Part shown: positions 1-46,255 of the stretch, piece by piece | How the letters are laid out: every line of letters begins with the position of its first letter | How positions within the stretch are numbered: the stretch's first letter is position 1 | Virus record (IMG/VR): IMGVR_UViG_3300050821_008802 | Span: 1 to 46,255 of that record | Direction: 5' to 3' (one strand) | From: a virus | DNA: 46,255 nt | Translations under genes and position numbers: made by a program | Notes under the pieces: generated by a model | Told to the model about the DNA's origin: nothing | Database searches by the model: none | Seen by the model: the letters and a program-made list of their open reading frames with translations, nothing else

Positions 1-60
1 ACGCTGGATCGTGGGATGCCGCGGCTTGGGCCAGCGGAAGCGGTGGAAGTGATCGAGTGA
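1..60 (+). CDS. C-terminal end of an upstream gene (partial)
   Basis: An open frame enters from the left edge and ends at TGA 58-60. It encodes about 19 residues, ending in Glu-Ala-Val-Glu-Val-Ile-Glu. Too little remains to identify the protein. It has the same orientation as the early operon that follows. A spacer of about 100 bases separates it from the next start; that spacer holds an AT-rich stretch at 75-100 that could carry a promoter, but I see no convincing -35/-10 pair. Confidence 0.4.
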   Translation, partial: TLDRGMPRLGPAEAVEVIE

Positions 61-165
61 CGACCTGATCTCATTCACTTTACATAATACCTGTTATCAG
101 ACACTGAGTCCCGCCTCCCGCAAACCCTCCACTTCAGCCGATGTCGTCGATGACCAGGTGGCCGC

Positions 166-630
166 GTGAACAACTTTCCCGTGCGCTGCGCCCTCTGGCT
201 CGTGACGCTGCTGCTTTATCCGGTCCCGTCCTCGCTGATCGTTCACTCGTTTCGTGTCGAAGTCCTTGGGCAGCACTCGCTACAATACGGCGCGCTTCCC
301 CAGGAGCCAAAATTGCGATTCAGCGATCGCGTCGTGGTGCGCCTGGCGGAAGCCGAATGGAAAGAAATCGACGCCTGGTATCGCGATGACTACCGCATCG
401 CGCGCGTCACCGTTGGGTTCGCCCGATCCGGCAGCCCGATTCCCCACGTTGAAGCCTGTTACCGAGTCCTAGGTGTTCATCCCGACCAAGTGTGGCCGCG
501 CATTGTGGCGCGTCGTCAGGCTTTCTTCGGGGCAGAATATGAAACGTTTTTCGGCAAAGCATCGTCGCCGAAAAAGCCGGTGCGGTCGGTCGGACTCGAA
601 GAGTGTAAGCAGCGGAACAAGGCTGCGTAG
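166..630 (+). CDS. Hypothetical protein, 154 aa, hydrophobic N-terminus
   Basis: Starts at GTG 166 with only a weak upstream AGGTGG. Residues 7-28 are hydrophobic (Ala-Leu-Trp-Leu-Val-Thr-Leu-Leu-Leu) and could be a membrane anchor or uncleaved signal. The rest is soluble and rich in Arg, with an aromatic central part and a Lys/Arg-rich C-terminus (KKPVRSVGLEECKQRNKAA). I do not recognise a family. It is the first complete gene of the rightward early block and is separated from the next gene by a hairpin. If translation starts further inside, the hydrophobic segment would be lost. Confidence 0.55.
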   Translation: MNNFPVRCALWLVTLLLYPVPSSLIVHSFRVEVLGQHSLQYGALPQEPKLRFSDRVVVRLAEAEWKEIDAWYRDDYRIARVTVGFARSGSPIPHVEACYRVLGVHPDQVWPRIVARRQAFFGAEYETFFGKASSPKKPVRSVGLEECKQRNKAA

Positions 631-668
631 TCGTAAGCAGTAAAAAGCTCTGGGCAAAAAACACGAAT

Positions 669-695
669 GGCGCGAGAGCCGCAAACTCTCGCGCC
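669..695. repeat. Perfect 10-bp hairpin before the replication genes
   Basis: GGCGCGAGAG (669-678) and CTCTCGCGCC (686-695) are perfect reverse complements around a 7-base loop. On the + strand no T-run follows, so it is not a standard intrinsic terminator for rightward transcription. It ends 2 bases before GTG 698, the first possible start of the next gene, and 35 bases before ATG 731. A role as translational control hairpin, operator or origin element is possible. Confidence 0.75.
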
Positions 696-697
696 GG

Positions 698-1780
698 GTG
701 AATCGGTTCTCCGCGAACCAATACGGAACCATGTCCGCAATAGCCGCACTATACCCCAACTCGGACTCTACTCCTAGCGGAAAAACGCGCCGCTTCAACT
801 ATGAGGAAATGCTTACCATTGTTGAGTTTTCGGGCGCTCCGCACTCGATCCGCCAAGGCACTCTCAGCGCTCTCAAAGCGCGCGGACGCTGGCCGAATGA
901 TGACGGCCCTGCCACGGGAGTGGTCTGCGTTTCCCTGATCGGCATGATGCTGCATGGCGTCTGTTGTCGCTCGACGGCACGATGGCGGGCGCGGCGCGCG
1001 GTGAAGCTCGGCTACTGGCGGCAACTCCGCGATGCGAACTCCTGGTCGAACTGTCCGAAGTGCGGAGCGGAACGGAACGCAGGCAAGTGCGAGAAGTGCG
1101 ACTACCACGGACGCGCCAAGACTCCGGAAGGCAAAGCCAACTTCGATGAGTTCTGCCGTCCCTTCATGTACGAAATCGATATCGAGAAATTCCGCTCGGC
1201 TCCGCGCCCACGCGAAATTCGTCACTTCGAAGCGCGCACTTATTCCGAGTACAAAGAAGCAGCCAAGCGCGGCCAGCCCTCGAACATCACGCCGATTCGA
1301 AAGCCTGCCCAGGCCGCCCAGCCCGCCGATCCGCCGCGCGAACCGGTTCCCGCTGCGCCGGTGCCACAGAGACAAGTGCCCGCGACCGAACACCATCGCT
1401 CGAACGAACGCCGCCCTCGCGAGGAGGGAGTCGGGATATCCGAACGGGTTGATCGGGCAGCGGCGCGCTTGATGGAACTCTGTGGCCTGCCCCAGATCGA
1501 CAGGGCAGTCCCGTATGTCGTCGCTGCGGTAATCGCGGAGGCAAGATTTTCCGGAACCGAAGTTGAGGACGCGGCCAAATACTTGGCGGACTGCGTAATC
1601 CGCGACCAGAAAAACGGCGTTACGATCAGCCGCTTTTATTTCCGCGACGCGCAATGGAGGAGCCGTGGAGCACTCAAAGGCAATTCAGCTTCGTCAGAAC
1701 GCTCTGAGCGTAGCAAGCGAAATATCCTTGACGGGTTCGCAGCAAATGCTGGCCATCCAGATGCACCTGACGGCTCTTAA
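698..1780 (+). CDS. Putative replication protein with zinc ribbon, 360 aa
   Basis: The N-terminal 90 residues look like a DNA-binding winged-helix segment. A four-cysteine zinc ribbon follows (C119, C122, C131, C134: CPKCGAERNAGKCEKC). A Pro/Ala-rich linker (about 190-250) leads to a C-terminal helical domain with DAAKYLADCVIRDQ, a style seen in phage replication initiators and helicase loaders. The start may be GTG 698, or ATG 731, which would place the 669-695 hairpin outside the gene. The 3' end overlaps the next gene by 116 bases, suggesting tight coupling with another replication protein. The assignment to replication is inferred from position and architecture; I cannot name a family. 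Confidence 0.7.
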   Translation: MNRFSANQYGTMSAIAALYPNSDSTPSGKTRRFNYEEMLTIVEFSGAPHSIRQGTLSALKARGRWPNDDGPATGVVCVSLIGMMLHGVCCRSTARWRARRAVKLGYWRQLRDANSWSNCPKCGAERNAGKCEKCDYHGRAKTPEGKANFDEFCRPFMYEIDIEKFRSAPRPREIRHFEARTYSEYKEAAKRGQPSNITPIRKPAQAAQPADPPREPVPAAPVPQRQVPATEHHRSNERRPREEGVGISERVDRAAARLMELCGLPQIDRAVPYVVAAVIAEARFSGTEVEDAAKYLADCVIRDQKNGVTISRFYFRDAQWRSRGALKGNSASSERSERSKRNILDGFAANAGHPDAPDGS

Positions 1781-2252
1781 CGCAAAGTCGGAACCTGAGG
1801 CGGAGTTAGTCGCGGAGTTTGATCGAAGATTTTCAGGGGAGCCGCCTAATGCTATCGAATGGGCATTTGTGGCATGGCGCGACGAGTCGAGGTTTTTTCC
1901 TTCGGTTGCGGATATTCGCCGGCTCCTGAAGCTGTGGAGGCGCGCCGAGCGGGAGCGACTGGAGTTGGAGTCCCGGCTCAGTGAGAGATTTCTGCTCGAA
2001 GAACGGCGCAAACAAGGACTTGTGCCGGACTTCAAAGAGGTGCTGGCAGAGTTACGGCGGATCGCCGAGGAGGTCAGACCCGAGTGCATGGAAAAAGAGG
2101 AGCAGTTTCAAAAGAAACTCATGCGCCACGCGCTGTCCGCCGTTCCCACGCTCGCCCTCAGCGAAGAGGAGATTCAGAAGCGGCGGCAAAAAGAGCGTGC
2201 CGAAATTCAGCATTATCACGAACTCGAAGGACAGCAGGATGGCTCCTATTGA
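1665..2252 (+). CDS. Putative helicase-loader-like replication protein, 195 aa
   Basis: Starts at GTG 1665 behind a GGAGG at 1656-1660. The protein is mostly helical and highly charged. The segment WAFVAWRDESRFFPSVADI (about 66-84) resembles the 'screening' segment of phage replisome organiser and helicase-loader proteins, where a FP-x-V-A-D-I turn precedes a long coiled region. The C-terminal half is rich in Glu, Lys and Arg. It overlaps the preceding zinc-ribbon gene in another frame, so the two are very likely co-expressed. I see no ATPase motif, so it would need a partner helicase supplied by the host or by another phage gene. Function is inferred from context. Confidence 0.65.
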   Translation: MEHSKAIQLRQNALSVASEISLTGSQQMLAIQMHLTALNAKSEPEAELVAEFDRRFSGEPPNAIEWAFVAWRDESRFFPSVADIRRLLKLWRRAERERLELESRLSERFLLEERRKQGLVPDFKEVLAELRRIAEEVRPECMEKEEQFQKKLMRHALSAVPTLALSEEEIQKRRQKERAEIQHYHELEGQQDGSY

Positions 2253-2273
2253 AATCTTCGCAATAAAAACTCA

Positions 2274-2310
2274 GGCCGCGTCTTTTCCCCGAAAAGAATC
2301 AAACGCGGCC
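2274..2310. repeat. Nested two-stem hairpin
   Basis: Outer arms GGCCGCGT (2274-2281) and ACGCGGCC (2303-2310) enclose an inner hairpin, CTTTTC (2282-2287), loop CCC, GAAAAG (2291-2296), then a 6-base bulge AATCAA. All 14 pairs are Watson-Crick. No T-run follows. It sits just after the replication gene and 19 bases before the next start (ATG 2330), with AAGGA between. It may be a translational switch or an origin element. Confidence 0.7.
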
Positions 2311-2329
2311 ACAAAGGATGAAACGAACT

Positions 2330-2458
2330 ATGAGTACACAATACCAGACCCCGCAAGCGGTCGAGCCTGAGAAGTTAAACGAGCCGCCACTCACTGCCGG
2401 AGAAGTCGCGCAGACTCTCGCCGAACTGATCCGCAATGGGATTCGTCAAGAGAGTTAA
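2330..2458 (+). CDS. Small hypothetical protein, 42 aa
   Basis: ATG 2330 follows an AAAGGA about ten bases upstream. The product has a disordered start and a helical end (LTAGEVAQTLAELIRNGIRQ), which looks like a small helical adaptor. It overlaps the next small gene by 23 bases in another frame. It lies in a chain of three overlapping mini-genes that leads into the P-loop ATPase. No family recognised. Confidence 0.5.
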   Translation: MSTQYQTPQAVEPEKLNEPPLTAGEVAQTLAELIRNGIRQES

Positions 2459-2540
2459 AGACGGATTCGGCATCACGAGCTACCAATTGGTTCACCGGGG
2501 CGCGAAAGAACTGGAGACCAATGATGACTTCGTCGCATAA
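2436..2540 (+). CDS. Small hypothetical protein, 34 aa
   Basis: The frame runs from ATG 2436 to TAA 2538-2540. It is basic at the N-terminus (MGFVKRVKDGFGITSYQLVH) and has no obvious motif. It overlaps the genes on both sides, as expected in a translationally coupled chain, but could also be a chance frame. No function can be assigned. Confidence 0.35.
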   Translation: MGFVKRVKDGFGITSYQLVHRGAKELETNDDFVA

Positions 2541-2634
2541 CGCGCTTCCCGTGCGCGCTCCCAAACGATCTGGGTATTTGTTTGAGCCTCTGCCCATGCC
2601 GGTTGAGGAGAGAAAGGCGAGTCGGGTGCAATGA
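2521..2634 (+). CDS. Small hypothetical protein, 37 aa
   Basis: The frame starts at ATG 2521 (a second ATG follows at 2524) and stops at TGA 2632-2634. The stop overlaps the ATG of the ATPase gene in an ATGA junction, and GAGGAG at 2607-2612 lies inside it. It may act mainly as a leader that couples translation into the ATPase gene. The product is short, basic and Pro-containing. No family recognised. Confidence 0.45.
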   Translation: MMTSSHNALPVRAPKRSGYLFEPLPMPVEERKASRVQ

Positions 2635-4154
2635 AAGACATTCTGCTGGGTTACGAAGTTGGCAGCGGCAAAGAAGTCCTGATCCCGGTGCGCCACATGT
2701 GCGTCACCGGGCAGACGCAGGAGAGCGGCAAGACCACGACTCTCGAAGCCCTGATCGGTCGCAGTGAAAAGCGCGCCATCGCCTTCGTCACCAAGCGCGG
2801 CGAACGCAGTTTTGAAAGCGGCCGGAAAATCCTTCCCTACTTTCAGGAACGTGCCGACTGGGAATTTGTCGAGTCGGTCATCGAAGCCATCATGCGGCAG
2901 AAGATGAAGTTCGAGCGCGCCTGGATCGTCCGGGCCTGCAAAGGGGCAGAATCGCTCGCTGATGTTCGCGACAATATCCGCGAACTGATGGCGAAATCGA
3001 AACGCAGCATGGATCAGGACTTGTACATGCTGCTCGGCGAATACCTGGACAAGGTTCTGCCGCTCCTGGCGCGGCTTCCCAAGGCCGACGAAATCCAGCT
3101 TAAGCCGGGATTGAATGTGATGGACCTGCGCAGCTACCCGGACGAATTGCAAATGCTGATTATCTCTTCGTCCATGCGCTGGGTGCACGAAGAGGAAAGC
3201 GATGTCATCACAATTCTGCCCGAGGCGTGGAAGTTCGCTCCACAGGGCCGCAACACGCCAGTGAAACTCGAAGTCCGCAAGATCGCCCGCGAAGGCGCCG
3301 GACTGAAGAATTACATCTGGGTCGATTCGCAGGACATCGCGGGAGTGGAAAAAGAAATCCTGCGCGCCGCCTCGGTCTGGCTGATTGGGGTGCAGCGCGA
3401 GTCGAACGAGATCGAACGCTCGCTCTCCTCAATTCCGAAGGGCATCAAGCGCCCGAAAGAAGGCGATATCCCGCAGTTGCGCCTGGGGCAGTTCTTCGCA
3501 TGCTGGGGCGAACACGTTCGCAAAGTGTACGTCATGCCGACGTGGATGCGGCAGATCGAAGCCATCAAGATTGCGCGCGGCGAGATGCGCGTGGAAGATA
3601 TCACGCCGCCGCCGCGCGCCAAGGAGGAAGGAATGGACTACAAGTCGGCCTATGAAGAAGCGCAACAAACGATCGGTGCGCTCAATGAGCAGATAAAAAA
3701 GCTTGAGCGCACAATCGCTTCGATTGAGCAAACCCTGGTGGCGCCGAAGGCGAGCCCGGCGCAAATCAAAGAGGCACAGGCCCACGCAACAACATTGGAG
3801 CCTCTAGCGGCATCGCTGGTCGGCGAAGAAGTCGCCATGTCGCTCGAAGTGAAGCGTCCGGTGATCGATTTAACCAAGCGCGTCTATGTGGTCGAAGCAA
3901 ACACAGACACCTTGTTCGGAAAGATAGCGCTGCTGGTTTCCGAAGGCTTCTTCGATCAAACCAAGAAAGCATTTGCGGGCCTGACCGAGTTGGAGCGCAG
4001 AGGTCACAACCCCGGCCAAGCCAATTTTTACCGTGAAATCGCCAAGCTTGCGGAATTGGGCTTCCTCTCGAAAGAGGGCAAAGACGGGAAGGGAGGCTAT
4101 AAGACCGTCCCCGGCATGAAGGTCAACGTGAAAGAGGTTGAGGCGGTTGCATGA
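2631..4154 (+). CDS. HerA/FtsK-superfamily P-loop ATPase, 507 aa
   Basis: Residues 27-37 form a Walker A motif (GQTQESGKTTT). Around residues 192-200 is a Walker-B-like strand ending in TILPEAW, where the usual Asp-Glu pair reads Pro-Glu. Near 230 the strand YIWVDSQDIAGV carries the Gln typical of HerA/VirD4-type ATPases. A coiled coil (about 340-380, KSAYEEAQQTIGALNEQIKK) is followed by a C-terminal winged-helix-like domain (about 430-500). This architecture fits a ring ATPase that moves DNA, such as a helicase or translocase. No DnaB-type helicase was recognised in the window, so it could serve phage replication or recombination; that is inference. The start is fixed by the ATGA overlap with the preceding mini-gene, and it ends in an ATGA overlap with the next. 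Confidence 0.75.
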   Translation: MKDILLGYEVGSGKEVLIPVRHMCVTGQTQESGKTTTLEALIGRSEKRAIAFVTKRGERSFESGRKILPYFQERADWEFVESVIEAIMRQKMKFERAWIVRACKGAESLADVRDNIRELMAKSKRSMDQDLYMLLGEYLDKVLPLLARLPKADEIQLKPGLNVMDLRSYPDELQMLIISSSMRWVHEEESDVITILPEAWKFAPQGRNTPVKLEVRKIAREGAGLKNYIWVDSQDIAGVEKEILRAASVWLIGVQRESNEIERSLSSIPKGIKRPKEGDIPQLRLGQFFACWGEHVRKVYVMPTWMRQIEAIKIARGEMRVEDITPPPRAKEEGMDYKSAYEEAQQTIGALNEQIKKLERTIASIEQTLVAPKASPAQIKEAQAHATTLEPLAASLVGEEVAMSLEVKRPVIDLTKRVYVVEANTDTLFGKIALLVSEGFFDQTKKAFAGLTELERRGHNPGQANFYREIAKLAELGFLSKEGKDGKGGYKTVPGMKVNVKEVEAVA

Positions 4155-4366
4155 CCTCCGAACTCTCCATCGTCGGCGACTTCTCCCCGGACTTCGGCCC
4201 GGAACTGGCTCCTGCAAACCTGGATAACGTTTGGTGCAACGCCTGTTGTGGGCGAAGAACGTTTGAAGTCGTGGAAGTCTCGAATGCCGGGAGAATCGGC
4301 TGGTGCTACGGCTGCGGAGAAAGAAAGTTCATCCCGTGGGACAGAACGAATTCGGAGGCTGCGTAG
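4151..4366 (+). CDS. Small zinc-ribbon protein, 71 aa
   Basis: The ATG overlaps the ATPase stop (ATGA at 4151-4154). Two Cys pairs, CNACCG and CYGCGE, about 25 residues apart, would hold one zinc ion in a ribbon fold. The stop is directly followed by the next ATG. Its tight coupling to the ATPase suggests a partner role, for example nucleic acid or protein recognition, but this is only inferred. Confidence 0.65.
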   Translation: MTSELSIVGDFSPDFGPELAPANLDNVWCNACCGRRTFEVVEVSNAGRIGWCYGCGERKFIPWDRTNSEAA

Positions 4367-4603
4367 ATGATGGCAAATCTGCTTTTGCTGGCTCACTGCA
4401 TTCTCTACTCCGGATTTCTCACGATGGGATTGCCAGCCGTATTTCTGGCGGCGATTGTGGAAGCGAAGTACCACCGGATTGCAAAGTTCGTTGAATTTCT
4501 GAACCGAGTTTCCGAGGACGGACTGGATCGAAGGGGAAAAGACGGGGAGGTCTCAGTATCCACGCCCAGTCCGTCTCCGGAAAAAGTGTGGAGGGTGGCG
4601 TGA
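4367..4603 (+). CDS. Small membrane protein, 78 aa
   Basis: Residues 2-32 are strongly hydrophobic (NLLLLAHCILYSGFLTMGLP, then AVFLAAIVEA) and should form one or two membrane helices. A basic cytoplasmic tail follows (YHRIAKF), ending in a Ser/Pro-rich segment. It starts immediately after the previous stop and its own stop overlaps the next GTG. No family recognised; it could be a regulator of the cell envelope. Confidence 0.55.
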   Translation: MMANLLLLAHCILYSGFLTMGLPAVFLAAIVEAKYHRIAKFVEFLNRVSEDGLDRRGKDGEVSVSTPSPSPEKVWRVA

Positions 4604-4731
4604 GCGATAGACAGGCTGTGGCTTTTAGTTTTCCGTGCGCGGCGGCACAGGAAACTCTCGACCAGAAATTCTGGGAGCGCATGTGCGTGGATGGACGCTG
4701 GCTTTCGACGATTGTCACGATTAACAAGTGA
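4600..4731 (+). CDS. N-terminal fragment of an interrupted protein, 43 aa
   Basis: Starts at GTG 4600 in a GTGA overlap and stops at TGA 4729-4731. The same reading frame continues after the stop into the next entry. The end of this part (ERMCVDGRWLSTIVTINK) and the start of the next (FNHGRPVWHASVAVLDMR) read like one continuous domain, similar to small phage proteins with a GRPVWHAS core (DUF7694-like, from memory). It may be a pseudogene, a readthrough gene or two split genes. Confidence 0.45.
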   Translation: MSDRQAVAFSFPCAAAQETLDQKFWERMCVDGRWLSTIVTINK

Positions 4732-4755
4732 CTGGATTTTAATCATGGGCGGCCC

Positions 4756-5034
4756 GTGTGGCACGCCTCGGTAGCGGTGCTGGATATGCGGAGAGGGCGA
4801 ACATTGCAGATCGAGGAACTTTCGGAATCGACGAAGCGAGTTGCGGCCAAAGTTGCGAAGCTCCTGCTTGGCGGCGTCGGACAGATTCCCAGTTCGCTTG
4901 AACAGCAGGTTGTCGCGCTGCACTATCGGCGCGCTCTGACGGAAGAAGAATACGGGTCGCTCCCTGAATCATGGTGCGCAATTCCTCCAGTTCACGAAGC
5001 CGGACGCGGGTTGATTTTGGAGGAAAACACCTGA
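4756..5034 (+). CDS. C-terminal part of a DUF7694-like phage protein, 92 aa
   Basis: The frame opens right after TGA 4729-4731. GTG 4756 is the first standard start, but the conserved-looking sequence begins upstream of it (FNHGRPVWHASV), so the true N-terminus is unclear. The pattern of an aromatic GRPVWHAS strand and a later HYRRALTEEE helix matches small phage proteins I know as DUF7694-like; their function is unknown. The stop overlaps the ATG of the next gene (TGATG). See the finding on the in-frame TGA. Confidence 0.5.
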   Translation: MWHASVAVLDMRRGRTLQIEELSESTKRVAAKVAKLLLGGVGQIPSSLEQQVVALHYRRALTEEEYGSLPESWCAIPPVHEAGRGLILEENT

Positions 5035-5231
5035 TGACCGACTACGCAATCAAAGTCATCCAGAAAAACGGCGACGAAGATTTTCTCTGCGACGGATTAG
5101 GGAACACCCCAACCCGCTTTCCTTCTTACGCCGCCGCCATGCGGCAGTACGACTTCCTGAAGGTCGGCATGGAGGGCGACGTTAAGTCGATCAACGTGGT
5201 GAAGTATCCGAAGGGAAGGAAATCGGCATGA
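5034..5231 (+). CDS. Hypothetical protein, 65 aa
   Basis: ATG 5034 overlaps the previous stop (TGATG) and is preceded by GGAGG about ten bases upstream. The product (MTDYAIKVIQKNGDEDFLCD then a Phe/Tyr-rich helix) has an alpha/beta look with a basic tail. The stop forms an ATGA junction with the next gene. No family recognised. Confidence 0.6.
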   Translation: MTDYAIKVIQKNGDEDFLCDGLGNTPTRFPSYAAAMRQYDFLKVGMEGDVKSINVVKYPKGRKSA

Positions 5232-5443
5232 TAACTCTGTTCCGATTTTTGCTGTGGCGGCTTTACCGCCGCCGAAGGTTAGAACGAAAGCTTTTCTCCA
5301 TGTCGGAGCCGCAGTTGAATCTCGTGGAAGCCCGGATGAGGGAGGCCGAGCAATGGACTCCGGGGATCGAAGAACTGTTCGAGAAATTCAGGGAACACGC
5401 GAGACTGAAGGCGGAACTGGAAGAAATGGGGATTGAGGCGTGA
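5228..5443 (+). CDS. Small basic helical protein, 71 aa
   Basis: Coupled by ATGA at 5228. The N-terminus is hydrophobic and very basic (ITLFRFLLWRLYRRRRLERK), followed by a charged helix likely to form a coiled coil. It could bind membrane or nucleic acid. The stop overlaps the GTG of the next gene. No family recognised. Confidence 0.55.
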   Translation: MITLFRFLLWRLYRRRRLERKLFSMSEPQLNLVEARMREAEQWTPGIEELFEKFREHARLKAELEEMGIEA

Positions 5444-5736
5444 CTCTCACCCGCCAACTCGATCTCGCCAGCCAGCGCGTCGTGCGTGCGCGATTGAAAC
5501 CGCTCGATCAGATACCGGAAGAGTTTCTGTGCTGCGAGCCGCATAAAGAGCGATTGGCAAAGTACCTCGACCGAGTTCTCGAAGCTCTGCCCGATCAGTC
5601 TTTCGATGCGGACATCGCCTGCCCGTTCTGCGGCAGAGCGTTGAAAGCCGTGAAGTGCATGAGCATCCGGCGGATCGACGCGGGCTGCTGGATTCCGATT
5701 GCCTGCTACGAGTTTGACGAAGGAGTCTGCCAGTGA
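5440..5736 (+). CDS. Small zinc-binding protein, 98 aa
   Basis: Starts at GTG 5440 in a GTGA junction. The N-terminal half is helical. Around residues 60-73 CPFCGRALKAVKC looks like a zinc site, and three further Cys residues are scattered (CCEP, AGCW, VCQ). Its stop overlaps the next start (GTGA). It is one of many small Cys-rich early proteins here. No specific function can be given. Confidence 0.6.
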   Translation: MTLTRQLDLASQRVVRARLKPLDQIPEEFLCCEPHKERLAKYLDRVLEALPDQSFDADIACPFCGRALKAVKCMSIRRIDAGCWIPIACYEFDEGVCQ

Positions 5737-6314
5737 GCGCCGCCTTCCAACTCGACTTCACCGGGCCGCAAACGTCATGCGACTATCCCGGCTGTAAGCT
5801 CAATGCCTTTCACGAAGGCGAACACGAGTTCGCGACTCCCGAAGAAAAGCATGCACGCCTTCTTGGCAGCGCCAACCACTACGGCACGAACACCCGCTCC
5901 TACAACCGCTCGGCGGAAAAGCACGAAATGGATCGCCAGCGGAAAGAAGCCACAGCGCGCTATCTTGCGGAACGTGCCGAGTCGGACGCCCCTCCGAAGA
6001 TGAAGACTCAGCTCGACCAAGCGAAGGAGAAGATCGCGAAAGCGGAACTCTCCGATGCCCACTCGGTCAGCCTGACGCGGGGAGAATGGTCCGCTCTCTG
6101 GATGGCCGATCCGCGCAACCGGAAAGAAGTCTTTGCGCCCGTCGTCTGCACCTGCGCCCAGCGCCCCTATCCGCACGAAGTCGGCATTCATAAAAAGACC
6201 GGAGCAGAACGGCCGGGAGTTTATTACGACTACTACGACACTGCGATCCGATTCGCAGAGAAAGAAATGCGCTGGCCGTGGAGTCTGCGGTGGGCGCCGG
6301 AGATGGAGGCGTGA
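5733..6314 (+). CDS. Hypothetical protein, 193 aa
   Basis: GTG 5733 overlaps the previous stop. The N-terminus has a possible metal site (CDYPGCKLNAFHEGEH: two Cys, two His). The middle (about 65-110) is a long charged helix. The C-terminus has a repeated aromatic pattern (YYDYYDTAIRFAEKEMRWPW). The last bases, from 6294, belong to a repeat also found at 11188. No family recognised. Confidence 0.6.
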   Translation: MSAAFQLDFTGPQTSCDYPGCKLNAFHEGEHEFATPEEKHARLLGSANHYGTNTRSYNRSAEKHEMDRQRKEATARYLAERAESDAPPKMKTQLDQAKEKIAKAELSDAHSVSLTRGEWSALWMADPRNRKEVFAPVVCTCAQRPYPHEVGIHKKTGAERPGVYYDYYDTAIRFAEKEMRWPWSLRWAPEMEA

Positions 6315-6315
6315 A
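6294..6315 (+). repeat. Direct repeat A, copy 1
   Basis: GCGCCGGAGATGGAGG followed by CGTGAA. The same 22 bases occur at 11188-11209 with one mismatch. It carries the ribosome binding site of the following gene. Together with repeat B it flanks a pair of possibly related gene blocks. Confidence 0.8.
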
Positions 6316-6521
6316 TGGCGACAGACTTGACACCACTCGTGAATCGCGCACGCAAAGGCGGAGAGTTCACGCTCAATGAAATCCGCGACTACATCGGGCC
6401 GCAGGTTTCGGGGGATCGAGCGATGGAGCTCACGATTCGCGTTCACACCTCAGTGCAGGACTTAAGCGAGCCGGAGCGTATCTGCGCTCTCGTTTGTGCT
6501 TTGATGATGGAGTTAATTTGA
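6315..6521 (+). CDS. Small helical protein, 68 aa
   Basis: ATG 6315 lies directly after the previous stop and behind GGAGATGGAGG. The protein ends in a hydrophobic helix (RICALVCALMMELI). The 84-aa protein at 11205 sits behind the same repeat and has a similar C-terminal helix (RMLAVVLFMIMALDD), so the two may be distant paralogues. The stop overlaps the next ATG (TGATG). Confidence 0.55.
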   Translation: MATDLTPLVNRARKGGEFTLNEIRDYIGPQVSGDRAMELTIRVHTSVQDLSEPERICALVCALMMELI

Positions 6522-6880
6522 TGGACGCGATCGAGGAATTGCTTTATACGCCCGCATCTTTCGTCTGCGACAAGTGCGGATTTCGTTTGGAGAAGCGCAC
6601 GATGCTTGCCGCAACCGGGCAAGTCGGCGTGAAGATCGGCGGAGAAGAGTGCGAGGATCCATGTCCGAACGACGGCGAACAGATGCGTCGCGTCACATGG
6701 AAAGAAATGGCTCTGTCTTCCTCGGAGTCGGCGCACGAACTCATGCTTGCCTTGATTGAGTCGATCAAACTCCAGAGCCACTACGCCGCGATTCTCAATG
6801 GATACGACGGCGGCGAGCGGCTGCAATTCTCTTGCGTAGCTGCGTGGATCGAGCGGCTAAGGAAAGTGGGAACTCTTTGA
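6521..6880 (+). CDS. Small zinc-binding protein, 119 aa
   Basis: ATG 6521 overlaps the previous stop. Cys residues in VCDKCGF (about 19-22) and CEDPCPNDGE (about 46-50) could bind one zinc. The C-terminal half is helical with a conserved-looking SCVAAWIERLRK end. Its stop overlaps the next ATG. No family recognised; probably a small early protein acting on host factors, which is only a guess. Confidence 0.6.
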   Translation: MDAIEELLYTPASFVCDKCGFRLEKRTMLAATGQVGVKIGGEECEDPCPNDGEQMRRVTWKEMALSSSESAHELMLALIESIKLQSHYAAILNGYDGGERLQFSCVAAWIERLRKVGTL

Positions 6881-6918
6881 TGAGCTACCGCGAAGAAAAC
6901 GGGCAAGTGGTGCTGACC
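6880..6918 (+). repeat. Direct repeat B, copy 1
   Basis: The first 39 bases of this gene match 11456-11494 with two mismatches, both silent. The repeat includes the start codon and the N-terminal module MSYREENGQVVLT. Confidence 0.85.
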
Positions 6919-7158
6919 ATGAGCCGGGAAGACTTCAATTTGTTGCTGATGATGCTTGGCACGGCCACTGCCGCGACCGTGCCGGATGGCGTTCTTAAGT
7001 CCGTACCGATCCTCGTGTATCCGAGAAGTCGAAGTCTTGCGCTGCTGAACCGCCTCAACGAAGGCAACCCAAACTACACGCCTTACGAACTTGCCACGTC
7101 TCCCGCGGATGGAGGGCAGGGCCCCGGCCTGCGTTCGCCCAACGAGAGGGACACGTAG
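6880..7158 (+). CDS. Hypothetical protein with duplicated N-terminus, 92 aa
   Basis: ATG 6880 overlaps the previous stop. The first 13 residues (MSYREENGQVVLT) are identical to those of the 106-aa protein at 11456, and the DNA matches in 37 of 39 bases; after that the proteins differ. This one continues with a helix (SREDFNLLLMMLGTATAA) and a disordered C-terminus. An alternative in-frame start exists upstream at 6832, but the coupling favours 6880. Confidence 0.6.
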   Translation: MSYREENGQVVLTMSREDFNLLLMMLGTATAATVPDGVLKSVPILVYPRSRSLALLNRLNEGNPNYTPYELATSPADGGQGPGLRSPNERDT

Positions 7159-7208
7159 ACGATAAAAGATTTTAGATTTTTTCCCCCGGAAAGGAGAAAC
7201 CCAACACC

Positions 7209-7373
7209 ATGAAAACGCTACTTCGCTCACTCTGGAAAAGTGAAGACGGTCAAGACATCGTCGAGTATGCCGTGATGCTAGCCGTGATCCTGATCATCAT
7301 TGTCGGCACGGTGCGTCTGGTCGGATCGAACGCGAACACCGTGTTCTCGAATACGGCCAGCTCGTTGCAGTAA
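7209..7373 (+). CDS. Flp/Fap-type pilin subunit, 54 aa
   Basis: ATG 7209 follows AAGGAGA. The protein has a short basic start, then GQDIVEYAVMLAVILIIIV, which is the hallmark of type IVb Flp pilins (usual form GQDLVEYAL). The Glu-Tyr pair and the hydrophobic helix after it are intact, and the length is normal for the family. In bacteria such pilins are processed by a TadV-type prepilin peptidase and assembled by the tad machinery; no tad gene is present here. A pilin alone in a phage early operon is odd. It might interfere with or join host pili, or be a stray host gene. Confidence 0.85.
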   Translation: MKTLLRSLWKSEDGQDIVEYAVMLAVILIIIVGTVRLVGSNANTVFSNTASSLQ

Positions 7374-7423
7374 GCAAAGCCAGGAAAGGCTCTCTCCCAA
7401 AGTTCTGCGAAAGGAGAAAAACT

Positions 7424-7798
7424 GTGACTTCGACCGATCTCGTCTCCGAACTTCTCACTCTCGGCCCCGGCCAGAATTCTCCCGAGACCCGGCTCTACTC
7501 CCGCCTGCTCTTGCGATTCCTCGCCGACAACATCCACGAGGCGGAATTATCGAACGGTTTGCCGGTACGCGACGCGACCGATTTCGATATGTGGCTCCGC
7601 GAAATGGCTGACAAGGTGGGACCGCCAAGCACCTCATCTCCGGTGAACTTCGCCGATCACGAACTCCGCTCAACCGGCCGCGCAGTAGAAAGCGATTGGT
7701 GTCCTGGCTGTGGCCACATCCACGCCGATCCCGCCGAGTGTGGATTCCCGATGGGCGGGGCGGGAAAGTGTTTGTGTGATCGGAGGCTCCGGGCATGA
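7424..7798 (+). CDS. Hypothetical zinc-binding protein, 124 aa
   Basis: Starts at GTG 7424 with AAAGGAG upstream. The N-terminal part is helical. The C-terminal part holds a likely zinc site (WCPGCGHIHADPAECGF, then KCLC; three CxxC-like positions plus His). The stop forms an ATGA junction with the next gene. Family unknown. Confidence 0.6.
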   Translation: MTSTDLVSELLTLGPGQNSPETRLYSRLLLRFLADNIHEAELSNGLPVRDATDFDMWLREMADKVGPPSTSSPVNFADHELRSTGRAVESDWCPGCGHIHADPAECGFPMGGAGKCLCDRRLRA

Positions 7799-8193
7799 GA
7801 GTTTTACTCATCGACGATACGGCCAGGGCGAGCGTGCAGCGCGTTCTCGACTTTGCGATGCTGCCGGACAGCTGGTACTTCCCCGGTCGGAGTTCGGATA
7901 TTCCCGGCAACGATCCCCGGTTCGTGGCCCATTTGCGCTACGGCTTCCGCTGCGTATTCACAGTAACCAAAGCGCCGGATGGATTCGTATTCCGTCATCT
8001 CACGATCTCCGTCGACAGCGATAAATATCCGAATGTCGCGGCAGCTTGCGCGATTGCTGAAATGTTTGGCTTCAGCGGGTGGGACGGCAAGACGATGGAC
8101 CGCTTGCCGGCCACGTGGATGGCGAATGTCAACAAGAAGGAACACTGCATTGTTCTGGCGCAGCCTTACGAAGATGCGAGGGCAACCGCATGA
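7795..8193 (+). CDS. Hypothetical alpha/beta protein, 132 aa
   Basis: Coupled by ATGA at 7795. The sequence alternates strands and helices, with an aromatic core (WYFPGRSSDIPGNDPRF, then YGFRCVFTVTKAP) and a late FSGWDGK segment. It reads like a compact phage protein of unknown function that sits beside the following gene in a coupled pair (ATGA at 8190). Confidence 0.6.
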   Translation: MRVLLIDDTARASVQRVLDFAMLPDSWYFPGRSSDIPGNDPRFVAHLRYGFRCVFTVTKAPDGFVFRHLTISVDSDKYPNVAAACAIAEMFGFSGWDGKTMDRLPATWMANVNKKEHCIVLAQPYEDARATA

Positions 8194-8510
8194 GCGCAGA
8201 ACTCTACTCCGCGATCCTCAACCCCGCTGGTCCGAACTATGGCGAATGGCGAGAGATCCTCGGCACGGAAAAAGTCCCGCTGAAATCAGCAGCGTCAGTG
8301 AACGCGGAACTTGGTCCGGAGAGGAACGTGGAAGTCTATTTCCTGAATCTCCCGGCCTTGACGTTGCCGCAACGCGCTGCGCTCCTCGCCCGGCTGGCGA
8401 AGAAATTCAACGCGCCGATCTACGAAGTCGAAAAGGAGATCGACTCGAAGGGCTTTCCGATCCGCGCCGCCGATTTGATTGTCAGCTTCAGTACGAGGGC
8501 CTTCGTGTGA
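8190..8510 (+). CDS. Hypothetical protein, 106 aa
   Basis: Starts at ATG 8190, overlapping the previous stop. An upstream in-frame extension exists but the coupling supports 8190. The protein has a helical middle (LPQRAALLARLAKKFNAP) and an IYEVEKEIDSKGFPI segment followed by a beta strand. No family recognised. The stop is joined to the next GTG. Confidence 0.6.
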   Translation: MSAELYSAILNPAGPNYGEWREILGTEKVPLKSAASVNAELGPERNVEVYFLNLPALTLPQRAALLARLAKKFNAPIYEVEKEIDSKGFPIRAADLIVSFSTRAFV

Positions 8511-8686
8511 ACCTGCTCGCCTTCACCCTCTTAATGATCGTCGCCGTAGCGGCCTGCTACGCCTGCGGGTACACCCACGGAAAATCGGACGGGATGCGCA
8601 AAGGCCGCGAATCGGAAGAAAACTGGTGGCTCGGAGCGGAAAAAGAAGTCGAGAAGACGCGGGAGAAGATTTGGAGGGAAGAGTGA
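8507..8686 (+). CDS. Small single-pass membrane protein, 59 aa
   Basis: Starts at GTG 8507, overlapping the previous stop. Residues 2-19 (NLLAFTLLMIVAVAACYA) form one membrane helix, followed by a charged, helical cytoplasmic part ending in KTREKIWREE. The stop overlaps the GTG of the large membrane protein that follows, so the two could act together. Confidence 0.6.
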   Translation: MNLLAFTLLMIVAVAACYACGYTHGKSDGMRKGRESEENWWLGAEKEVEKTREKIWREE

Positions 8687-9960
8687 ATAAATACCCCATC
8701 TGGCTCGGCATCGCGGTCGCGGCGGTCATGGTGTGCGTCACCTCGAATTATGCGTGGTGGATGGTCGTAGCTGTCGGCATCGGCGCAAACGGGATTGCCG
8801 TCGCGGCGAATGGCTGGAAGATGCCGGTACGGGGACAGCTTGAAGAAGGAATCCGCCACGCTCCGATGACGGGAAGCACGCGATTCAAGTGCTTCGGGGA
8901 TGTGATTCCCGTGGGGTTCGGCAAAGCGTCCATCGGAGATTTCCTGATTTGGGCTGGGCTCATGGGCGTGTGGGCCACTCGCGGGTCTATTCCTTACGAG
9001 AAGCTGGTTGCCGCCTCTTGCCTGCTCTGGTGGGCGTCGGGATGGGCAAAGGGTTTCAACCTGTTCAAGAAGTGGCCAGCCGAAGCGCGGCGCGATGCCC
9101 GGAAGAACATTCCAATCGTGCTGGTACTGATGGCGCTCGGCAACCTGGTGAACCTGCGCGGGTGCAGTTTCGGAGATTTGCGAGCTTCGGCAGAAAGCCT
9201 CGAAGGTATCGCAGCGTCGGCTCCGAGTCCAGTGAAGCCGAAGGTTATCGCTCAGGAAAAATGGCGCGATCTCGGCAAGCTGGCTCCGCTGAGTCCAGCA
9301 TTTCTAACGCGGCTCAAATTGGAATCGGCGGCGAACGTACGCGAAGGCAAGGCCAGAGCGGAAGAGGAGGCGAAGCGCAAAGCCTTCGATCCGAAGAAAG
9401 CCTTCGAGCACGAAGAAAAGCGCATCGAGGCCAAGGCGCGGCCAGCGTTCGAGCGGGAGCAAAAGCAGGCGGATGCGGTCCGCGCCGCAGGAATAGGAAG
9501 CTTCCCCGGATACTCCGTGAACTGCGACCGCAATGGAAGCTGCGCGGTGTCGGATGGCGACAAAGTTTTTCTGACGGTCAGGGGCGGCGATTATTTACCT
9601 TCAAGCGCTGGCGCCACAACCGCCGGATGGATGGTCTTCACGCAGTCGTCGACTGCTGGCACGGTCACGATCAGCAACCCCGCAACGATGAACAACTCCG
9701 GAACGATGCAGCCCATCGGCACCCGCAAAGGTCCATTCTGCCGCGTCACCTGCACCTTTACCTGCCACCAGCCCGGAGGGAGCGGCAGTGCCGATGCAGA
9801 AACTGATGCCAAATACTGCAAACAGCAGCACATCCCCGATGATGTGGTGAGCGTCATGGGATGGGTCGATGCCGGGAACGGCTACGAATACCAGAGCGGC
9901 TGGCCGGGGCCAGCGTCGGAGCCAGGCGCGCTGAAGTACAAACTCTACTGGAAGCCGTAA
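8683..9960 (+). CDS. Large membrane protein with coiled coil, 425 aa
   Basis: Starts at GTG 8683 in a GTGA junction. The N-terminal 160 residues contain about five hydrophobic segments (near 5-20, 24-42, 85-103, 108-124 and 142-157). A Lys/Glu/Ala-rich stretch (about 200-265) looks like a long helix or coiled coil. The C-terminal 150 residues are beta-rich with several Cys (CDRNGSC, FCRVTCTFTC), suggesting a folded domain that may be disulfide-bonded if exported. It is the largest unexplained early gene. Possible roles include envelope remodelling or superinfection exclusion; nothing in the sequence decides this. Confidence 0.65.
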   Translation: MNKYPIWLGIAVAAVMVCVTSNYAWWMVVAVGIGANGIAVAANGWKMPVRGQLEEGIRHAPMTGSTRFKCFGDVIPVGFGKASIGDFLIWAGLMGVWATRGSIPYEKLVAASCLLWWASGWAKGFNLFKKWPAEARRDARKNIPIVLVLMALGNLVNLRGCSFGDLRASAESLEGIAASAPSPVKPKVIAQEKWRDLGKLAPLSPAFLTRLKLESAANVREGKARAEEEAKRKAFDPKKAFEHEEKRIEAKARPAFEREQKQADAVRAAGIGSFPGYSVNCDRNGSCAVSDGDKVFLTVRGGDYLPSSAGATTAGWMVFTQSSTAGTVTISNPATMNNSGTMQPIGTRKGPFCRVTCTFTCHQPGGSGSADAETDAKYCKQQHIPDDVVSVMGWVDAGNGYEYQSGWPGPASEPGALKYKLYWKP

Positions 9961-9968
9961 AGGAGAAA

Positions 9969-10076
9969 ATGGCGATGCTCAACGTGCTGCGCAAAGACTG
10001 GTTCCGAGTGCTCGAAGAGGAAATTTCTCGGCTGCGCTCCACCTACGGAGTGACGGCGGGGAAGGAGAAATTGTGA
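9969..10076 (+). CDS. Small helical protein, 35 aa
   Basis: ATG 9969 follows AAAGGAGAAA that overlaps the previous gene's stop. The product is a short amphipathic helix (LRKDWFRVLEEEISRLRSTY) with a Gly/Lys tail. The stop overlaps the next GTG. The strong ribosome binding site supports it despite its size. Confidence 0.5.
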   Translation: MAMLNVLRKDWFRVLEEEISRLRSTYGVTAGKEKL

Positions 10077-10384
10077 ATTGGATTCGTCTAAAGATTCAGT
10101 GGTTATTGTCCGCGATAGCGATTCCGCTTGGCTTTAATCACCGACTGAGCCAGTTCTGTGATCGTTGCGGCAAATCGCACTGGATGGGTTTTTGGGCGGC
10201 AAATGATGTTTGGATCGCGGTCGCTGGAAATGTAAATGATCATCGGCATGGAGCGTTCTGCATTTCGTGCTTCGATGCGCTGGCCCGAAGAAAGGGCATT
10301 CTTTTGGATTGGACGCCAACTTTTGAGGCAAAGCGTGCCGCGAACTCAGGCGGAGTGACGGCGAAGGAGGGTCAGGGTCAGTGA
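10073..10384 (+). CDS. Small zinc-binding protein, 103 aa
   Basis: Starts at GTG 10073, overlapping the previous stop. It has a hydrophobic N-terminus (IQWLLSAIAIPLGF) and two Cys pairs (FCDRCGK and FCISCFD) about 32 residues apart, as in a zinc ribbon. The C-terminus is basic. The stop overlaps the GTG of the HAD phosphatase. Function unknown. Confidence 0.6.
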   Translation: MNWIRLKIQWLLSAIAIPLGFNHRLSQFCDRCGKSHWMGFWAANDVWIAVAGNVNDHRHGAFCISCFDALARRKGILLDWTPTFEAKRAANSGGVTAKEGQGQ

Positions 10385-10818
10385 TCTACATTTTCGACAT
10401 TGATGGGACGTTGGCGGACTGTTCGCACAGGTTGCACTTCATTCAGCAAAAACCAGCCGATTGGGACTCGTTCTTTTTGGCGTGCGTCGATGATGAGCCG
10501 ATACCAGAAGTAATCGCCGTTGCTCGTGCTATGTTCTCGACCGCCCAATTATTCATGCTCACCGGACGAAGTGAAGCAGTGCGCATGGAAACGGTTAATT
10601 GGCTCACCTGCGAGCGAGTACCTTGCGATCTTCTGTTGATGCGAAAGAATGGCGATCACCGCGAAGACTGCATTGTTAAAAGTGAACTTTTGGATGAAGT
10701 GCGGAAGCGCTTTCCCGAAGAAGAAATAGCGGGCGTGTTCGAGGATCGCAAACAAGTCGTAGACATGTATCGAGCCAAAGGACTGAGAGTCTTTCAAGTT
10801 GCGGACGGTAATTTCTGA
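10381..10818 (+). CDS. HAD-family phosphatase (polynucleotide 3'-phosphatase-like), 145 aa
   Basis: Starts at GTG 10381. Motif I is FDIDGTLAD (D6 nucleophile, D8 acid/base), motif II is LTGRS (T61), a conserved Lys is near residue 100, and motif III is FEDRKQVVDMY (E121/D122). This is a complete minimal HAD core without a kinase domain. It resembles the 3'-phosphatase half of T4 polynucleotide kinase and many phage nucleotide phosphatases, which use the aspartyl-phosphate mechanism. The substrate could be nucleic acid 3'-phosphates or nucleotides. It is coupled to the previous gene by GTGA and is probably cytosolic. Confidence 0.85.
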   Translation: MIYIFDIDGTLADCSHRLHFIQQKPADWDSFFLACVDDEPIPEVIAVARAMFSTAQLFMLTGRSEAVRMETVNWLTCERVPCDLLLMRKNGDHREDCIVKSELLDEVRKRFPEEEIAGVFEDRKQVVDMYRAKGLRVFQVADGNF

Positions 10819-10865
10819 CGGGCCGCGGACTCTGCCCCGGAGCCGGAGAAAGAGAGGGAGAGGAA

Positions 10866-11144
10866 ATGAGCAACCGAGATTATGACGCTGAGCCATCTGA
10901 GGCGTGGCTGAACAATCGCGCCGATCCGAGTGATGAAGGATCAGCCGCCTACGAAGAATCAATCACGAGTCCGTGGGTGGTTGAATGTAATGGGGTAGTT
11001 GTCTGTGCGGTGGGCATGAAGTTGACGCGCTCACAGGCCGAAAACAAGGTCGCAAACGAACGTCTGGGTAGTTGGAGAGCGCGGCCAGCCACAAAAGCGG
11101 AGATCAATCCGCCTGAATGGTCAGAGCCTCTGTGTGAGGATTAA
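10866..11144 (+). CDS. Hypothetical protein, 92 aa
   Basis: ATG 10866 follows AGGGAGAGG, a strong ribosome binding site. The protein is acidic at the start (RDYDAEPSEAW) and contains a strand-helix segment (WVVECNGVVVCAVGM, then RSQAENKVANERLG) that could be a small alpha/beta fold. No family recognised. A 60-base spacer follows that carries repeat A. Confidence 0.55.
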   Translation: MSNRDYDAEPSEAWLNNRADPSDEGSAAYEESITSPWVVECNGVVVCAVGMKLTRSQAENKVANERLGSWRARPATKAEINPPEWSEPLCED

Positions 11145-11187
11145 ATTCCGGGAGAGCGCCAAGTCTGAGGGGAAAGGGGCCTAGTTC

Positions 11188-11209
11188 GCGCCGGAGATGG
11201 AGGGGTGAA
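11188..11209 (+). repeat. Direct repeat A, copy 2
   Basis: GCGCCGGAGATGGAGG followed by GGTGAA, matching 6294-6315 in 21 of 22 bases. It supplies the ribosome binding site of the gene starting at 11205. Confidence 0.8.
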
Positions 11210-11459
11210 AACGATGCAGCCATTTGCAGACACTTTCAAATCGTTCCACGATCTGCTGATGCGCACGATTCGCTGCCAAGCAGAGGAAGAAACTGAGCCG
11301 GATATTGCGAGAGCCGACGATCTTGCAAATCGCTTCAACGAAGTCGCGGCGCGCGGCGGCTTCAACAATCGGCAGCGAATGCTGGCCGTGGTGCTTTTCA
11401 TGATCATGGCACTCGACGACCGTGAGAAACATGCCGACGGAAAGAGGCTGGTGCAATGA
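11205..11459 (+). CDS. Small helical protein, 84 aa
   Basis: Starts at GTG 11205 behind GGAGATGGAGG (repeat A). All-helical and acidic, ending in a hydrophobic helix (RQRMLAVVLFMIMALDD) and a basic tail. Position behind the same repeat and a similar terminal helix suggest distant relation to the 68-aa protein at 6315. The stop overlaps the next ATG in an ATGA junction. Confidence 0.55.
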   Translation: MKTMQPFADTFKSFHDLLMRTIRCQAEEETEPDIARADDLANRFNEVAARGGFNNRQRMLAVVLFMIMALDDREKHADGKRLVQ

Positions 11460-11494
11460 GCTACCGCGAAGAGAACGGGCAAGTGGTGTTGACC
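11456..11494 (+). repeat. Direct repeat B, copy 2
   Basis: These 39 bases match 6880-6918 except at two silent positions. They encode MSYREENGQVVLT. Confidence 0.85.
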
Positions 11495-11776
11495 GATTGG
11501 ATGGTAGAGCCGATGGCGGAAGTTCTGCTGTATCGGATGACGTTGCTTCCGCTTGCTTTGACGGGAAGACAGAAGGCACTCGGACAGGCGCTCTTTCGTT
11601 TCATGGCCAGCCGGAACGATGTGTGGCAACTTCCCGCAAAGCACGTAATCGACTACTCCGGCATCGCACATAGTCCGGACTGCCCCGGCTGCAAATTCGT
11701 CGATGATTACAAAGCCTTCATCTTTCGGTTACTGGATCAGCTGGAAGAAATTGAACGAGGGGGAGAGATGCACTGA
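11456..11776 (+). CDS. Hypothetical protein with duplicated N-terminus, 106 aa
   Basis: ATG 11456 overlaps the previous stop. The first 13 residues match the protein at 6880, then the sequence diverges into a helical body (EVLLYRMTLLPLALTGRQKA) with a Cys pair CPGC near residue 80. No family recognised. It ends two bases before the ATG of the next gene. Confidence 0.6.
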   Translation: MSYREENGQVVLTDWMVEPMAEVLLYRMTLLPLALTGRQKALGQALFRFMASRNDVWQLPAKHVIDYSGIAHSPDCPGCKFVDDYKAFIFRLLDQLEEIERGGEMH

Positions 11777-11777
11777 G

Positions 11778-12428
11778 ATGACCAATCCCGACACAACGCA
11801 ATTGGAGGGCGCGATGACCGAAGCGAAGCCAGCAACTTGTCCACAGTGCAAAGGAGAAGGATTCATCATTGTGAACGGCTTTAAGCTCACTTGCAGCCAT
11901 CTCGCCGCTCCCGCCGTCGAGTCGAGCGAAGCCGCGGCCCTAAAATTGCCCAACCTGTTAGAGCTTTGCCAACTTTGCGGTCGAACTTTGGGAGAACATT
12001 CACGGGAAGCGTTAACCAGCAAGAATGACCACGGCTGGAAGTGGAAAGAGAACGCCTGCCCGATCGGAGACGCACCATTTCATCGGACGCAAACATTCGT
12101 AGCTGTGGAGCGGGCCGAGTCCCCAGCCTCTACGCCCGCACCCCAGACGATCTGGTTTCATGGAACAACGCGAGAGTGCGCGGAACTTATTAAGCGTGAT
12201 GGTTTCAGAGAGGGGACGTGGTTTGCTCGGCACATGGAAGACGCAGTAACGTTCGGCGGCCCCGTCGTATTTTTTGTTAAAGTTTCATTTTCTGGTAAGT
12301 CTAGCGACGAGTGGCAGGTGTGCTGCTCGAATGCCCTGCCATCGTCCAGCATCACAAACGTGTGGGAATTGAGGGCCAGCGCATCCCCGGCTTCCCCGCC
12401 GCAGAGTTCAAAGAAGGAGACCCGATGA
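11778..12428 (+). CDS. Zinc ribbon plus ADP-ribosyltransferase-like protein, 216 aa
   Basis: The N-terminal part has two zinc-type sites (CPQCKGEGFIIV around 21-24, then CQLCGRTLGEHS). The C-terminal part begins at about residue 125 with IWFHGTTRECAELIKRDGF and continues GTWFARHMEDAVTFGGPVVF. The pattern H128-G-T, helix, GF, strand, FA, helix, FGG resembles the NAD-binding half of the ART fold (ADP-ribosyltransferases and RNA 2'-phosphotransferases). The catalytic Glu expected later is not obvious, so activity is uncertain. ART enzymes of phages modify host proteins or RNA; here that is inference. It starts at ATG 11778 and its stop overlaps the next ATG. Confidence 0.55.
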   Translation: MTNPDTTQLEGAMTEAKPATCPQCKGEGFIIVNGFKLTCSHLAAPAVESSEAAALKLPNLLELCQLCGRTLGEHSREALTSKNDHGWKWKENACPIGDAPFHRTQTFVAVERAESPASTPAPQTIWFHGTTRECAELIKRDGFREGTWFARHMEDAVTFGGPVVFFVKVSFSGKSSDEWQVCCSNALPSSSITNVWELRASASPASPPQSSKKETR

Positions 12429-12631
12429 CCCGAATACTATGGCTGACCTTGCTGCTGGGAATGATGGCCGGAATGCTGGGCTGGAGTGCTATCTTACCCC
12501 TTCTCCGAATTGCACGCCCAGTGCGCCGCTCCGTTCCAGTCCTGGCCGTCCTTCGTGATTCTGTCGTCCCTCCACGCCGCTCCCATCCCTCGACGCCTTT
12601 GGTGCTCAAAAGTAGCGTTTGCGAGCGATAA
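12425..12631 (+). CDS. Small membrane protein, 68 aa
   Basis: ATG 12425 overlaps the previous stop (ATGA) and GGAG lies just upstream. Residues 3-30 (RILWLTLLLGMMAGMLGWSA) form a membrane helix, followed by a very basic, Pro-rich tail. The last 138 bases lie opposite the HNH gene, so the tail may be partly fortuitous. It is the last rightward gene of the early block. Confidence 0.45.
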   Translation: MTRILWLTLLLGMMAGMLGWSAILPLLRIARPVRRSVPVLAVLRDSVVPPRRSHPSTPLVLKSSVCER

Positions 12632-12838
12632 GCGCCTGCCACAGAGGCAGCAACGATGGTTCTGGCGCTGAACCATCACCTCGACTCGTCGCTTGTATTC
12701 GCGCCATCCTGCCGGGGAGTCGACACAGACTTCCCTGCCGTCCGGGTACACGCGCACCGCTCCACTCAAAATTGTTGTATAGCGCAAGGATTGCTCCGGG
12801 TAGTCGCGAGTGCGCGGGATGGGGCGGCGGCGGATCAT
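12494..12838 (-). CDS. HNH endonuclease, 114 aa
   Basis: The ATG (12838) overlaps the stop of the previous leftward gene in ATGA. The C-terminal half holds CCLCGRRLSLANATFEH and later AAHWACNSEKG, the beta-beta-alpha-metal nuclease pattern with a zinc-type Cys pair, a His in FEH and a final His/Asn-bearing helix. Such HNH proteins cut or nick DNA. In phages they often assist packaging or recombination, or are mobile. At the 3' end of the leftward operon with ERF and YqaJ, a recombination or DNA-processing role is likely. It converges with and overlaps the + strand gene at 12425. Confidence 0.8.
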   Translation of the reverse strand: MIRRRPIPRTRDYPEQSLRYTTILSGAVRVYPDGREVCVDSPAGWREYKRRVEVMVQRQNHRCCLCGRRLSLANATFEHQRRRGMGAAWRDDRITKDGQDWNGAAHWACNSEKG

Positions 12839-13278
12839 GGGAAGAATGGGTTCCTTATCCACTCCATCGCGGCGTCGATGTGCTGCTGGTCCCAGCCCTG
12901 CATTGCCACGAAGAGATCGAATTTGCCAGACGAGCCCTTGCGCATCTTCACGCCTTCCTGATTCCACTTCGTATGCGGGTTCCAAACGCCCAGCAGGAAC
13001 ATGGCCGCGTGCCAGGAGCCGGTCGTTGGCGCTCCCGTGTTCATCCATGCGATGAGCTGGTGAACATCCCACGGGTCAGTTCCAGGGACGCCCCGCATCG
13101 TGGGGAAGAGCTTTGCCAATTCGGACATGGCACGGTTAAGGTTGTCGGGCCAGCGAGCGCGTTGCATTCTCTGGCGTTCGATGGACAAGAAGATTTCGCG
13201 CTTCGCTTCGGCACGAAGAGATTCACACTCCGGGCAGGTGCAGTCTGAGGGATGTAGTCTGATCATTGGTCCAGTCAC
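12835..13278 (-). CDS. Hypothetical protein, 147 aa
   Basis: Coupled by ATGA to genes on both sides. Residues about 13-20 (CTCPECES) give a possible zinc site. The C-terminal 100 residues are helical and Trp-rich (PWDVHQLIAWMNTGAPTTGS, then FLLGVWNP and WDQQHIDAAMEWI). No family recognised. The small helical domain with a conserved-looking HAAMFLLGVWN segment could be a protein-interaction module. Confidence 0.6.
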   Translation of the reverse strand: MTGPMIRLHPSDCTCPECESLRAEAKREIFLSIERQRMQRARWPDNLNRAMSELAKLFPTMRGVPGTDPWDVHQLIAWMNTGAPTTGSWHAAMFLLGVWNPHTKWNQEGVKMRKGSSGKFDLFVAMQGWDQQHIDAAMEWIRNPFFP

Positions 13279-13490
13279 TGTGGTCTCCTGCCCTGTAGTG
13301 CCTCTGCCTCGCGATCGGAGAGTTGGCGATCGATCTCGCGTGGCTGAAACAAACGCTCCGGTCCAGGGATCGGGTAGATCATGCGGAATTTCGGGATACG
13401 CGGGAAACGCCCTTCGCCGAGGTCTACGCAGACCATGATTGCGTCCCCGCGCGCATACAGCTTGCCAATTTTAATTTCAGATTTCCTCAC
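13275..13490 (-). CDS. Small hypothetical protein, 71 aa
   Basis: ATG at 13490 overlaps the previous stop and GGAGA lies upstream. The product starts with a beta-rich segment (MRKSEIKIGKLYARGDAIMV) that looks like an SH3-type small barrel, then a helix. No family recognised; it belongs to the leftward operon. Confidence 0.55.
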   Translation of the reverse strand: MRKSEIKIGKLYARGDAIMVCVDLGEGRFPRIPKFRMIYPIPGPERLFQPREIDRQLSDREAEALQGRRPQ

Positions 13491-13804
13491 TGCGATTCTC
13501 CTTTCGCTTCACGCTCCCACTCGGCTTCCATCTCGTCGGTGATCTCGACGCAGTTCCCGAAACCGTGCCACTCGGTATCGTCCGATGATTCAATCACGGC
13601 TCCGCAGCAGCAGCACGGCTTCGGGAAAGGCAAAGGCCCGTACTTCTCTTCCCATCCGGTGATGAAATCCGCAATTGCTGCTTGCTCCGTTGCGCCGTGA
13701 CCGAGAATGCTTCCCGGCCCGTCGTAGGTGTCGTAGTCGTAGGCGCACCAGTCGAATTGACGGATCGGAATCGGCGGGTAGACGTGCTCGGTACGGATTT
13801 TCAC
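13487..13804 (-). CDS. Hypothetical acidic protein, 105 aa
   Basis: Coupled by ATGA on both sides. The central part is YDTYDGPGSILGHGATEQAA followed by a helix and PCCCCGAVIES, a run of four Cys that may bind metal with the nearby His. The C-terminus is strongly acidic. No family recognised. Confidence 0.55.
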   Translation of the reverse strand: MKIRTEHVYPPIPIRQFDWCAYDYDTYDGPGSILGHGATEQAAIADFITGWEEKYGPLPFPKPCCCCGAVIESSDDTEWHGFGNCVEITDEMEAEWEREAKGESQ

Positions 13805-14307
13805 GACTCCGCCTTCTGAATGGCATCGCGAGCATCGTGCAGGGCCTTCAAGTTCTTCAGAGCGTGGCCGTGGTCATCGATTGCGTTCGAGATCTCGACC
13901 TGGCGCGAGAGTTCTTTCAGAGCGGCGAGCAGTTCGATGTTGCTCTCGGCGAGGATGCGAGCGTCGCGGTCCTTTTGGCCGCAAAGCACAGGAGCAGTAG
14001 GAATTAGCGCCAGACGTTCGTCGAGCAGTTTTTCGACATGCAGCGCGCGCTCCTCCACGTCGCGCATGTAGGTCCGCGTAAACTCGAGCAGATTGTTCTT
14101 GAGCCAGGCCGCGAGCCATCGTTGCATGTGATCTTCGATCTCGTTAATCACATTGGGAGCAAGATGCGTGCTTCCTGTTCGAGTTAAGACGTGATCGACG
14201 GTTGTTCCCGCGATCTCGCGCGATTTATCGGCAGCCCACGTCCGAGCTGCGATCTCCAGATGGTTAACTTGCAAGTCGGTCATGTTTTTTTCGGTCACAC
14301 TGACCAC
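13801..14307 (-). CDS. Helical hypothetical protein, 168 aa
   Basis: The longest start is GTG 14307, with GGGAGAAAG just upstream on the coding strand; ATG 14283 is an alternative. The protein is almost entirely helical with heptad-like stretches (EERALHVEKLLDERLALI; NIELLAALKELSRQVEI), so it probably forms coiled coils. The coding frame ends in an ATGA junction. The family is unknown. Confidence 0.55.
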   Translation of the reverse strand: MVSVTEKNMTDLQVNHLEIAARTWAADKSREIAGTTVDHVLTRTGSTHLAPNVINEIEDHMQRWLAAWLKNNLLEFTRTYMRDVEERALHVEKLLDERLALIPTAPVLCGQKDRDARILAESNIELLAALKELSRQVEISNAIDDHGHALKNLKALHDARDAIQKAES

Positions 14308-14377
14308 CTTTCTCCCTGATTAGGGGCAGGGACCCCGAATACACTAACCAACAGAAACGCTGCGTAGAATATCGTGG

Positions 14378-14578
14378 TTACGCAACTCGCTTTTCCACTC
14401 GTATCCCATGCTCCTTCAGGTGCTCCGCCCAGCAATCCTGACACACTCGCTCTCCGCAAAATTCACAGTCGGCCAGGTGAATGTTGCAATGGGGGACACG
14501 GCACTCCGTGCAGTCGCCGATCTCCGGATGCGGGCAAGTGATTTCGCGGCCATCGTAGCAGGTGATTGCGCAAGCCAT
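14378..14578 (-). CDS. B-box-like small zinc-finger protein, 66 aa
   Basis: ATG 14578 follows AAAGGAGAAATC. The 66 residues hold eight Cys and several His: CPHPEIGDCTECRVPHCNIH, then CEFCGERVCQDCWAEH. This looks like two interleaved zinc sites in a B-box or FYVE-like small fold. It may bind protein or nucleic acid. It is located between the YqaJ exonuclease and a coiled-coil gene in the leftward operon. Function unknown. Confidence 0.65.
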   Translation of the reverse strand: MACAITCYDGREITCPHPEIGDCTECRVPHCNIHLADCEFCGERVCQDCWAEHLKEHGIRVEKRVA

Positions 14579-14591
14579 GATGATTTCTCCT

Positions 14592-15290
14592 TTACCCGGC
14601 CAGTTCGTCGGGTTGCCGTTCCATCAGTTGAACGGCGGGTTGCGGTCCTTTGGGTGCGGGCGGATCGAGGCGCATCAGCATCTCATCTACTTCGTCGAGA
14701 AACTTCTCGACCTTCTGCTCGATCTCGGTGATGCGGAAGTTGTCGCGCTCAAATCTCCGCACAAACAGTTGCAGGTGCTGAGGCATCCGGGGATCGAAGC
14801 TGACGAAGTCGCACCAGTCGCGCCCGGTGCAGGCCATCGCCACCAGCATTTGCGGTTGATAGTCGGCGGGGACTTCACCGGTGAGCAGGTAGTCCAGATG
14901 CGTGGCCGTGTTCGGGCATTTGATCTCCACCAATCCGTCCTCGCCGACCAGTCCGTCTGGCGAAGCGCCAAAGCGGGCAATGGCGGGATGGTTGGCGAAG
15001 CCTACGGTTGCGACCATGACATCGTTCTGCAATTCGTAGGCGGCGCGGGCGAAGGGTTCGGTGTCGATGCCCCACTGCATTTCTTTCGAGATGTAGTTGT
15101 CGGCGGGTAAGCCGGTGAGGGTTTCGATGACGATTTCGGCTCGGTAGTTGCGCCGGGAGGCTGCTTCGCCTTTCTTGATCTCGGCCAAGACACAGTCGAT
15201 GCGGGAGGCGGTGACCTTGCCGATCCGCGCCTCGATCCATTCCGGGGTGCGCTGCTCGCAGTCGAGGATGTTCAGGTCGGCGGCGCTCAT
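14592..15290 (-). CDS. YqaJ/lambda-type exonuclease, 232 aa
   Basis: The ATG (15290) overlaps the ERF stop. The sequence shows QRTPEWIEARIGKVTASR near residue 13, WGIDTEPFARAAY with E78, SPDGL with D112, and VEIKCP with E122 and K124, then a Gln (145-147) helix. This is the PD-(D/E)xK core of YqaJ/lambda exonucleases, which digest one strand of duplex DNA processively and hand ssDNA to an annealing protein. The neighbouring ERF protein is the expected partner. Length is typical and no key residue is missing. Confidence 0.9.
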   Translation of the reverse strand: MSAADLNILDCEQRTPEWIEARIGKVTASRIDCVLAEIKKGEAASRRNYRAEIVIETLTGLPADNYISKEMQWGIDTEPFARAAYELQNDVMVATVGFANHPAIARFGASPDGLVGEDGLVEIKCPNTATHLDYLLTGEVPADYQPQMLVAMACTGRDWCDFVSFDPRMPQHLQLFVRRFERDNFRITEIEQKVEKFLDEVDEMLMRLDPPAPKGPQPAVQLMERQPDELAG

Positions 15291-16045
15291 TCGAGTTCTC
15301 GCTTTCTCGCGTCCTTCGTGCGGATGAACAGTTGCATGGCGGTGCGGTCCTTCGCGGCCTGGGCTTCCTTGTAGGCGTCGAAGTAGCACTTGCGCAGCTC
15401 GTCGACGGAAGAGGCGGCGGCAATTCCCTTCCCCAGTTCGTCCATTCGCTTCTCGCTCAACCCCTGGCCAGCAGGCAAATTGCCGTCGGTGTCTCCTTCT
15501 CCGATGGCGATATTGAAAATGTCCTTCACCAGATACCGCTTCGCGTAGGAGTCTGCTGTGGCCGTGGCGTGCGTGGTGGTCATCACGTCCTTACCCTTGG
15601 CTCCCTTCCCATCGGTGGGCATGTCCATCTGATAGGTGCGGGTGTAGGCTCCGAGAGAGGCAAAGCAGAGAACCCGGACGTGCTCGGCCTTCGGGCAGTC
15701 GTCGTGGGAAAACGACAGGCTCATGCCTTCGCGCGTATAGATCGGGCGAATTACCCGGTCAATGGCGGCATACGAGGCGTACCGGCTGCTGGTTTGGGGA
15801 TTGACCAGGTCGGGCGCAACCCGCTTGATTTCTCCCTGCACTCGGCTCAGCGCGTCGTTAAAGGCAATCTCCGCGTCGCGCAGCATGGCTTTTTCCTGCA
15901 AGGCCGCCAAGCGCTCGATCACGTCGATGGCGGCGTTGTTCTGAAGCGCGATGGAAAGCAAATTCATCGGCGACGCCCCGTCGACCGGCTTCTTCGAGAG
16001 ATGGTGAACTGCGAGTTCGGTGTTAGGCTGCGGTTGCGTTGCCAT
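15287..16045 (-). CDS. erf: ERF-family single-strand annealing protein, 252 aa
   Basis: ATG 16045 follows AAGGAGA. Residues 30-130 show the ERF core: helix AEIAFNDALSRVQGEIK, then SSRYASYAAIDRVIRPIYTREGMSLSFS, a beta-rich segment, and TATADSYAKRYLVKDIFNIA near 165-185. ERF proteins (named after the P22 essential recombination function) form rings on ssDNA and anneal complementary strands, acting with an exonuclease. The YqaJ gene follows with an ATGA overlap. The C-terminal helical part (about 200-252) is variable in the family. Confidence 0.9.
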   Translation of the reverse strand: MATQPQPNTELAVHHLSKKPVDGASPMNLLSIALQNNAAIDVIERLAALQEKAMLRDAEIAFNDALSRVQGEIKRVAPDLVNPQTSSRYASYAAIDRVIRPIYTREGMSLSFSHDDCPKAEHVRVLCFASLGAYTRTYQMDMPTDGKGAKGKDVMTTTHATATADSYAKRYLVKDIFNIAIGEGDTDGNLPAGQGLSEKRMDELGKGIAAASSVDELRKCYFDAYKEAQAAKDRTAMQLFIRTKDARKRELE

Positions 16046-16289
16046 CGGATTGAGTCTCCTTTTTGGAATTGGTGGTGACGGACGAAACTTGTCGTTTGTG
16101 GAACTGCTCGACTTGTAGGGCTGCTTCCTGAAACGCGGCGATGCCTTCCATTAAGGTCTTTTGCGCTTTCTCGACTTCGCCCAGGTTGAGGAATGCGGAC
16201 GCGATGATCGCCGAACCGGCACACTCATAGGCGCGGCGGTCGCGGGCTTTCACCAGGTCGGAATATTCGGCGAAAAGGGTGTCGGTCAT
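16023..16289 (-). CDS. Hypothetical helical protein, 88 aa
   Basis: The ATG (16289) overlaps the stop of the 47-aa gene upstream (ATGA); a longer frame to 16358 exists but is less likely. The protein is helical (DTLFAEYSDLVKARDRRAYE; KAQKTLMEGIAAFQEAALQV). Its last 23 bases overlap the ERF gene and contain the ERF ribosome binding site. It may be an accessory to the recombination pair. No family recognised. Confidence 0.55.
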   Translation of the reverse strand: MTDTLFAEYSDLVKARDRRAYECAGSAIIASAFLNLGEVEKAQKTLMEGIAAFQEAALQVEQFHKRQVSSVTTNSKKETQSDGNATAA

Positions 16290-16429
16290 TGGCCCACCCG
16301 CTTCCGGCTGGCCCGCACCTTCGCCCACTGAAACGTCGAGCGCACTGCCCTGCCCCAAAAGTTGGAGAGAACTTCCGGCTCCGGCAGAACTCCGTAGCCC
16401 CGGTTGAGATCGTGAGAGGTTTTATGCAC
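16286..16429 (-). CDS. Small hypothetical protein, 47 aa
   Basis: Starts at GTG 16429, overlapping the previous gene's end by 8 bases, and stops in an ATGA junction with the next gene. The product contains GYGVLPEPEVLSNFWGRAV and a basic tail (KVRASRKRVGQ). The chain of overlaps on both sides supports it. No family recognised. Confidence 0.45.
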   Translation of the reverse strand: MHKTSHDLNRGYGVLPEPEVLSNFWGRAVRSTFQWAKVRASRKRVGQ

Positions 16430-16664
16430 GGCTCACCGCCCAGTGGTGACCGAGACACATTTCCTGCTCGGTTTCTAGGTTGGTGACGACGGCCACCTTG
16501 GCGCACTTCTCTCCGAATGGGGGGAATTCGTACTCGCAGTAGATAGGGGCTTCGGAACGGCGGGAGAGAGCGAGTTGGGCTGCAGTGAATTGGTGGAAAA
16601 TCTGGGCGAAGATGGGATGTAACTGCCCTGGGGAAACAGACGGTGGTACAGTTTGTGAAGCCAT
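16422..16664 (-). CDS. Hypothetical protein, 80 aa
   Basis: ATG 16664 follows a near-perfect AGGAGG. The sequence has a helical start (QLHPIFAQIFHQFTAAQLAL) and a strand segment (YCEYEFPPFG, then VAVVTNLETEQEMC), resembling a short alpha/beta fold. No family recognised. It is the first gene after a small hairpin downstream of the leftward promoter-proximal gene. Confidence 0.55.
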   Translation of the reverse strand: MASQTVPPSVSPGQLHPIFAQIFHQFTAAQLALSRRSEAPIYCEYEFPPFGEKCAKVAVVTNLETEQEMCLGHHWAVSRA

Positions 16665-16698
16665 TGGGCCTCCTACGTAGGTCTCAAGGGTTAGCTTT

Positions 16699-16722
16699 GG
16701 GCGAGTGCTCTAACACCCGCCC
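16699..16722. repeat. Imperfect hairpin in the leftward operon
   Basis: GGGCG-A-GTG (16699-16707) pairs with CAC-C-CGCCC (16714-16722) around a 6-base loop with one A/C mismatch. No T-run follows on either strand, so it may be an attenuator or processing site rather than a strong terminator. It separates the first leftward gene from the rest of the operon. Confidence 0.5.
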
Positions 16723-16733
16723 AGAGCGGTCTA

Positions 16734-16922
16734 TTACTGCGTTAATTCGTTCCCGTCCGCATCTTCCAGCCGGGAAATACGTTGTTCGTGAATCTCCGCA
16801 ATGTGAAGCAGGGATTGCGCAGAGTCTTTGAGATCGCGGATTTCGGCGTGCAGCATTTCCACGCTCTGAGTGAGCGCTTCGTGCCGCTCGGTTAGCCGTT
16901 CAATGCGTTCATCTATCGTCAT
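16734..16922 (-). CDS. Small coiled-coil protein, 62 aa
   Basis: ATG 16922 is the first leftward gene next to the switch. Almost the whole protein is a coiled coil with regular heptads (RIERLTERHEALTQSVEMLH; EIHEQRISRLED). The position directly behind the leftward promoter is where lambdoid phages place a regulator such as N, but it has no arginine-rich RNA-binding motif, so this comparison is only positional. Confidence 0.6.
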   Translation of the reverse strand: MTIDERIERLTERHEALTQSVEMLHAEIRDLKDSAQSLLHIAEIHEQRISRLEDADGNELTQ

Positions 16923-17036
16923 GCCGTTACTTTATACGTAGCCGTTACGTATGTCAAGAACTTTATTCGGATTGCTTTCATGAGGATACGAGGCCGTTAC
17001 GTATGAACGTGATTTTAGTGGTATACACTTCAATCC
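16923..17036. promoter_or_regulatory. Divergent switch region with repeated operator-like boxes
   Basis: GCCGTTAC occurs at 16923-16930, 16941-16948 and 16993-17000. The last two extend to GCCGTTACGTATG and also share ATACG a few bases before. On the leftward strand TTGACA (complement of 16951-16956) is followed 17 bases later by TAAAGT, or 15 bases later by TATAAA: a good promoter for the recombination operon, with a box between the elements. On the + strand TATACA (17022-17027) lies 9 bases before GTG 17037. The arrangement is typical of a repressor-controlled switch. Confidence 0.65.
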
Positions 17037-17276
17037 GTGACCACACTAAAGGAGCATCTTGCCAGTCTTGGCAGAAAGGGCGGGAAGGCTCGCGCCAAGA
17101 ATCTGACCCCGCAGGAGCGCAGTGAATCCGCAAAGAAGGCTATCAATGCACGCTGGGCCAAACTCCGCGCCGAAGTCAAGGAAATCAAAGAGGGCACCAA
17201 GCGTCTCGAAAAGAAGGCTCTCGCAGCCGCGAAAAAAGCCGCGAAAAAGCGTCTGGCTCCGAACCTGGGAGACTAA
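17037..17276 (+). CDS. Small DNA-binding-like protein with histone-H1-like tail, 79 aa
   Basis: Starts at GTG 17037 with no Shine-Dalgarno; a -10-like TATACA lies 9 bases upstream, so the mRNA may be leaderless. The N-terminus (GRKGGKARAKNLTPQERSES, then AKKAINARWAKLR) is a recurring motif of small bacterial and phage proteins. The C-terminus is Lys/Ala-rich (KKALAAAKKAAKKRLAP) like histone H1 tails. It likely binds DNA. Being the first rightward gene at the switch, it is the best candidate for a regulator here, though it has no visible helix-turn-helix. Confidence 0.65.
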   Translation: MTTLKEHLASLGRKGGKARAKNLTPQERSESAKKAINARWAKLRAEVKEIKEGTKRLEKKALAAAKKAAKKRLAPNLGD

Positions 17277-17389
17277 GGACGCGCTCTACGTGGAGATCAG
17301 GGCGGCGAAAACTCCCTGAACCAACTTCGCCACTTCCCCGCCCTGTCCTTCCAGCGTCACCCTTCCTCTTGTACCGGAGGTTCCCCCAC

Positions 17390-17635
17390 ATGGACCCACT
17401 TCTTCTCGGTGAGTCAATCAACACCTACGATCCAGCGCTTGCCCTTCGCGGCCAGACCGGATCGTTCCTCGTCAACTTCGGCGACGAAACCCTCGTCATC
17501 ACCTGCAAACCCGGCCACTCGATCTCGAACGTCACCTGGGCCGACCATAAGGACCGCCGCCCCTTCACGGTCACCAAGATCACAGAACCGGTGACGATGA
17601 CAGAAAACACGGTTCCCTTGCGCAAGACCGGATAA
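17390..17635 (+). CDS. Hypothetical beta-rich protein, 81 aa
   Basis: ATG 17390 follows CGGAGG with about nine bases spacing; a start at 17369 is possible but weaker. The protein is mostly beta strand (GSFLVNFGDETLVITCKPGH; FTVTKITEPVTM). No family recognised. The 113-base spacer before it shows no clear feature. Confidence 0.55.
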   Translation: MDPLLLGESINTYDPALALRGQTGSFLVNFGDETLVITCKPGHSISNVTWADHKDRRPFTVTKITEPVTMTENTVPLRKTG

Positions 17636-17718
17636 AGTAAACAAAGCAGTTCCCTCGCTCGGGTCCCGACCGATCCGGCAAAGGCCCAGAGTGTGTGTTT
17701 TCAATGGAGAGCGCGTAG

Positions 17719-18183
17719 ATGCGATTCGCGTTTTTATTTGTGCTCCTTGGGATGGCGATGGGGCAGGATGTGCCTGCGATCAAGGTAGGCTCGCATCTCG
17801 CTGCGATATGTGGCGGAAAATATGATTCCGTCGCCGTGTGCATGGATGGGCAAGTTGACGACTATTCCTGCGCCGACAAATCTAATGTGTTGCTGACCGC
17901 CGAAAACGGGGCCAAGTGGTGCCATCGCGTGCAGGAAGAGGGAAAGGTGCACTGGTCTCAGTCGAACATCGGAAACCGGAATCGGCTTAACTTGGGCGAG
18001 GATGAGCAGCCTGTCAATGCAAACGTCATAACGATAACTGCTCCTAATGAAGATGCTCCCGGAGAGGATTTAGTCATTGGGCGGCGCGGCTACTGCAAGA
18101 ATACGATCTCGCTCGGCTCAACCACCAAGCGCATCTCCGACCTGTTCCCTGAGGAATGCGCCCCTCCGAAACCTGCGAAGTAA
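17719..18183 (+). CDS. Secreted Cys-containing protein, 154 aa
   Basis: A Sec signal peptide is clear: MRFAFLFVLLGMAMG followed by QDVP, with cleavage likely near residue 15-16. The mature part is about 138 residues, has about eight Cys (ICGG, VCMD, SCAD, WCHR, YCKN, ECAP) and is rich in polar residues, so disulfide bonds in the periplasm are likely. GAGAGCGCG lies upstream of the ATG. In a lysogeny-side block, a periplasmic protein could change the host surface or block superinfection; this is inference. No family recognised. Confidence 0.65.
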   Translation: MRFAFLFVLLGMAMGQDVPAIKVGSHLAAICGGKYDSVAVCMDGQVDDYSCADKSNVLLTAENGAKWCHRVQEEGKVHWSQSNIGNRNRLNLGEDEQPVNANVITITAPNEDAPGEDLVIGRRGYCKNTISLGSTTKRISDLFPEECAPPKPAK

Positions 18184-18456
18184 CTTCCCTTTCCACGGAG
18201 AATGAACGACTTTAGGCAGGTACCTGTCCCAAAGCTGCCCGACGCGGAGACGTGCTTCGTAGACTCGAAAAGCCCTTGAATTCTCTTCAGTCGTAGACCC
18301 CTCGTAACGTCTCTAGCACCTCGGTAACGAGCGAATTCCCTTCTTCTGGCCGTAAGCTCAAACTTCATCCGCATACCCGGTCGATGCCCGGCGCTTTTCA
18401 AAGCACATTCTCTTCGTGGGAATAGTGCGCCTCAAAATACCCCTTCCGAACCTCAG
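18184..18456 (+). other. Non-coding stretch of 273 bases
   Basis: No convincing gene on either strand. The stretch includes two similar segments, CTCGTAACG and CTCGGTAACG, about 22 bases apart, and no strong hairpin or terminator. It may carry the promoter for the next gene, but I cannot point to clear -35 and -10 boxes. Confidence 0.4.
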
Positions 18457-18849
18457 ATGGCTGCCTCCGATCCAGTCCCCTGTTTTTATACAGGCCAGAA
18501 CTACCGTTGGGAAAAACCTGCCAAGGTGCTGCCTCGCGGCGAAGTACGGCAACTCAAGACGTGGAAGCTCGGCAAGTTCATCGAGAACGGCAAAATCTTT
18601 CTCTTCTTCAAGAGCACGGTCATCGCGGCAGCAGAAAAGGTCTGGGACGGTCCTCTCGGCGTCGGCAACTTACTTCCCTTCGCCAAGCCCCGCTGTGACG
18701 GATCAAAACTTCACTATGAGCTGCCGCCTGCAGGCGATCGCACACCCTACCAGCGCAGCCGCCGCAAATTCATAAAGGTTTCCTCGCGCGGCGTCTTCTC
18801 GCAGCCCGGAGTCCAGTGGGCGAATTACGTTTCCGGCGCGATCGCGTAG
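18457..18849 (+). CDS. Hypothetical protein, 130 aa
   Basis: ATG 18457 has no clear ribosome binding site. The protein is basic and beta-rich (KAVLPRGE-like strands, FIENGKIFLFFKSTVI) with conserved-looking aromatic positions near the C-terminus (YQRSRRKFIKVSSRGVFSQP). It could bind nucleic acid. No family recognised. Confidence 0.55.
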   Translation: MAASDPVPCFYTGQNYRWEKPAKVLPRGEVRQLKTWKLGKFIENGKIFLFFKSTVIAAAEKVWDGPLGVGNLLPFAKPRCDGSKLHYELPPAGDRTPYQRSRRKFIKVSSRGVFSQPGVQWANYVSGAIA

Positions 18850-18862
18850 ATAATTCTCCGAT

Positions 18863-19192
18863 GTGCCCTACTTCGGCGAATTCCGCATCACCGACTTACT
18901 CGACCACGTAGAGCGGAAGATGAACGCCATCGAGAGAGCCAAGCAGCTCGGCACCTACAACGCCGTGGACCGTTCCCGCCAGTATGAAGGCGCAACCGAA
19001 GCGGACTACCGCCGAGCCGTCGATGAAGCGTGGATGAAGCTTCGGAGCTACGAGAAAACCGCAGCGACCAAAGCCGAAATCAAGGAACTCCGCGACCAGG
19101 TCGAATCCCGCGTTTGGAATCGCATCGTCCTCGTCGTCGCCAGCGCTGAATTCGCCCTGATCGTAATGCTGCTCGCAAAGTTCGCAAAATGA
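18863..19192 (+). CDS. Tail-anchored membrane protein, 109 aa
   Basis: Starts at GTG 18863. Helical, with a charged coil (KAEIKELRDQVESRVWNR) ending in a hydrophobic segment (IVLVVASAEFALIVMLLAKF) right at the C-terminus: a tail-anchored, cytoplasm-facing membrane protein. Its stop forms an ATGA junction with the next gene. Function unknown. Confidence 0.6.
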   Translation: MPYFGEFRITDLLDHVERKMNAIERAKQLGTYNAVDRSRQYEGATEADYRRAVDEAWMKLRSYEKTAATKAEIKELRDQVESRVWNRIVLVVASAEFALIVMLLAKFAK

Positions 19193-19347
19193 ACCGCCGC
19201 CAATCACAACTGTTCGCCGAGCAGCCGTTTTTCTGGCAGTGCGAGCTGTTCTGGATCGGCATGAACGAACTGGGCTTGCTCGATAAAGAAAACTGGAAAT
19301 GTGAACTCTTCCAGATCGGACTGAAAGAGTTGGGGCTAGCCGCGTGA
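19189..19347 (+). CDS. Small protein made of two repeats, 52 aa
   Basis: ATG 19189 overlaps the previous stop. Residues 16-30 (WQCELFWIGMNELGL) and 37-51 (WKCELFQIGLKELGL) are near-identical repeats, so a short helical unit has been duplicated. The stop overlaps the next ATG (TGATG). No family recognised; the Trp/Cys/Leu pattern suggests a protein-binding helix pair. Confidence 0.6.
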   Translation: MNRRQSQLFAEQPFFWQCELFWIGMNELGLLDKENWKCELFQIGLKELGLAA

Positions 19348-19544
19348 TGGACCTGTTCGAAACTCTCGACGTGCAGACGATGCACATCATTCTTCGCGGT
19401 GTTCACGACGGCACCATCCAGCGACCGCAGGCAGAAGTCTATTTGCGCCAGCGCATGGAGATCGTCTGGGACTTAGTCTCAAAGCCCCTGAAATTCCCGG
19501 CCCGGCGCCGCCGCGGCGATCGCGAAGTGCCGAAAGCCGCATGA
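19347..19544 (+). CDS. Small helical protein, 65 aa
   Basis: ATG 19347 overlaps the previous stop; GTG 19344 is an alternative. Helical N-terminus (DLFETLDVQTMHIILRGVHD) and a very basic C-terminus (KFPARRRRGDREV). No family recognised. It is the last gene before a 194-base non-coding stretch. Confidence 0.55.
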   Translation: MDLFETLDVQTMHIILRGVHDGTIQRPQAEVYLRQRMEIVWDLVSKPLKFPARRRRGDREVPKAA

Positions 19545-19561
19545 CTTTCAGCTGAGGTTTG

Positions 19562-19637
19562 ACGGTTTTCCCATAGGGCTCAAGTGCCGAAACGATAGGC
19601 GGCGGTCGGAACGAGTGGCCGCAGAGCTAAAAACCGT
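19562..19637. repeat. Nested inverted repeats upstream of the recombinase
   Basis: ACGGTTTT (19562-19569) pairs with AAAACCGT (19630-19637). Inside, GCGGC (19599-19603) pairs with GCCGC (19618-19622). This lies in the 19545-19738 non-coding stretch, which also has an AT-rich end (19723-19738) with an AATAT/ATATT inverted repeat just before the next start. It could be a small structured RNA or recombinase binding arms. I see no full promoter here. Confidence 0.4.
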
Positions 19638-19738
19638 TCACTTTTTCTGCTCACCACGAGCAAGCGTGATTGTGGGTAGCTGGACCCGGAAGCCCCTCGC
19701 CATGAGTTGTGCTTCGTAGAATATAAGAATATTTCTCT

Positions 19739-19966
19739 ATGTCAGCCGCCCGCCAACTTTCCTTCTCCACCCCTCTTCGCCCTCTCCTGCATTTGCACTA
19801 CGGCACCAGGCCCACTCCAGAACTCACAGCCTACCGCTCCTACCAGGCGTATTGCCGTTTACTCGAGGAGAAGGCTTTGAACTTCGATTCCTGGCGGACT
19901 CAGTCGCAGAGGATATTCGGGAGCGCGCTGAATCATCGGCCGCGCGAGGCGAACCCGCTTGCCTAA
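19739..19966 (+). CDS. Hypothetical protein, 75 aa, upstream of the recombinase
   Basis: ATG 19739 lies in an AT-rich context with no Shine-Dalgarno. The product has a disordered start and a helical end (YRSYQAYCRLLEEKALNFDS, then WRTQSQRIFGSAL). It overlaps the recombinase start by 8 bases in another frame. It could stand in for the missing N-terminal arm-binding domain of the recombinase, but no similarity is visible. Confidence 0.5.
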   Translation: MSAARQLSFSTPLRPLLHLHYGTRPTPELTAYRSYQAYCRLLEEKALNFDSWRTQSQRIFGSALNHRPREANPLA

Positions 19967-20528
19967 AACGAAACGACGGAAGCGGGCCATCCCGGCGCCG
20001 ATCGCGCTCACCCATGACGAGCTGCGCAGCGTTCTCGTCAAAGCTCGGGAAACCGATTATCCCGTCTACCTGTTGATGCTGATCCAGTACCACCATGCCG
20101 GCCGAAACTCCGAGATGATCCACCTGCAGGCCAAGAATTTTGCCGATGGCTTCATTACCTACACGCGCGGGAAGGGATCTGAGCCCTGCCGGCAGCGCCT
20201 GGTGCATTCCAAAGATGATTTGTTGAACGAAACCAAAGTGGTTCCGGAGTTCGTCGGGAAAATGCAGCCGAAGCAGAGGCTCTATCCGCGAACCCGCTGG
20301 ACCTACTGGCGTCACCTGGTGAAGATCGCACTCGCGGCCGGGATCCCGCGCTTCAAAGCGAAGACTACGGTTTTGAAACATTCGATCGTCTCGCACGTCG
20401 TGAAAAAGTACGGCGTGCCCGCCGGCCAGCGCCGCGCCGGACACGTCAACGGCGCCAACACTTTGATCTATGCACGCGTGGCCGAGAGCGAAGTCGACGA
20501 CCTGGTTTCGCAGGGACTTACGGGCTAA
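19959..20528 (+). CDS. Short divergent tyrosine recombinase, 189 aa
   Basis: Starts at TTG 19959, with GAGG upstream. It carries only the catalytic domain: R49 in YHHAGRNSEMIHL (box I), K72 in TRGKGSE, then TTVLKHSIVSH where the usual H-x-x-R reads T137-x-x-K140, and AGHVNGANTLIYARV with H162 and the nucleophile Y171. So three of five catalytic positions are clear and the second His/Arg pair is changed. A Lys in place of that Arg occurs in some short phage/acidobacterial integrases (my recollection). It may integrate the phage or resolve dimers. No N-terminal core-binding domain is present. Confidence 0.75.
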   Translation: MPKTKRRKRAIPAPIALTHDELRSVLVKARETDYPVYLLMLIQYHHAGRNSEMIHLQAKNFADGFITYTRGKGSEPCRQRLVHSKDDLLNETKVVPEFVGKMQPKQRLYPRTRWTYWRHLVKIALAAGIPRFKAKTTVLKHSIVSHVVKKYGVPAGQRRAGHVNGANTLIYARVAESEVDDLVSQGLTG

Positions 20529-20533
20529 CAGGT

Positions 20534-20558
20534 TGCACCAAAATAGCATATTGGTGCA
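20534..20558. repeat. Perfect 8-bp inverted repeat after the recombinase
   Basis: TGCACCAA (20534-20541), 9-base spacer AATAGCATA, TTGGTGCA (20551-20558). It begins 5 bases after the recombinase stop. No T-run follows. The size and AT-rich spacer resemble a recombinase core site (inverted arms around a 7-9 bp crossover region), so it is a candidate attP core. A terminator or operator is the alternative. Confidence 0.55.
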
Positions 20559-20640
20559 GCGAGTGATTTGGATGCTAATGTTTGTTTATCCGCGCAACTC
20601 CGCTACCAGCAAGGCTTTCCGCGTCTTCCCGCGTTAATTC

Positions 20641-21216
20641 ATGGCCCCAAAAAGCAAGGACATTAACAAAAAAGGCGCGGACCTTAGCCAGAAGCAGGAA
20701 GTTTTCATCCGCGAGTATTTGATCGATGGAAACGGCGCAAGGGCCGCAGAAGCAGCCGGTTACGGGAAAAACTCGGCAGCGGTCACGGCCTCCCGTCTGC
20801 TAAGGAATGCTAAGGTCCGGGAAAAACTAGGCGGACTCACCTCGGAACACCTCGAAAAGCTCGAAATCACCGCTGAAAAGGTGCTGCAGGGTCTCGCCGA
20901 ATTGGCCTACTTCGATCCGCGGAAAATGTACAACCAGGACGGCACTTTCAAGAAAATTCACGAAATGGACGAGGCCACGGTGCACGCCCTCACCGGAGCG
21001 GATGTGGAGAAACTCTTTAAGCACTTCGGCAAGGGGCAGGCTGAGGAAATCGGGACGATCACCAAGGTGCGCTATGCCGACCGGGGACTGAACCTCGAGC
21101 GACTCGGGCGACACCTGAAGCTCTTCACCGACAAATTCGAGCTTAACGACGCGCAGGCCATCGTCGCCAAATTACAGCAAGGCCGCGCCCGCGTGGCAGC
21201 TCTGAAGAAGAAATGA
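20641..21216 (+). CDS. terS: Terminase small subunit, 191 aa
   Basis: ATG 20641, without a strong ribosome binding site. The N-terminal half has the Terminase_2 pattern: SQKQEVFIREYLIDGNGARA, AEAAGYGKNSAAVTASRLL and NAKVREKL, a helix-turn-helix that recognises packaging sites. The middle contains FDPRKMYNQDGTFKKIHEMD, also typical. It forms a ring that recruits the large subunit. It overlaps the large subunit gene by 4 bases (ATGA). Confidence 0.9.
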   Translation: MAPKSKDINKKGADLSQKQEVFIREYLIDGNGARAAEAAGYGKNSAAVTASRLLRNAKVREKLGGLTSEHLEKLEITAEKVLQGLAELAYFDPRKMYNQDGTFKKIHEMDEATVHALTGADVEKLFKHFGKGQAEEIGTITKVRYADRGLNLERLGRHLKLFTDKFELNDAQAIVAKLQQGRARVAALKKK

Positions 21217-22703
21217 ACGCTCTCGCACAAATCTCGCCGGATCTTCAACTCGCCGAAGAGTTGAAACAGTATTACGACGATCCATACGGCTATGTGATGT
21301 TCGCGTTCCCCTGGGGAGTCCCGGACACTCCGCTCGAGCACGAGACCGGCCCGGATGATAACCAGCGTGAATTTCTGGTGGCGCTGGGGAAGGAAGTGGC
21401 GGAGCGCGGATTTGACGGGAGTACGCCCGTGCTGCCGATCCTCATGGATGAGGCCAGCGGCCACGGCACCGGGAAAAGCGCGATGGGCGGTTGGATTTCT
21501 TCGTGGATCCTCGACACGCGCCCTCATTCCATCGGCACGGTGACCGCCGGAACCTACACACAGCTCGAGAGCCGGACATGGGCGGCAATTCAGTACTGGA
21601 AAAAACTGTCGATCACGGCCCACTGGTTCGATATCCAGGCGAGCGGTATTTTCCATCGCTCCTTTCCTGACGACTGGAAAGTCCTGCCTCAGACCTGCAA
21701 AGAGCAGAACGCACAGAGCTTCGCCGGCCAGCATGCGAAAACTTCAACGAGTTGGTATCTGTTCGATGAAGCCAGTGAAGTGCCGGACAAAATCTTCCAA
21801 ACGGCCTACGGCGGCCTGACTGACGGCGAGCCGATGATGTTCGCCTGGGGACAGATGGTCCGCAATACCGGCGAGTTCTACCGCATATGCTACGGCGACC
21901 TGGCCCCAAGATGGAATTTTCGCCGCGTCGACAGCCGCACCTCCCGCTTCACCAACAAGGAATACATCAAGCGGATCGAGACGGACTATGGATCCGACAG
22001 CGACACTTTCAAAGTCCGCGTTCTCGGCTATCCGCCATCTGCCTCCGAGCTGCAATACATCGACAAGGCGCGAGTCGACGCCGCACGCCAACGCAAAGCC
22101 TTTGCCATGGCAGACGAGCCGCTGATTCTCGGCTTCGATGTCTCCGGCGGCGGACGCGCCTGGAATGTCATCCGCGCCCGCCGCGGCCTGGACGGAAATC
22201 CCGAGGGCTTCAAACCCATTCGCATCCCCGGAGAGCACGATCCCGATCGATCGCAGCGCGTCGCTGTATGTGCCGAACTGCTGCGCGATCGCCGGCCGGG
22301 ACGAGTCGTAGCGGCGATGTTTGTCGACCGCGCGTTTGGGGCGCCCATCGTCGAGCGGTTGCGCGCGCTGGATTTCAAGAATGTCTTCGAAGTGAATTTC
22401 GGCGGTCCCAGTCCGGATCCGCATTTCCTGAACATGCGCGCTCACATGTACGGAAAATGCAAAGAGTGGCTGCTGCTCGGAGGATTGCCGGACGATGACA
22501 TTCTCTGCTCGCAGCTTTCGCTTCCCGGCTACCACATCAATTCTTCCGGCAAGCTGGTGATCGAATCGAAGCAGGATATTCAGGCGCGCGGCGAACAGAG
22601 TCCCGACGATGCCGATGCTTTCTGTCTGACCTGGGCGTTGCCGGTGGGGATTACGAAACCGAAAGCCAACATCGCCCGTCGCCCTACAACGGAGTGGTCT
22701 TAA
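21213..22703 (+). CDS. terL: Terminase large subunit, 496 aa
   Basis: ATPase motor that packages DNA into the prohead and cuts it. The Walker A is GHGTGKS (G83-S89), the Walker B is WYLFDEASE with D185-E186, and GTVTAGTYTQLESRTW follows Walker A as in TerL proteins. The C-terminal nuclease domain starts at LGFDVSGGG with catalytic D309 and has further acidic residues (FVDRAFG; SPDDADAF). The length is normal for the family. The ATGA overlap with terS fixes the start. The adjacent P22-like head genes suggest headful packaging, which is inference. Confidence 0.95.
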   Translation: MNALAQISPDLQLAEELKQYYDDPYGYVMFAFPWGVPDTPLEHETGPDDNQREFLVALGKEVAERGFDGSTPVLPILMDEASGHGTGKSAMGGWISSWILDTRPHSIGTVTAGTYTQLESRTWAAIQYWKKLSITAHWFDIQASGIFHRSFPDDWKVLPQTCKEQNAQSFAGQHAKTSTSWYLFDEASEVPDKIFQTAYGGLTDGEPMMFAWGQMVRNTGEFYRICYGDLAPRWNFRRVDSRTSRFTNKEYIKRIETDYGSDSDTFKVRVLGYPPSASELQYIDKARVDAARQRKAFAMADEPLILGFDVSGGGRAWNVIRARRGLDGNPEGFKPIRIPGEHDPDRSQRVAVCAELLRDRRPGRVVAAMFVDRAFGAPIVERLRALDFKNVFEVNFGGPSPDPHFLNMRAHMYGKCKEWLLLGGLPDDDILCSQLSLPGYHINSSGKLVIESKQDIQARGEQSPDDADAFCLTWALPVGITKPKANIARRPTTEWS

Positions 22704-23003
22704 ATGTACCCAAACTCCTACGCCAGTCAGTTCAACGATCCGCGAAGATTGCTGGGACCGATGGTGCGGCCAGGTGGTCCTATGTCGCTCCCGTCTCCGG
22801 GACCGAACCCCATCCAGAATCCCATCGAAGTCAACCCGCAGCCTTACAGCGTGCCCGGCGCTGCAGCTCCGGTTCCGGGACAGCCACCGATGGCGCCGCA
22901 AGCTCCGTTCGTTCCCATGTCGCGGCCGATGCCGATGCAAGCCCCGCAATACAACAATGCGCTGGCGTCCGGCTTCCTGCAGCGACGACCGATGATGTAC
23001 TGA
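22704..23003 (+). CDS. Pro/Gln-rich disordered protein, 99 aa
   Basis: ATG 22704 directly follows the terL stop. The sequence is rich in Pro, Met and Gln (PGPNPIQNPIEVNPQPYSVP, PMPMQAPQYNNALASGFLQR) and should be disordered. No family recognised. It opens a run of 14 small genes between terminase and portal. Confidence 0.55.
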   Translation: MYPNSYASQFNDPRRLLGPMVRPGGPMSLPSPGPNPIQNPIEVNPQPYSVPGAAAPVPGQPPMAPQAPFVPMSRPMPMQAPQYNNALASGFLQRRPMMY

Positions 23004-23012
23004 GAAATCCTC

Positions 23013-23213
23013 ATGGCGAAACTCACCAGCAAATCCCGCAACGCTCTCGCGGACAGCGTATTTGCTTTGCCCGGTCGGCGGTTCCCAATTCCCGATAGGG
23101 CGCATGCCGCGAATGCAAAAGCTCGCGCTACCCAGGGAGTGAATGCGGGAACTTTGTCTCCCGCGCAGGCCGCGACGGTCCGAGCCAAGGCCAATCGGAA
23201 GCTAGGAAAGTGA
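23013..23213 (+). CDS. DUF6582-like small basic phage protein, 66 aa
   Basis: The product reads MAKLTSKSRNALADSVFALP, then RRFPIPDRAHAANAKARATQ. The PIPDRAHA-x-NA core is a signature of a widespread small phage protein of unknown function (DUF6582 from memory). It is basic and short and located in the structural block, as usual for this family. Confidence 0.65.
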   Translation: MAKLTSKSRNALADSVFALPGRRFPIPDRAHAANAKARATQGVNAGTLSPAQAATVRAKANRKLGK

Positions 23214-23217
23214 TTTT

Positions 23218-23412
23218 GTGGGCATCGGCAACCATTTCGTCTGCTGCGATATTTGCGGCGGCGCCGGGCATAAAGCCAAACACTGCGGCTTGCAGCGGCT
23301 CGAAGCCAGAAAAGACCCGTTCGGTGAAGAAATTCGCAAGAACGGCTATCGAAGAGGAATCACGCAGCGGCCTTCGCTGATTCGTTTGAGCGCTGGCGCA
23401 TCCATTCGGTGA
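23218..23412 (+). CDS. CCHC zinc-knuckle protein, 64 aa
   Basis: Starts at GTG 23218. Residues about 10-23 read CDICGGAGHKAKHC, an exact C-x2-C-x4-H-x4-C zinc knuckle like those of retroviral nucleocapsid proteins, which bind single-stranded RNA or DNA. The rest is basic (RRGITQRPSLIRL). The stop overlaps the next GTG. In the packaging/head region, a nucleic acid binding role is possible. Confidence 0.65.
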   Translation: MGIGNHFVCCDICGGAGHKAKHCGLQRLEARKDPFGEEIRKNGYRRGITQRPSLIRLSAGASIR

Positions 23413-23654
23413 CTCCGCACGAAACAGCACTGGCAATGGCGAACACTTACCCGTTTCTACGCGACTTCACCTCGGCGAAGCCAGTGGGTAAAGCTTTATC
23501 GATTCCCTGCCCCGTGTGCTTCGTAGCAGAGAACACGCACTGCCAGAATTTGCAGCTTGCCGGCGACAACTCGACTGCGTTCAGCGGCGAAACCCGCCCA
23601 CCGCATCCTGAGCGTGCCCGGATCGCTCGCTGGACCGAAATGTTCGACCTTTGA
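23409..23654 (+). CDS. Small zinc-finger protein, 81 aa
   Basis: Starts at GTG 23409, coupled to the previous gene. CPVCFVAENTHC (about residues 34-45) and PPHPERARIARW fit a small phage and actinobacterial zinc-binding type in which C-x2-C, C and a late His coordinate metal. Function unknown. Confidence 0.6.
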   Translation: MTPHETALAMANTYPFLRDFTSAKPVGKALSIPCPVCFVAENTHCQNLQLAGDNSTAFSGETRPPHPERARIARWTEMFDL

Positions 23655-23682
23655 AATTCTGATTTTCCCGGAGACAAAACAA

Positions 23683-24210
23683 ATGCTTCCACTCGCTCTC
23701 GCACTCTCGTTTTTCACGCACCCTGTCGGTCTGGCTGTGATCTTTGCCACGCTCGGCTTGGTCGGAATAGCAATATCGAACTTCGGCGCCTTCACCCAAG
23801 GCAGCGCCTCGCAATTGATAGGCGCCTTCAGTCCGCAGTACACCGCCTTCGCGGCAGCCGTTGTCGCCCAAACGATCCCCGCCAACGTCCTGACCGGAGG
23901 CTTGCAGGTTTTCCTGAACTCCGCAGCCACGGTGCCGGGAAATCAGACCACGCGCACTGCGGCGCAACTCTTCGCCGATCTCGCGGCCCAATGGGGATTA
24001 CCGCTGACCGATCCCGCTCTGGTTGGCGGAATCAATTTCGTTCTCACCATCACGCAGACCGGAGCCGGCACCCTGACTTTGGTCGGCGGAACCGGTGTGA
24101 CGATCAACGGGACCGCCACGGTGCCTCAAAACACTTCGCGCACCTGGCTGGTGAACCTGTTGCCTACGGCGGCAACTTTCACGCCCGTTTCGGTCGGCAC
24201 CTACAGCTAG
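23683..24210 (+). CDS. Membrane-anchored or structural beta protein, 175 aa
   Basis: ATG 23683 is preceded by GGAGA; longer in-frame starts exist but lack a ribosome binding site. Residues 1-36 are hydrophobic (ALALSFFTHPVGLAVIFATL, GLVGIAIS). The C-terminal half is beta-rich with Thr/Gly repeats (TGAGTLTLVGGTGVTINGTA), resembling phage decoration proteins. It may be a membrane or virion protein. No family recognised. Confidence 0.55.
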   Translation: MLPLALALSFFTHPVGLAVIFATLGLVGIAISNFGAFTQGSASQLIGAFSPQYTAFAAAVVAQTIPANVLTGGLQVFLNSAATVPGNQTTRTAAQLFADLAAQWGLPLTDPALVGGINFVLTITQTGAGTLTLVGGTGVTINGTATVPQNTSRTWLVNLLPTAATFTPVSVGTYS

Positions 24211-24237
24211 AACTTCCCGGCAACTCGAGGTAATTCC

Positions 24238-24432
24238 ATGAAGAAAGTTCTGATGTTCGTTTTGATCGCCGGCGGCCTGATGGTTTTCGCAGCCGAACCG
24301 AACACCTACCAGGTCACGCATCTTGGCGCCCAGGAAGTCGGCATCCGTTGCCTCGGGGGACGCAAGATGAGTGAGCGCCTGGTCGGCGACATGGCCATCC
24401 TGACGTGCGCCGCGGCGCCGGCGAAGAAGTAA
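24238..24432 (+). CDS. Small secreted protein, 64 aa
   Basis: A Sec signal peptide is visible (MKKVLMFVLIAGGLMVFA, cleavage before AEPN). The mature part is about 46 residues with two Cys (RCLGG and TCAAA) that could pair. It lies inside the packaging/head block, where exported proteins are not expected. No family recognised. Confidence 0.6.
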   Translation: MKKVLMFVLIAGGLMVFAAEPNTYQVTHLGAQEVGIRCLGGRKMSERLVGDMAILTCAAAPAKK

Positions 24433-24471
24433 ATCGAGTTTCAACCGTTTGCAGACAAGGAGATCACCAGC

Positions 24472-24810
24472 ATGAGTCCCAGCATCGCGCATGGCGGCAT
24501 GAATCCACGAGAAATGGAGAAGCCGAAGAAACCAGCCAAGGTTCTCGAACACCTCCGCGTCATGAAGGGCGCAGATCCTACCGGCGGGACGGTGGTAGAG
24601 CACCATTTCACCAGCTACGAACACCCATCGGAGCAGCACCCGTTCACCGAGCCCAGCGAGAGCGTGGAGTTGCCGAAAGGGCACCCTCTGCAGCACATCG
24701 CAGAGCACATGGGCATCCCGCACTCGATTATCGAAGAGAAGGAAGAGTCCGCCAATAAAAGCAATACGAAGGCGGACGAGCCTGACGAAGAGGAAGAACT
24801 GGAAAGCTAG
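24472..24810 (+). CDS. Acidic His-rich protein, 112 aa
   Basis: The start follows AAGGAGA at about ten bases. The product is rich in His, Glu and Pro (VEHHFTSYEHPSEQHPFTEP) and ends in an acidic tail (ADEPDEEEELES). Likely disordered at both ends. No family recognised. Confidence 0.6.
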   Translation: MSPSIAHGGMNPREMEKPKKPAKVLEHLRVMKGADPTGGTVVEHHFTSYEHPSEQHPFTEPSESVELPKGHPLQHIAEHMGIPHSIIEEKEESANKSNTKADEPDEEEELES

Positions 24811-25017
24811 GTGTTGGTCCAGTTAGTCCCCGGGGAGTGGCCGGCGAGCGAGAAAGTCACGCACGCCGCAGTTAATTTCCAGCACCCCTCACGGCACGAA
24901 GACGAGCACTGCTCACTCTGCGTCGCCTACATTCCCGCGATGGTTCCGCGCTGCAAGCATGTGAAGACGCCGATTCAGGGAACCGATTGGTGCAAGAAGT
25001 TCGATGCCAAAGAATGA
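24811..25017 (+). CDS. HiPIP-like iron-sulfur protein candidate, 68 aa
   Basis: GTG 24811 directly follows the previous stop. Four Cys (C34, C37, C48, C61) are spaced C-x2-C-x10-C-x12-C. The end, CKHVKTPIQGTDWCKKF, is close to the high-potential iron-sulfur protein signature C-x(6,9)-[LIVM]-x(3)-G-[YW]-C-x(2)-[FYW], with Asp in place of Gly. A small [4Fe-4S] or zinc site is likely. Similar mini-proteins occur in other phages; function unknown. Confidence 0.55.
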   Translation: MLVQLVPGEWPASEKVTHAAVNFQHPSRHEDEHCSLCVAYIPAMVPRCKHVKTPIQGTDWCKKFDAKE

Positions 25018-25165
25018 CAACTGGCCGGGAACAGAGGTAAAGCCGCAGGTCGGCGAAGACCTGTTGGTTGAGACGCTGGAGGCCTGCCTGTTGCACGAAA
25101 AGCCGGTTGACTACACGTGGGGATTCGGAACGGTGCGAGTGCCCTGGAAAGGCGTTCCGGAGTAA
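25004..25165 (+). CDS. Small hypothetical protein, 53 aa
   Basis: ATG 25004 overlaps the end of the previous gene by 14 bases. The product (MPKNDNWPGTEVKPQVGEDL, then CLLHEKPVDYTWGFGTVRVP) has a clear Trp/Pro pattern typical of a real small protein. It stops three bases before the next ATG. No family recognised. Confidence 0.5.
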   Translation: MPKNDNWPGTEVKPQVGEDLLVETLEACLLHEKPVDYTWGFGTVRVPWKGVPE

Positions 25166-25168
25166 CTG

Positions 25169-25387
25169 ATGCCCGCCTACTTCTATATCAAACACAATTA
25201 TGAGTGCCCAGCCTGCGGGTCAGTGCTCGAATACGCTTCCCGCACCGTTCTGGCGGCGCACCCTGACCGCATGAGCCTTACTCACCCAGACGGCGGCAAA
25301 CTCCAAAACGGCAACCCGTGTCCGCACAACGGCAAGCGCTACTACGCTCCAGGTGTGGAGCTGAACGAGATTCCGACGGGACAATGA
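25169..25387 (+). CDS. Small zinc-binding protein, 72 aa
   Basis: The N-terminal part YECPACGSVLEYAS and a later CPHNGKRYY suggest a zinc ribbon made by CxxC and a Cys/His pair. HPDGGKLQNG lies between. The stop overlaps the next ATG (ATGA). No family recognised. Confidence 0.6.
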   Translation: MPAYFYIKHNYECPACGSVLEYASRTVLAAHPDRMSLTHPDGGKLQNGNPCPHNGKRYYAPGVELNEIPTGQ

Positions 25388-25536
25388 ATCGACGCGCTAG
25401 GAACGTTCTAATCCACGCGGCATGGTATCTCGCATTCACCCGCTTGACGCCTGACGGTGATGATGGCTGCAGATTGGATCGTAAAGATGTGGGCTGGGCG
25501 GTCGATATTTTAATGTCTCGCGCGATCGGTTATTGA
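25384..25536 (+). CDS. Small hypothetical protein, 50 aa
   Basis: ATG 25384 overlaps the previous stop. Helical, with an aromatic segment (VLIHAAWYLAFTRLTPDGDD) and a C-terminal helix. Rare for its size, it contains a single Cys. No family recognised. Confidence 0.5.
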   Translation: MNRRARNVLIHAAWYLAFTRLTPDGDDGCRLDRKDVGWAVDILMSRAIGY

Positions 25537-25537
25537 G

Positions 25538-25777
25538 ATGCCCTGGAAACCCGAAGACGCCACGCGTCACACCAAGAAAGCGAACACTCCGAAGAAGAGG
25601 CGTCAGTTCTCGGACGTCGCCAACTCGGTGCTCGCATCCACCGGCGACGAAGGCCGCGCCATCCGCGAGGCCAATGCTGCCGTAGCTGGAACCGCAAAAC
25701 ATCGCCGTATGGGCAATCGATCCATCGTGAGCGAGTCGAACTCCTACAACTGGCGAAGCCGGGAGAATCTGCGGTGA
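25538..25777 (+). CDS. Widespread small basic phage protein, 79 aa
   Basis: The product begins MPWKPEDATRHTKKANTPKK and contains ANSVLASTGDEGRAIREANA. This pattern (MPW, RHTKKA, a helix and an REAN end) recurs as a small protein in many phages and prophages; I do not know its function. It is coupled to the next gene by an ATGA-type overlap. Confidence 0.65.
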   Translation: MPWKPEDATRHTKKANTPKKRRQFSDVANSVLASTGDEGRAIREANAAVAGTAKHRRMGNRSIVSESNSYNWRSRENLR

Positions 25778-25974
25778 AACGTAAATTCATGCTCGACTTC
25801 GCGCGGCGCCATGAGATCACCGCGAGAGTTGAGATGGTGATCAATGCTGCCAACCGTGCGGTGTACGGACCGTGCTGGTGCTGCGGACTGTGGGTCGCTC
25901 ACTTGCCGGGGTGTTCGGCGCTGCGAACCGATGCGGACCGTTATCTAGTGAAGCCAGTGAAGGCAGCCGCGTGA
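25774..25974 (+). CDS. Small Cys-containing protein, 66 aa
   Basis: The frame starts at GTG 25774. Helical start (RRHEITARVEMVINAANRAV) and a compact Cys cluster (GPCWCCGLWVAHLPGCSALR), a possible metal site. The stop overlaps the next GTG. No family recognised. Confidence 0.55.
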   Translation: MKRKFMLDFARRHEITARVEMVINAANRAVYGPCWCCGLWVAHLPGCSALRTDADRYLVKPVKAAA

Positions 25975-26333
25975 GTATGGAGGCCAAAGCTGCTCAGATG
26001 TTAATGGATGCGGGAATTTCCCTGATCAACCCCGCGCCGGCACTCGCGAAACGCATTCTCTCGAAGGAGCACTTTCGGGCGTTTCTCTTTGCCACGCCCG
26101 CAGACAAACGGAAAGCCGCCTACGACGCAATCGTGCCGCATCTTTCCTTCAAAGTCCCGAGCTTCACCATGTTCATGGGCGTCGGCGGCAAGAAGGCCAA
26201 GCGGATCGCACAGAAAGCCGCAAAGACGAAGATGCCGCGCGTGACATTCGAAGAGGCGGAACGCGCCGCCGCACGAGAAGCCTATGACCGCTCCTCGGAT
26301 GCGCTCGACCGGAAGCTTCGAAACGTTCAGTAA
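25971..26333 (+). CDS. Helical basic protein, 120 aa
   Basis: Starts at GTG 25971 in a GTGA junction (the second codon pair offers ATG 25977). The protein is helical and basic (KKAKRIAQKAAKTKMP), ending in an acidic-then-basic helix. Its stop is directly followed by the portal ATG. Could be a head-associated or scaffold-helper protein; no family recognised. Confidence 0.6.
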   Translation: MSMEAKAAQMLMDAGISLINPAPALAKRILSKEHFRAFLFATPADKRKAAYDAIVPHLSFKVPSFTMFMGVGGKKAKRIAQKAAKTKMPRVTFEEAERAAAREAYDRSSDALDRKLRNVQ

Positions 26334-28622
26334 ATGCCCGACGTCGCCCACAAAGCGGTAGCCAATAAGCACGACAGCATCGGCACCTCCGACGAGAAGC
26401 TGCTGCGCGAAGTGCGGGAGAACTACGAATCCGACACCATTGCCTTCCAGACCATCCGCGACCAGGGCGCAACCGATGTGAAGTTCATCGCTAACGATCC
26501 CTGGCCCGAAAAAGAAAAGCAGGCACGGCGAACTCCGGGCAGTGAACGCCCGATGATGTCCTGCGATTTTCTCAATCAATTTTGCAATCTGGTCATCAAT
26601 GAAGTCAGGCAGCATCCTCGCGAAATCAAACTTTCTCCCCGCGGCTTTGGGGCGACGGCCCAGCTCGCCGAATTGCGCGAAAACCGCATCCGCGCCATTC
26701 AGTACCGGTCCGACGCCCAGGCCGCCTACATCACCGCCATTGAAAACTGCGTGCAGCGCAGCTATGGCTTCGCGCGCGTCTCGCTGCGCTACGCCTCGGC
26801 GACCAGTTTCGATCAGGAAATCTGCATTCGCCGCGTTCCCAACCCCGATTCGGTGCTCTTCGACTCGGCTTGCAAGGAACTCGACTGCTCCGACGCCACC
26901 CATTGCTACATCATCGACGAGATGCTCAAAAGCGAGTTCCGGCGGCGATGGCCGGACGCCGAGGTTATGGAGTTTGAAGGCGCGAACATCACCGCCGCAC
27001 CCGATTGGTTCAAGGACAAATCGCTTCGCGTCGCCGAATACTGGCGAGTCGAGCACAAGACTGACGAACTGTTTCAGTTTGACGGCGGAAAAGCCGGCAT
27101 CCTCACCGAATTGAAATCGAAACTTCTCGCGCGAGGCGGGCGGGTCGAGGACTCGCTCGTCATCTACCCCGAACAGGACGGCCATCCGGAAATTCGCGTG
27201 CCGCTCTTGAACGTACGGAATACCCGCATCCCCGCCATTTGGCAGTACCTCACCAACGGCATCGAGATCCTCGAAGCGAATGAGTGGGTGGGAAAGTGGA
27301 TTCCGGTCATTCCGATTTTCGGCAAAGAGCTTTACCTCACCGAAGCCGCCGGATCGAAGCGCATGCTGCTGAGTTTGATCCGCAACGCGCGCGACAGCCA
27401 GATGTCCTACAACTACGTTCAGACCTGCAAGGTCGAGGCAATCGGCATGGTGCCGCGGACTAACTACCTGGCGCCGGAAGGAGCGTTTGAGGGCCACGAG
27501 GAAGAATTGGAAGACGCCAACCGGAGCCCCAGGCCGGTTACCTACTACAAGCCAACGACGCTTCCAGACGGCGTGACGCCAGCCCCGGCGCCGATCCGCG
27601 AGCCCTTCGATCCGCCGGTGCAAAATCTGGAAATTGCCTCCGAATCTTTCCTTCGAGCCGGGCAAACCGCCGTGGGTATGTACAACACCTCGGTCGGCAA
27701 AAACGACACCAACGCCAAATCGGGAAAAGCGATTCAAGAACTGGACGCGCAGTCCGATATCGGCTCTTTCCACTTCATCGACAACTACAACCGGTTCATC
27801 GTGGCCGTAGGGCGCATCGTCAACGATCTGCAATCGAAAATCGAAATTACGCCGAAACAAGTCCCGATCCGCATGAAGGACGGAAAAGAGAAACTGGTCT
27901 GGATCAACAAGCCGTACACCGACGACCAGGGGCAGCAACAGCATCACGATATGACGCTGGGAGAGTACGACGTAACGCTCTCGGTTAGCCCAACAGAGGA
28001 TTCTCAGCGCGAAGAAGCCAGCGATTACCTGGAGACGCTCACCGAGCAACTGGCCGAGCTGCCGCTCGACCCACAGGTGAAGCAACACCTTCTCGCCCTG
28101 ATGATCCAGTTGAAACAAATGGGTCCGATCGGCGACCAGATGGTGAAGATTCTCGAACCGCCCACCGGGGACCCGGCGCAACTGCAACAGCAGATGCAGA
28201 CGTTGCAGGCGCAACTCTCGCAACTGCAGACCGAGAACGCCGCACTTCATCAGGACCGAGCCAAGCGGCAACTGGAAGCCGACACGAAACTTCAGCTCAA
28301 GCAGATGGAGATTCAGGCCGACGGAGCAGCCGATGCCGCCGCCCACGTCAACGCGCAAACCATCGCGCAGATGCAGAACGATATCAAGGTTTTGGTCGCG
28401 CTCATCTCAGCCAAAAACCAGAACGAGCAGCAAGAGCAGGAGATGTACAAGGAATTCTGGCTGGAGAATCACCGCGCCGCGCACGATGTGGGTCTGCAGG
28501 CCGCCGACCAGGAACACGAAAAGAATTTAGCCGAAACGCAGGCCCAGACCGCAGCCGCGCAGCAGGCTACCCAGATTCAGGCGGATCAGCAGTCGCAAGC
28601 GCAGCCGCCTGCTGGATCGTAA
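26334..28622 (+). CDS. Portal protein, P22 type, 762 aa
   Basis: Length and layout match the long P22-type portal. The N-terminus (SDEKLLREVRENYESDTIAF) leads into the usual wing region with the NQFCNLVINEVRQHPREIKL segment, then conserved pieces such as RRVPNPDSVLFDSACKELDC and ESFLRAGQTAVGMYNTSVGK. The C-terminal 170 residues form a long Gln-rich helical barrel (LQQQMQTLQAQLSQLQTEN), which in P22 helps sense headful filling. It forms the dodecameric DNA gate of the capsid. ATG follows directly after the previous stop. A long antisense frame across it (26001-28358) is a codon-bias shadow. Confidence 0.92.
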   Translation: MPDVAHKAVANKHDSIGTSDEKLLREVRENYESDTIAFQTIRDQGATDVKFIANDPWPEKEKQARRTPGSERPMMSCDFLNQFCNLVINEVRQHPREIKLSPRGFGATAQLAELRENRIRAIQYRSDAQAAYITAIENCVQRSYGFARVSLRYASATSFDQEICIRRVPNPDSVLFDSACKELDCSDATHCYIIDEMLKSEFRRRWPDAEVMEFEGANITAAPDWFKDKSLRVAEYWRVEHKTDELFQFDGGKAGILTELKSKLLARGGRVEDSLVIYPEQDGHPEIRVPLLNVRNTRIPAIWQYLTNGIEILEANEWVGKWIPVIPIFGKELYLTEAAGSKRMLLSLIRNARDSQMSYNYVQTCKVEAIGMVPRTNYLAPEGAFEGHEEELEDANRSPRPVTYYKPTTLPDGVTPAPAPIREPFDPPVQNLEIASESFLRAGQTAVGMYNTSVGKNDTNAKSGKAIQELDAQSDIGSFHFIDNYNRFIVAVGRIVNDLQSKIEITPKQVPIRMKDGKEKLVWINKPYTDDQGQQQHHDMTLGEYDVTLSVSPTEDSQREEASDYLETLTEQLAELPLDPQVKQHLLALMIQLKQMGPIGDQMVKILEPPTGDPAQLQQQMQTLQAQLSQLQTENAALHQDRAKRQLEADTKLQLKQMEIQADGAADAAAHVNAQTIAQMQNDIKVLVALISAKNQNEQQEQEMYKEFWLENHRAAHDVGLQAADQEHEKNLAETQAQTAAAQQATQIQADQQSQAQPPAGS

Positions 28623-28662
28623 TTCTAATCGCCACCCATTTTCTTCCAAGGATAAAAACTCC

Positions 28663-29898
28663 ATGAGCACAGCCGCCGTCACCACGGAAGCCGCAGTTCC
28701 CGCTGCAGCCGCAGCCGTTGAAACCGTCGAGACTCCTGAAATCAGCGTGCAGGAGCGACTGAATCATGCCTCGTCCGCCGAACTCGACAACTGGCGCAAG
28801 ACCGGCGACATCCCGCCGGTAAAAGTGAAGGCCGCCGAGAACGCATCGGGCGAAAAGAAAAACGAACCCTCAAATTCGGCGCGTACCGGAGCCCCCGCCA
28901 CTCCATCGCAAGACAAAGCATCGCAAGAGAAAGACAAAGGGAAAGGCAAATCGGCTGAACCCGGAGCCTCGCCCGCTCCCGCTGCAGACGCCGCGGCCGC
29001 GCAGCCCGCAAATCAACCACAGAGACGAAAAAAATCCGACGAGCGCTTCGAGAAGCTGCTCGACGCATGGGAAAAAGATCGTCAGGAACTCGCGCGACTG
29101 CGCAGTCAACCCTCGGGAAACAATGCCGACAAGCAGAATTCGCAACCTGCAGCCGAGGACAAGACTGCCAAGCCCGGCGCATCGACGGCCGCCGCTCCCG
29201 CCAAGCCCAAACTGACCGATACCGATCCGAAAACCGGCAAGCAGTTTGCCTCTCTCGACGCATGGATGGAAGCGGTCGATGAGTGGACCGACAAACGCCT
29301 GGAAGCCCGATTAGAGGAGCGGCTCGGCAAGGTGGAACAGGCGCGGACGCAGACCGAAGAGCAGCGCCAGGTCGCAGAAGCCGTGATCACGAAGTCGAAG
29401 CCTGCGATGGAGAAGTACAAGGACTTCATGGAAGTCGCCGCGGATCCGAAGTTGCCCATTCCGGCTGGCTCGCCAGTCGATTTGTTCATCAAGGATTCCG
29501 ACAACCCCGGCGAAGTTCTCTACTATCTCGGAAAGCACCCCGAGATCCTCGCAGAGTTTTACGGCTGCGACTACGATCCTGAAACCAAAACGTGGGACTA
29601 CGGCGATTTTGACCATAAGACGGGCAAATACACCAACCACGTCAATCCCATTCGTCAGGTTCGGCGACTCGAAGCCATCGAACGTGAATTCTCCGCTGCG
29701 CCCGCGCCTAAAAAGACGCCCGCTGCGGAAGCTCGTCCTGTGAACCCTCCACCTCCAAAGCTACCCCCTCCACCTCCGGAACTCGGCGGCCGCGGTGCCG
29801 CGCCGGCGGATGAAGCCGAGGCAGCTTTGGCCAGAGGCGACATGGCCGCATATATGCGGATCGTGAACGCTCGCGAGACCAAGGCAGCACAACGCTGA
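28663..29898 (+). CDS. Scaffolding protein candidate, 411 aa
   Basis: Between portal and coat, as in P22. The sequence is low-complexity, rich in Ala, Pro, Lys and Glu (PGASPAPAADAAAAQPAN), with a long charged helix (about 195-240, EARLEERLGKVEQARTQTEE) and a Pro-rich C-terminal part (PVNPPPPKLPPPPPELGG). This is the typical look of a scaffold that directs procapsid assembly and leaves on maturation. Assignment rests on position and composition, because scaffolds diverge fast. Confidence 0.7.
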   Translation: MSTAAVTTEAAVPAAAAAVETVETPEISVQERLNHASSAELDNWRKTGDIPPVKVKAAENASGEKKNEPSNSARTGAPATPSQDKASQEKDKGKGKSAEPGASPAPAADAAAAQPANQPQRRKKSDERFEKLLDAWEKDRQELARLRSQPSGNNADKQNSQPAAEDKTAKPGASTAAAPAKPKLTDTDPKTGKQFASLDAWMEAVDEWTDKRLEARLEERLGKVEQARTQTEEQRQVAEAVITKSKPAMEKYKDFMEVAADPKLPIPAGSPVDLFIKDSDNPGEVLYYLGKHPEILAEFYGCDYDPETKTWDYGDFDHKTGKYTNHVNPIRQVRRLEAIEREFSAAPAPKKTPAAEARPVNPPPPKLPPPPPELGGRGAAPADEAEAALARGDMAAYMRIVNARETKAAQR

Positions 29899-29921
29899 AG
29901 GCTCGCAAGGACGAATTCTAG

Positions 29922-31166
29922 ATGGCCACAGCAAATACCTTTCAATTCGTTGACTGGGTTGCGGCGGAATCTCTGCGTATGCTGCTCAACCGGCTGGTAT
30001 ACGCCCAGTTCGCATCCCACGAGTACGAAAAAGAATACGAGCGCACCTACGCGGTCGGCGAAACCGTCCGCGTCAAACTGCCGCAGCGCTGGCTGGTAAC
30101 GAACGGCCTGGCGTTCCAACCTCAACCGATCAACCGCATCTACACCACGGTTTCCGTCAACCAGATCTTCGGCATTCACTTCCAGGTGGACAGCTTGGAA
30201 CGCGCGCTGAAGATGGAGCGCGGCCGCGAGTGGTTCAAGAAAGAGTACATCGACAAGCAGATGGCGAAACTGGCGAACGAAATCGATCGCCGGTTCGCGT
30301 TGTTCGCCATGCAGAATACGTCGAACATCGTGGGCCAGTTGGGAGTCGATCCCACCTCGATGACGACTTTCCTGCAGGCGCGGCAACGCTTGATCGAGCA
30401 GGGATGCCCGCAGGATGGCGAATGGGGCATGATCTATCCGCCTTCCGTCGGCACCAGCCTGATTCCCTCGCTCGCCTCATTCTTCAATCCGACCTCTGAA
30501 ATCAGCCGGCAGTACAAACGCGGCTCGATGGGCAAGATGGTCGGCTTCGACTGGTACGAGTCGGTGAACAACTGGCGGCAGACGGCCGGCACGCAAGCCG
30601 GAACCAACACCGTCGCAGGCGCGAATCAGCAGGGCTCGCAACTGACGATCAACGCCACCGCCGGCGACACCTACGCTCAGGGCGATATTTTCGAAATCGC
30701 CAATGTCAATGCCGTGAACCCCGAGAACCTGGCTGTGATCTCGACAGCGCAGGGTAAGGAGTTCGTGGTCACGCAGGCTATCACCTGCGTGGGCGGCGGA
30801 GCCGATGTGTTGAACATCTCTCCCGCCATCTTCGGCCCGGGCAGCCAGTACCAGAACGTGGATTCGCTTCCGGCGAATGCCGCGGCGCTGACTTCCTATC
30901 CGGGAACGGTTTCGCCCAATGGCAAATCTTCGGCGCAGGGCCTCGCCCTCACCAAAGATGCGTATGCCATGGTTGGAGTCGAACTCGACATTCCGAAGGC
31001 CTGCGAATGGTCCGGCCGCGCCACCGATCCCGAGACCGGGATCTCCGTCGCGCTGCTTGATATGTTCGATCCGATCGAGCGCAAGCGGGTCTGCCGTGCT
31101 GATGTCCTCCTGGGCTTCGGTGCGCTGTATCCGGACAACTGCGCCGTCCGTATTGCCTGCAGCTAA
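29922..31166 (+). CDS. Major capsid protein, P22-coat type, 414 aa
   Basis: Follows the scaffold. Starts MATANTFQFVDWVAAESLRM, and has the coat-type pieces RVKLPQRWLVTNGLAFQPQP, YIDKQMAKLANEIDRRFALF, SNIVGQLGVDPTSMTTFLQA and SMGKMVGFDWYESVN. The pattern and length match the P22 gene 5 coat family (HK97-type fold with an inserted I-domain). It forms the icosahedral shell. TCTAG lies before the ATG; the ribosome binding site is weak (AAGGACG). Confidence 0.9.
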   Translation: MATANTFQFVDWVAAESLRMLLNRLVYAQFASHEYEKEYERTYAVGETVRVKLPQRWLVTNGLAFQPQPINRIYTTVSVNQIFGIHFQVDSLERALKMERGREWFKKEYIDKQMAKLANEIDRRFALFAMQNTSNIVGQLGVDPTSMTTFLQARQRLIEQGCPQDGEWGMIYPPSVGTSLIPSLASFFNPTSEISRQYKRGSMGKMVGFDWYESVNNWRQTAGTQAGTNTVAGANQQGSQLTINATAGDTYAQGDIFEIANVNAVNPENLAVISTAQGKEFVVTQAITCVGGGADVLNISPAIFGPGSQYQNVDSLPANAAALTSYPGTVSPNGKSSAQGLALTKDAYAMVGVELDIPKACEWSGRATDPETGISVALLDMFDPIERKRVCRADVLLGFGALYPDNCAVRIACS

Positions 31167-31233
31167 AGAGGAGAATTCCCGACTTCAACGGCAACTGGGA
31201 GCATTCAGCGGTCCATTGAAAGGGAGACAACCC

Positions 31234-32130
31234 ATGAAAACACTCAAAAGCATTTTCGCAGTTTCGGTCCTTGTCGCTCTCCTGGCAGTTTCGGGCGTTG
31301 CCCAACAGCAGGGCGCACAATCACAAACCACGACAACCTTGTCTTCCGCCATTCCCACCGTAAATGGGGGCGCCGCGACGACTCAGGGTGTCTGCCTGGC
31401 TTCGATTGCCAACGTCTATGCGACGGTCGAAGTCCAGACAACCCTCTGGGTGGATACGGAAGCAATGGATGTCGTGACCAACTCCATCCCGCCGTCAGGA
31501 ACCTGCATTCTGGTTACTCGCGGCACGCATGGAACCAAAGCCGAAGGCCACGCTTCCGGCAGAACCGTCTATGTCGGACGCCCCAACTTGTTTCAGGGCT
31601 ATGACGTGGCCGGAACCTGCTGGTCGAACGCTGCCGGCACCGCGACCCTTCCGGCGATTCTTCCGTGGATCAACTTAACGGACGGATTCCGGTTCGATTG
31701 CAAAGCCGATGGCAATTGGTTCCACTCGGGAACCGGTTCCGCCTGGAGCGCCGCGACCACTGTACCGGCCGGTTTCTGTACCGGCACGGCGGGATCGGCG
31801 CAAACCGAATATCTGAACGGAGCAGCCTGCTCAGGCGCAACTACGGCCACGTTCAGCTATACGGTCGCAACCGACGGCGAGTTGGCAAATCTTCACGTCA
31901 ATTCGAGCGCCGCGGTTGTCGGCGGTACGGGAAAGGACGTGCTCACCGTTTATAAAAACGGCGCAGCCACTTCCATTACCTGCACCATCGCAGCCTCCGG
32001 TACGAGTTGCGCCGACACGGCGGACGGAGTCGCCACTAAAGTGGGCGATTACATCCAGTTCCAATTTGTCTCAGCAACCTCCGACACGGCGGCAAATATT
32101 TCCGCCTCACTCGGACTGTTCAGTAACTAA
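31234..32130 (+). CDS. Exported beta-rich protein next to the coat gene, 298 aa
   Basis: Position suggests a capsid decoration protein, yet it starts with a Sec signal peptide (MKTLKSIFAVSVLVALLAVS, cleavage near GVAQ-QQ). The mature part is beta-rich with Thr/Ala/Gly repeats (TTTTLSSAIPTVNGGAATTQ) and scattered Cys (CLASI, CILVT, CWSN, CKAD, CTGT, CSGA, CTIA, CADT). The strands near the C-terminus (FSYTVATDGELANLHVNSSA) resemble phage beta-sandwich decoration or fibre domains. GGGAGAC lies just before ATG 31234. A strong terminator follows. See the finding on signal peptides. Confidence 0.65.
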   Translation: MKTLKSIFAVSVLVALLAVSGVAQQQGAQSQTTTTLSSAIPTVNGGAATTQGVCLASIANVYATVEVQTTLWVDTEAMDVVTNSIPPSGTCILVTRGTHGTKAEGHASGRTVYVGRPNLFQGYDVAGTCWSNAAGTATLPAILPWINLTDGFRFDCKADGNWFHSGTGSAWSAATTVPAGFCTGTAGSAQTEYLNGAACSGATTATFSYTVATDGELANLHVNSSAAVVGGTGKDVLTVYKNGAATSITCTIAASGTSCADTADGVATKVGDYIQFQFVSATSDTAANISASLGLFSN

Positions 32131-32137
32131 AAGAGAG

Positions 32138-32177
32138 GGCGGGCCCGGGCTTTCGGAGCCCGGCCCGCCATTTTTTT
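32138..32177 (+). terminator. Intrinsic terminator
   Basis: GGCGGGCCCGGGCT (32138-32151) pairs with AGCCCGGCCCGCC (32157-32169) around a UUCGG-type loop, with one bulged C, and is followed by ATTTTTTTA. It ends the coat/decoration transcript, so the tail genes may depend on readthrough, antitermination or another promoter. Confidence 0.93.
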
Positions 32178-32223
32178 ACAGGTTCTGTTCTCACGATTTG
32201 CATTCGCTGTTCGAGGAGACACT

Positions 32224-32892
32224 ATGGCATCGCAAGGCATGAACTATCAGGAACTGGAAGTCCGCAAGAAGCTGCTGCTCGAGGAACTGGCCAACACGCA
32301 AAACCAGATCGTCGAAAACCACGCTTCGGCGGAGGCCATCGACATCCATCACCCGGAACGCAGTACGGGATGGAAGAAGGTTCCGTATCTCGAGTACCCG
32401 AAAGTCATGTATCACCCGGCAAAACTGGACCCGGTGCGCGAAGACCTGCGCCTCGGAACGCGCCGCCGCAATGATGCGAATCCGACGCTGGCGCCGCTCG
32501 ATGTTCCGCATCCGCGGCCGTTGACCAAAACCGTTCACAACAAAGAACAGGAGCGGCAAGCGAAGGCCGAAGGCTTCCTCGAAACGCCTCCGCAGATTGA
32601 GTTGGCGGATTCCGCCCAGGCGAATGCTGGCGTCGATCCGGCCATCCTGAGCGTAAACGTCGCGCCCTCGCAGAGCCGAACTTCTTCCCGAAGCTCGCAG
32701 GCCTCCGCCGACGCGCAGGCCTCGCAGTCTCCGGCGCCGGCGCCCGATGTGGCGAGGATCCTCGAATTGAACTCGATGAATCGGGATGCGCTGGTTGCCC
32801 ACGCCGCAGAACTGGGAGTCGTGCTCGATCCGGACATGTCCAAGGCGGACATGATCTCGGCGATCGCCTACGCGCCCGTCGTCGCAGGCTGA
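32224..32892 (+). CDS. Head-region protein with SAP/HeH-like C-terminal motif, 222 aa
   Basis: Starts MASQGMNYQELEVRKKLLLE with a GAGGA upstream. N-terminal coil, a central conserved-looking segment (GWKKVPYLEYPKVMYHPAKL), a Pro/Ser/Gln-rich linker, then a short helix-loop-helix (LNSMNRDALVAHAAELGVVL, then MSKADMISAI). The last part resembles HeH/SAP-like mini-domains attached to phage head proteins, which can bind DNA. Likely a head or connector protein; not identified further. Confidence 0.6.
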   Translation: MASQGMNYQELEVRKKLLLEELANTQNQIVENHASAEAIDIHHPERSTGWKKVPYLEYPKVMYHPAKLDPVREDLRLGTRRRNDANPTLAPLDVPHPRPLTKTVHNKEQERQAKAEGFLETPPQIELADSAQANAGVDPAILSVNVAPSQSRTSSRSSQASADAQASQSPAPAPDVARILELNSMNRDALVAHAAELGVVLDPDMSKADMISAIAYAPVVAG

Positions 32893-33101
32893 ACCGTTAG
32901 TCGGCGCGTTTCGCCGCACTCAGGGCATTGCGGTTTTTTCTGCCGAGCCCTGAATACCACGAGGATTCGGCGGCGCCAGCGTTCCAGTCCTTGCGCGTCT
33001 CGCGGGTTTTGAAACGAGTGCCCGCAACGCCGGCAAGTGATGACCGCAGATGGCGCGACGGCCACAAAGCCGAACAAACCGTAAAGCGGCTCAATTTTCA
33101 T
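32868..33101 (-). CDS. Antisense zinc-ribbon protein, 77 aa
   Basis: On the minus strand, ATG 33101 with GAGG upstream. The product starts MKIEPLYGLFGFVAVAPSAV and has two CxxC pairs, CRRCGHSFQNPR and CPECGETR, flanking a basic helix, a typical zinc ribbon. The end overlaps the 3' end of the previous + gene by 25 bases, and the + gene at 33145 starts 44 bases beyond. It is an antisense island in the late operon. Function unknown; a DNA/RNA-binding regulator is possible. Confidence 0.65.
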   Translation of the reverse strand: MKIEPLYGLFGFVAVAPSAVITCRRCGHSFQNPRDAQGLERWRRRILVVFRARQKKPQCPECGETRRLTVQPATTGA

Positions 33102-33144
33102 CGCATCCTCAGTTTATCTCAACCGATTACCAGAGGAGATTTTT

Positions 33145-33540
33145 ATGGCACTGCAAACCCTACCTGAAGGCGTATCCATCCTGCCCGCCGAACTTAATCG
33201 TATCGCGGCCGCGATGGACGCGCTCGACAAAGACAACCATGCGCCACGCCAGTTGAGCGTGAGCGTCAGCCTCCACATTCACCAGGAGTATCCCAAACAC
33301 CTGCAATTCGGGAAAGAGAGCCGAGTGGTGAATAACCGCGCCGAAGAACTGGCCGCGATCGAAGAGCAACTCGCGCTCGCGCAAGACGCGGCCAAGGAAG
33401 AGATTGAGGCGGCGTCGCAGCCGGCGCCGAATTCCACTCCAACCGGACCGCAACCTGTCCCACCGTTGCAGCCGAGTCCCGCAACTCCGACCCCCGCCTC
33501 AATCGGCGACCAGCCCGCTTCCTCCGAACCGAAGAGCTAA
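33145..33540 (+). CDS. Head/connector-region protein, 131 aa
   Basis: ATG 33145 follows AGAGGAGAT. The N-terminal half is ordered (LPEGVSILPAELNRIAAAMD), the middle a coiled coil (NRAEELAAIEEQLALAQDAA), the end Pro-rich (TGPQPVPPLQPSPATPTPAS). No family recognised. Its location between coat and gp4-like genes fits a head-completion role. Confidence 0.55.
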   Translation: MALQTLPEGVSILPAELNRIAAAMDALDKDNHAPRQLSVSVSLHIHQEYPKHLQFGKESRVVNNRAEELAAIEEQLALAQDAAKEEIEAASQPAPNSTPTGPQPVPPLQPSPATPTPASIGDQPASSEPKS

Positions 33541-33543
33541 CTC

Positions 33544-34329
33544 ATGCCCATCGGTCCGCCAGCCGGGGAAGCCCCGCTCGTTTACTCAGCGCTCGACATT
33601 ATCACCGACGCGCTGATCGAAGTGGGCATTTCTGCGCCCGGTGAAAAACTCGATCCGGACACGGCGCAGTGGGCCTTCCGGAAATTCAACTACCTCACCG
33701 ATACATGGGCGGCGCGCAAGGTCTTTTCCTATGCGTCGACGTTCAATATTTACAACTTGGTGCCGAATCTGGCACCGCACACGATCGGGCCGGGGGTTGG
33801 AGCCACGTTCTACGCGCCGCAGCGCCCGGTGAAGATCACGCAGGCGACGATCATCCTTAACAATGTCTCCCCGGTCGTCTCAATTCCACTGAATATCCGG
33901 GATGAACAGTGGTGGATGGATCAGACGATCCAGAATCTCACCAGCCAGCAGCCAACCGATCTCTTTTACAATCCGGCATTCCCAAATGGCCAACTCTTCT
34001 TCTGGCCGATTCCAACCATCGCGTACCAGACGCAGTTGAAATGCTGGGCGCTGATTTCTCAGTTCTCGTCTATCGCCGATCCGCTGGGCGGACCTGGCGG
34101 ACCGGGAACGTTGCCACCGGGGTATCGCAGTGCGGCGATGCTGAGTCTGGCGGAAATGTTGGGCGGGCAACCCCCGGCGACGTTGGCGCGGGATGCAGCT
34201 CTGGCGCGTTCGGCAATCTTTGGAAACAACAACAAGGTTCCACGAATGCAGACGAGGGACTCCGGAATTCCCGGAGCCGAAGAGGATCAGCGCAGCACAA
34301 CGTTCAACTATCTGAACCGGAGCTTCTGA
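33544..34329 (+). CDS. Head-to-tail adaptor, P22 gp4-like, 261 aa
   Basis: The N-terminus ALDIITDALIEVGISAPGEK with PDTAQWAFRKFNYLTDTWAA is the conserved start of P22 gp4-type adaptors. NIRDEQWWMDQTIQNLTSQ and DLFYNPAFPNGQLFFWPIPT (a hydrophobic FYNP-x-FPNG-x-l-x-xWP motif) are also typical of that family. In P22, gp4 binds under the portal and provides the site for the tail hub gp10 and needle. The usual murein hydrolase domain is not evident here. It follows the preceding stop by 3 bases. Confidence 0.85.
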   Translation: MPIGPPAGEAPLVYSALDIITDALIEVGISAPGEKLDPDTAQWAFRKFNYLTDTWAARKVFSYASTFNIYNLVPNLAPHTIGPGVGATFYAPQRPVKITQATIILNNVSPVVSIPLNIRDEQWWMDQTIQNLTSQQPTDLFYNPAFPNGQLFFWPIPTIAYQTQLKCWALISQFSSIADPLGGPGGPGTLPPGYRSAAMLSLAEMLGGQPPATLARDAALARSAIFGNNNKVPRMQTRDSGIPGAEEDQRSTTFNYLNRSF

Positions 34330-34330
34330 G

Positions 34331-34549
34331 ATGGCCGACGAACTCACGCTAACGATCCGGGTTCACGACCCGAAAGAAAAACGCGACGCCTCTATGTCCG
34401 CGTGCTGGGCGACGGTGCGAATCCCGCGAGTCGATTTGCAAGGAGCGGCGGCGCTCTCGGTAGCAGACTTTACGGCGAAGTACGTGGTTCCGGCGCTCGA
34501 AGGGATTAAGAATCTGCAGTTGGCGGCCGTCACATCCCCGCAATCCTGA
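34331..34549 (+). CDS. Small tail-region protein, 72 aa
   Basis: ATG one base after the previous stop. Beta/alpha content (LTLTIRVHDPKEKRDASMSA, then FTAKYVVPALEGIKNLQL). No family recognised. Its 3' end overlaps the antisense gene at 34530. Confidence 0.55.
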   Translation: MADELTLTIRVHDPKEKRDASMSACWATVRIPRVDLQGAAALSVADFTAKYVVPALEGIKNLQLAAVTSPQS

Positions 34550-34859
34550 TTGGCTGCCGCGCATAGTGGCCGACGATCTCTTCAAGGGACGTTTCTTCGA
34601 GGGACTCCATGAAGATCGGGAAGGTTCTCAGTTCGGAAGGAAAGTAAGTGAAGTCCAGCGGATCGCGCGGCGGCATCGCGCGCCAGGCCGCGAAGAACAA
34701 ATCCTGAATTTGCTGCTGCCTTTCATGGTAGTAAACGTTTTCGAGATGGTCAGCAAGCGCACGCGCGTCGTTAACCAAGAAGCGATTTCCCGCTGGGAAC
34801 CGCACAATGCTGCGCGGCTTCGGCCAGCCTTTAACGATGTCCCGCGCTTTCAGCTTCAT
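34530..34859 (-). CDS. Antisense hypothetical protein, 109 aa
   Basis: Minus strand; the ATG (34859) overlaps the stop of the upstream antisense gene (ATGA). The protein starts MKLKARDIVKGWPKPRSIVR and is rich in aromatic and charged residues (HYHER-like helix HLENVYYHERQQQIQDLFFA). No family recognised. Its 3' end overlaps the + gene at 34331 by 20 bases. A competing + strand frame (34566-35051) is rejected because this pair shows coupling and a ribosome binding site. Confidence 0.6.
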   Translation of the reverse strand: MKLKARDIVKGWPKPRSIVRFPAGNRFLVNDARALADHLENVYYHERQQQIQDLFFAAWRAMPPRDPLDFTYFPSELRTFPIFMESLEETSLEEIVGHYARQPIRIAGM

Positions 34860-35044
34860 TGTTTCACAAACCCGGCAAAGGTGGTCTCAGACGCCATGCA
34901 GCGTTTGTATCGAGGGTCGCTCTCACGAATAAACGAGACTGCTTTACTCGGCGGCTTCGAGAAGTCGATGCGGATAGCGATCAACTTTCCAGCGATCGGC
35001 GAAAAGGTTTTGGTCAATTGGATGGAGCGGCTGCCCTGTTTCAT
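34856..35044 (-). CDS. Antisense small hypothetical protein, 62 aa
   Basis: Minus strand; ATG 35044 sits 6 bases after GGAGG. The product is KQGSRSIQLTKTFSPIAGKL, then a Lys/Arg-rich segment ending in KRCMASETTFAGFVKQ. It forms a two-gene antisense unit with 34530-34859. The strong ribosome binding site and ATGA coupling argue for real genes. Function unknown. Confidence 0.6.
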   Translation of the reverse strand: MKQGSRSIQLTKTFSPIAGKLIAIRIDFSKPPSKAVSFIRESDPRYKRCMASETTFAGFVKQ

Positions 35045-35093
35045 GGCATGACCTCCGGTAAAGCGTGGCGTTCAGCGTTGCCCGTCACTCGGC

Positions 35094-35118
35094 GCTCTAT
35101 ATCTGAGCTACGCGCCCC
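35094..35118 (-). other. tRNA 5'-half-like sequence
   Basis: On the minus strand 35118-35094 reads GGGGCGCGTAGCTCAGATAT then AGAGC, matching the acceptor 5' arm, position-8 T and D-arm of a bacterial tRNA. The anticodon and T arms do not follow and no pairing 3' acceptor is present, so it is not a working tRNA. It lies upstream of the antisense pair and before the gp10-like gene. Confidence 0.35.
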
Positions 35119-35137
35119 ACAGAAAAGATTTTAGCCC

Positions 35138-36673
35138 ATGTCCCGCTTCGGTTTCTGCTCCGGCGCTTACCTTCTGCAATCCCCCAACGTGGATGCGGAA
35201 GAGTGTATGAATTTGTACCCGGAAACTCCGGAGACGCCGGGAGCAAAAGCCGCTGTCACGCTGATGCACACGCCGGGAACGCAGATCGCTTATCAGCTGC
35301 CGGAAGCTTCGGTGCCGGGAGAATTTACTGTCAACGGAAGAGGTTTCGCGGCCGCATCGAACTTTTACGAATTGCTGCCCAGTAAGACGCCGAACTTCAC
35401 GCAATGGGGCGAGCTGAACGGCCCACCAACCTCGCCGACGCAGATTTTCTCCTGCCAGACCCACCTGTTGATTCTCTCGAACGGCGATCTCTATATCTTC
35501 GTCTTAACCGCCTTCACCGATTCGAGCAGCGTCTTTCATCCGGCGAACGAATTCTTCGCCGTCAATATGGGGCAGTTCAACGGGCCGGTGCTGCAGATCG
35601 ATTTCTGCGACGGCTATTTCTTCGCGACCATTCAAAACTCCAACACCTTTCAGGTCTCGAACCTCGAAGACGGCACCACCTGGAGCGGCCTATTTATCTC
35701 GACCATCTCCTACTTCCCCGACAATATTGTTTCGATGAAAGTCGATCACCGGGAAGCCTGGTTTTTCTCCGGCAAGAAATCCATCGCCTACTACAACGCC
35801 GGCGCCGGCTACCCGCCATTCATCCCGATTCAAGGCGCATTCCTCGAAGATGGGGCGGCGGCGGCCTTCGGCACAGTGCAGGCGAACGATACCGTGTGCT
35901 GGATTTCGCTGAACGAGCGCGGACAGGGAGTGGCGAAGATGATGGGATCCTACGTGGGAATCCGCATCTCGACACTGGCGGTCGAATTCGCCTGGCAGAG
36001 CTATGCGACCATCTCTGACGCGGTTGCCTACGCCTATCAGGATCAGGGGCATAACTTCTGGGTGATCCGCTTCCCTTCCGCGAACGTAACATGGGTGTAC
36101 GATTTTTCAACGTCGCTCTGGCACAAGCGCGGTTTCTGGCAACTTGCCAATGGAACCTACTCGGCGCACCGGTCGACCTCGCACATGGAGTTTGGCGGGG
36201 TGCACCTGGTTGGAGATTGGGCCTCCGGCAACATTTACCAGATGTCGATCAATCTCTACACCGACTTCGGGAATCCGCTGCGCTGGTACCGGCGCAGTCC
36301 GAATATCTCCGCGGAAAACGAGTGGATTTACTTCGAGGAGATTCAGTTCGACATCCAGAAAGGCCTCGGACCGCAGCCGCCGTTGCTCGATGGAGACGGC
36401 CAGCCGCGCGGCCCGCAAGTGATTCTGGAATGGTTTGACAACGTCACCGTCAAGAGCAACTCGTACTATCTCGACTGCGGGCAGGCGGGCGATGTCAATG
36501 TGCGAATCCGAAAAACGAAGCTCGGGCGATCAAGGAATCGATCCTTTGCCCTGAGTGGCTCCGATCCGATCCCGTGGCGAATCGCCGACGCTTATCTGAA
36601 TGCAACCTGCAACGGTGAAGCGATCTACAAGAAGGGCGAACGGTTGAGCGAGCAGGTAAGGAAGATCACGTGA
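35138..36673 (+). CDS. Tail hub / DNA-stabilisation protein, P22 gp10-like, 511 aa
   Basis: The start SRFGFCSGAYLLQSPNVDAE then CMNLYPETPETPGAK matches the conserved N-terminus of P22 gp10-type proteins, in which the Asn-Leu-Tyr/Phe pattern is typical. Later pieces include DGYFFATIQNSNTFQVSN, HREAWFFSGKKSIAYYNAGA and HNFWVIRFPSANVTWVYDFS, a repeated beta-propeller-like layout. In P22, gp10 hexamers close the portal below gp4 and hold tailspikes. The ribosome binding site is weak, and the upstream 93 bases hold the tRNA-like segment. Confidence 0.85.
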   Translation: MSRFGFCSGAYLLQSPNVDAEECMNLYPETPETPGAKAAVTLMHTPGTQIAYQLPEASVPGEFTVNGRGFAAASNFYELLPSKTPNFTQWGELNGPPTSPTQIFSCQTHLLILSNGDLYIFVLTAFTDSSSVFHPANEFFAVNMGQFNGPVLQIDFCDGYFFATIQNSNTFQVSNLEDGTTWSGLFISTISYFPDNIVSMKVDHREAWFFSGKKSIAYYNAGAGYPPFIPIQGAFLEDGAAAAFGTVQANDTVCWISLNERGQGVAKMMGSYVGIRISTLAVEFAWQSYATISDAVAYAYQDQGHNFWVIRFPSANVTWVYDFSTSLWHKRGFWQLANGTYSAHRSTSHMEFGGVHLVGDWASGNIYQMSINLYTDFGNPLRWYRRSPNISAENEWIYFEEIQFDIQKGLGPQPPLLDGDGQPRGPQVILEWFDNVTVKSNSYYLDCGQAGDVNVRIRKTKLGRSRNRSFALSGSDPIPWRIADAYLNATCNGEAIYKKGERLSEQVRKIT

Positions 36674-36676
36674 ACT

Positions 36677-36856
36677 ATGGGGAAACTGTTCGATCACGGA
36701 GACATTGTTGTTCTCAAGAGCGGTGGCCCGTTGATGGCAGTTTTAGGGTTTGCCGATGAGGGCATTGAGGCCGTGGAATGCGAATGGCTGGCCGAGGATG
36801 GATCGGCGTGCCGCGCAGTATTTCCGATCGCCACACTCGAACCTCTAAGTGCCTGA
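36677..36856 (+). CDS. DUF2158-like small protein, 59 aa
   Basis: ATG 36677. The sequence reads FDHGDIVVLKSGGPLMAVLG, then VECEWLAEDGSACRAVFPIA, which fits the DUF2158 (YodC-like) pattern GDVV-x-LKSGGP-x-MTV ... C-x-WF. Members are common small bacterial and phage proteins of unknown function. The stop overlaps the next ATG (TGATG). Confidence 0.75.
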   Translation: MGKLFDHGDIVVLKSGGPLMAVLGFADEGIEAVECEWLAEDGSACRAVFPIATLEPLSA

Positions 36857-37203
36857 TGCCGACAACCCAGACCATCCGCCGCCTTCCGCCGACCAAGCAC
36901 GCGGACCTTCGCCCGGAGATGCAGTTCTGGGAACTGGAGACACAGCAAGTTGCTCCTTTGCGACTCGTCGACACCTCGGCAGGCAGCTACGAAGAGAATC
37001 CCCCGGAAGCCGGATTGAACACGTCGACCGGGCAGACGAACCAGAATCAGGAAATCACGTACAAGAAAATCTCGGCGGACGGGAATACCTTTACCCTAGC
37101 CGGAGTCGGCGGAAACCTACCGGAAGGCCCGCTAACGCTGACGGCGCAGTGGCAGTCTTTTAAGATCAAATCCAACGGAACGGACTGGTATAAGGTCGGA
37201 TGA
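36856..37203 (+). CDS. Tail-region hypothetical protein, 115 aa
   Basis: ATG 36856 overlaps the previous stop. Mostly beta: LVDTSAGSYEENPPEAGLNT, then NTFTLAGVGGNLPEGPLTLT and SFKIKSNGTDWYKVG, similar in style to small tail proteins with a short beta domain. The stop overlaps the ACP start (ATGA). Confidence 0.6.
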   Translation: MPTTQTIRRLPPTKHADLRPEMQFWELETQQVAPLRLVDTSAGSYEENPPEAGLNTSTGQTNQNQEITYKKISADGNTFTLAGVGGNLPEGPLTLTAQWQSFKIKSNGTDWYKVG

Positions 37204-37394
37204 CCCAAGAGCAAATTATTGAAACCGTGCAAAGCGAGCTGGGGATCGACGGCATCACGCTCGAAACCACGCTCGATTCGCTGGGAGTCGACTCGCTGGG
37301 ATTCATGGAATTGATGCTCAAGTGCGAAGTTCCACGGGAGAAAGAAGTGGGAATTGAGACGGTGGGCGATATTGTGAAGGCAGTCGCGGTATAA
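37200..37394 (+). CDS. Acyl carrier protein, 64 aa
   Basis: The ATG overlaps the previous stop in ATGA. Residues 25-36 are LDSLGVDSLGFM, the ACP signature with D31-S32-L33; S32 would carry 4'-phosphopantetheine added by a host transferase. Helices before and after (QEQIIETVQSELG; VGDIVKAVAV) complete the four-helix fold; it is 10-15 residues shorter than typical bacterial ACPs. It would shuttle acyl groups. No fatty acid or polyketide genes lie near; the only nearby acyl enzyme is the GNAT at 37572. Phage-encoded ACPs are known but rare. Confidence 0.85.
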   Translation: MTQEQIIETVQSELGIDGITLETTLDSLGVDSLGFMELMLKCEVPREKEVGIETVGDIVKAVAV

Positions 37395-37416
37395 GCTGAG
37401 GCTGGAGGAAGCAACC

Positions 37417-37572
37417 ATGATATTTTCGCTGGTTCTTTTTGGCGTCGGATTCGCGGTGACCGTTCATGGCGACAACCTGTATCAGGTTGGCCACTCGAAG
37501 CTTTCCCTTACTTTGATCTGGGGCTCTCGCTGGCGCAGCTTCAGTATTTACGGCCCCGTTGCGCAGGTTTGA
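37417..37572 (+). CDS. Small membrane protein, 51 aa
   Basis: ATG 37417 follows GGAGGAA. Hydrophobic N-terminus (MIFSLVLFGVGFAVTV), then a polar aromatic part (LSLTLIWGSRWRSFSIYGPV). It lies between the acyl carrier protein and the GNAT gene, and its stop overlaps the GNAT ATG (TGATG), so the three genes are co-expressed. It could anchor the pair at the membrane, which is inference. No family recognised. Confidence 0.6.
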   Translation: MIFSLVLFGVGFAVTVHGDNLYQVGHSKLSLTLIWGSRWRSFSIYGPVAQV

Positions 37573-38027
37573 TGCTGACCTTCCAGCGCGAATCCTGGGC
37601 CGCCATGCAGCGCGAGGCCGAACCGATCTTCCGCATTCACTTCGAAGAACTGGCCCTGCACAAAGACGTTATGCCGATGGGCTGCGATCATGAATTCTAT
37701 TTCAATCTGGAGCGCAATCACTTCCTCTTAGTCGCCACCGCACGACGGGACGGCAAACTGATCGGCTACTACGTGGGCATCGTCATCGCGCATCATCCGC
37801 ACAATAAAGACGGCGGCAAAGTCTCGACAACAGACATGTTCTACCTTCTGCCGGATGAACGGAAAGGCGGCGCGGGAGCCAAGTTGCTGCGCTTCGCAGA
37901 AAACGAGTTGCGACGGGAAGGCGTAAAGAAAGCTACGATCTCAACGAAATTGCATTTTGAGTCGGGCGAGTTGCTCGATGCGCTGGGATGGGAAAAGACG
38001 GACGTGGTGCGGCAAAAGGTGCTCTGA
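37572..38027 (+). CDS. GNAT-family acyltransferase, 151 aa
   Basis: ATG 37572 overlaps the previous stop. The GNAT motif A is MFYLLPDERKGGAGAKLLRF (about 89-108) with the R/K-x-x-G-x-G/A pyrophosphate-binding loop (RKGGAGA), preceded by the strands FLLVATARRDGKLIGYYVGI. Length is standard. GNATs move acetyl or longer acyl groups from CoA, or in some cases from ACP, to amines. GNATs near head/tail genes are common in phages. The nearby ACP makes acyl-ACP an attractive donor, by analogy to HlyC-type toxin acyltransferases. Its 3' end is opposite the Tat gene. Confidence 0.85.
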   Translation: MLTFQRESWAAMQREAEPIFRIHFEELALHKDVMPMGCDHEFYFNLERNHFLLVATARRDGKLIGYYVGIVIAHHPHNKDGGKVSTTDMFYLLPDERKGGAGAKLLRFAENELRREGVKKATISTKLHFESGELLDALGWEKTDVVRQKVL

Positions 38028-38421
38028 GCGATTTAAAGACGCTGAGTTCTGTTTCGAAATTAGTCACCAGAAACGGTTGGATGCTGCTGACTTCCCCTTC
38101 GATAAAGTCAAATGGCGGCGTTGGCAATCCAGTGGGCTGCCAGTCGTTGAGCGGTTTGTAAGAGCCGTCTAGCTGCCTTACTTCTGTGCGCCGGAAAACG
38201 ACGTTTCCCTTCTTGTGCCACGCTTCACGGATAATTACACGACTCAGCGGATCGAAAACTTCCGGTTCGGGTAGAAGCATTAAGCGCAGACGTGTCGCTG
38301 AGAAATGCGGAACCCTTACATTTTTCGGGAAGCTCCATACCCGATTGAACGGAATGGCCTGATCGAGTGCGAGACCAGCGACGGCGGCGGGAACGAGTGA
38401 AAGAAAGTTGCGGCGATTCAT
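37933..38421 (-). CDS. Tat-exported protein, 162 aa
   Basis: Minus strand. The first 25 residues form a twin-arginine signal: MNRRNFLSLVPAAVAGLALD, with RR in the Tat box and a hydrophobic core; cleavage is not obvious. The mature part includes FNRVWSFPKNVRVPHFSATR, LPEPEVFDPLSRVIIREAW and a positively charged C-terminus. I recall similar Tat-type proteins in some phages of Acidobacteria, but no function. The ATG overlaps the stop of the upstream antisense gene (ATGA). It overlaps the GNAT gene by 95 bases. Confidence 0.7.
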   Translation of the reverse strand: MNRRNFLSLVPAAVAGLALDQAIPFNRVWSFPKNVRVPHFSATRLRLMLLPEPEVFDPLSRVIIREAWHKKGNVVFRRTEVRQLDGSYKPLNDWQPTGLPTPPFDFIEGEVSSIQPFLVTNFETELSVFKSLRAPFAAPRPSFPIPAHRATRPTQNAISLRS

Positions 38422-38636
38422 AGTTGCTTCTCGACTCCGAAATGGATTTGCGTCGGCAAATGCTTCCGCAGGTTTTCTAGGACTCGGAAGTCAACGTTTT
38501 CCAGCCGAAGTGAGAACGTCGCATCTTCTAGCAATTTTGCCAAGTACACTCGCCAATTGACTTTCGCGCGTCGCGCTCCTTTTTTGATATCGCGCACTAA
38601 CTCAGCCGACAAATCAACCGTCACCTTCACTCCCAA
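38418..38636 (-). CDS. Ribbon-helix-helix-like protein, 72 aa
   Basis: Minus strand. The start VKVTVDLSAELVRDIKKGAR followed by KVNWRVYLAKLLEDATF resembles a ribbon-helix-helix DNA-binding fold (a beta strand, then two helices), as in Arc/MetJ-type repressors and antitoxins. It ends in a further helix. It is coupled to the Tat gene by ATGA and starts only 10 bases from the + gene at 38647. It could regulate its own operon; inference. Confidence 0.55.
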   Translation of the reverse strand: MGVKVTVDLSAELVRDIKKGARRAKVNWRVYLAKLLEDATFSLRLENVDFRVLENLRKHLPTQIHFGVEKQL

Positions 38637-38646
38637 AGTCTAACTT

Positions 38647-39543
38647 ATGTCCATCACCGGAACCATCGCAGCCGTTGCCGGTATCGGCTCCTCCATTGCC
38701 GGAGGAATCATGCAGGGCAACGCCGCCGGAAATGCGGCCCAAGCCCAGAAAACCTATGCCCAGCAAGCCCAAGAGCTTGAACAGCAGAATCAGCAGGCTG
38801 GCGTCACCTTCCAGAATAACGAGTGGACCGGCCAGCAGGCAGCGGAGCAGCCCTATCTCCGACTCGGCTCAACTTCGGCCAACGCCTATGCGGACCTTCT
38901 CAAAAACCCCTTCACCGCGCCGACGCTCGCGCAAGCCGAGCAGACTCCGGGCTATCAGTTCAACTTACAGACCGGAACGCAGGCGATTGACGAAAACGCG
39001 GCAGCGACCGGCAACCTCATGTCGGGCAACACCGGCACGGCGCTGCAGAAATTCGGTCAAGGACTCGCGACTACCACCTACCAGCAGGCTTATCAGAATG
39101 CGCTCACGCAATATCTGACGAACCTGAACGCCGCTGGACAGGGCGTCAATAGCGGGCTTTCGGCGACACAGCAGCTCGGTTCTTTCGGGCAGTCGGCAGC
39201 CAACAACCTTTCGAACCTGTATTTGACCGGCGGCCAGCAGCAAGCCTCGCAACTGAACAACCAGGGCGCAGCCATCGCAGCCGGAGACGTGGGACAAGCC
39301 AACGCCTACTCGAACATGCTGAACGGAGCAACGAACTCACTCACGCAAGGCATGATTCTGTCGCAGATTCCGAACTACAGCAACATCCTGCCCTCGAATG
39401 ACGTGACCGGCTACAACCCGAACATCGCTATCGCCAGCGGTTCGATGCCAGCGCCGAATCCCTACGCGAACATCACGCCAACCGCGCCGTATAGTCCGCT
39501 GGCAGTTCCGTCCGCGACTCCTTTGTCCAGTCTAAATTTCTAG
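38647..39543 (+). CDS. DNA-transfer / ejection protein, 298 aa
   Basis: Starts with a Gly/Ala-rich helix (GTIAAVAGIGSSIAGGIMQG) that can cross membranes. The rest is Gln/Asn/Ala-rich with long helices (QAQELEQQNQQAGVTFQNNE) and GLSATQQLGSFGQSAANNLS, the composition of P22 gp7/gp16/gp20-type injected proteins and of phage DNA-transfer proteins. Such proteins are ejected with DNA to make a channel through the envelope. Similarity is compositional rather than by a catalytic motif. Confidence 0.75.
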   Translation: MSITGTIAAVAGIGSSIAGGIMQGNAAGNAAQAQKTYAQQAQELEQQNQQAGVTFQNNEWTGQQAAEQPYLRLGSTSANAYADLLKNPFTAPTLAQAEQTPGYQFNLQTGTQAIDENAAATGNLMSGNTGTALQKFGQGLATTTYQQAYQNALTQYLTNLNAAGQGVNSGLSATQQLGSFGQSAANNLSNLYLTGGQQQASQLNNQGAAIAAGDVGQANAYSNMLNGATNSLTQGMILSQIPNYSNILPSNDVTGYNPNIAIASGSMPAPNPYANITPTAPYSPLAVPSATPLSSLNF

Positions 39544-39552
39544 GAATCTTCC

Positions 39553-41451
39553 ATGGGCGTAACCATTCCACTTCCCGAACTCGACGTAAACAAGCCAGCA
39601 CCGGCTCCGCCGCCGGATGCGCTCGCAGAATTTCAGCGAGCCGCATCCCTTCAAACCGAAGCTGCGCGCCAACAGGCCATCCAGGCCCAGACCGAAGCCC
39701 AGCAGACTTCTAATCAAGCGCAGGCTCTCGCCCTGAAAGATGAGATGACCCGTCGCCAGCTAGCGCCTCAGTTCGTGCAGAAAGACGCGAATGGCAAGCC
39801 GATCGGCTTCGATACCGAAGGTTTGTACAATGCCATGCTGGAGCAGGGGGCCGATCCCGCCAACATCGCCACCATGCGGATGAAACAGATCGAGATGCAG
39901 AAAGCAGTCTTGGGTTTGGGTGACGCGCAACTCGCCCATGCGGACAAAGTGAACGACGAAATCGCGAACAGCCTGAACTCAGTCCGCGACATTCAGGACA
40001 AGAGCGCACCGAAGGCTACATCGACACCGCTTGCGCCCTCGCCGGTCTCCGGTGCAGAGAACCCTCTCGGGCCGCCAGTTCCAGGAACCAATGGAATGCC
40101 CGCGGCAATGCTGCCGAACGTGCCCGCGGCGCAAGCCTTGCTCAAGAATCAACCCGCAGGTACGCCAGCGCCTCAAACCGGTTCCGCTCCTCCGGGCACA
40201 CCCGAATCGCTTGGGGCCCCACAACCCGGCGCCACTCCTACTTCTACCGAAGCGGCCCTCCAAGACTCTGCCGCCAACGCGCCCCGTCCCATCACGGCCG
40301 AAGCGCAAATGGCCTACCAGAAAGAATTGATCCGTCTGAACAGCCTGGGAATCCCCATCGGAAACTTCAAACCAGTCTTAACTGACGAGAGAGATCTCGA
40401 TCAGGCGGCGGCAGAGCTGGGATTGCATAAGCAAGTCATGTCGGAAGCGGCCGCATTAGCTGCTACGCAGGAAAAGACGAGTGCAGCAGCGAAGTCGCAA
40501 GCGGAAGCTCAGGCCGCAGTGTGGAAAGAAGCTGGTCCGGGAACTCTCGTCAACCTGCAAACCGGCGCGCTGATTCACGGGGTTGCGCCCGTGGAGCAAC
40601 AAGAAATGGTCGATTGGCTGAACAAGAATCCGGGAAAAGGTCCATCGGACTTTATGACGCACAAATCCCAGATTCCGGTCACGACGCGCTACGAACTGGA
40701 GAACGGCGCAGGAGTGCCGGGGGTTCCGGGAAGCGGGGCAGCGGCCAGCCCAGCCGATACGGCAAAGAAATTCGGCATGACGCAGGAAGCTTTCGATCAG
40801 GCGGCGGAAAAGTATTACACCACTGGCCAACTTCCTCCGGTCGGTCGTGGCATCTCAGGAATCGCGCTGAACCGGGACATTATGAACCGGGCCGGAGACC
40901 TGCATCCCGGCGCAAGCCTAGCGGCGAATTCAGCAGAGTTCAAAGCCAACCAATCGTCACTCTCGAAACTACAGACGAACTTCGACCAGGTCTCCGCCTT
41001 CGAAAAAACGGCCGGAAAGAATCTCGATCTATTCCTCGACAAGTTGGGCAATATTCCCGATTTAAATTCGAAGTTCGCCAACATTCCGTTGCGGACCATC
41101 GACGACAAGATGATCGGCAGCGATAACTATCAGGCCATGAAGGCCGCGCAGCAAACAGCTTCGGCAGAGGCTGCAAAAGTGCTTTCCAGCGCGAACGCCT
41201 CCGGAGTATTGAGCGACACCCAGAAAAAAGAAGCGGAAGATATCCTCAGCGGGAACCTTTCCTACTCCGCCGCCAAGCAGGTCGTCGCCACTTTGAAGCA
41301 AGACTTCGCCAATCGGCATCAGTCCTATCAGGACCAGATTTCGGATATTCAAAAACGCATGGGCGGCAAAACGACGGACGCGACAAGTAGTGCGTCGCAA
41401 GCCAAAACGAGCGCAAGCAAAGCCTCGAAATATGGAGTCGAGATTCAGTGA
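39553..41451 (+). CDS. Large ejection or internal virion protein, 632 aa
   Basis: A long helical, Ala/Gln/Pro-rich protein: early coil (ASLQTEAARQQAIQAQTEAQ), a Pro-rich disordered section (around 160-255, QPAGTPAPQTGSAPPGTPES), then helical segments to the C-terminus (YSAAKQVVATLKQDFANRHQ). Placed between two ejection-type genes it is most likely injected into the host with DNA. No lytic-transglycosylase motif seen. It overlaps the next gene by 4 bases (GTGA). Confidence 0.65.
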   Translation: MGVTIPLPELDVNKPAPAPPPDALAEFQRAASLQTEAARQQAIQAQTEAQQTSNQAQALALKDEMTRRQLAPQFVQKDANGKPIGFDTEGLYNAMLEQGADPANIATMRMKQIEMQKAVLGLGDAQLAHADKVNDEIANSLNSVRDIQDKSAPKATSTPLAPSPVSGAENPLGPPVPGTNGMPAAMLPNVPAAQALLKNQPAGTPAPQTGSAPPGTPESLGAPQPGATPTSTEAALQDSAANAPRPITAEAQMAYQKELIRLNSLGIPIGNFKPVLTDERDLDQAAAELGLHKQVMSEAAALAATQEKTSAAAKSQAEAQAAVWKEAGPGTLVNLQTGALIHGVAPVEQQEMVDWLNKNPGKGPSDFMTHKSQIPVTTRYELENGAGVPGVPGSGAAASPADTAKKFGMTQEAFDQAAEKYYTTGQLPPVGRGISGIALNRDIMNRAGDLHPGASLAANSAEFKANQSSLSKLQTNFDQVSAFEKTAGKNLDLFLDKLGNIPDLNSKFANIPLRTIDDKMIGSDNYQAMKAAQQTASAEAAKVLSSANASGVLSDTQKKEAEDILSGNLSYSAAKQVVATLKQDFANRHQSYQDQISDIQKRMGGKTTDATSSASQAKTSASKASKYGVEIQ

Positions 41452-42893
41452 GCACTCCTACTCCTGTGATCTTTGATGATGGTTCAAAAGCTCTTGTGCC
41501 CCAAGAGAAACTGTCGGCTGCGCTGAAGGACGGCGGAAAAGTGGCGCAGGCGATGCAGTTCGACGACGGATCGAAAGCCTACGTCCCGCTCGACCGCGTG
41601 CACGATGCGATTCACGATGGAGGAATGCTCATTGGCGCGCCGCCGCAGCCTCCAAAGATTGATATGCAGCCGGCCGGAATTACCGTCCCTTCGGCGGGCA
41701 GAATTCCGGGTCAGATGAACCCCGGTGAAAATGTCGCAGATCGCAACGTGTACGAAGGGCTGAAAGCAGGAGCAACCGTGGGCGCATTGCCGCTCGCGGC
41801 CAGCGCGGGCTTACCGGCACTAGCAGGCGGAGTCGCGGGTGGCGCTGTCGGCGAAGTCGGTGGCCGCGCCATCGCAAAAAGTGCGGGCGCCGGTGAATTC
41901 GGGCAGGAACTCGCGGGTGACGCTGGCGGCGTTGTCGGTGGAGTGGCGGGGGACATGGGCGGAGACTTCGTGGGGGGCAAGGTTGCGCCCTACGCCAAGC
42001 CGGTCGCGACGGCGCTGGGAAAAACCTTTGATATCGCGACATTTGATCGGATCGGCAAAATCTGGGACGCGTGGAAAGAATTGCCAGAAGAAATTCGCGC
42101 ACGCGGACCGCAGTTCGTCGATCCCGGCGGAAAGCTTCCCGAAACCCCACCGCAGGAACTCTTGCAGGCACGCGGACTCGCCGAGGGCGCGCAGGCTGGG
42201 GTTGATCCTTCTGCTGGACTGGGTAAGATTCCGGTGAGCGGCCAGCCTGAGCCGCGGCCCGTATATCCCGGCGCATCCCTGCCGGCTAAACCTCCGGCAG
42301 AAGTGGCGATGGCAAAGCCGTTAGCCTCTGTTGGCCAGCCAGTTCCGAAGCCGCAGGCCGCAGCATTAGGAGAACTGCCTATCCCCGCAGTGCAACAAGC
42401 AATCAACGAACTCGGGCCGCAAGCAAGTATTGGGGACCTGACCGACCGCGCAAACGATATCGCGAATGGCAACACGATTCCTCGCACGCTGAGCGGCGAA
42501 TCCGCGTTGCGCCAAGTACTGACAGGGCAGGACAACACAAATTTGTTGAAGATCGCGCGTGGACGTGGAATCAACGTCACACAAGAAGCGCAACTAAAGC
42601 CGGGGGTCGCCGACGGGCGCATCATCGGGAAGATCATCGATGACTTTTCGCCGGAAGAACTCAAGGAAATCAGCGATCAATTCTTAGAAAATTCCCGCTT
42701 CCGTCACGCGTTTGGAGATATCGGACCCGAGGCGTGGAAGACGATGAGTCTGCAAACTTATTTCCCCGACCTGAAAATCCCCGCAGCGAAGCTCACGCGA
42801 ACCGCCAAGGCAATCGCCAGCGTGCCAGCGCCATCCGATGATTTAACGGGAATTTTGCAGCAATCGCTCGCGCAGGCTAAGGCGCGCCCATAA
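41448..42893 (+). CDS. Ejection protein with duplicated N-terminal unit, 481 aa
   Basis: Starts at GTG 41448. The first 60 residues have two similar units: FDDGSKALVPQEKLSAALKDGG and FDDGSKAYVPLDRVHDAIHDGG, a motif I know from N-termini of phage ejection proteins. A long Gly/Ala-rich, membrane-crossing segment (about 105-170, AGLPALAGGVAGGAVGEVGG) follows. The C-terminal part is helical. Likely part of the trans-envelope channel. The 3' end overlaps the antisense gene at 42877 by 17 bases. Confidence 0.7.
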   Translation: MSTPTPVIFDDGSKALVPQEKLSAALKDGGKVAQAMQFDDGSKAYVPLDRVHDAIHDGGMLIGAPPQPPKIDMQPAGITVPSAGRIPGQMNPGENVADRNVYEGLKAGATVGALPLAASAGLPALAGGVAGGAVGEVGGRAIAKSAGAGEFGQELAGDAGGVVGGVAGDMGGDFVGGKVAPYAKPVATALGKTFDIATFDRIGKIWDAWKELPEEIRARGPQFVDPGGKLPETPPQELLQARGLAEGAQAGVDPSAGLGKIPVSGQPEPRPVYPGASLPAKPPAEVAMAKPLASVGQPVPKPQAAALGELPIPAVQQAINELGPQASIGDLTDRANDIANGNTIPRTLSGESALRQVLTGQDNTNLLKIARGRGINVTQEAQLKPGVADGRIIGKIIDDFSPEELKEISDQFLENSRFRHAFGDIGPEAWKTMSLQTYFPDLKIPAAKLTRTAKAIASVPAPSDDLTGILQQSLAQAKARP

Positions 42894-43053
42894 AGGGATC
42901 GGCGTTCGGCTTCCAGCGGTCGGCCTGTTCGCGATCATGGCGGCGAAGTTTTATTTCGGCGACGGCCCAGGAGATAAGCCCGATGCCGATCCCAGCGAAG
43001 AACAACACCAACACGGCTGCGACGATCAGTTTGAAAGCGAACAGAAGAATCAC
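42877..43053 (-). CDS. Antisense small membrane protein, 58 aa
   Basis: Minus strand, GTG 43053 to TAG. The product is ILLFAFKLIVAAVLVLFFAG then GIGIGLISWAVAEI, one long or two short membrane helices, followed by a basic amphipathic tail (KLRRHDREQADRW). It is preceded by a GAGGG about 16 bases upstream, which is weak. It overlaps the end of the + gene at 41448. The size and topology fit small holins or regulators, but no lysin was seen nearby. Not tested by similarity. Confidence 0.5.
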   Translation of the reverse strand: MILLFAFKLIVAAVLVLFFAGIGIGLISWAVAEIKLRRHDREQADRWKPNADPFMGAP

Positions 43054-43117
43054 GGCCTAAGCATCCCTCAAAGCCCCTCGTTCCGCAAGTAACTCCCAAG
43101 CCAACATACCAAATCCT

Positions 43118-44404
43118 ATGAAGCCCAAAGACTCCAACCGCATTCCTGTCCTTATTTTTGCCGCGGCGCTGCTCCTCTGCGCCTCCTTCGCCCACTCCCA
43201 GACCTCGGTCCTGCTGGCCCCGATCCCGCAGTTCTCTTCCTACTTGCAGAATGGAACTCCCAATGTCTTCGGCTGCGTCTTCACCTACGCTTCAGGGACC
43301 ACTACCCCGCTGGCCACCTACACCGATTCCACCGGAGTCACGCAAAACGCCAATCCTGTAATTCTGACGGCTGGCGGAACAGCGAACATCTGGATTCAGT
43401 CCGGGCAGGCTTACACCTTTAGCGTGAAGTCGAACGGCGGATTCAACTGCTCCGCAGGCTCGACGCAGTATACGGTCAACGGCATCGGCGGCGGAGCTTC
43501 GACGCTCTCCGTGGTGATTCCTTATTCGCCCACGCCCACCTTCACCCTGACCGCACAGAATGAGCTGATCTCGTTCACGCTCTCTGGAAATGCCGTCTCT
43601 CTTCCTCTTTCGGTGACTGGAGTATCGGCACCGGCCTATGTGACTTTTCAGATCGCAGAGAACGCGACCGGAGGATACACCTTCGCATGGCCGTCGAATG
43701 TGATCGGAGGGTGTTATTTCCCGGAGCCGGGAGCGAACGTCGTCACCACGCAAACCTTCGTATGGAACGGGACGAATGCCACGGCTATTTCGCCCTGCAC
43801 CTTCGCCGGGGGAAGTGAAGTTGGGTTGAATGTGGCGGTGAGCAATCTGTTCGCGTCGAATGACGTGATCGCCGATCTGGTTTCTTCGGTGGGCTACCAG
43901 ATCAACGGGAGCTATGGAGCGGCCGGGCAGGTGCTGACATCGACGGGAACCGGGTCGGCATGGGCGAATCCAAAAACGTTTCTTACAACTTTCACGGATT
44001 ACGCAGCAACGACATCATTGGCTGCGGTTCCCGGCCTTACCTTTCCCGTCGCGGCGAATACCGCTTATACGCTCGACTGCGAGATGTTTTTTGTCAACGG
44101 GGGCGGCAGCAGCGCCACCGCGATTCAGTTTGCGCTCACCGGCCCTGCGTCCCCAACAGAAGTGTTCTACACCATCGACGGGTACAACGGGACCAGCAGC
44201 ACAGCCTTTGCCTACGACAATCTCGGCGCTAGCGCTTTCGGCACGACGTTGGCCCTGGCTCCGTGGGCGGGCGAGGCCGGCGGAGTCCACCTGCACATGG
44301 GCCTCGCGAACGGCGCCAACGCTGGCAATGTCGTGATTCAGGCGGCATCGGCTACCGCCACCGGCATCACCATCAAAGGCGTTTCCTACTGTCACTTCCA
44401 GTAA
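43118..44404 (+). CDS. Tail-fibre-like protein with signal peptide, 428 aa
   Basis: The N-terminus is a Sec signal (NRIPVLIFAAALLLCASFAH then SQTS). Residues 45-110 match the phage tail-fibre pattern 'G-x-l-x-g-x-x-Y-x-a-G-t-t-t-p-x-x-T-Y-t-D': VFGCVFTYASGTTTPLATYT, then NANPVILTAGGTANIWIQSG. The rest is Thr/Ser/Gly-rich beta structure with a few Cys. Likely a host-attachment fibre or spike. The signal is unexpected for a virion protein assembled in the cytoplasm. Confidence 0.75.
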   Translation: MKPKDSNRIPVLIFAAALLLCASFAHSQTSVLLAPIPQFSSYLQNGTPNVFGCVFTYASGTTTPLATYTDSTGVTQNANPVILTAGGTANIWIQSGQAYTFSVKSNGGFNCSAGSTQYTVNGIGGGASTLSVVIPYSPTPTFTLTAQNELISFTLSGNAVSLPLSVTGVSAPAYVTFQIAENATGGYTFAWPSNVIGGCYFPEPGANVVTTQTFVWNGTNATAISPCTFAGGSEVGLNVAVSNLFASNDVIADLVSSVGYQINGSYGAAGQVLTSTGTGSAWANPKTFLTTFTDYAATTSLAAVPGLTFPVAANTAYTLDCEMFFVNGGGSSATAIQFALTGPASPTEVFYTIDGYNGTSSTAFAYDNLGASAFGTTLALAPWAGEAGGVHLHMGLANGANAGNVVIQAASATATGITIKGVSYCHFQ

Positions 44405-44412
44405 TCACTTCC

Positions 44413-45594
44413 ATGCGAAAACTATTTTTTCTCTCATTGGCGCTTCTCTGCGCATGGCCGCTCTGCGCTCAGAACGCGCGCTACTCGACCGAGTTCCCTT
44501 CCCTCTCGCCTTCATACTCGCCGCTACTGATGGCGAATGTTCCACCAAACTCTCCGGTGCTGTCAGTCTGCAACTCTCCGGCGAATAACGGTCCCGGACT
44601 GGCCTGCACGAATTACGCGACGACCTACACCGAGTCCGGCGTGGCGTGTCCCAATGGCGCGCAAGACACTCCCGATCCACAACCCTCTTCGTGTCAATCG
44701 ACCGGAGATGCTTTCGGCAACATCGGATTCTGGGCACCTGCCGGGCAATACGATTACACCGTCTGCATTCAGAACACTTCAACCTGTTATGGGCCGTACA
44801 CCGTCACCCTCGGCGGCTCTGGCGGAGGCAGCGGCACGGTCAACACGGGAACTGCAGGGCAAGCCGCTTACTATGCCGCTTCGGGAACGGCGGTCTCGGG
44901 ACAACCGAACCTTACCTTCTCGGGCAACACCTCGAATTTCCCGAATGGCTCCGTGACGGTGGGAGGCTCTCCACCAAGTGCCTGTGGGACGGCGACGGGG
45001 TGTATTGCGACCGCGACCAGCACCGGATCGGTTACTCCGACGTCCGGACAAAATACGCAGCGGTTCAGTTCCACGCAACTGCTCTGCTCCATCAACGGAG
45101 CAGCGGAAGCGGCGTGCGGTAGTGGAAGCTCTGGCGGTGGTGGAAATCCCACCCTCGACAACTGTACGCCGGACCAGAGCGGGAACAGCTTCTACTCGGT
45201 GGTTTCGCTCACTAATTATTTTTATGCGGGATGGCAGTTCGTCTTCAATACAACGACCTATTTCAACTGCACAATCTATGTTCCGACCGCGCAGACCGGT
45301 GCGACCCTGGTTCTCGACATTGCGACCAGCGATAACACTGCGGGACATACGGCCAGCTTCACCACCTGTGACGAAGTAGTGAATTCGGGAACGCTGAATG
45401 TCGCCTCGGCTCTGACTTGTGCGAGTCCCCAAACCTTCACCACAAGTTCGACGGCTTACAACCGCGTCTCGCTGACCTTCAACGTACAATCGACGCTTTC
45501 GAATGGCTCGATTCTGCTGGTGAAAATCGGCGTCGCGCCCTCGGGAACCGCCCCCACGGCGAATTTACTGGTCTATCCCCACTTCGTTTTATGA
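44413..45594 (+). CDS. Exported Cys-rich beta protein, tail-fibre-like, 393 aa
   Basis: Sec signal MRKLFFLSLALLCAWPLCAQ then NARYS. The mature region is rich in Thr, Ser, Gly and has more than ten Cys (VCNSPANNGPGLACTNYATT, CQSTG, VCIQNTSTCYG, CGTATGCIAT), suited to disulfides in the periplasm. The middle has fibre-like repeats (TAGQAAYYAASGTAVSGQPN, TLGGSGGGSGTVNTG). C-terminal strands resemble beta-sandwich carbohydrate-binding domains. Probably a receptor-binding or surface protein. No ribosome binding site is obvious. Confidence 0.65.
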   Translation: MRKLFFLSLALLCAWPLCAQNARYSTEFPSLSPSYSPLLMANVPPNSPVLSVCNSPANNGPGLACTNYATTYTESGVACPNGAQDTPDPQPSSCQSTGDAFGNIGFWAPAGQYDYTVCIQNTSTCYGPYTVTLGGSGGGSGTVNTGTAGQAAYYAASGTAVSGQPNLTFSGNTSNFPNGSVTVGGSPPSACGTATGCIATATSTGSVTPTSGQNTQRFSSTQLLCSINGAAEAACGSGSSGGGGNPTLDNCTPDQSGNSFYSVVSLTNYFYAGWQFVFNTTTYFNCTIYVPTAQTGATLVLDIATSDNTAGHTASFTTCDEVVNSGTLNVASALTCASPQTFTTSSTAYNRVSLTFNVQSTLSNGSILLVKIGVAPSGTAPTANLLVYPHFVL

Positions 45595-46255
45595 AACGCT
45601 TCGCCTTCATTCTCGCGCTGTTCGTCGCTCTGCCGCTCTGGGCGGGGCGTTCGTTCAACGGCACAAGTTCGCAGATCGTAATTCCGGGCACGGGTAACGC
45701 GATTGATCTCGTAGGTTCGCAGATGTCCGCGTCGTGCTGGTTTTATCTAACTTCCACGCCGTCCGGCGAAGTGGATTGTCTCAACAAATGGGCCGCTGCC
45801 GGCAACGGTGGCTACATGATCAATTACAACAATTCCAACACCCCAAATCAGTTCGGGGTGTATCTGTACATCAGCATTCCGTCGAACCACCTGCATTTTC
45901 TGGGCTGCACGCCCGGCACCCTGCTCAACACTTGGCACAACGTCGTCTTTACCTACCAGAACAACAATACGATGCACATGTTTCTCGATGGCGTGCACTG
46001 CGCAACAGACACGGGAGTGGGATCGACCGGCAGCATCGTGACCAGTGGCGGCAATCTGAACATCGGAGGCCAGCGCTCTGGAGTTTCCTGCTGCTATCTC
46101 CCAGGCATTGTGGGGGAAGACGTGGTGTGGAATGTAATACTTGCCGACGCTCAGGCAGAGGCGCTTTACAAGGTTTGCCCGGTAGGCTATTCAGCGCGAC
46201 GGGCTGGGTTCCCACCGCCGGTCGGTTACTGGCCGCTGTGGGGCGCAAGTGGTTC
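45591..46255 (+). CDS. LamG/concanavalin-like lectin protein, partial
   Basis: ATG 45591 overlaps the previous stop in ATGA; the 3' end is cut by the window. It starts with a Sec signal (MKRFAFILALFVALPLWAG). The mature part RSFNGTSSQIVIPG, MSASCWFYLTSTPSGEVDCL, HNVVFTYQNNNTMHMFLDGV and NIGGQRSG matches the LamG3/concanavalin A-like fold, with the strand order and a final DVVWNVILADAQAEALY helix. Such domains bind glycans. At least 221 residues are encoded. A receptor-binding or adhesin role is likely. Confidence 0.8.
   Translation, partial: MKRFAFILALFVALPLWAGRSFNGTSSQIVIPGTGNAIDLVGSQMSASCWFYLTSTPSGEVDCLNKWAAAGNGGYMINYNNSNTPNQFGVYLYISIPSNHLHFLGCTPGTLLNTWHNVVFTYQNNNTMHMFLDGVHCATDTGVGSTGSIVTSGGNLNIGGQRSGVSCCYLPGIVGEDVVWNVILADAQAEALYKVCPVGYSARRAGFPPPVGYWPLWGASG

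Follow-up and report, generated by a model that had tools for sequence, protein, structure and literature searches.

A predicted Flp-type prepilin gene carried by a tailed phage, and its relatives in Acidobacteriota and in other viral contigs

Why would a tailed phage carry a single pilin gene? The window analysed here is one whole IMG/VR record of 46,255 bases (complete as a record, not necessarily as a phage genome), and the initial annotation had singled out one of its small genes as encoding a Flp-type pilin. Inhibitors with which phages disable or modify pili are already known; a pilin supplied by the phage itself would, if true, be another route of host control, and would connect uncultivated phages of soil with one narrow group within Acidobacteriota.

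A predicted Flp prepilin within a phage record

The open reading frame starts with ATG, spans positions 7209-7373 on the plus strand and encodes a product of 54 aa, MKTLLRSLWKSEDGQDIVEYAVMLAVILIIIVGTVRLVGSNANTVFSNTASSLQ. Its layout is that of a Flp prepilin: a charged leader comes first, then Gly14, Gln15-Asp16 and Glu19-Tyr20, and a hydrophobic helix runs into a short polar tail. The cleavage-site Gly14, Glu19 and Tyr20 bear the same residue numbers as in C. crescentus PilA. The traits of the Flp/Fap family are present, namely a short prepilin with Gly(-1) and, counted in the mature chain, Glu5 and Tyr6, homology to pilins of tad loci, and a single long amphipathic helix without a globular domain: the AlphaFold2 model is essentially one long helix over residues 12-53 (core pLDDT 93-97; mean pLDDT 81 and pTM 0.45 overall). 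The Pfam Flp_Fap profile (PF04964) gave 22.2 bits (E 1.2e-4) against a curated cut-off of 32.2 bits. Because the true tad-locus pilin L021, which in a full Terriglobales locus is directly followed by RcpC, secretin, a TadZ-like ATPase, T2SSE and T2SSF (Pfam confirming RcpC, Secretin, T2SSE and T2SSF), itself scores only 20.9 bits, we regard the low score as a trait of the subfamily and as uninformative. A loose Flp motif scan of the window matched this reading frame alone, and a sequence search of solved structures gave chance matches only (transporters, S100). The frame is not a product of chance, judging by 70-82% identity to host pilins and tblastn E values down to 3e-24. From its residue layout, predicted helix and homology, we conclude that it is a Flp-type prepilin, as had been proposed.

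A small protein with one helix could also be a phage membrane protein of another role, such as a holin or an immunity protein, that resembles a pilin or was recruited from one, and cell-wall hydrolase-like genes do lie near the pilin in two other viral contigs (L005, L007). We consider this very unlikely, as Glu19/Tyr20 and the cleavage site are kept, although a holin could do without them, and the window copy lies outside any recognisable lysis region.

Besides the genes in Table 1, the window encodes a terminase small subunit, a head-closure protein, and ERF and YqaJ recombination proteins. The claim that no tad genes are near held throughout: models for T2SSE, T2SSF, prepilin peptidase, CpaB/RcpC and TadE matched none of the 74 window proteins, which thus include no match to tad, type II secretion or prepilin-peptidase models and none of the linked tad, rcp or cpa genes that define a tad locus. 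The annotation had named a host tad locus beyond the window as the case that would overturn its reading; this is ruled out, because the window is the entire virus record and phage genes flank the pilin on both sides. Integration of the phage into a pilin gene was likewise rejected, the integrase lying 12 kb from the pilin.

Table 1. Features of the window that bear on the pilin gene
Feature	Positions	Strand	Remarks
ATPase-like protein	2631..4154	+	Walker-A-like motif read from sequence; early-module marker; L004 63%, L100 53%
Small cysteine-rich protein of early module	4151..4366	+	41% to L004
Early-module protein	5733..6314	+	Homologue at L004 4226-4657; upstream of pilin in window and L004
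Spacer upstream of pilin gene	7159..7208	+	50 nt
Shine-Dalgarno sequence AAAGGAG	7190..7196	+	Read directly; 12 nt before ATG
Flp-type prepilin gene (predicted)	7209..7373	+	54 aa; predicted cut after Gly14; mature pilin Gln15-Gln54; Glu19/Tyr20
Spacer downstream of pilin gene	7374..7423	+	50 nt; host DNA similarity over by 7391 at latest
Gene after pilin	7424..7798	+	Homologue in L100 (37%), itself without pilin
Short tyrosine recombinase (integrase family)	19959..20528	+	Lysogeny possible
P22-type portal protein	26334..28622	+	Marks record as tailed phage
P22-type coat protein	29922..31166	+	

The small plus-strand genes between 5034 and 8683 overlap by 1-4 nt or abut, and the pilin gene alone is set off by spacers on both sides. 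A consensus scan of the spacer before it yielded no sigma-70-like promoter, and nothing convincing as a plus-strand terminator was found after it. The initial description of a gene among small early genes, behind a strong ribosome binding site, therefore stands in part: the block of small genes is there, while 'early' is inferred from position, its only basis, and the Shine-Dalgarno sequence is strong, although its distance to the ATG exceeds the ideal.

Some other features of the window are recorded here in their own right. Two different genes open with a shared stretch of 39 nt (6880-6918 and 11456-11494; 95% identical), MSYREENGQVVLT, and one gene with such a start lies near the contig end in a near relative, G029; the shared start may be a recombination site. 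A large membrane-anchored protein with a DUF5317 match is encoded at 8683-9960. Among the structural-region genes is a small acyl-carrier-protein gene (37200-37394; PF00550, 33 bits, DSLG motif), with a GNAT acetyltransferase gene (37572-38027) after it. It is unusual for a phage to carry such a carrier protein.

Host relatives and the origin of the gene

When 84,980 genomes were scanned, relatives of the pilin turned up at 409 loci. The best 79 of these all belong to Acidobacteriota, under labels such as Ca. Sulfotelmatobacter, Acidobacteriaceae and Terriglobia. Comparison with host Flp genes, which had been put forward as a check, places the closest relatives, at the identities given above, in the Terriglobales; the highest value, 82% over 45 core residues, is shared by one tad-locus and one solitary host pilin. 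At least 26 of 82 host pilins, a count in which one extra regex match is not a pilin, are immediate neighbours of at least two genes out of cpaB/rcpC, secretin, tadZ, tadA and tadB; of the remainder, most (about 55 of the 82) have no tad genes within 9 kb, on contigs that are in some cases short.

At E<=1e-15, the subfamily was present in 3 of 199 genomes drawn across Acidobacteriota and in 33 of 80 genomes of the family of G011 (Ca. Sulfotelmatobacter), with 1-16 copies in each. These findings make a host in this family likely, if unproven, and the window phage, a soil phage, probably infects Acidobacteria. A coat-protein search for prophages in 396 Acidobacteriota genomes returned one weak match (32%) and no close coat protein. 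The host copies show patterns of their own: G011, G473, G507, G513 and others each have as many as 16 genes of the Flp subfamily, a large part of them solitary, and 15 solitary copies in the sample precede a DAHP-synthase-like gene. Several solitary copies adjoin regulator genes.

DNA similarity between host and window is limited to 7208-7391, suggesting that the pilin gene was taken alone, and not recently. The proposal that the phage had picked up a host gene is borne out by these comparisons with host sequences.

Recurrence and selection in viral contigs

Other phages do carry such a pilin: relatives were found in 11 further IMG/VR contigs (12 viral contigs with the window) of several lineages, ranging from 37-kb phages to records of 332-463 kb, the jumbo-sized contigs being called phage by IMG/VR class and by weak matches to a terminase profile that also matches most control genomes. 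The pilin lies near terminase or portal genes in L003 and L009 and near a large tail protein in L005, which has its terminase elsewhere in the contig; the copy in L256 (332 kb) is more diverged, and that of L010 is the most diverged. Frames are intact in all contigs, save for an additional, broken copy in L002, a contig that perhaps consists of host DNA plus the remains of a phage. There, a terminase pair sits between two direct repeats of 219 nt (1093-1310 and 4445-4659) that correspond to the 3' part of the pilin gene; the repeats begin exactly at the Gly(-1) codon, and the left copy has no leader. L002 may represent a prophage that has decayed and that became linked to host DNA through pilin homology.

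Whether related phages keep the gene had been posed as a check, and the answer is mixed. L004 has the order of the window, in which the ATPase-like gene (63%), the gene for the cysteine-rich protein and one more gene precede the pilin, although its terminase and portal are of families other than those of the window; L100, in contrast, has part of the early module and no pilin. No exact empty site for the window's own pilin was found, and the comparison is that of L004 with the gene and L100 without it. The pilin is absent from all 50 records in which a related coat or ATPase gene occurs, many of which are fragments. G029, the closest relative among phages (83-99% identity across the structural region), was set aside as evidence on retention, because its contig ends short of the pilin region.

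L006, L007, L008 and L098 (51-463 kb) are syntenic around the pilin, which in each of them lies downstream of a DUF6011 protein. L197, a close relative of these four, has about 12 nt at the place that the pilin takes up in L006, between the same two genes, and the pilin occurs nowhere else in its 88-kb contig. The filled and empty sites are clean (L006 8004-8162 vs L197 4831-4863), bounded by the DUF6011 gene and a conserved small gene. This is the pattern that defines a moron, a single gene present or absent at a fixed site between close relatives.

In a tree of 92 pilins, built on 54 columns with most forks unresolved and bootstrap not settled, the four syntenic phage copies cluster (100/89 support) and other phage copies fall among host sequences, forcing at least 3 changes of phage label; several phage pilins sit on long branches. 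The host set is biased towards close relatives, as it was picked with a conserved seed and with the window as reference. By the simple Nei-Gojobori method, and over 44 codons, which makes the values rough, dN and dS are 0.13 and 0.74 between the window and its closest host copy, and 0.13 and 1.52 between the phage copies L006 and L007. Synonymous change clearly dominates in these codon comparisons even between two phage copies, and by this measure the pilin gene is kept by purifying selection.

It could still be that multi-copy host pilin genes are captured by chance now and then and have neither function nor effect on fitness in the phage. With 1-16 copies per host genome capture is likely, the gene is absent from most related phages, and the clean presence/absence pair of L006 and L197 fits it. 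We nevertheless hold this to be quite improbable: dN is far below dS even from phage copy to phage copy, frames are intact outside the single broken L002 copy, and the position in the module is equal in two phages with different packaging genes. Recurrence in phages, module position, the present/absent pair and the excess of synonymous change together suggest that the pilin is a repeatedly captured and maintained single-gene passenger.

What the phage pilin may do, and how it compares with known systems

The Tad pilin of Caulobacter loses its first 14 residues, and the hydrogen-bond network in the core of the pilus is built on Glu19 and Tyr20 (PMC11067988). The window pilin has its cleavage glycine, Gln15, glutamate and tyrosine at the Caulobacter positions, and where it departs from the host consensus the changes are conservative, so processing and co-assembly would be expected. 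Its residues 36, 43, 48 and 51 match those common in host pilins, which makes co-assembly with them plausible. Tad pili are known phage receptors: residues 43, 48 and 51 of the Caulobacter pilin take part in binding of phage Cb5, and the substitutions N43R/T51A accompany loss of adsorption (PMC11067988). The outward residues of the window pilin are almost the same as in the host, so the receptor surface as such would be altered very little, and with so host-like an outer face an effect on dose or assembly is likelier than a swapped receptor surface.

We propose, at about even odds, that the gene encodes a functional, host-derived prepilin that joins host Tad pili and changes them to the benefit of the phage. 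A Flp prepilin gene would have come, as a single gene, out of a Terriglobales (Ca. Sulfotelmatobacter-like) host and become a passenger of the phage. Its product would insert into the inner membrane of the infected or lysogenic cell, be cleaved behind Gly14 by the prepilin peptidase of the host, join the host pilin pool and enter host Tad pili, altering their number or make-up. The benefit, which is a guess, would most likely be interference with pilus-dependent adsorption of other phages; altered attachment or aggregation of infected cells is an alternative payoff. Against pilus remodelling stands the fact that most relatives of the window phage have no pilin.

A processed pilin might instead act in the inner membrane as a decoy or regulator, saturating the peptidase or the assembly platform or signalling 'enough pilin', with fewer Tad pili on the host during infection as the outcome. 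Sensing of pilin levels is established for other type IV pili, and the strong Shine-Dalgarno sequence, the selection on the mature part and the regulator genes beside several solitary host copies would all fit. We think this unlikely, given that the assembly residues Glu19/Tyr20 and the outer residues, needless for a pure decoy, are also kept. Pursuing the proposal that the pilin enters host pili, one can imagine, though we find it doubtful, that unrelated Acidobacteriota phages (37-46 kb to 332-463 kb) have repeatedly captured the major Tad pilin of their hosts and remodel the pili of infected cells against rival phages, and that the 1-16 copies in their hosts may reflect the same arms race.

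A limited full-text literature search, covering phage-borne pilins, Flp together with viral genes and phages of Acidobacteriota, retrieved no published phage-borne pilin, and the Tunturi phage paper makes no mention of pili. No PHROGs family matches the window pilin. Pilins in GenBank phages were not found either, in a search with an approximate Caulobacter-like pilin as one query; the same kind of query found nothing in plasmids, so the search is insensitive to distant Flps.

Among known systems, the Tad Flp/PilA major pilins (PF04964; Terriglobales tad loci) resemble the phage protein in length, in the Gly-X4-Glu-Tyr site, in the single helix, in sequence identity (70-82%) and in surface residues, whereas the phage gene is solitary, without tad genes, and several phage copies are long-branched. 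The solitary Flp genes of Ca. Sulfotelmatobacter-like genomes belong to the same subfamily and also have no tad genes nearby, but they are chromosomal and have recurrent neighbours (the DAHP-synthase-like gene and regulators). Pseudomonas phages achieve superinfection exclusion through proteins that act on type IV pili (PMC11436027), and the outcome proposed here, changed pili of the infected cell, is the same; those proteins act as inhibitors or lower the output of pilus components (PilB, PilA expression), in contrast to the window protein, which would be a pilin itself.
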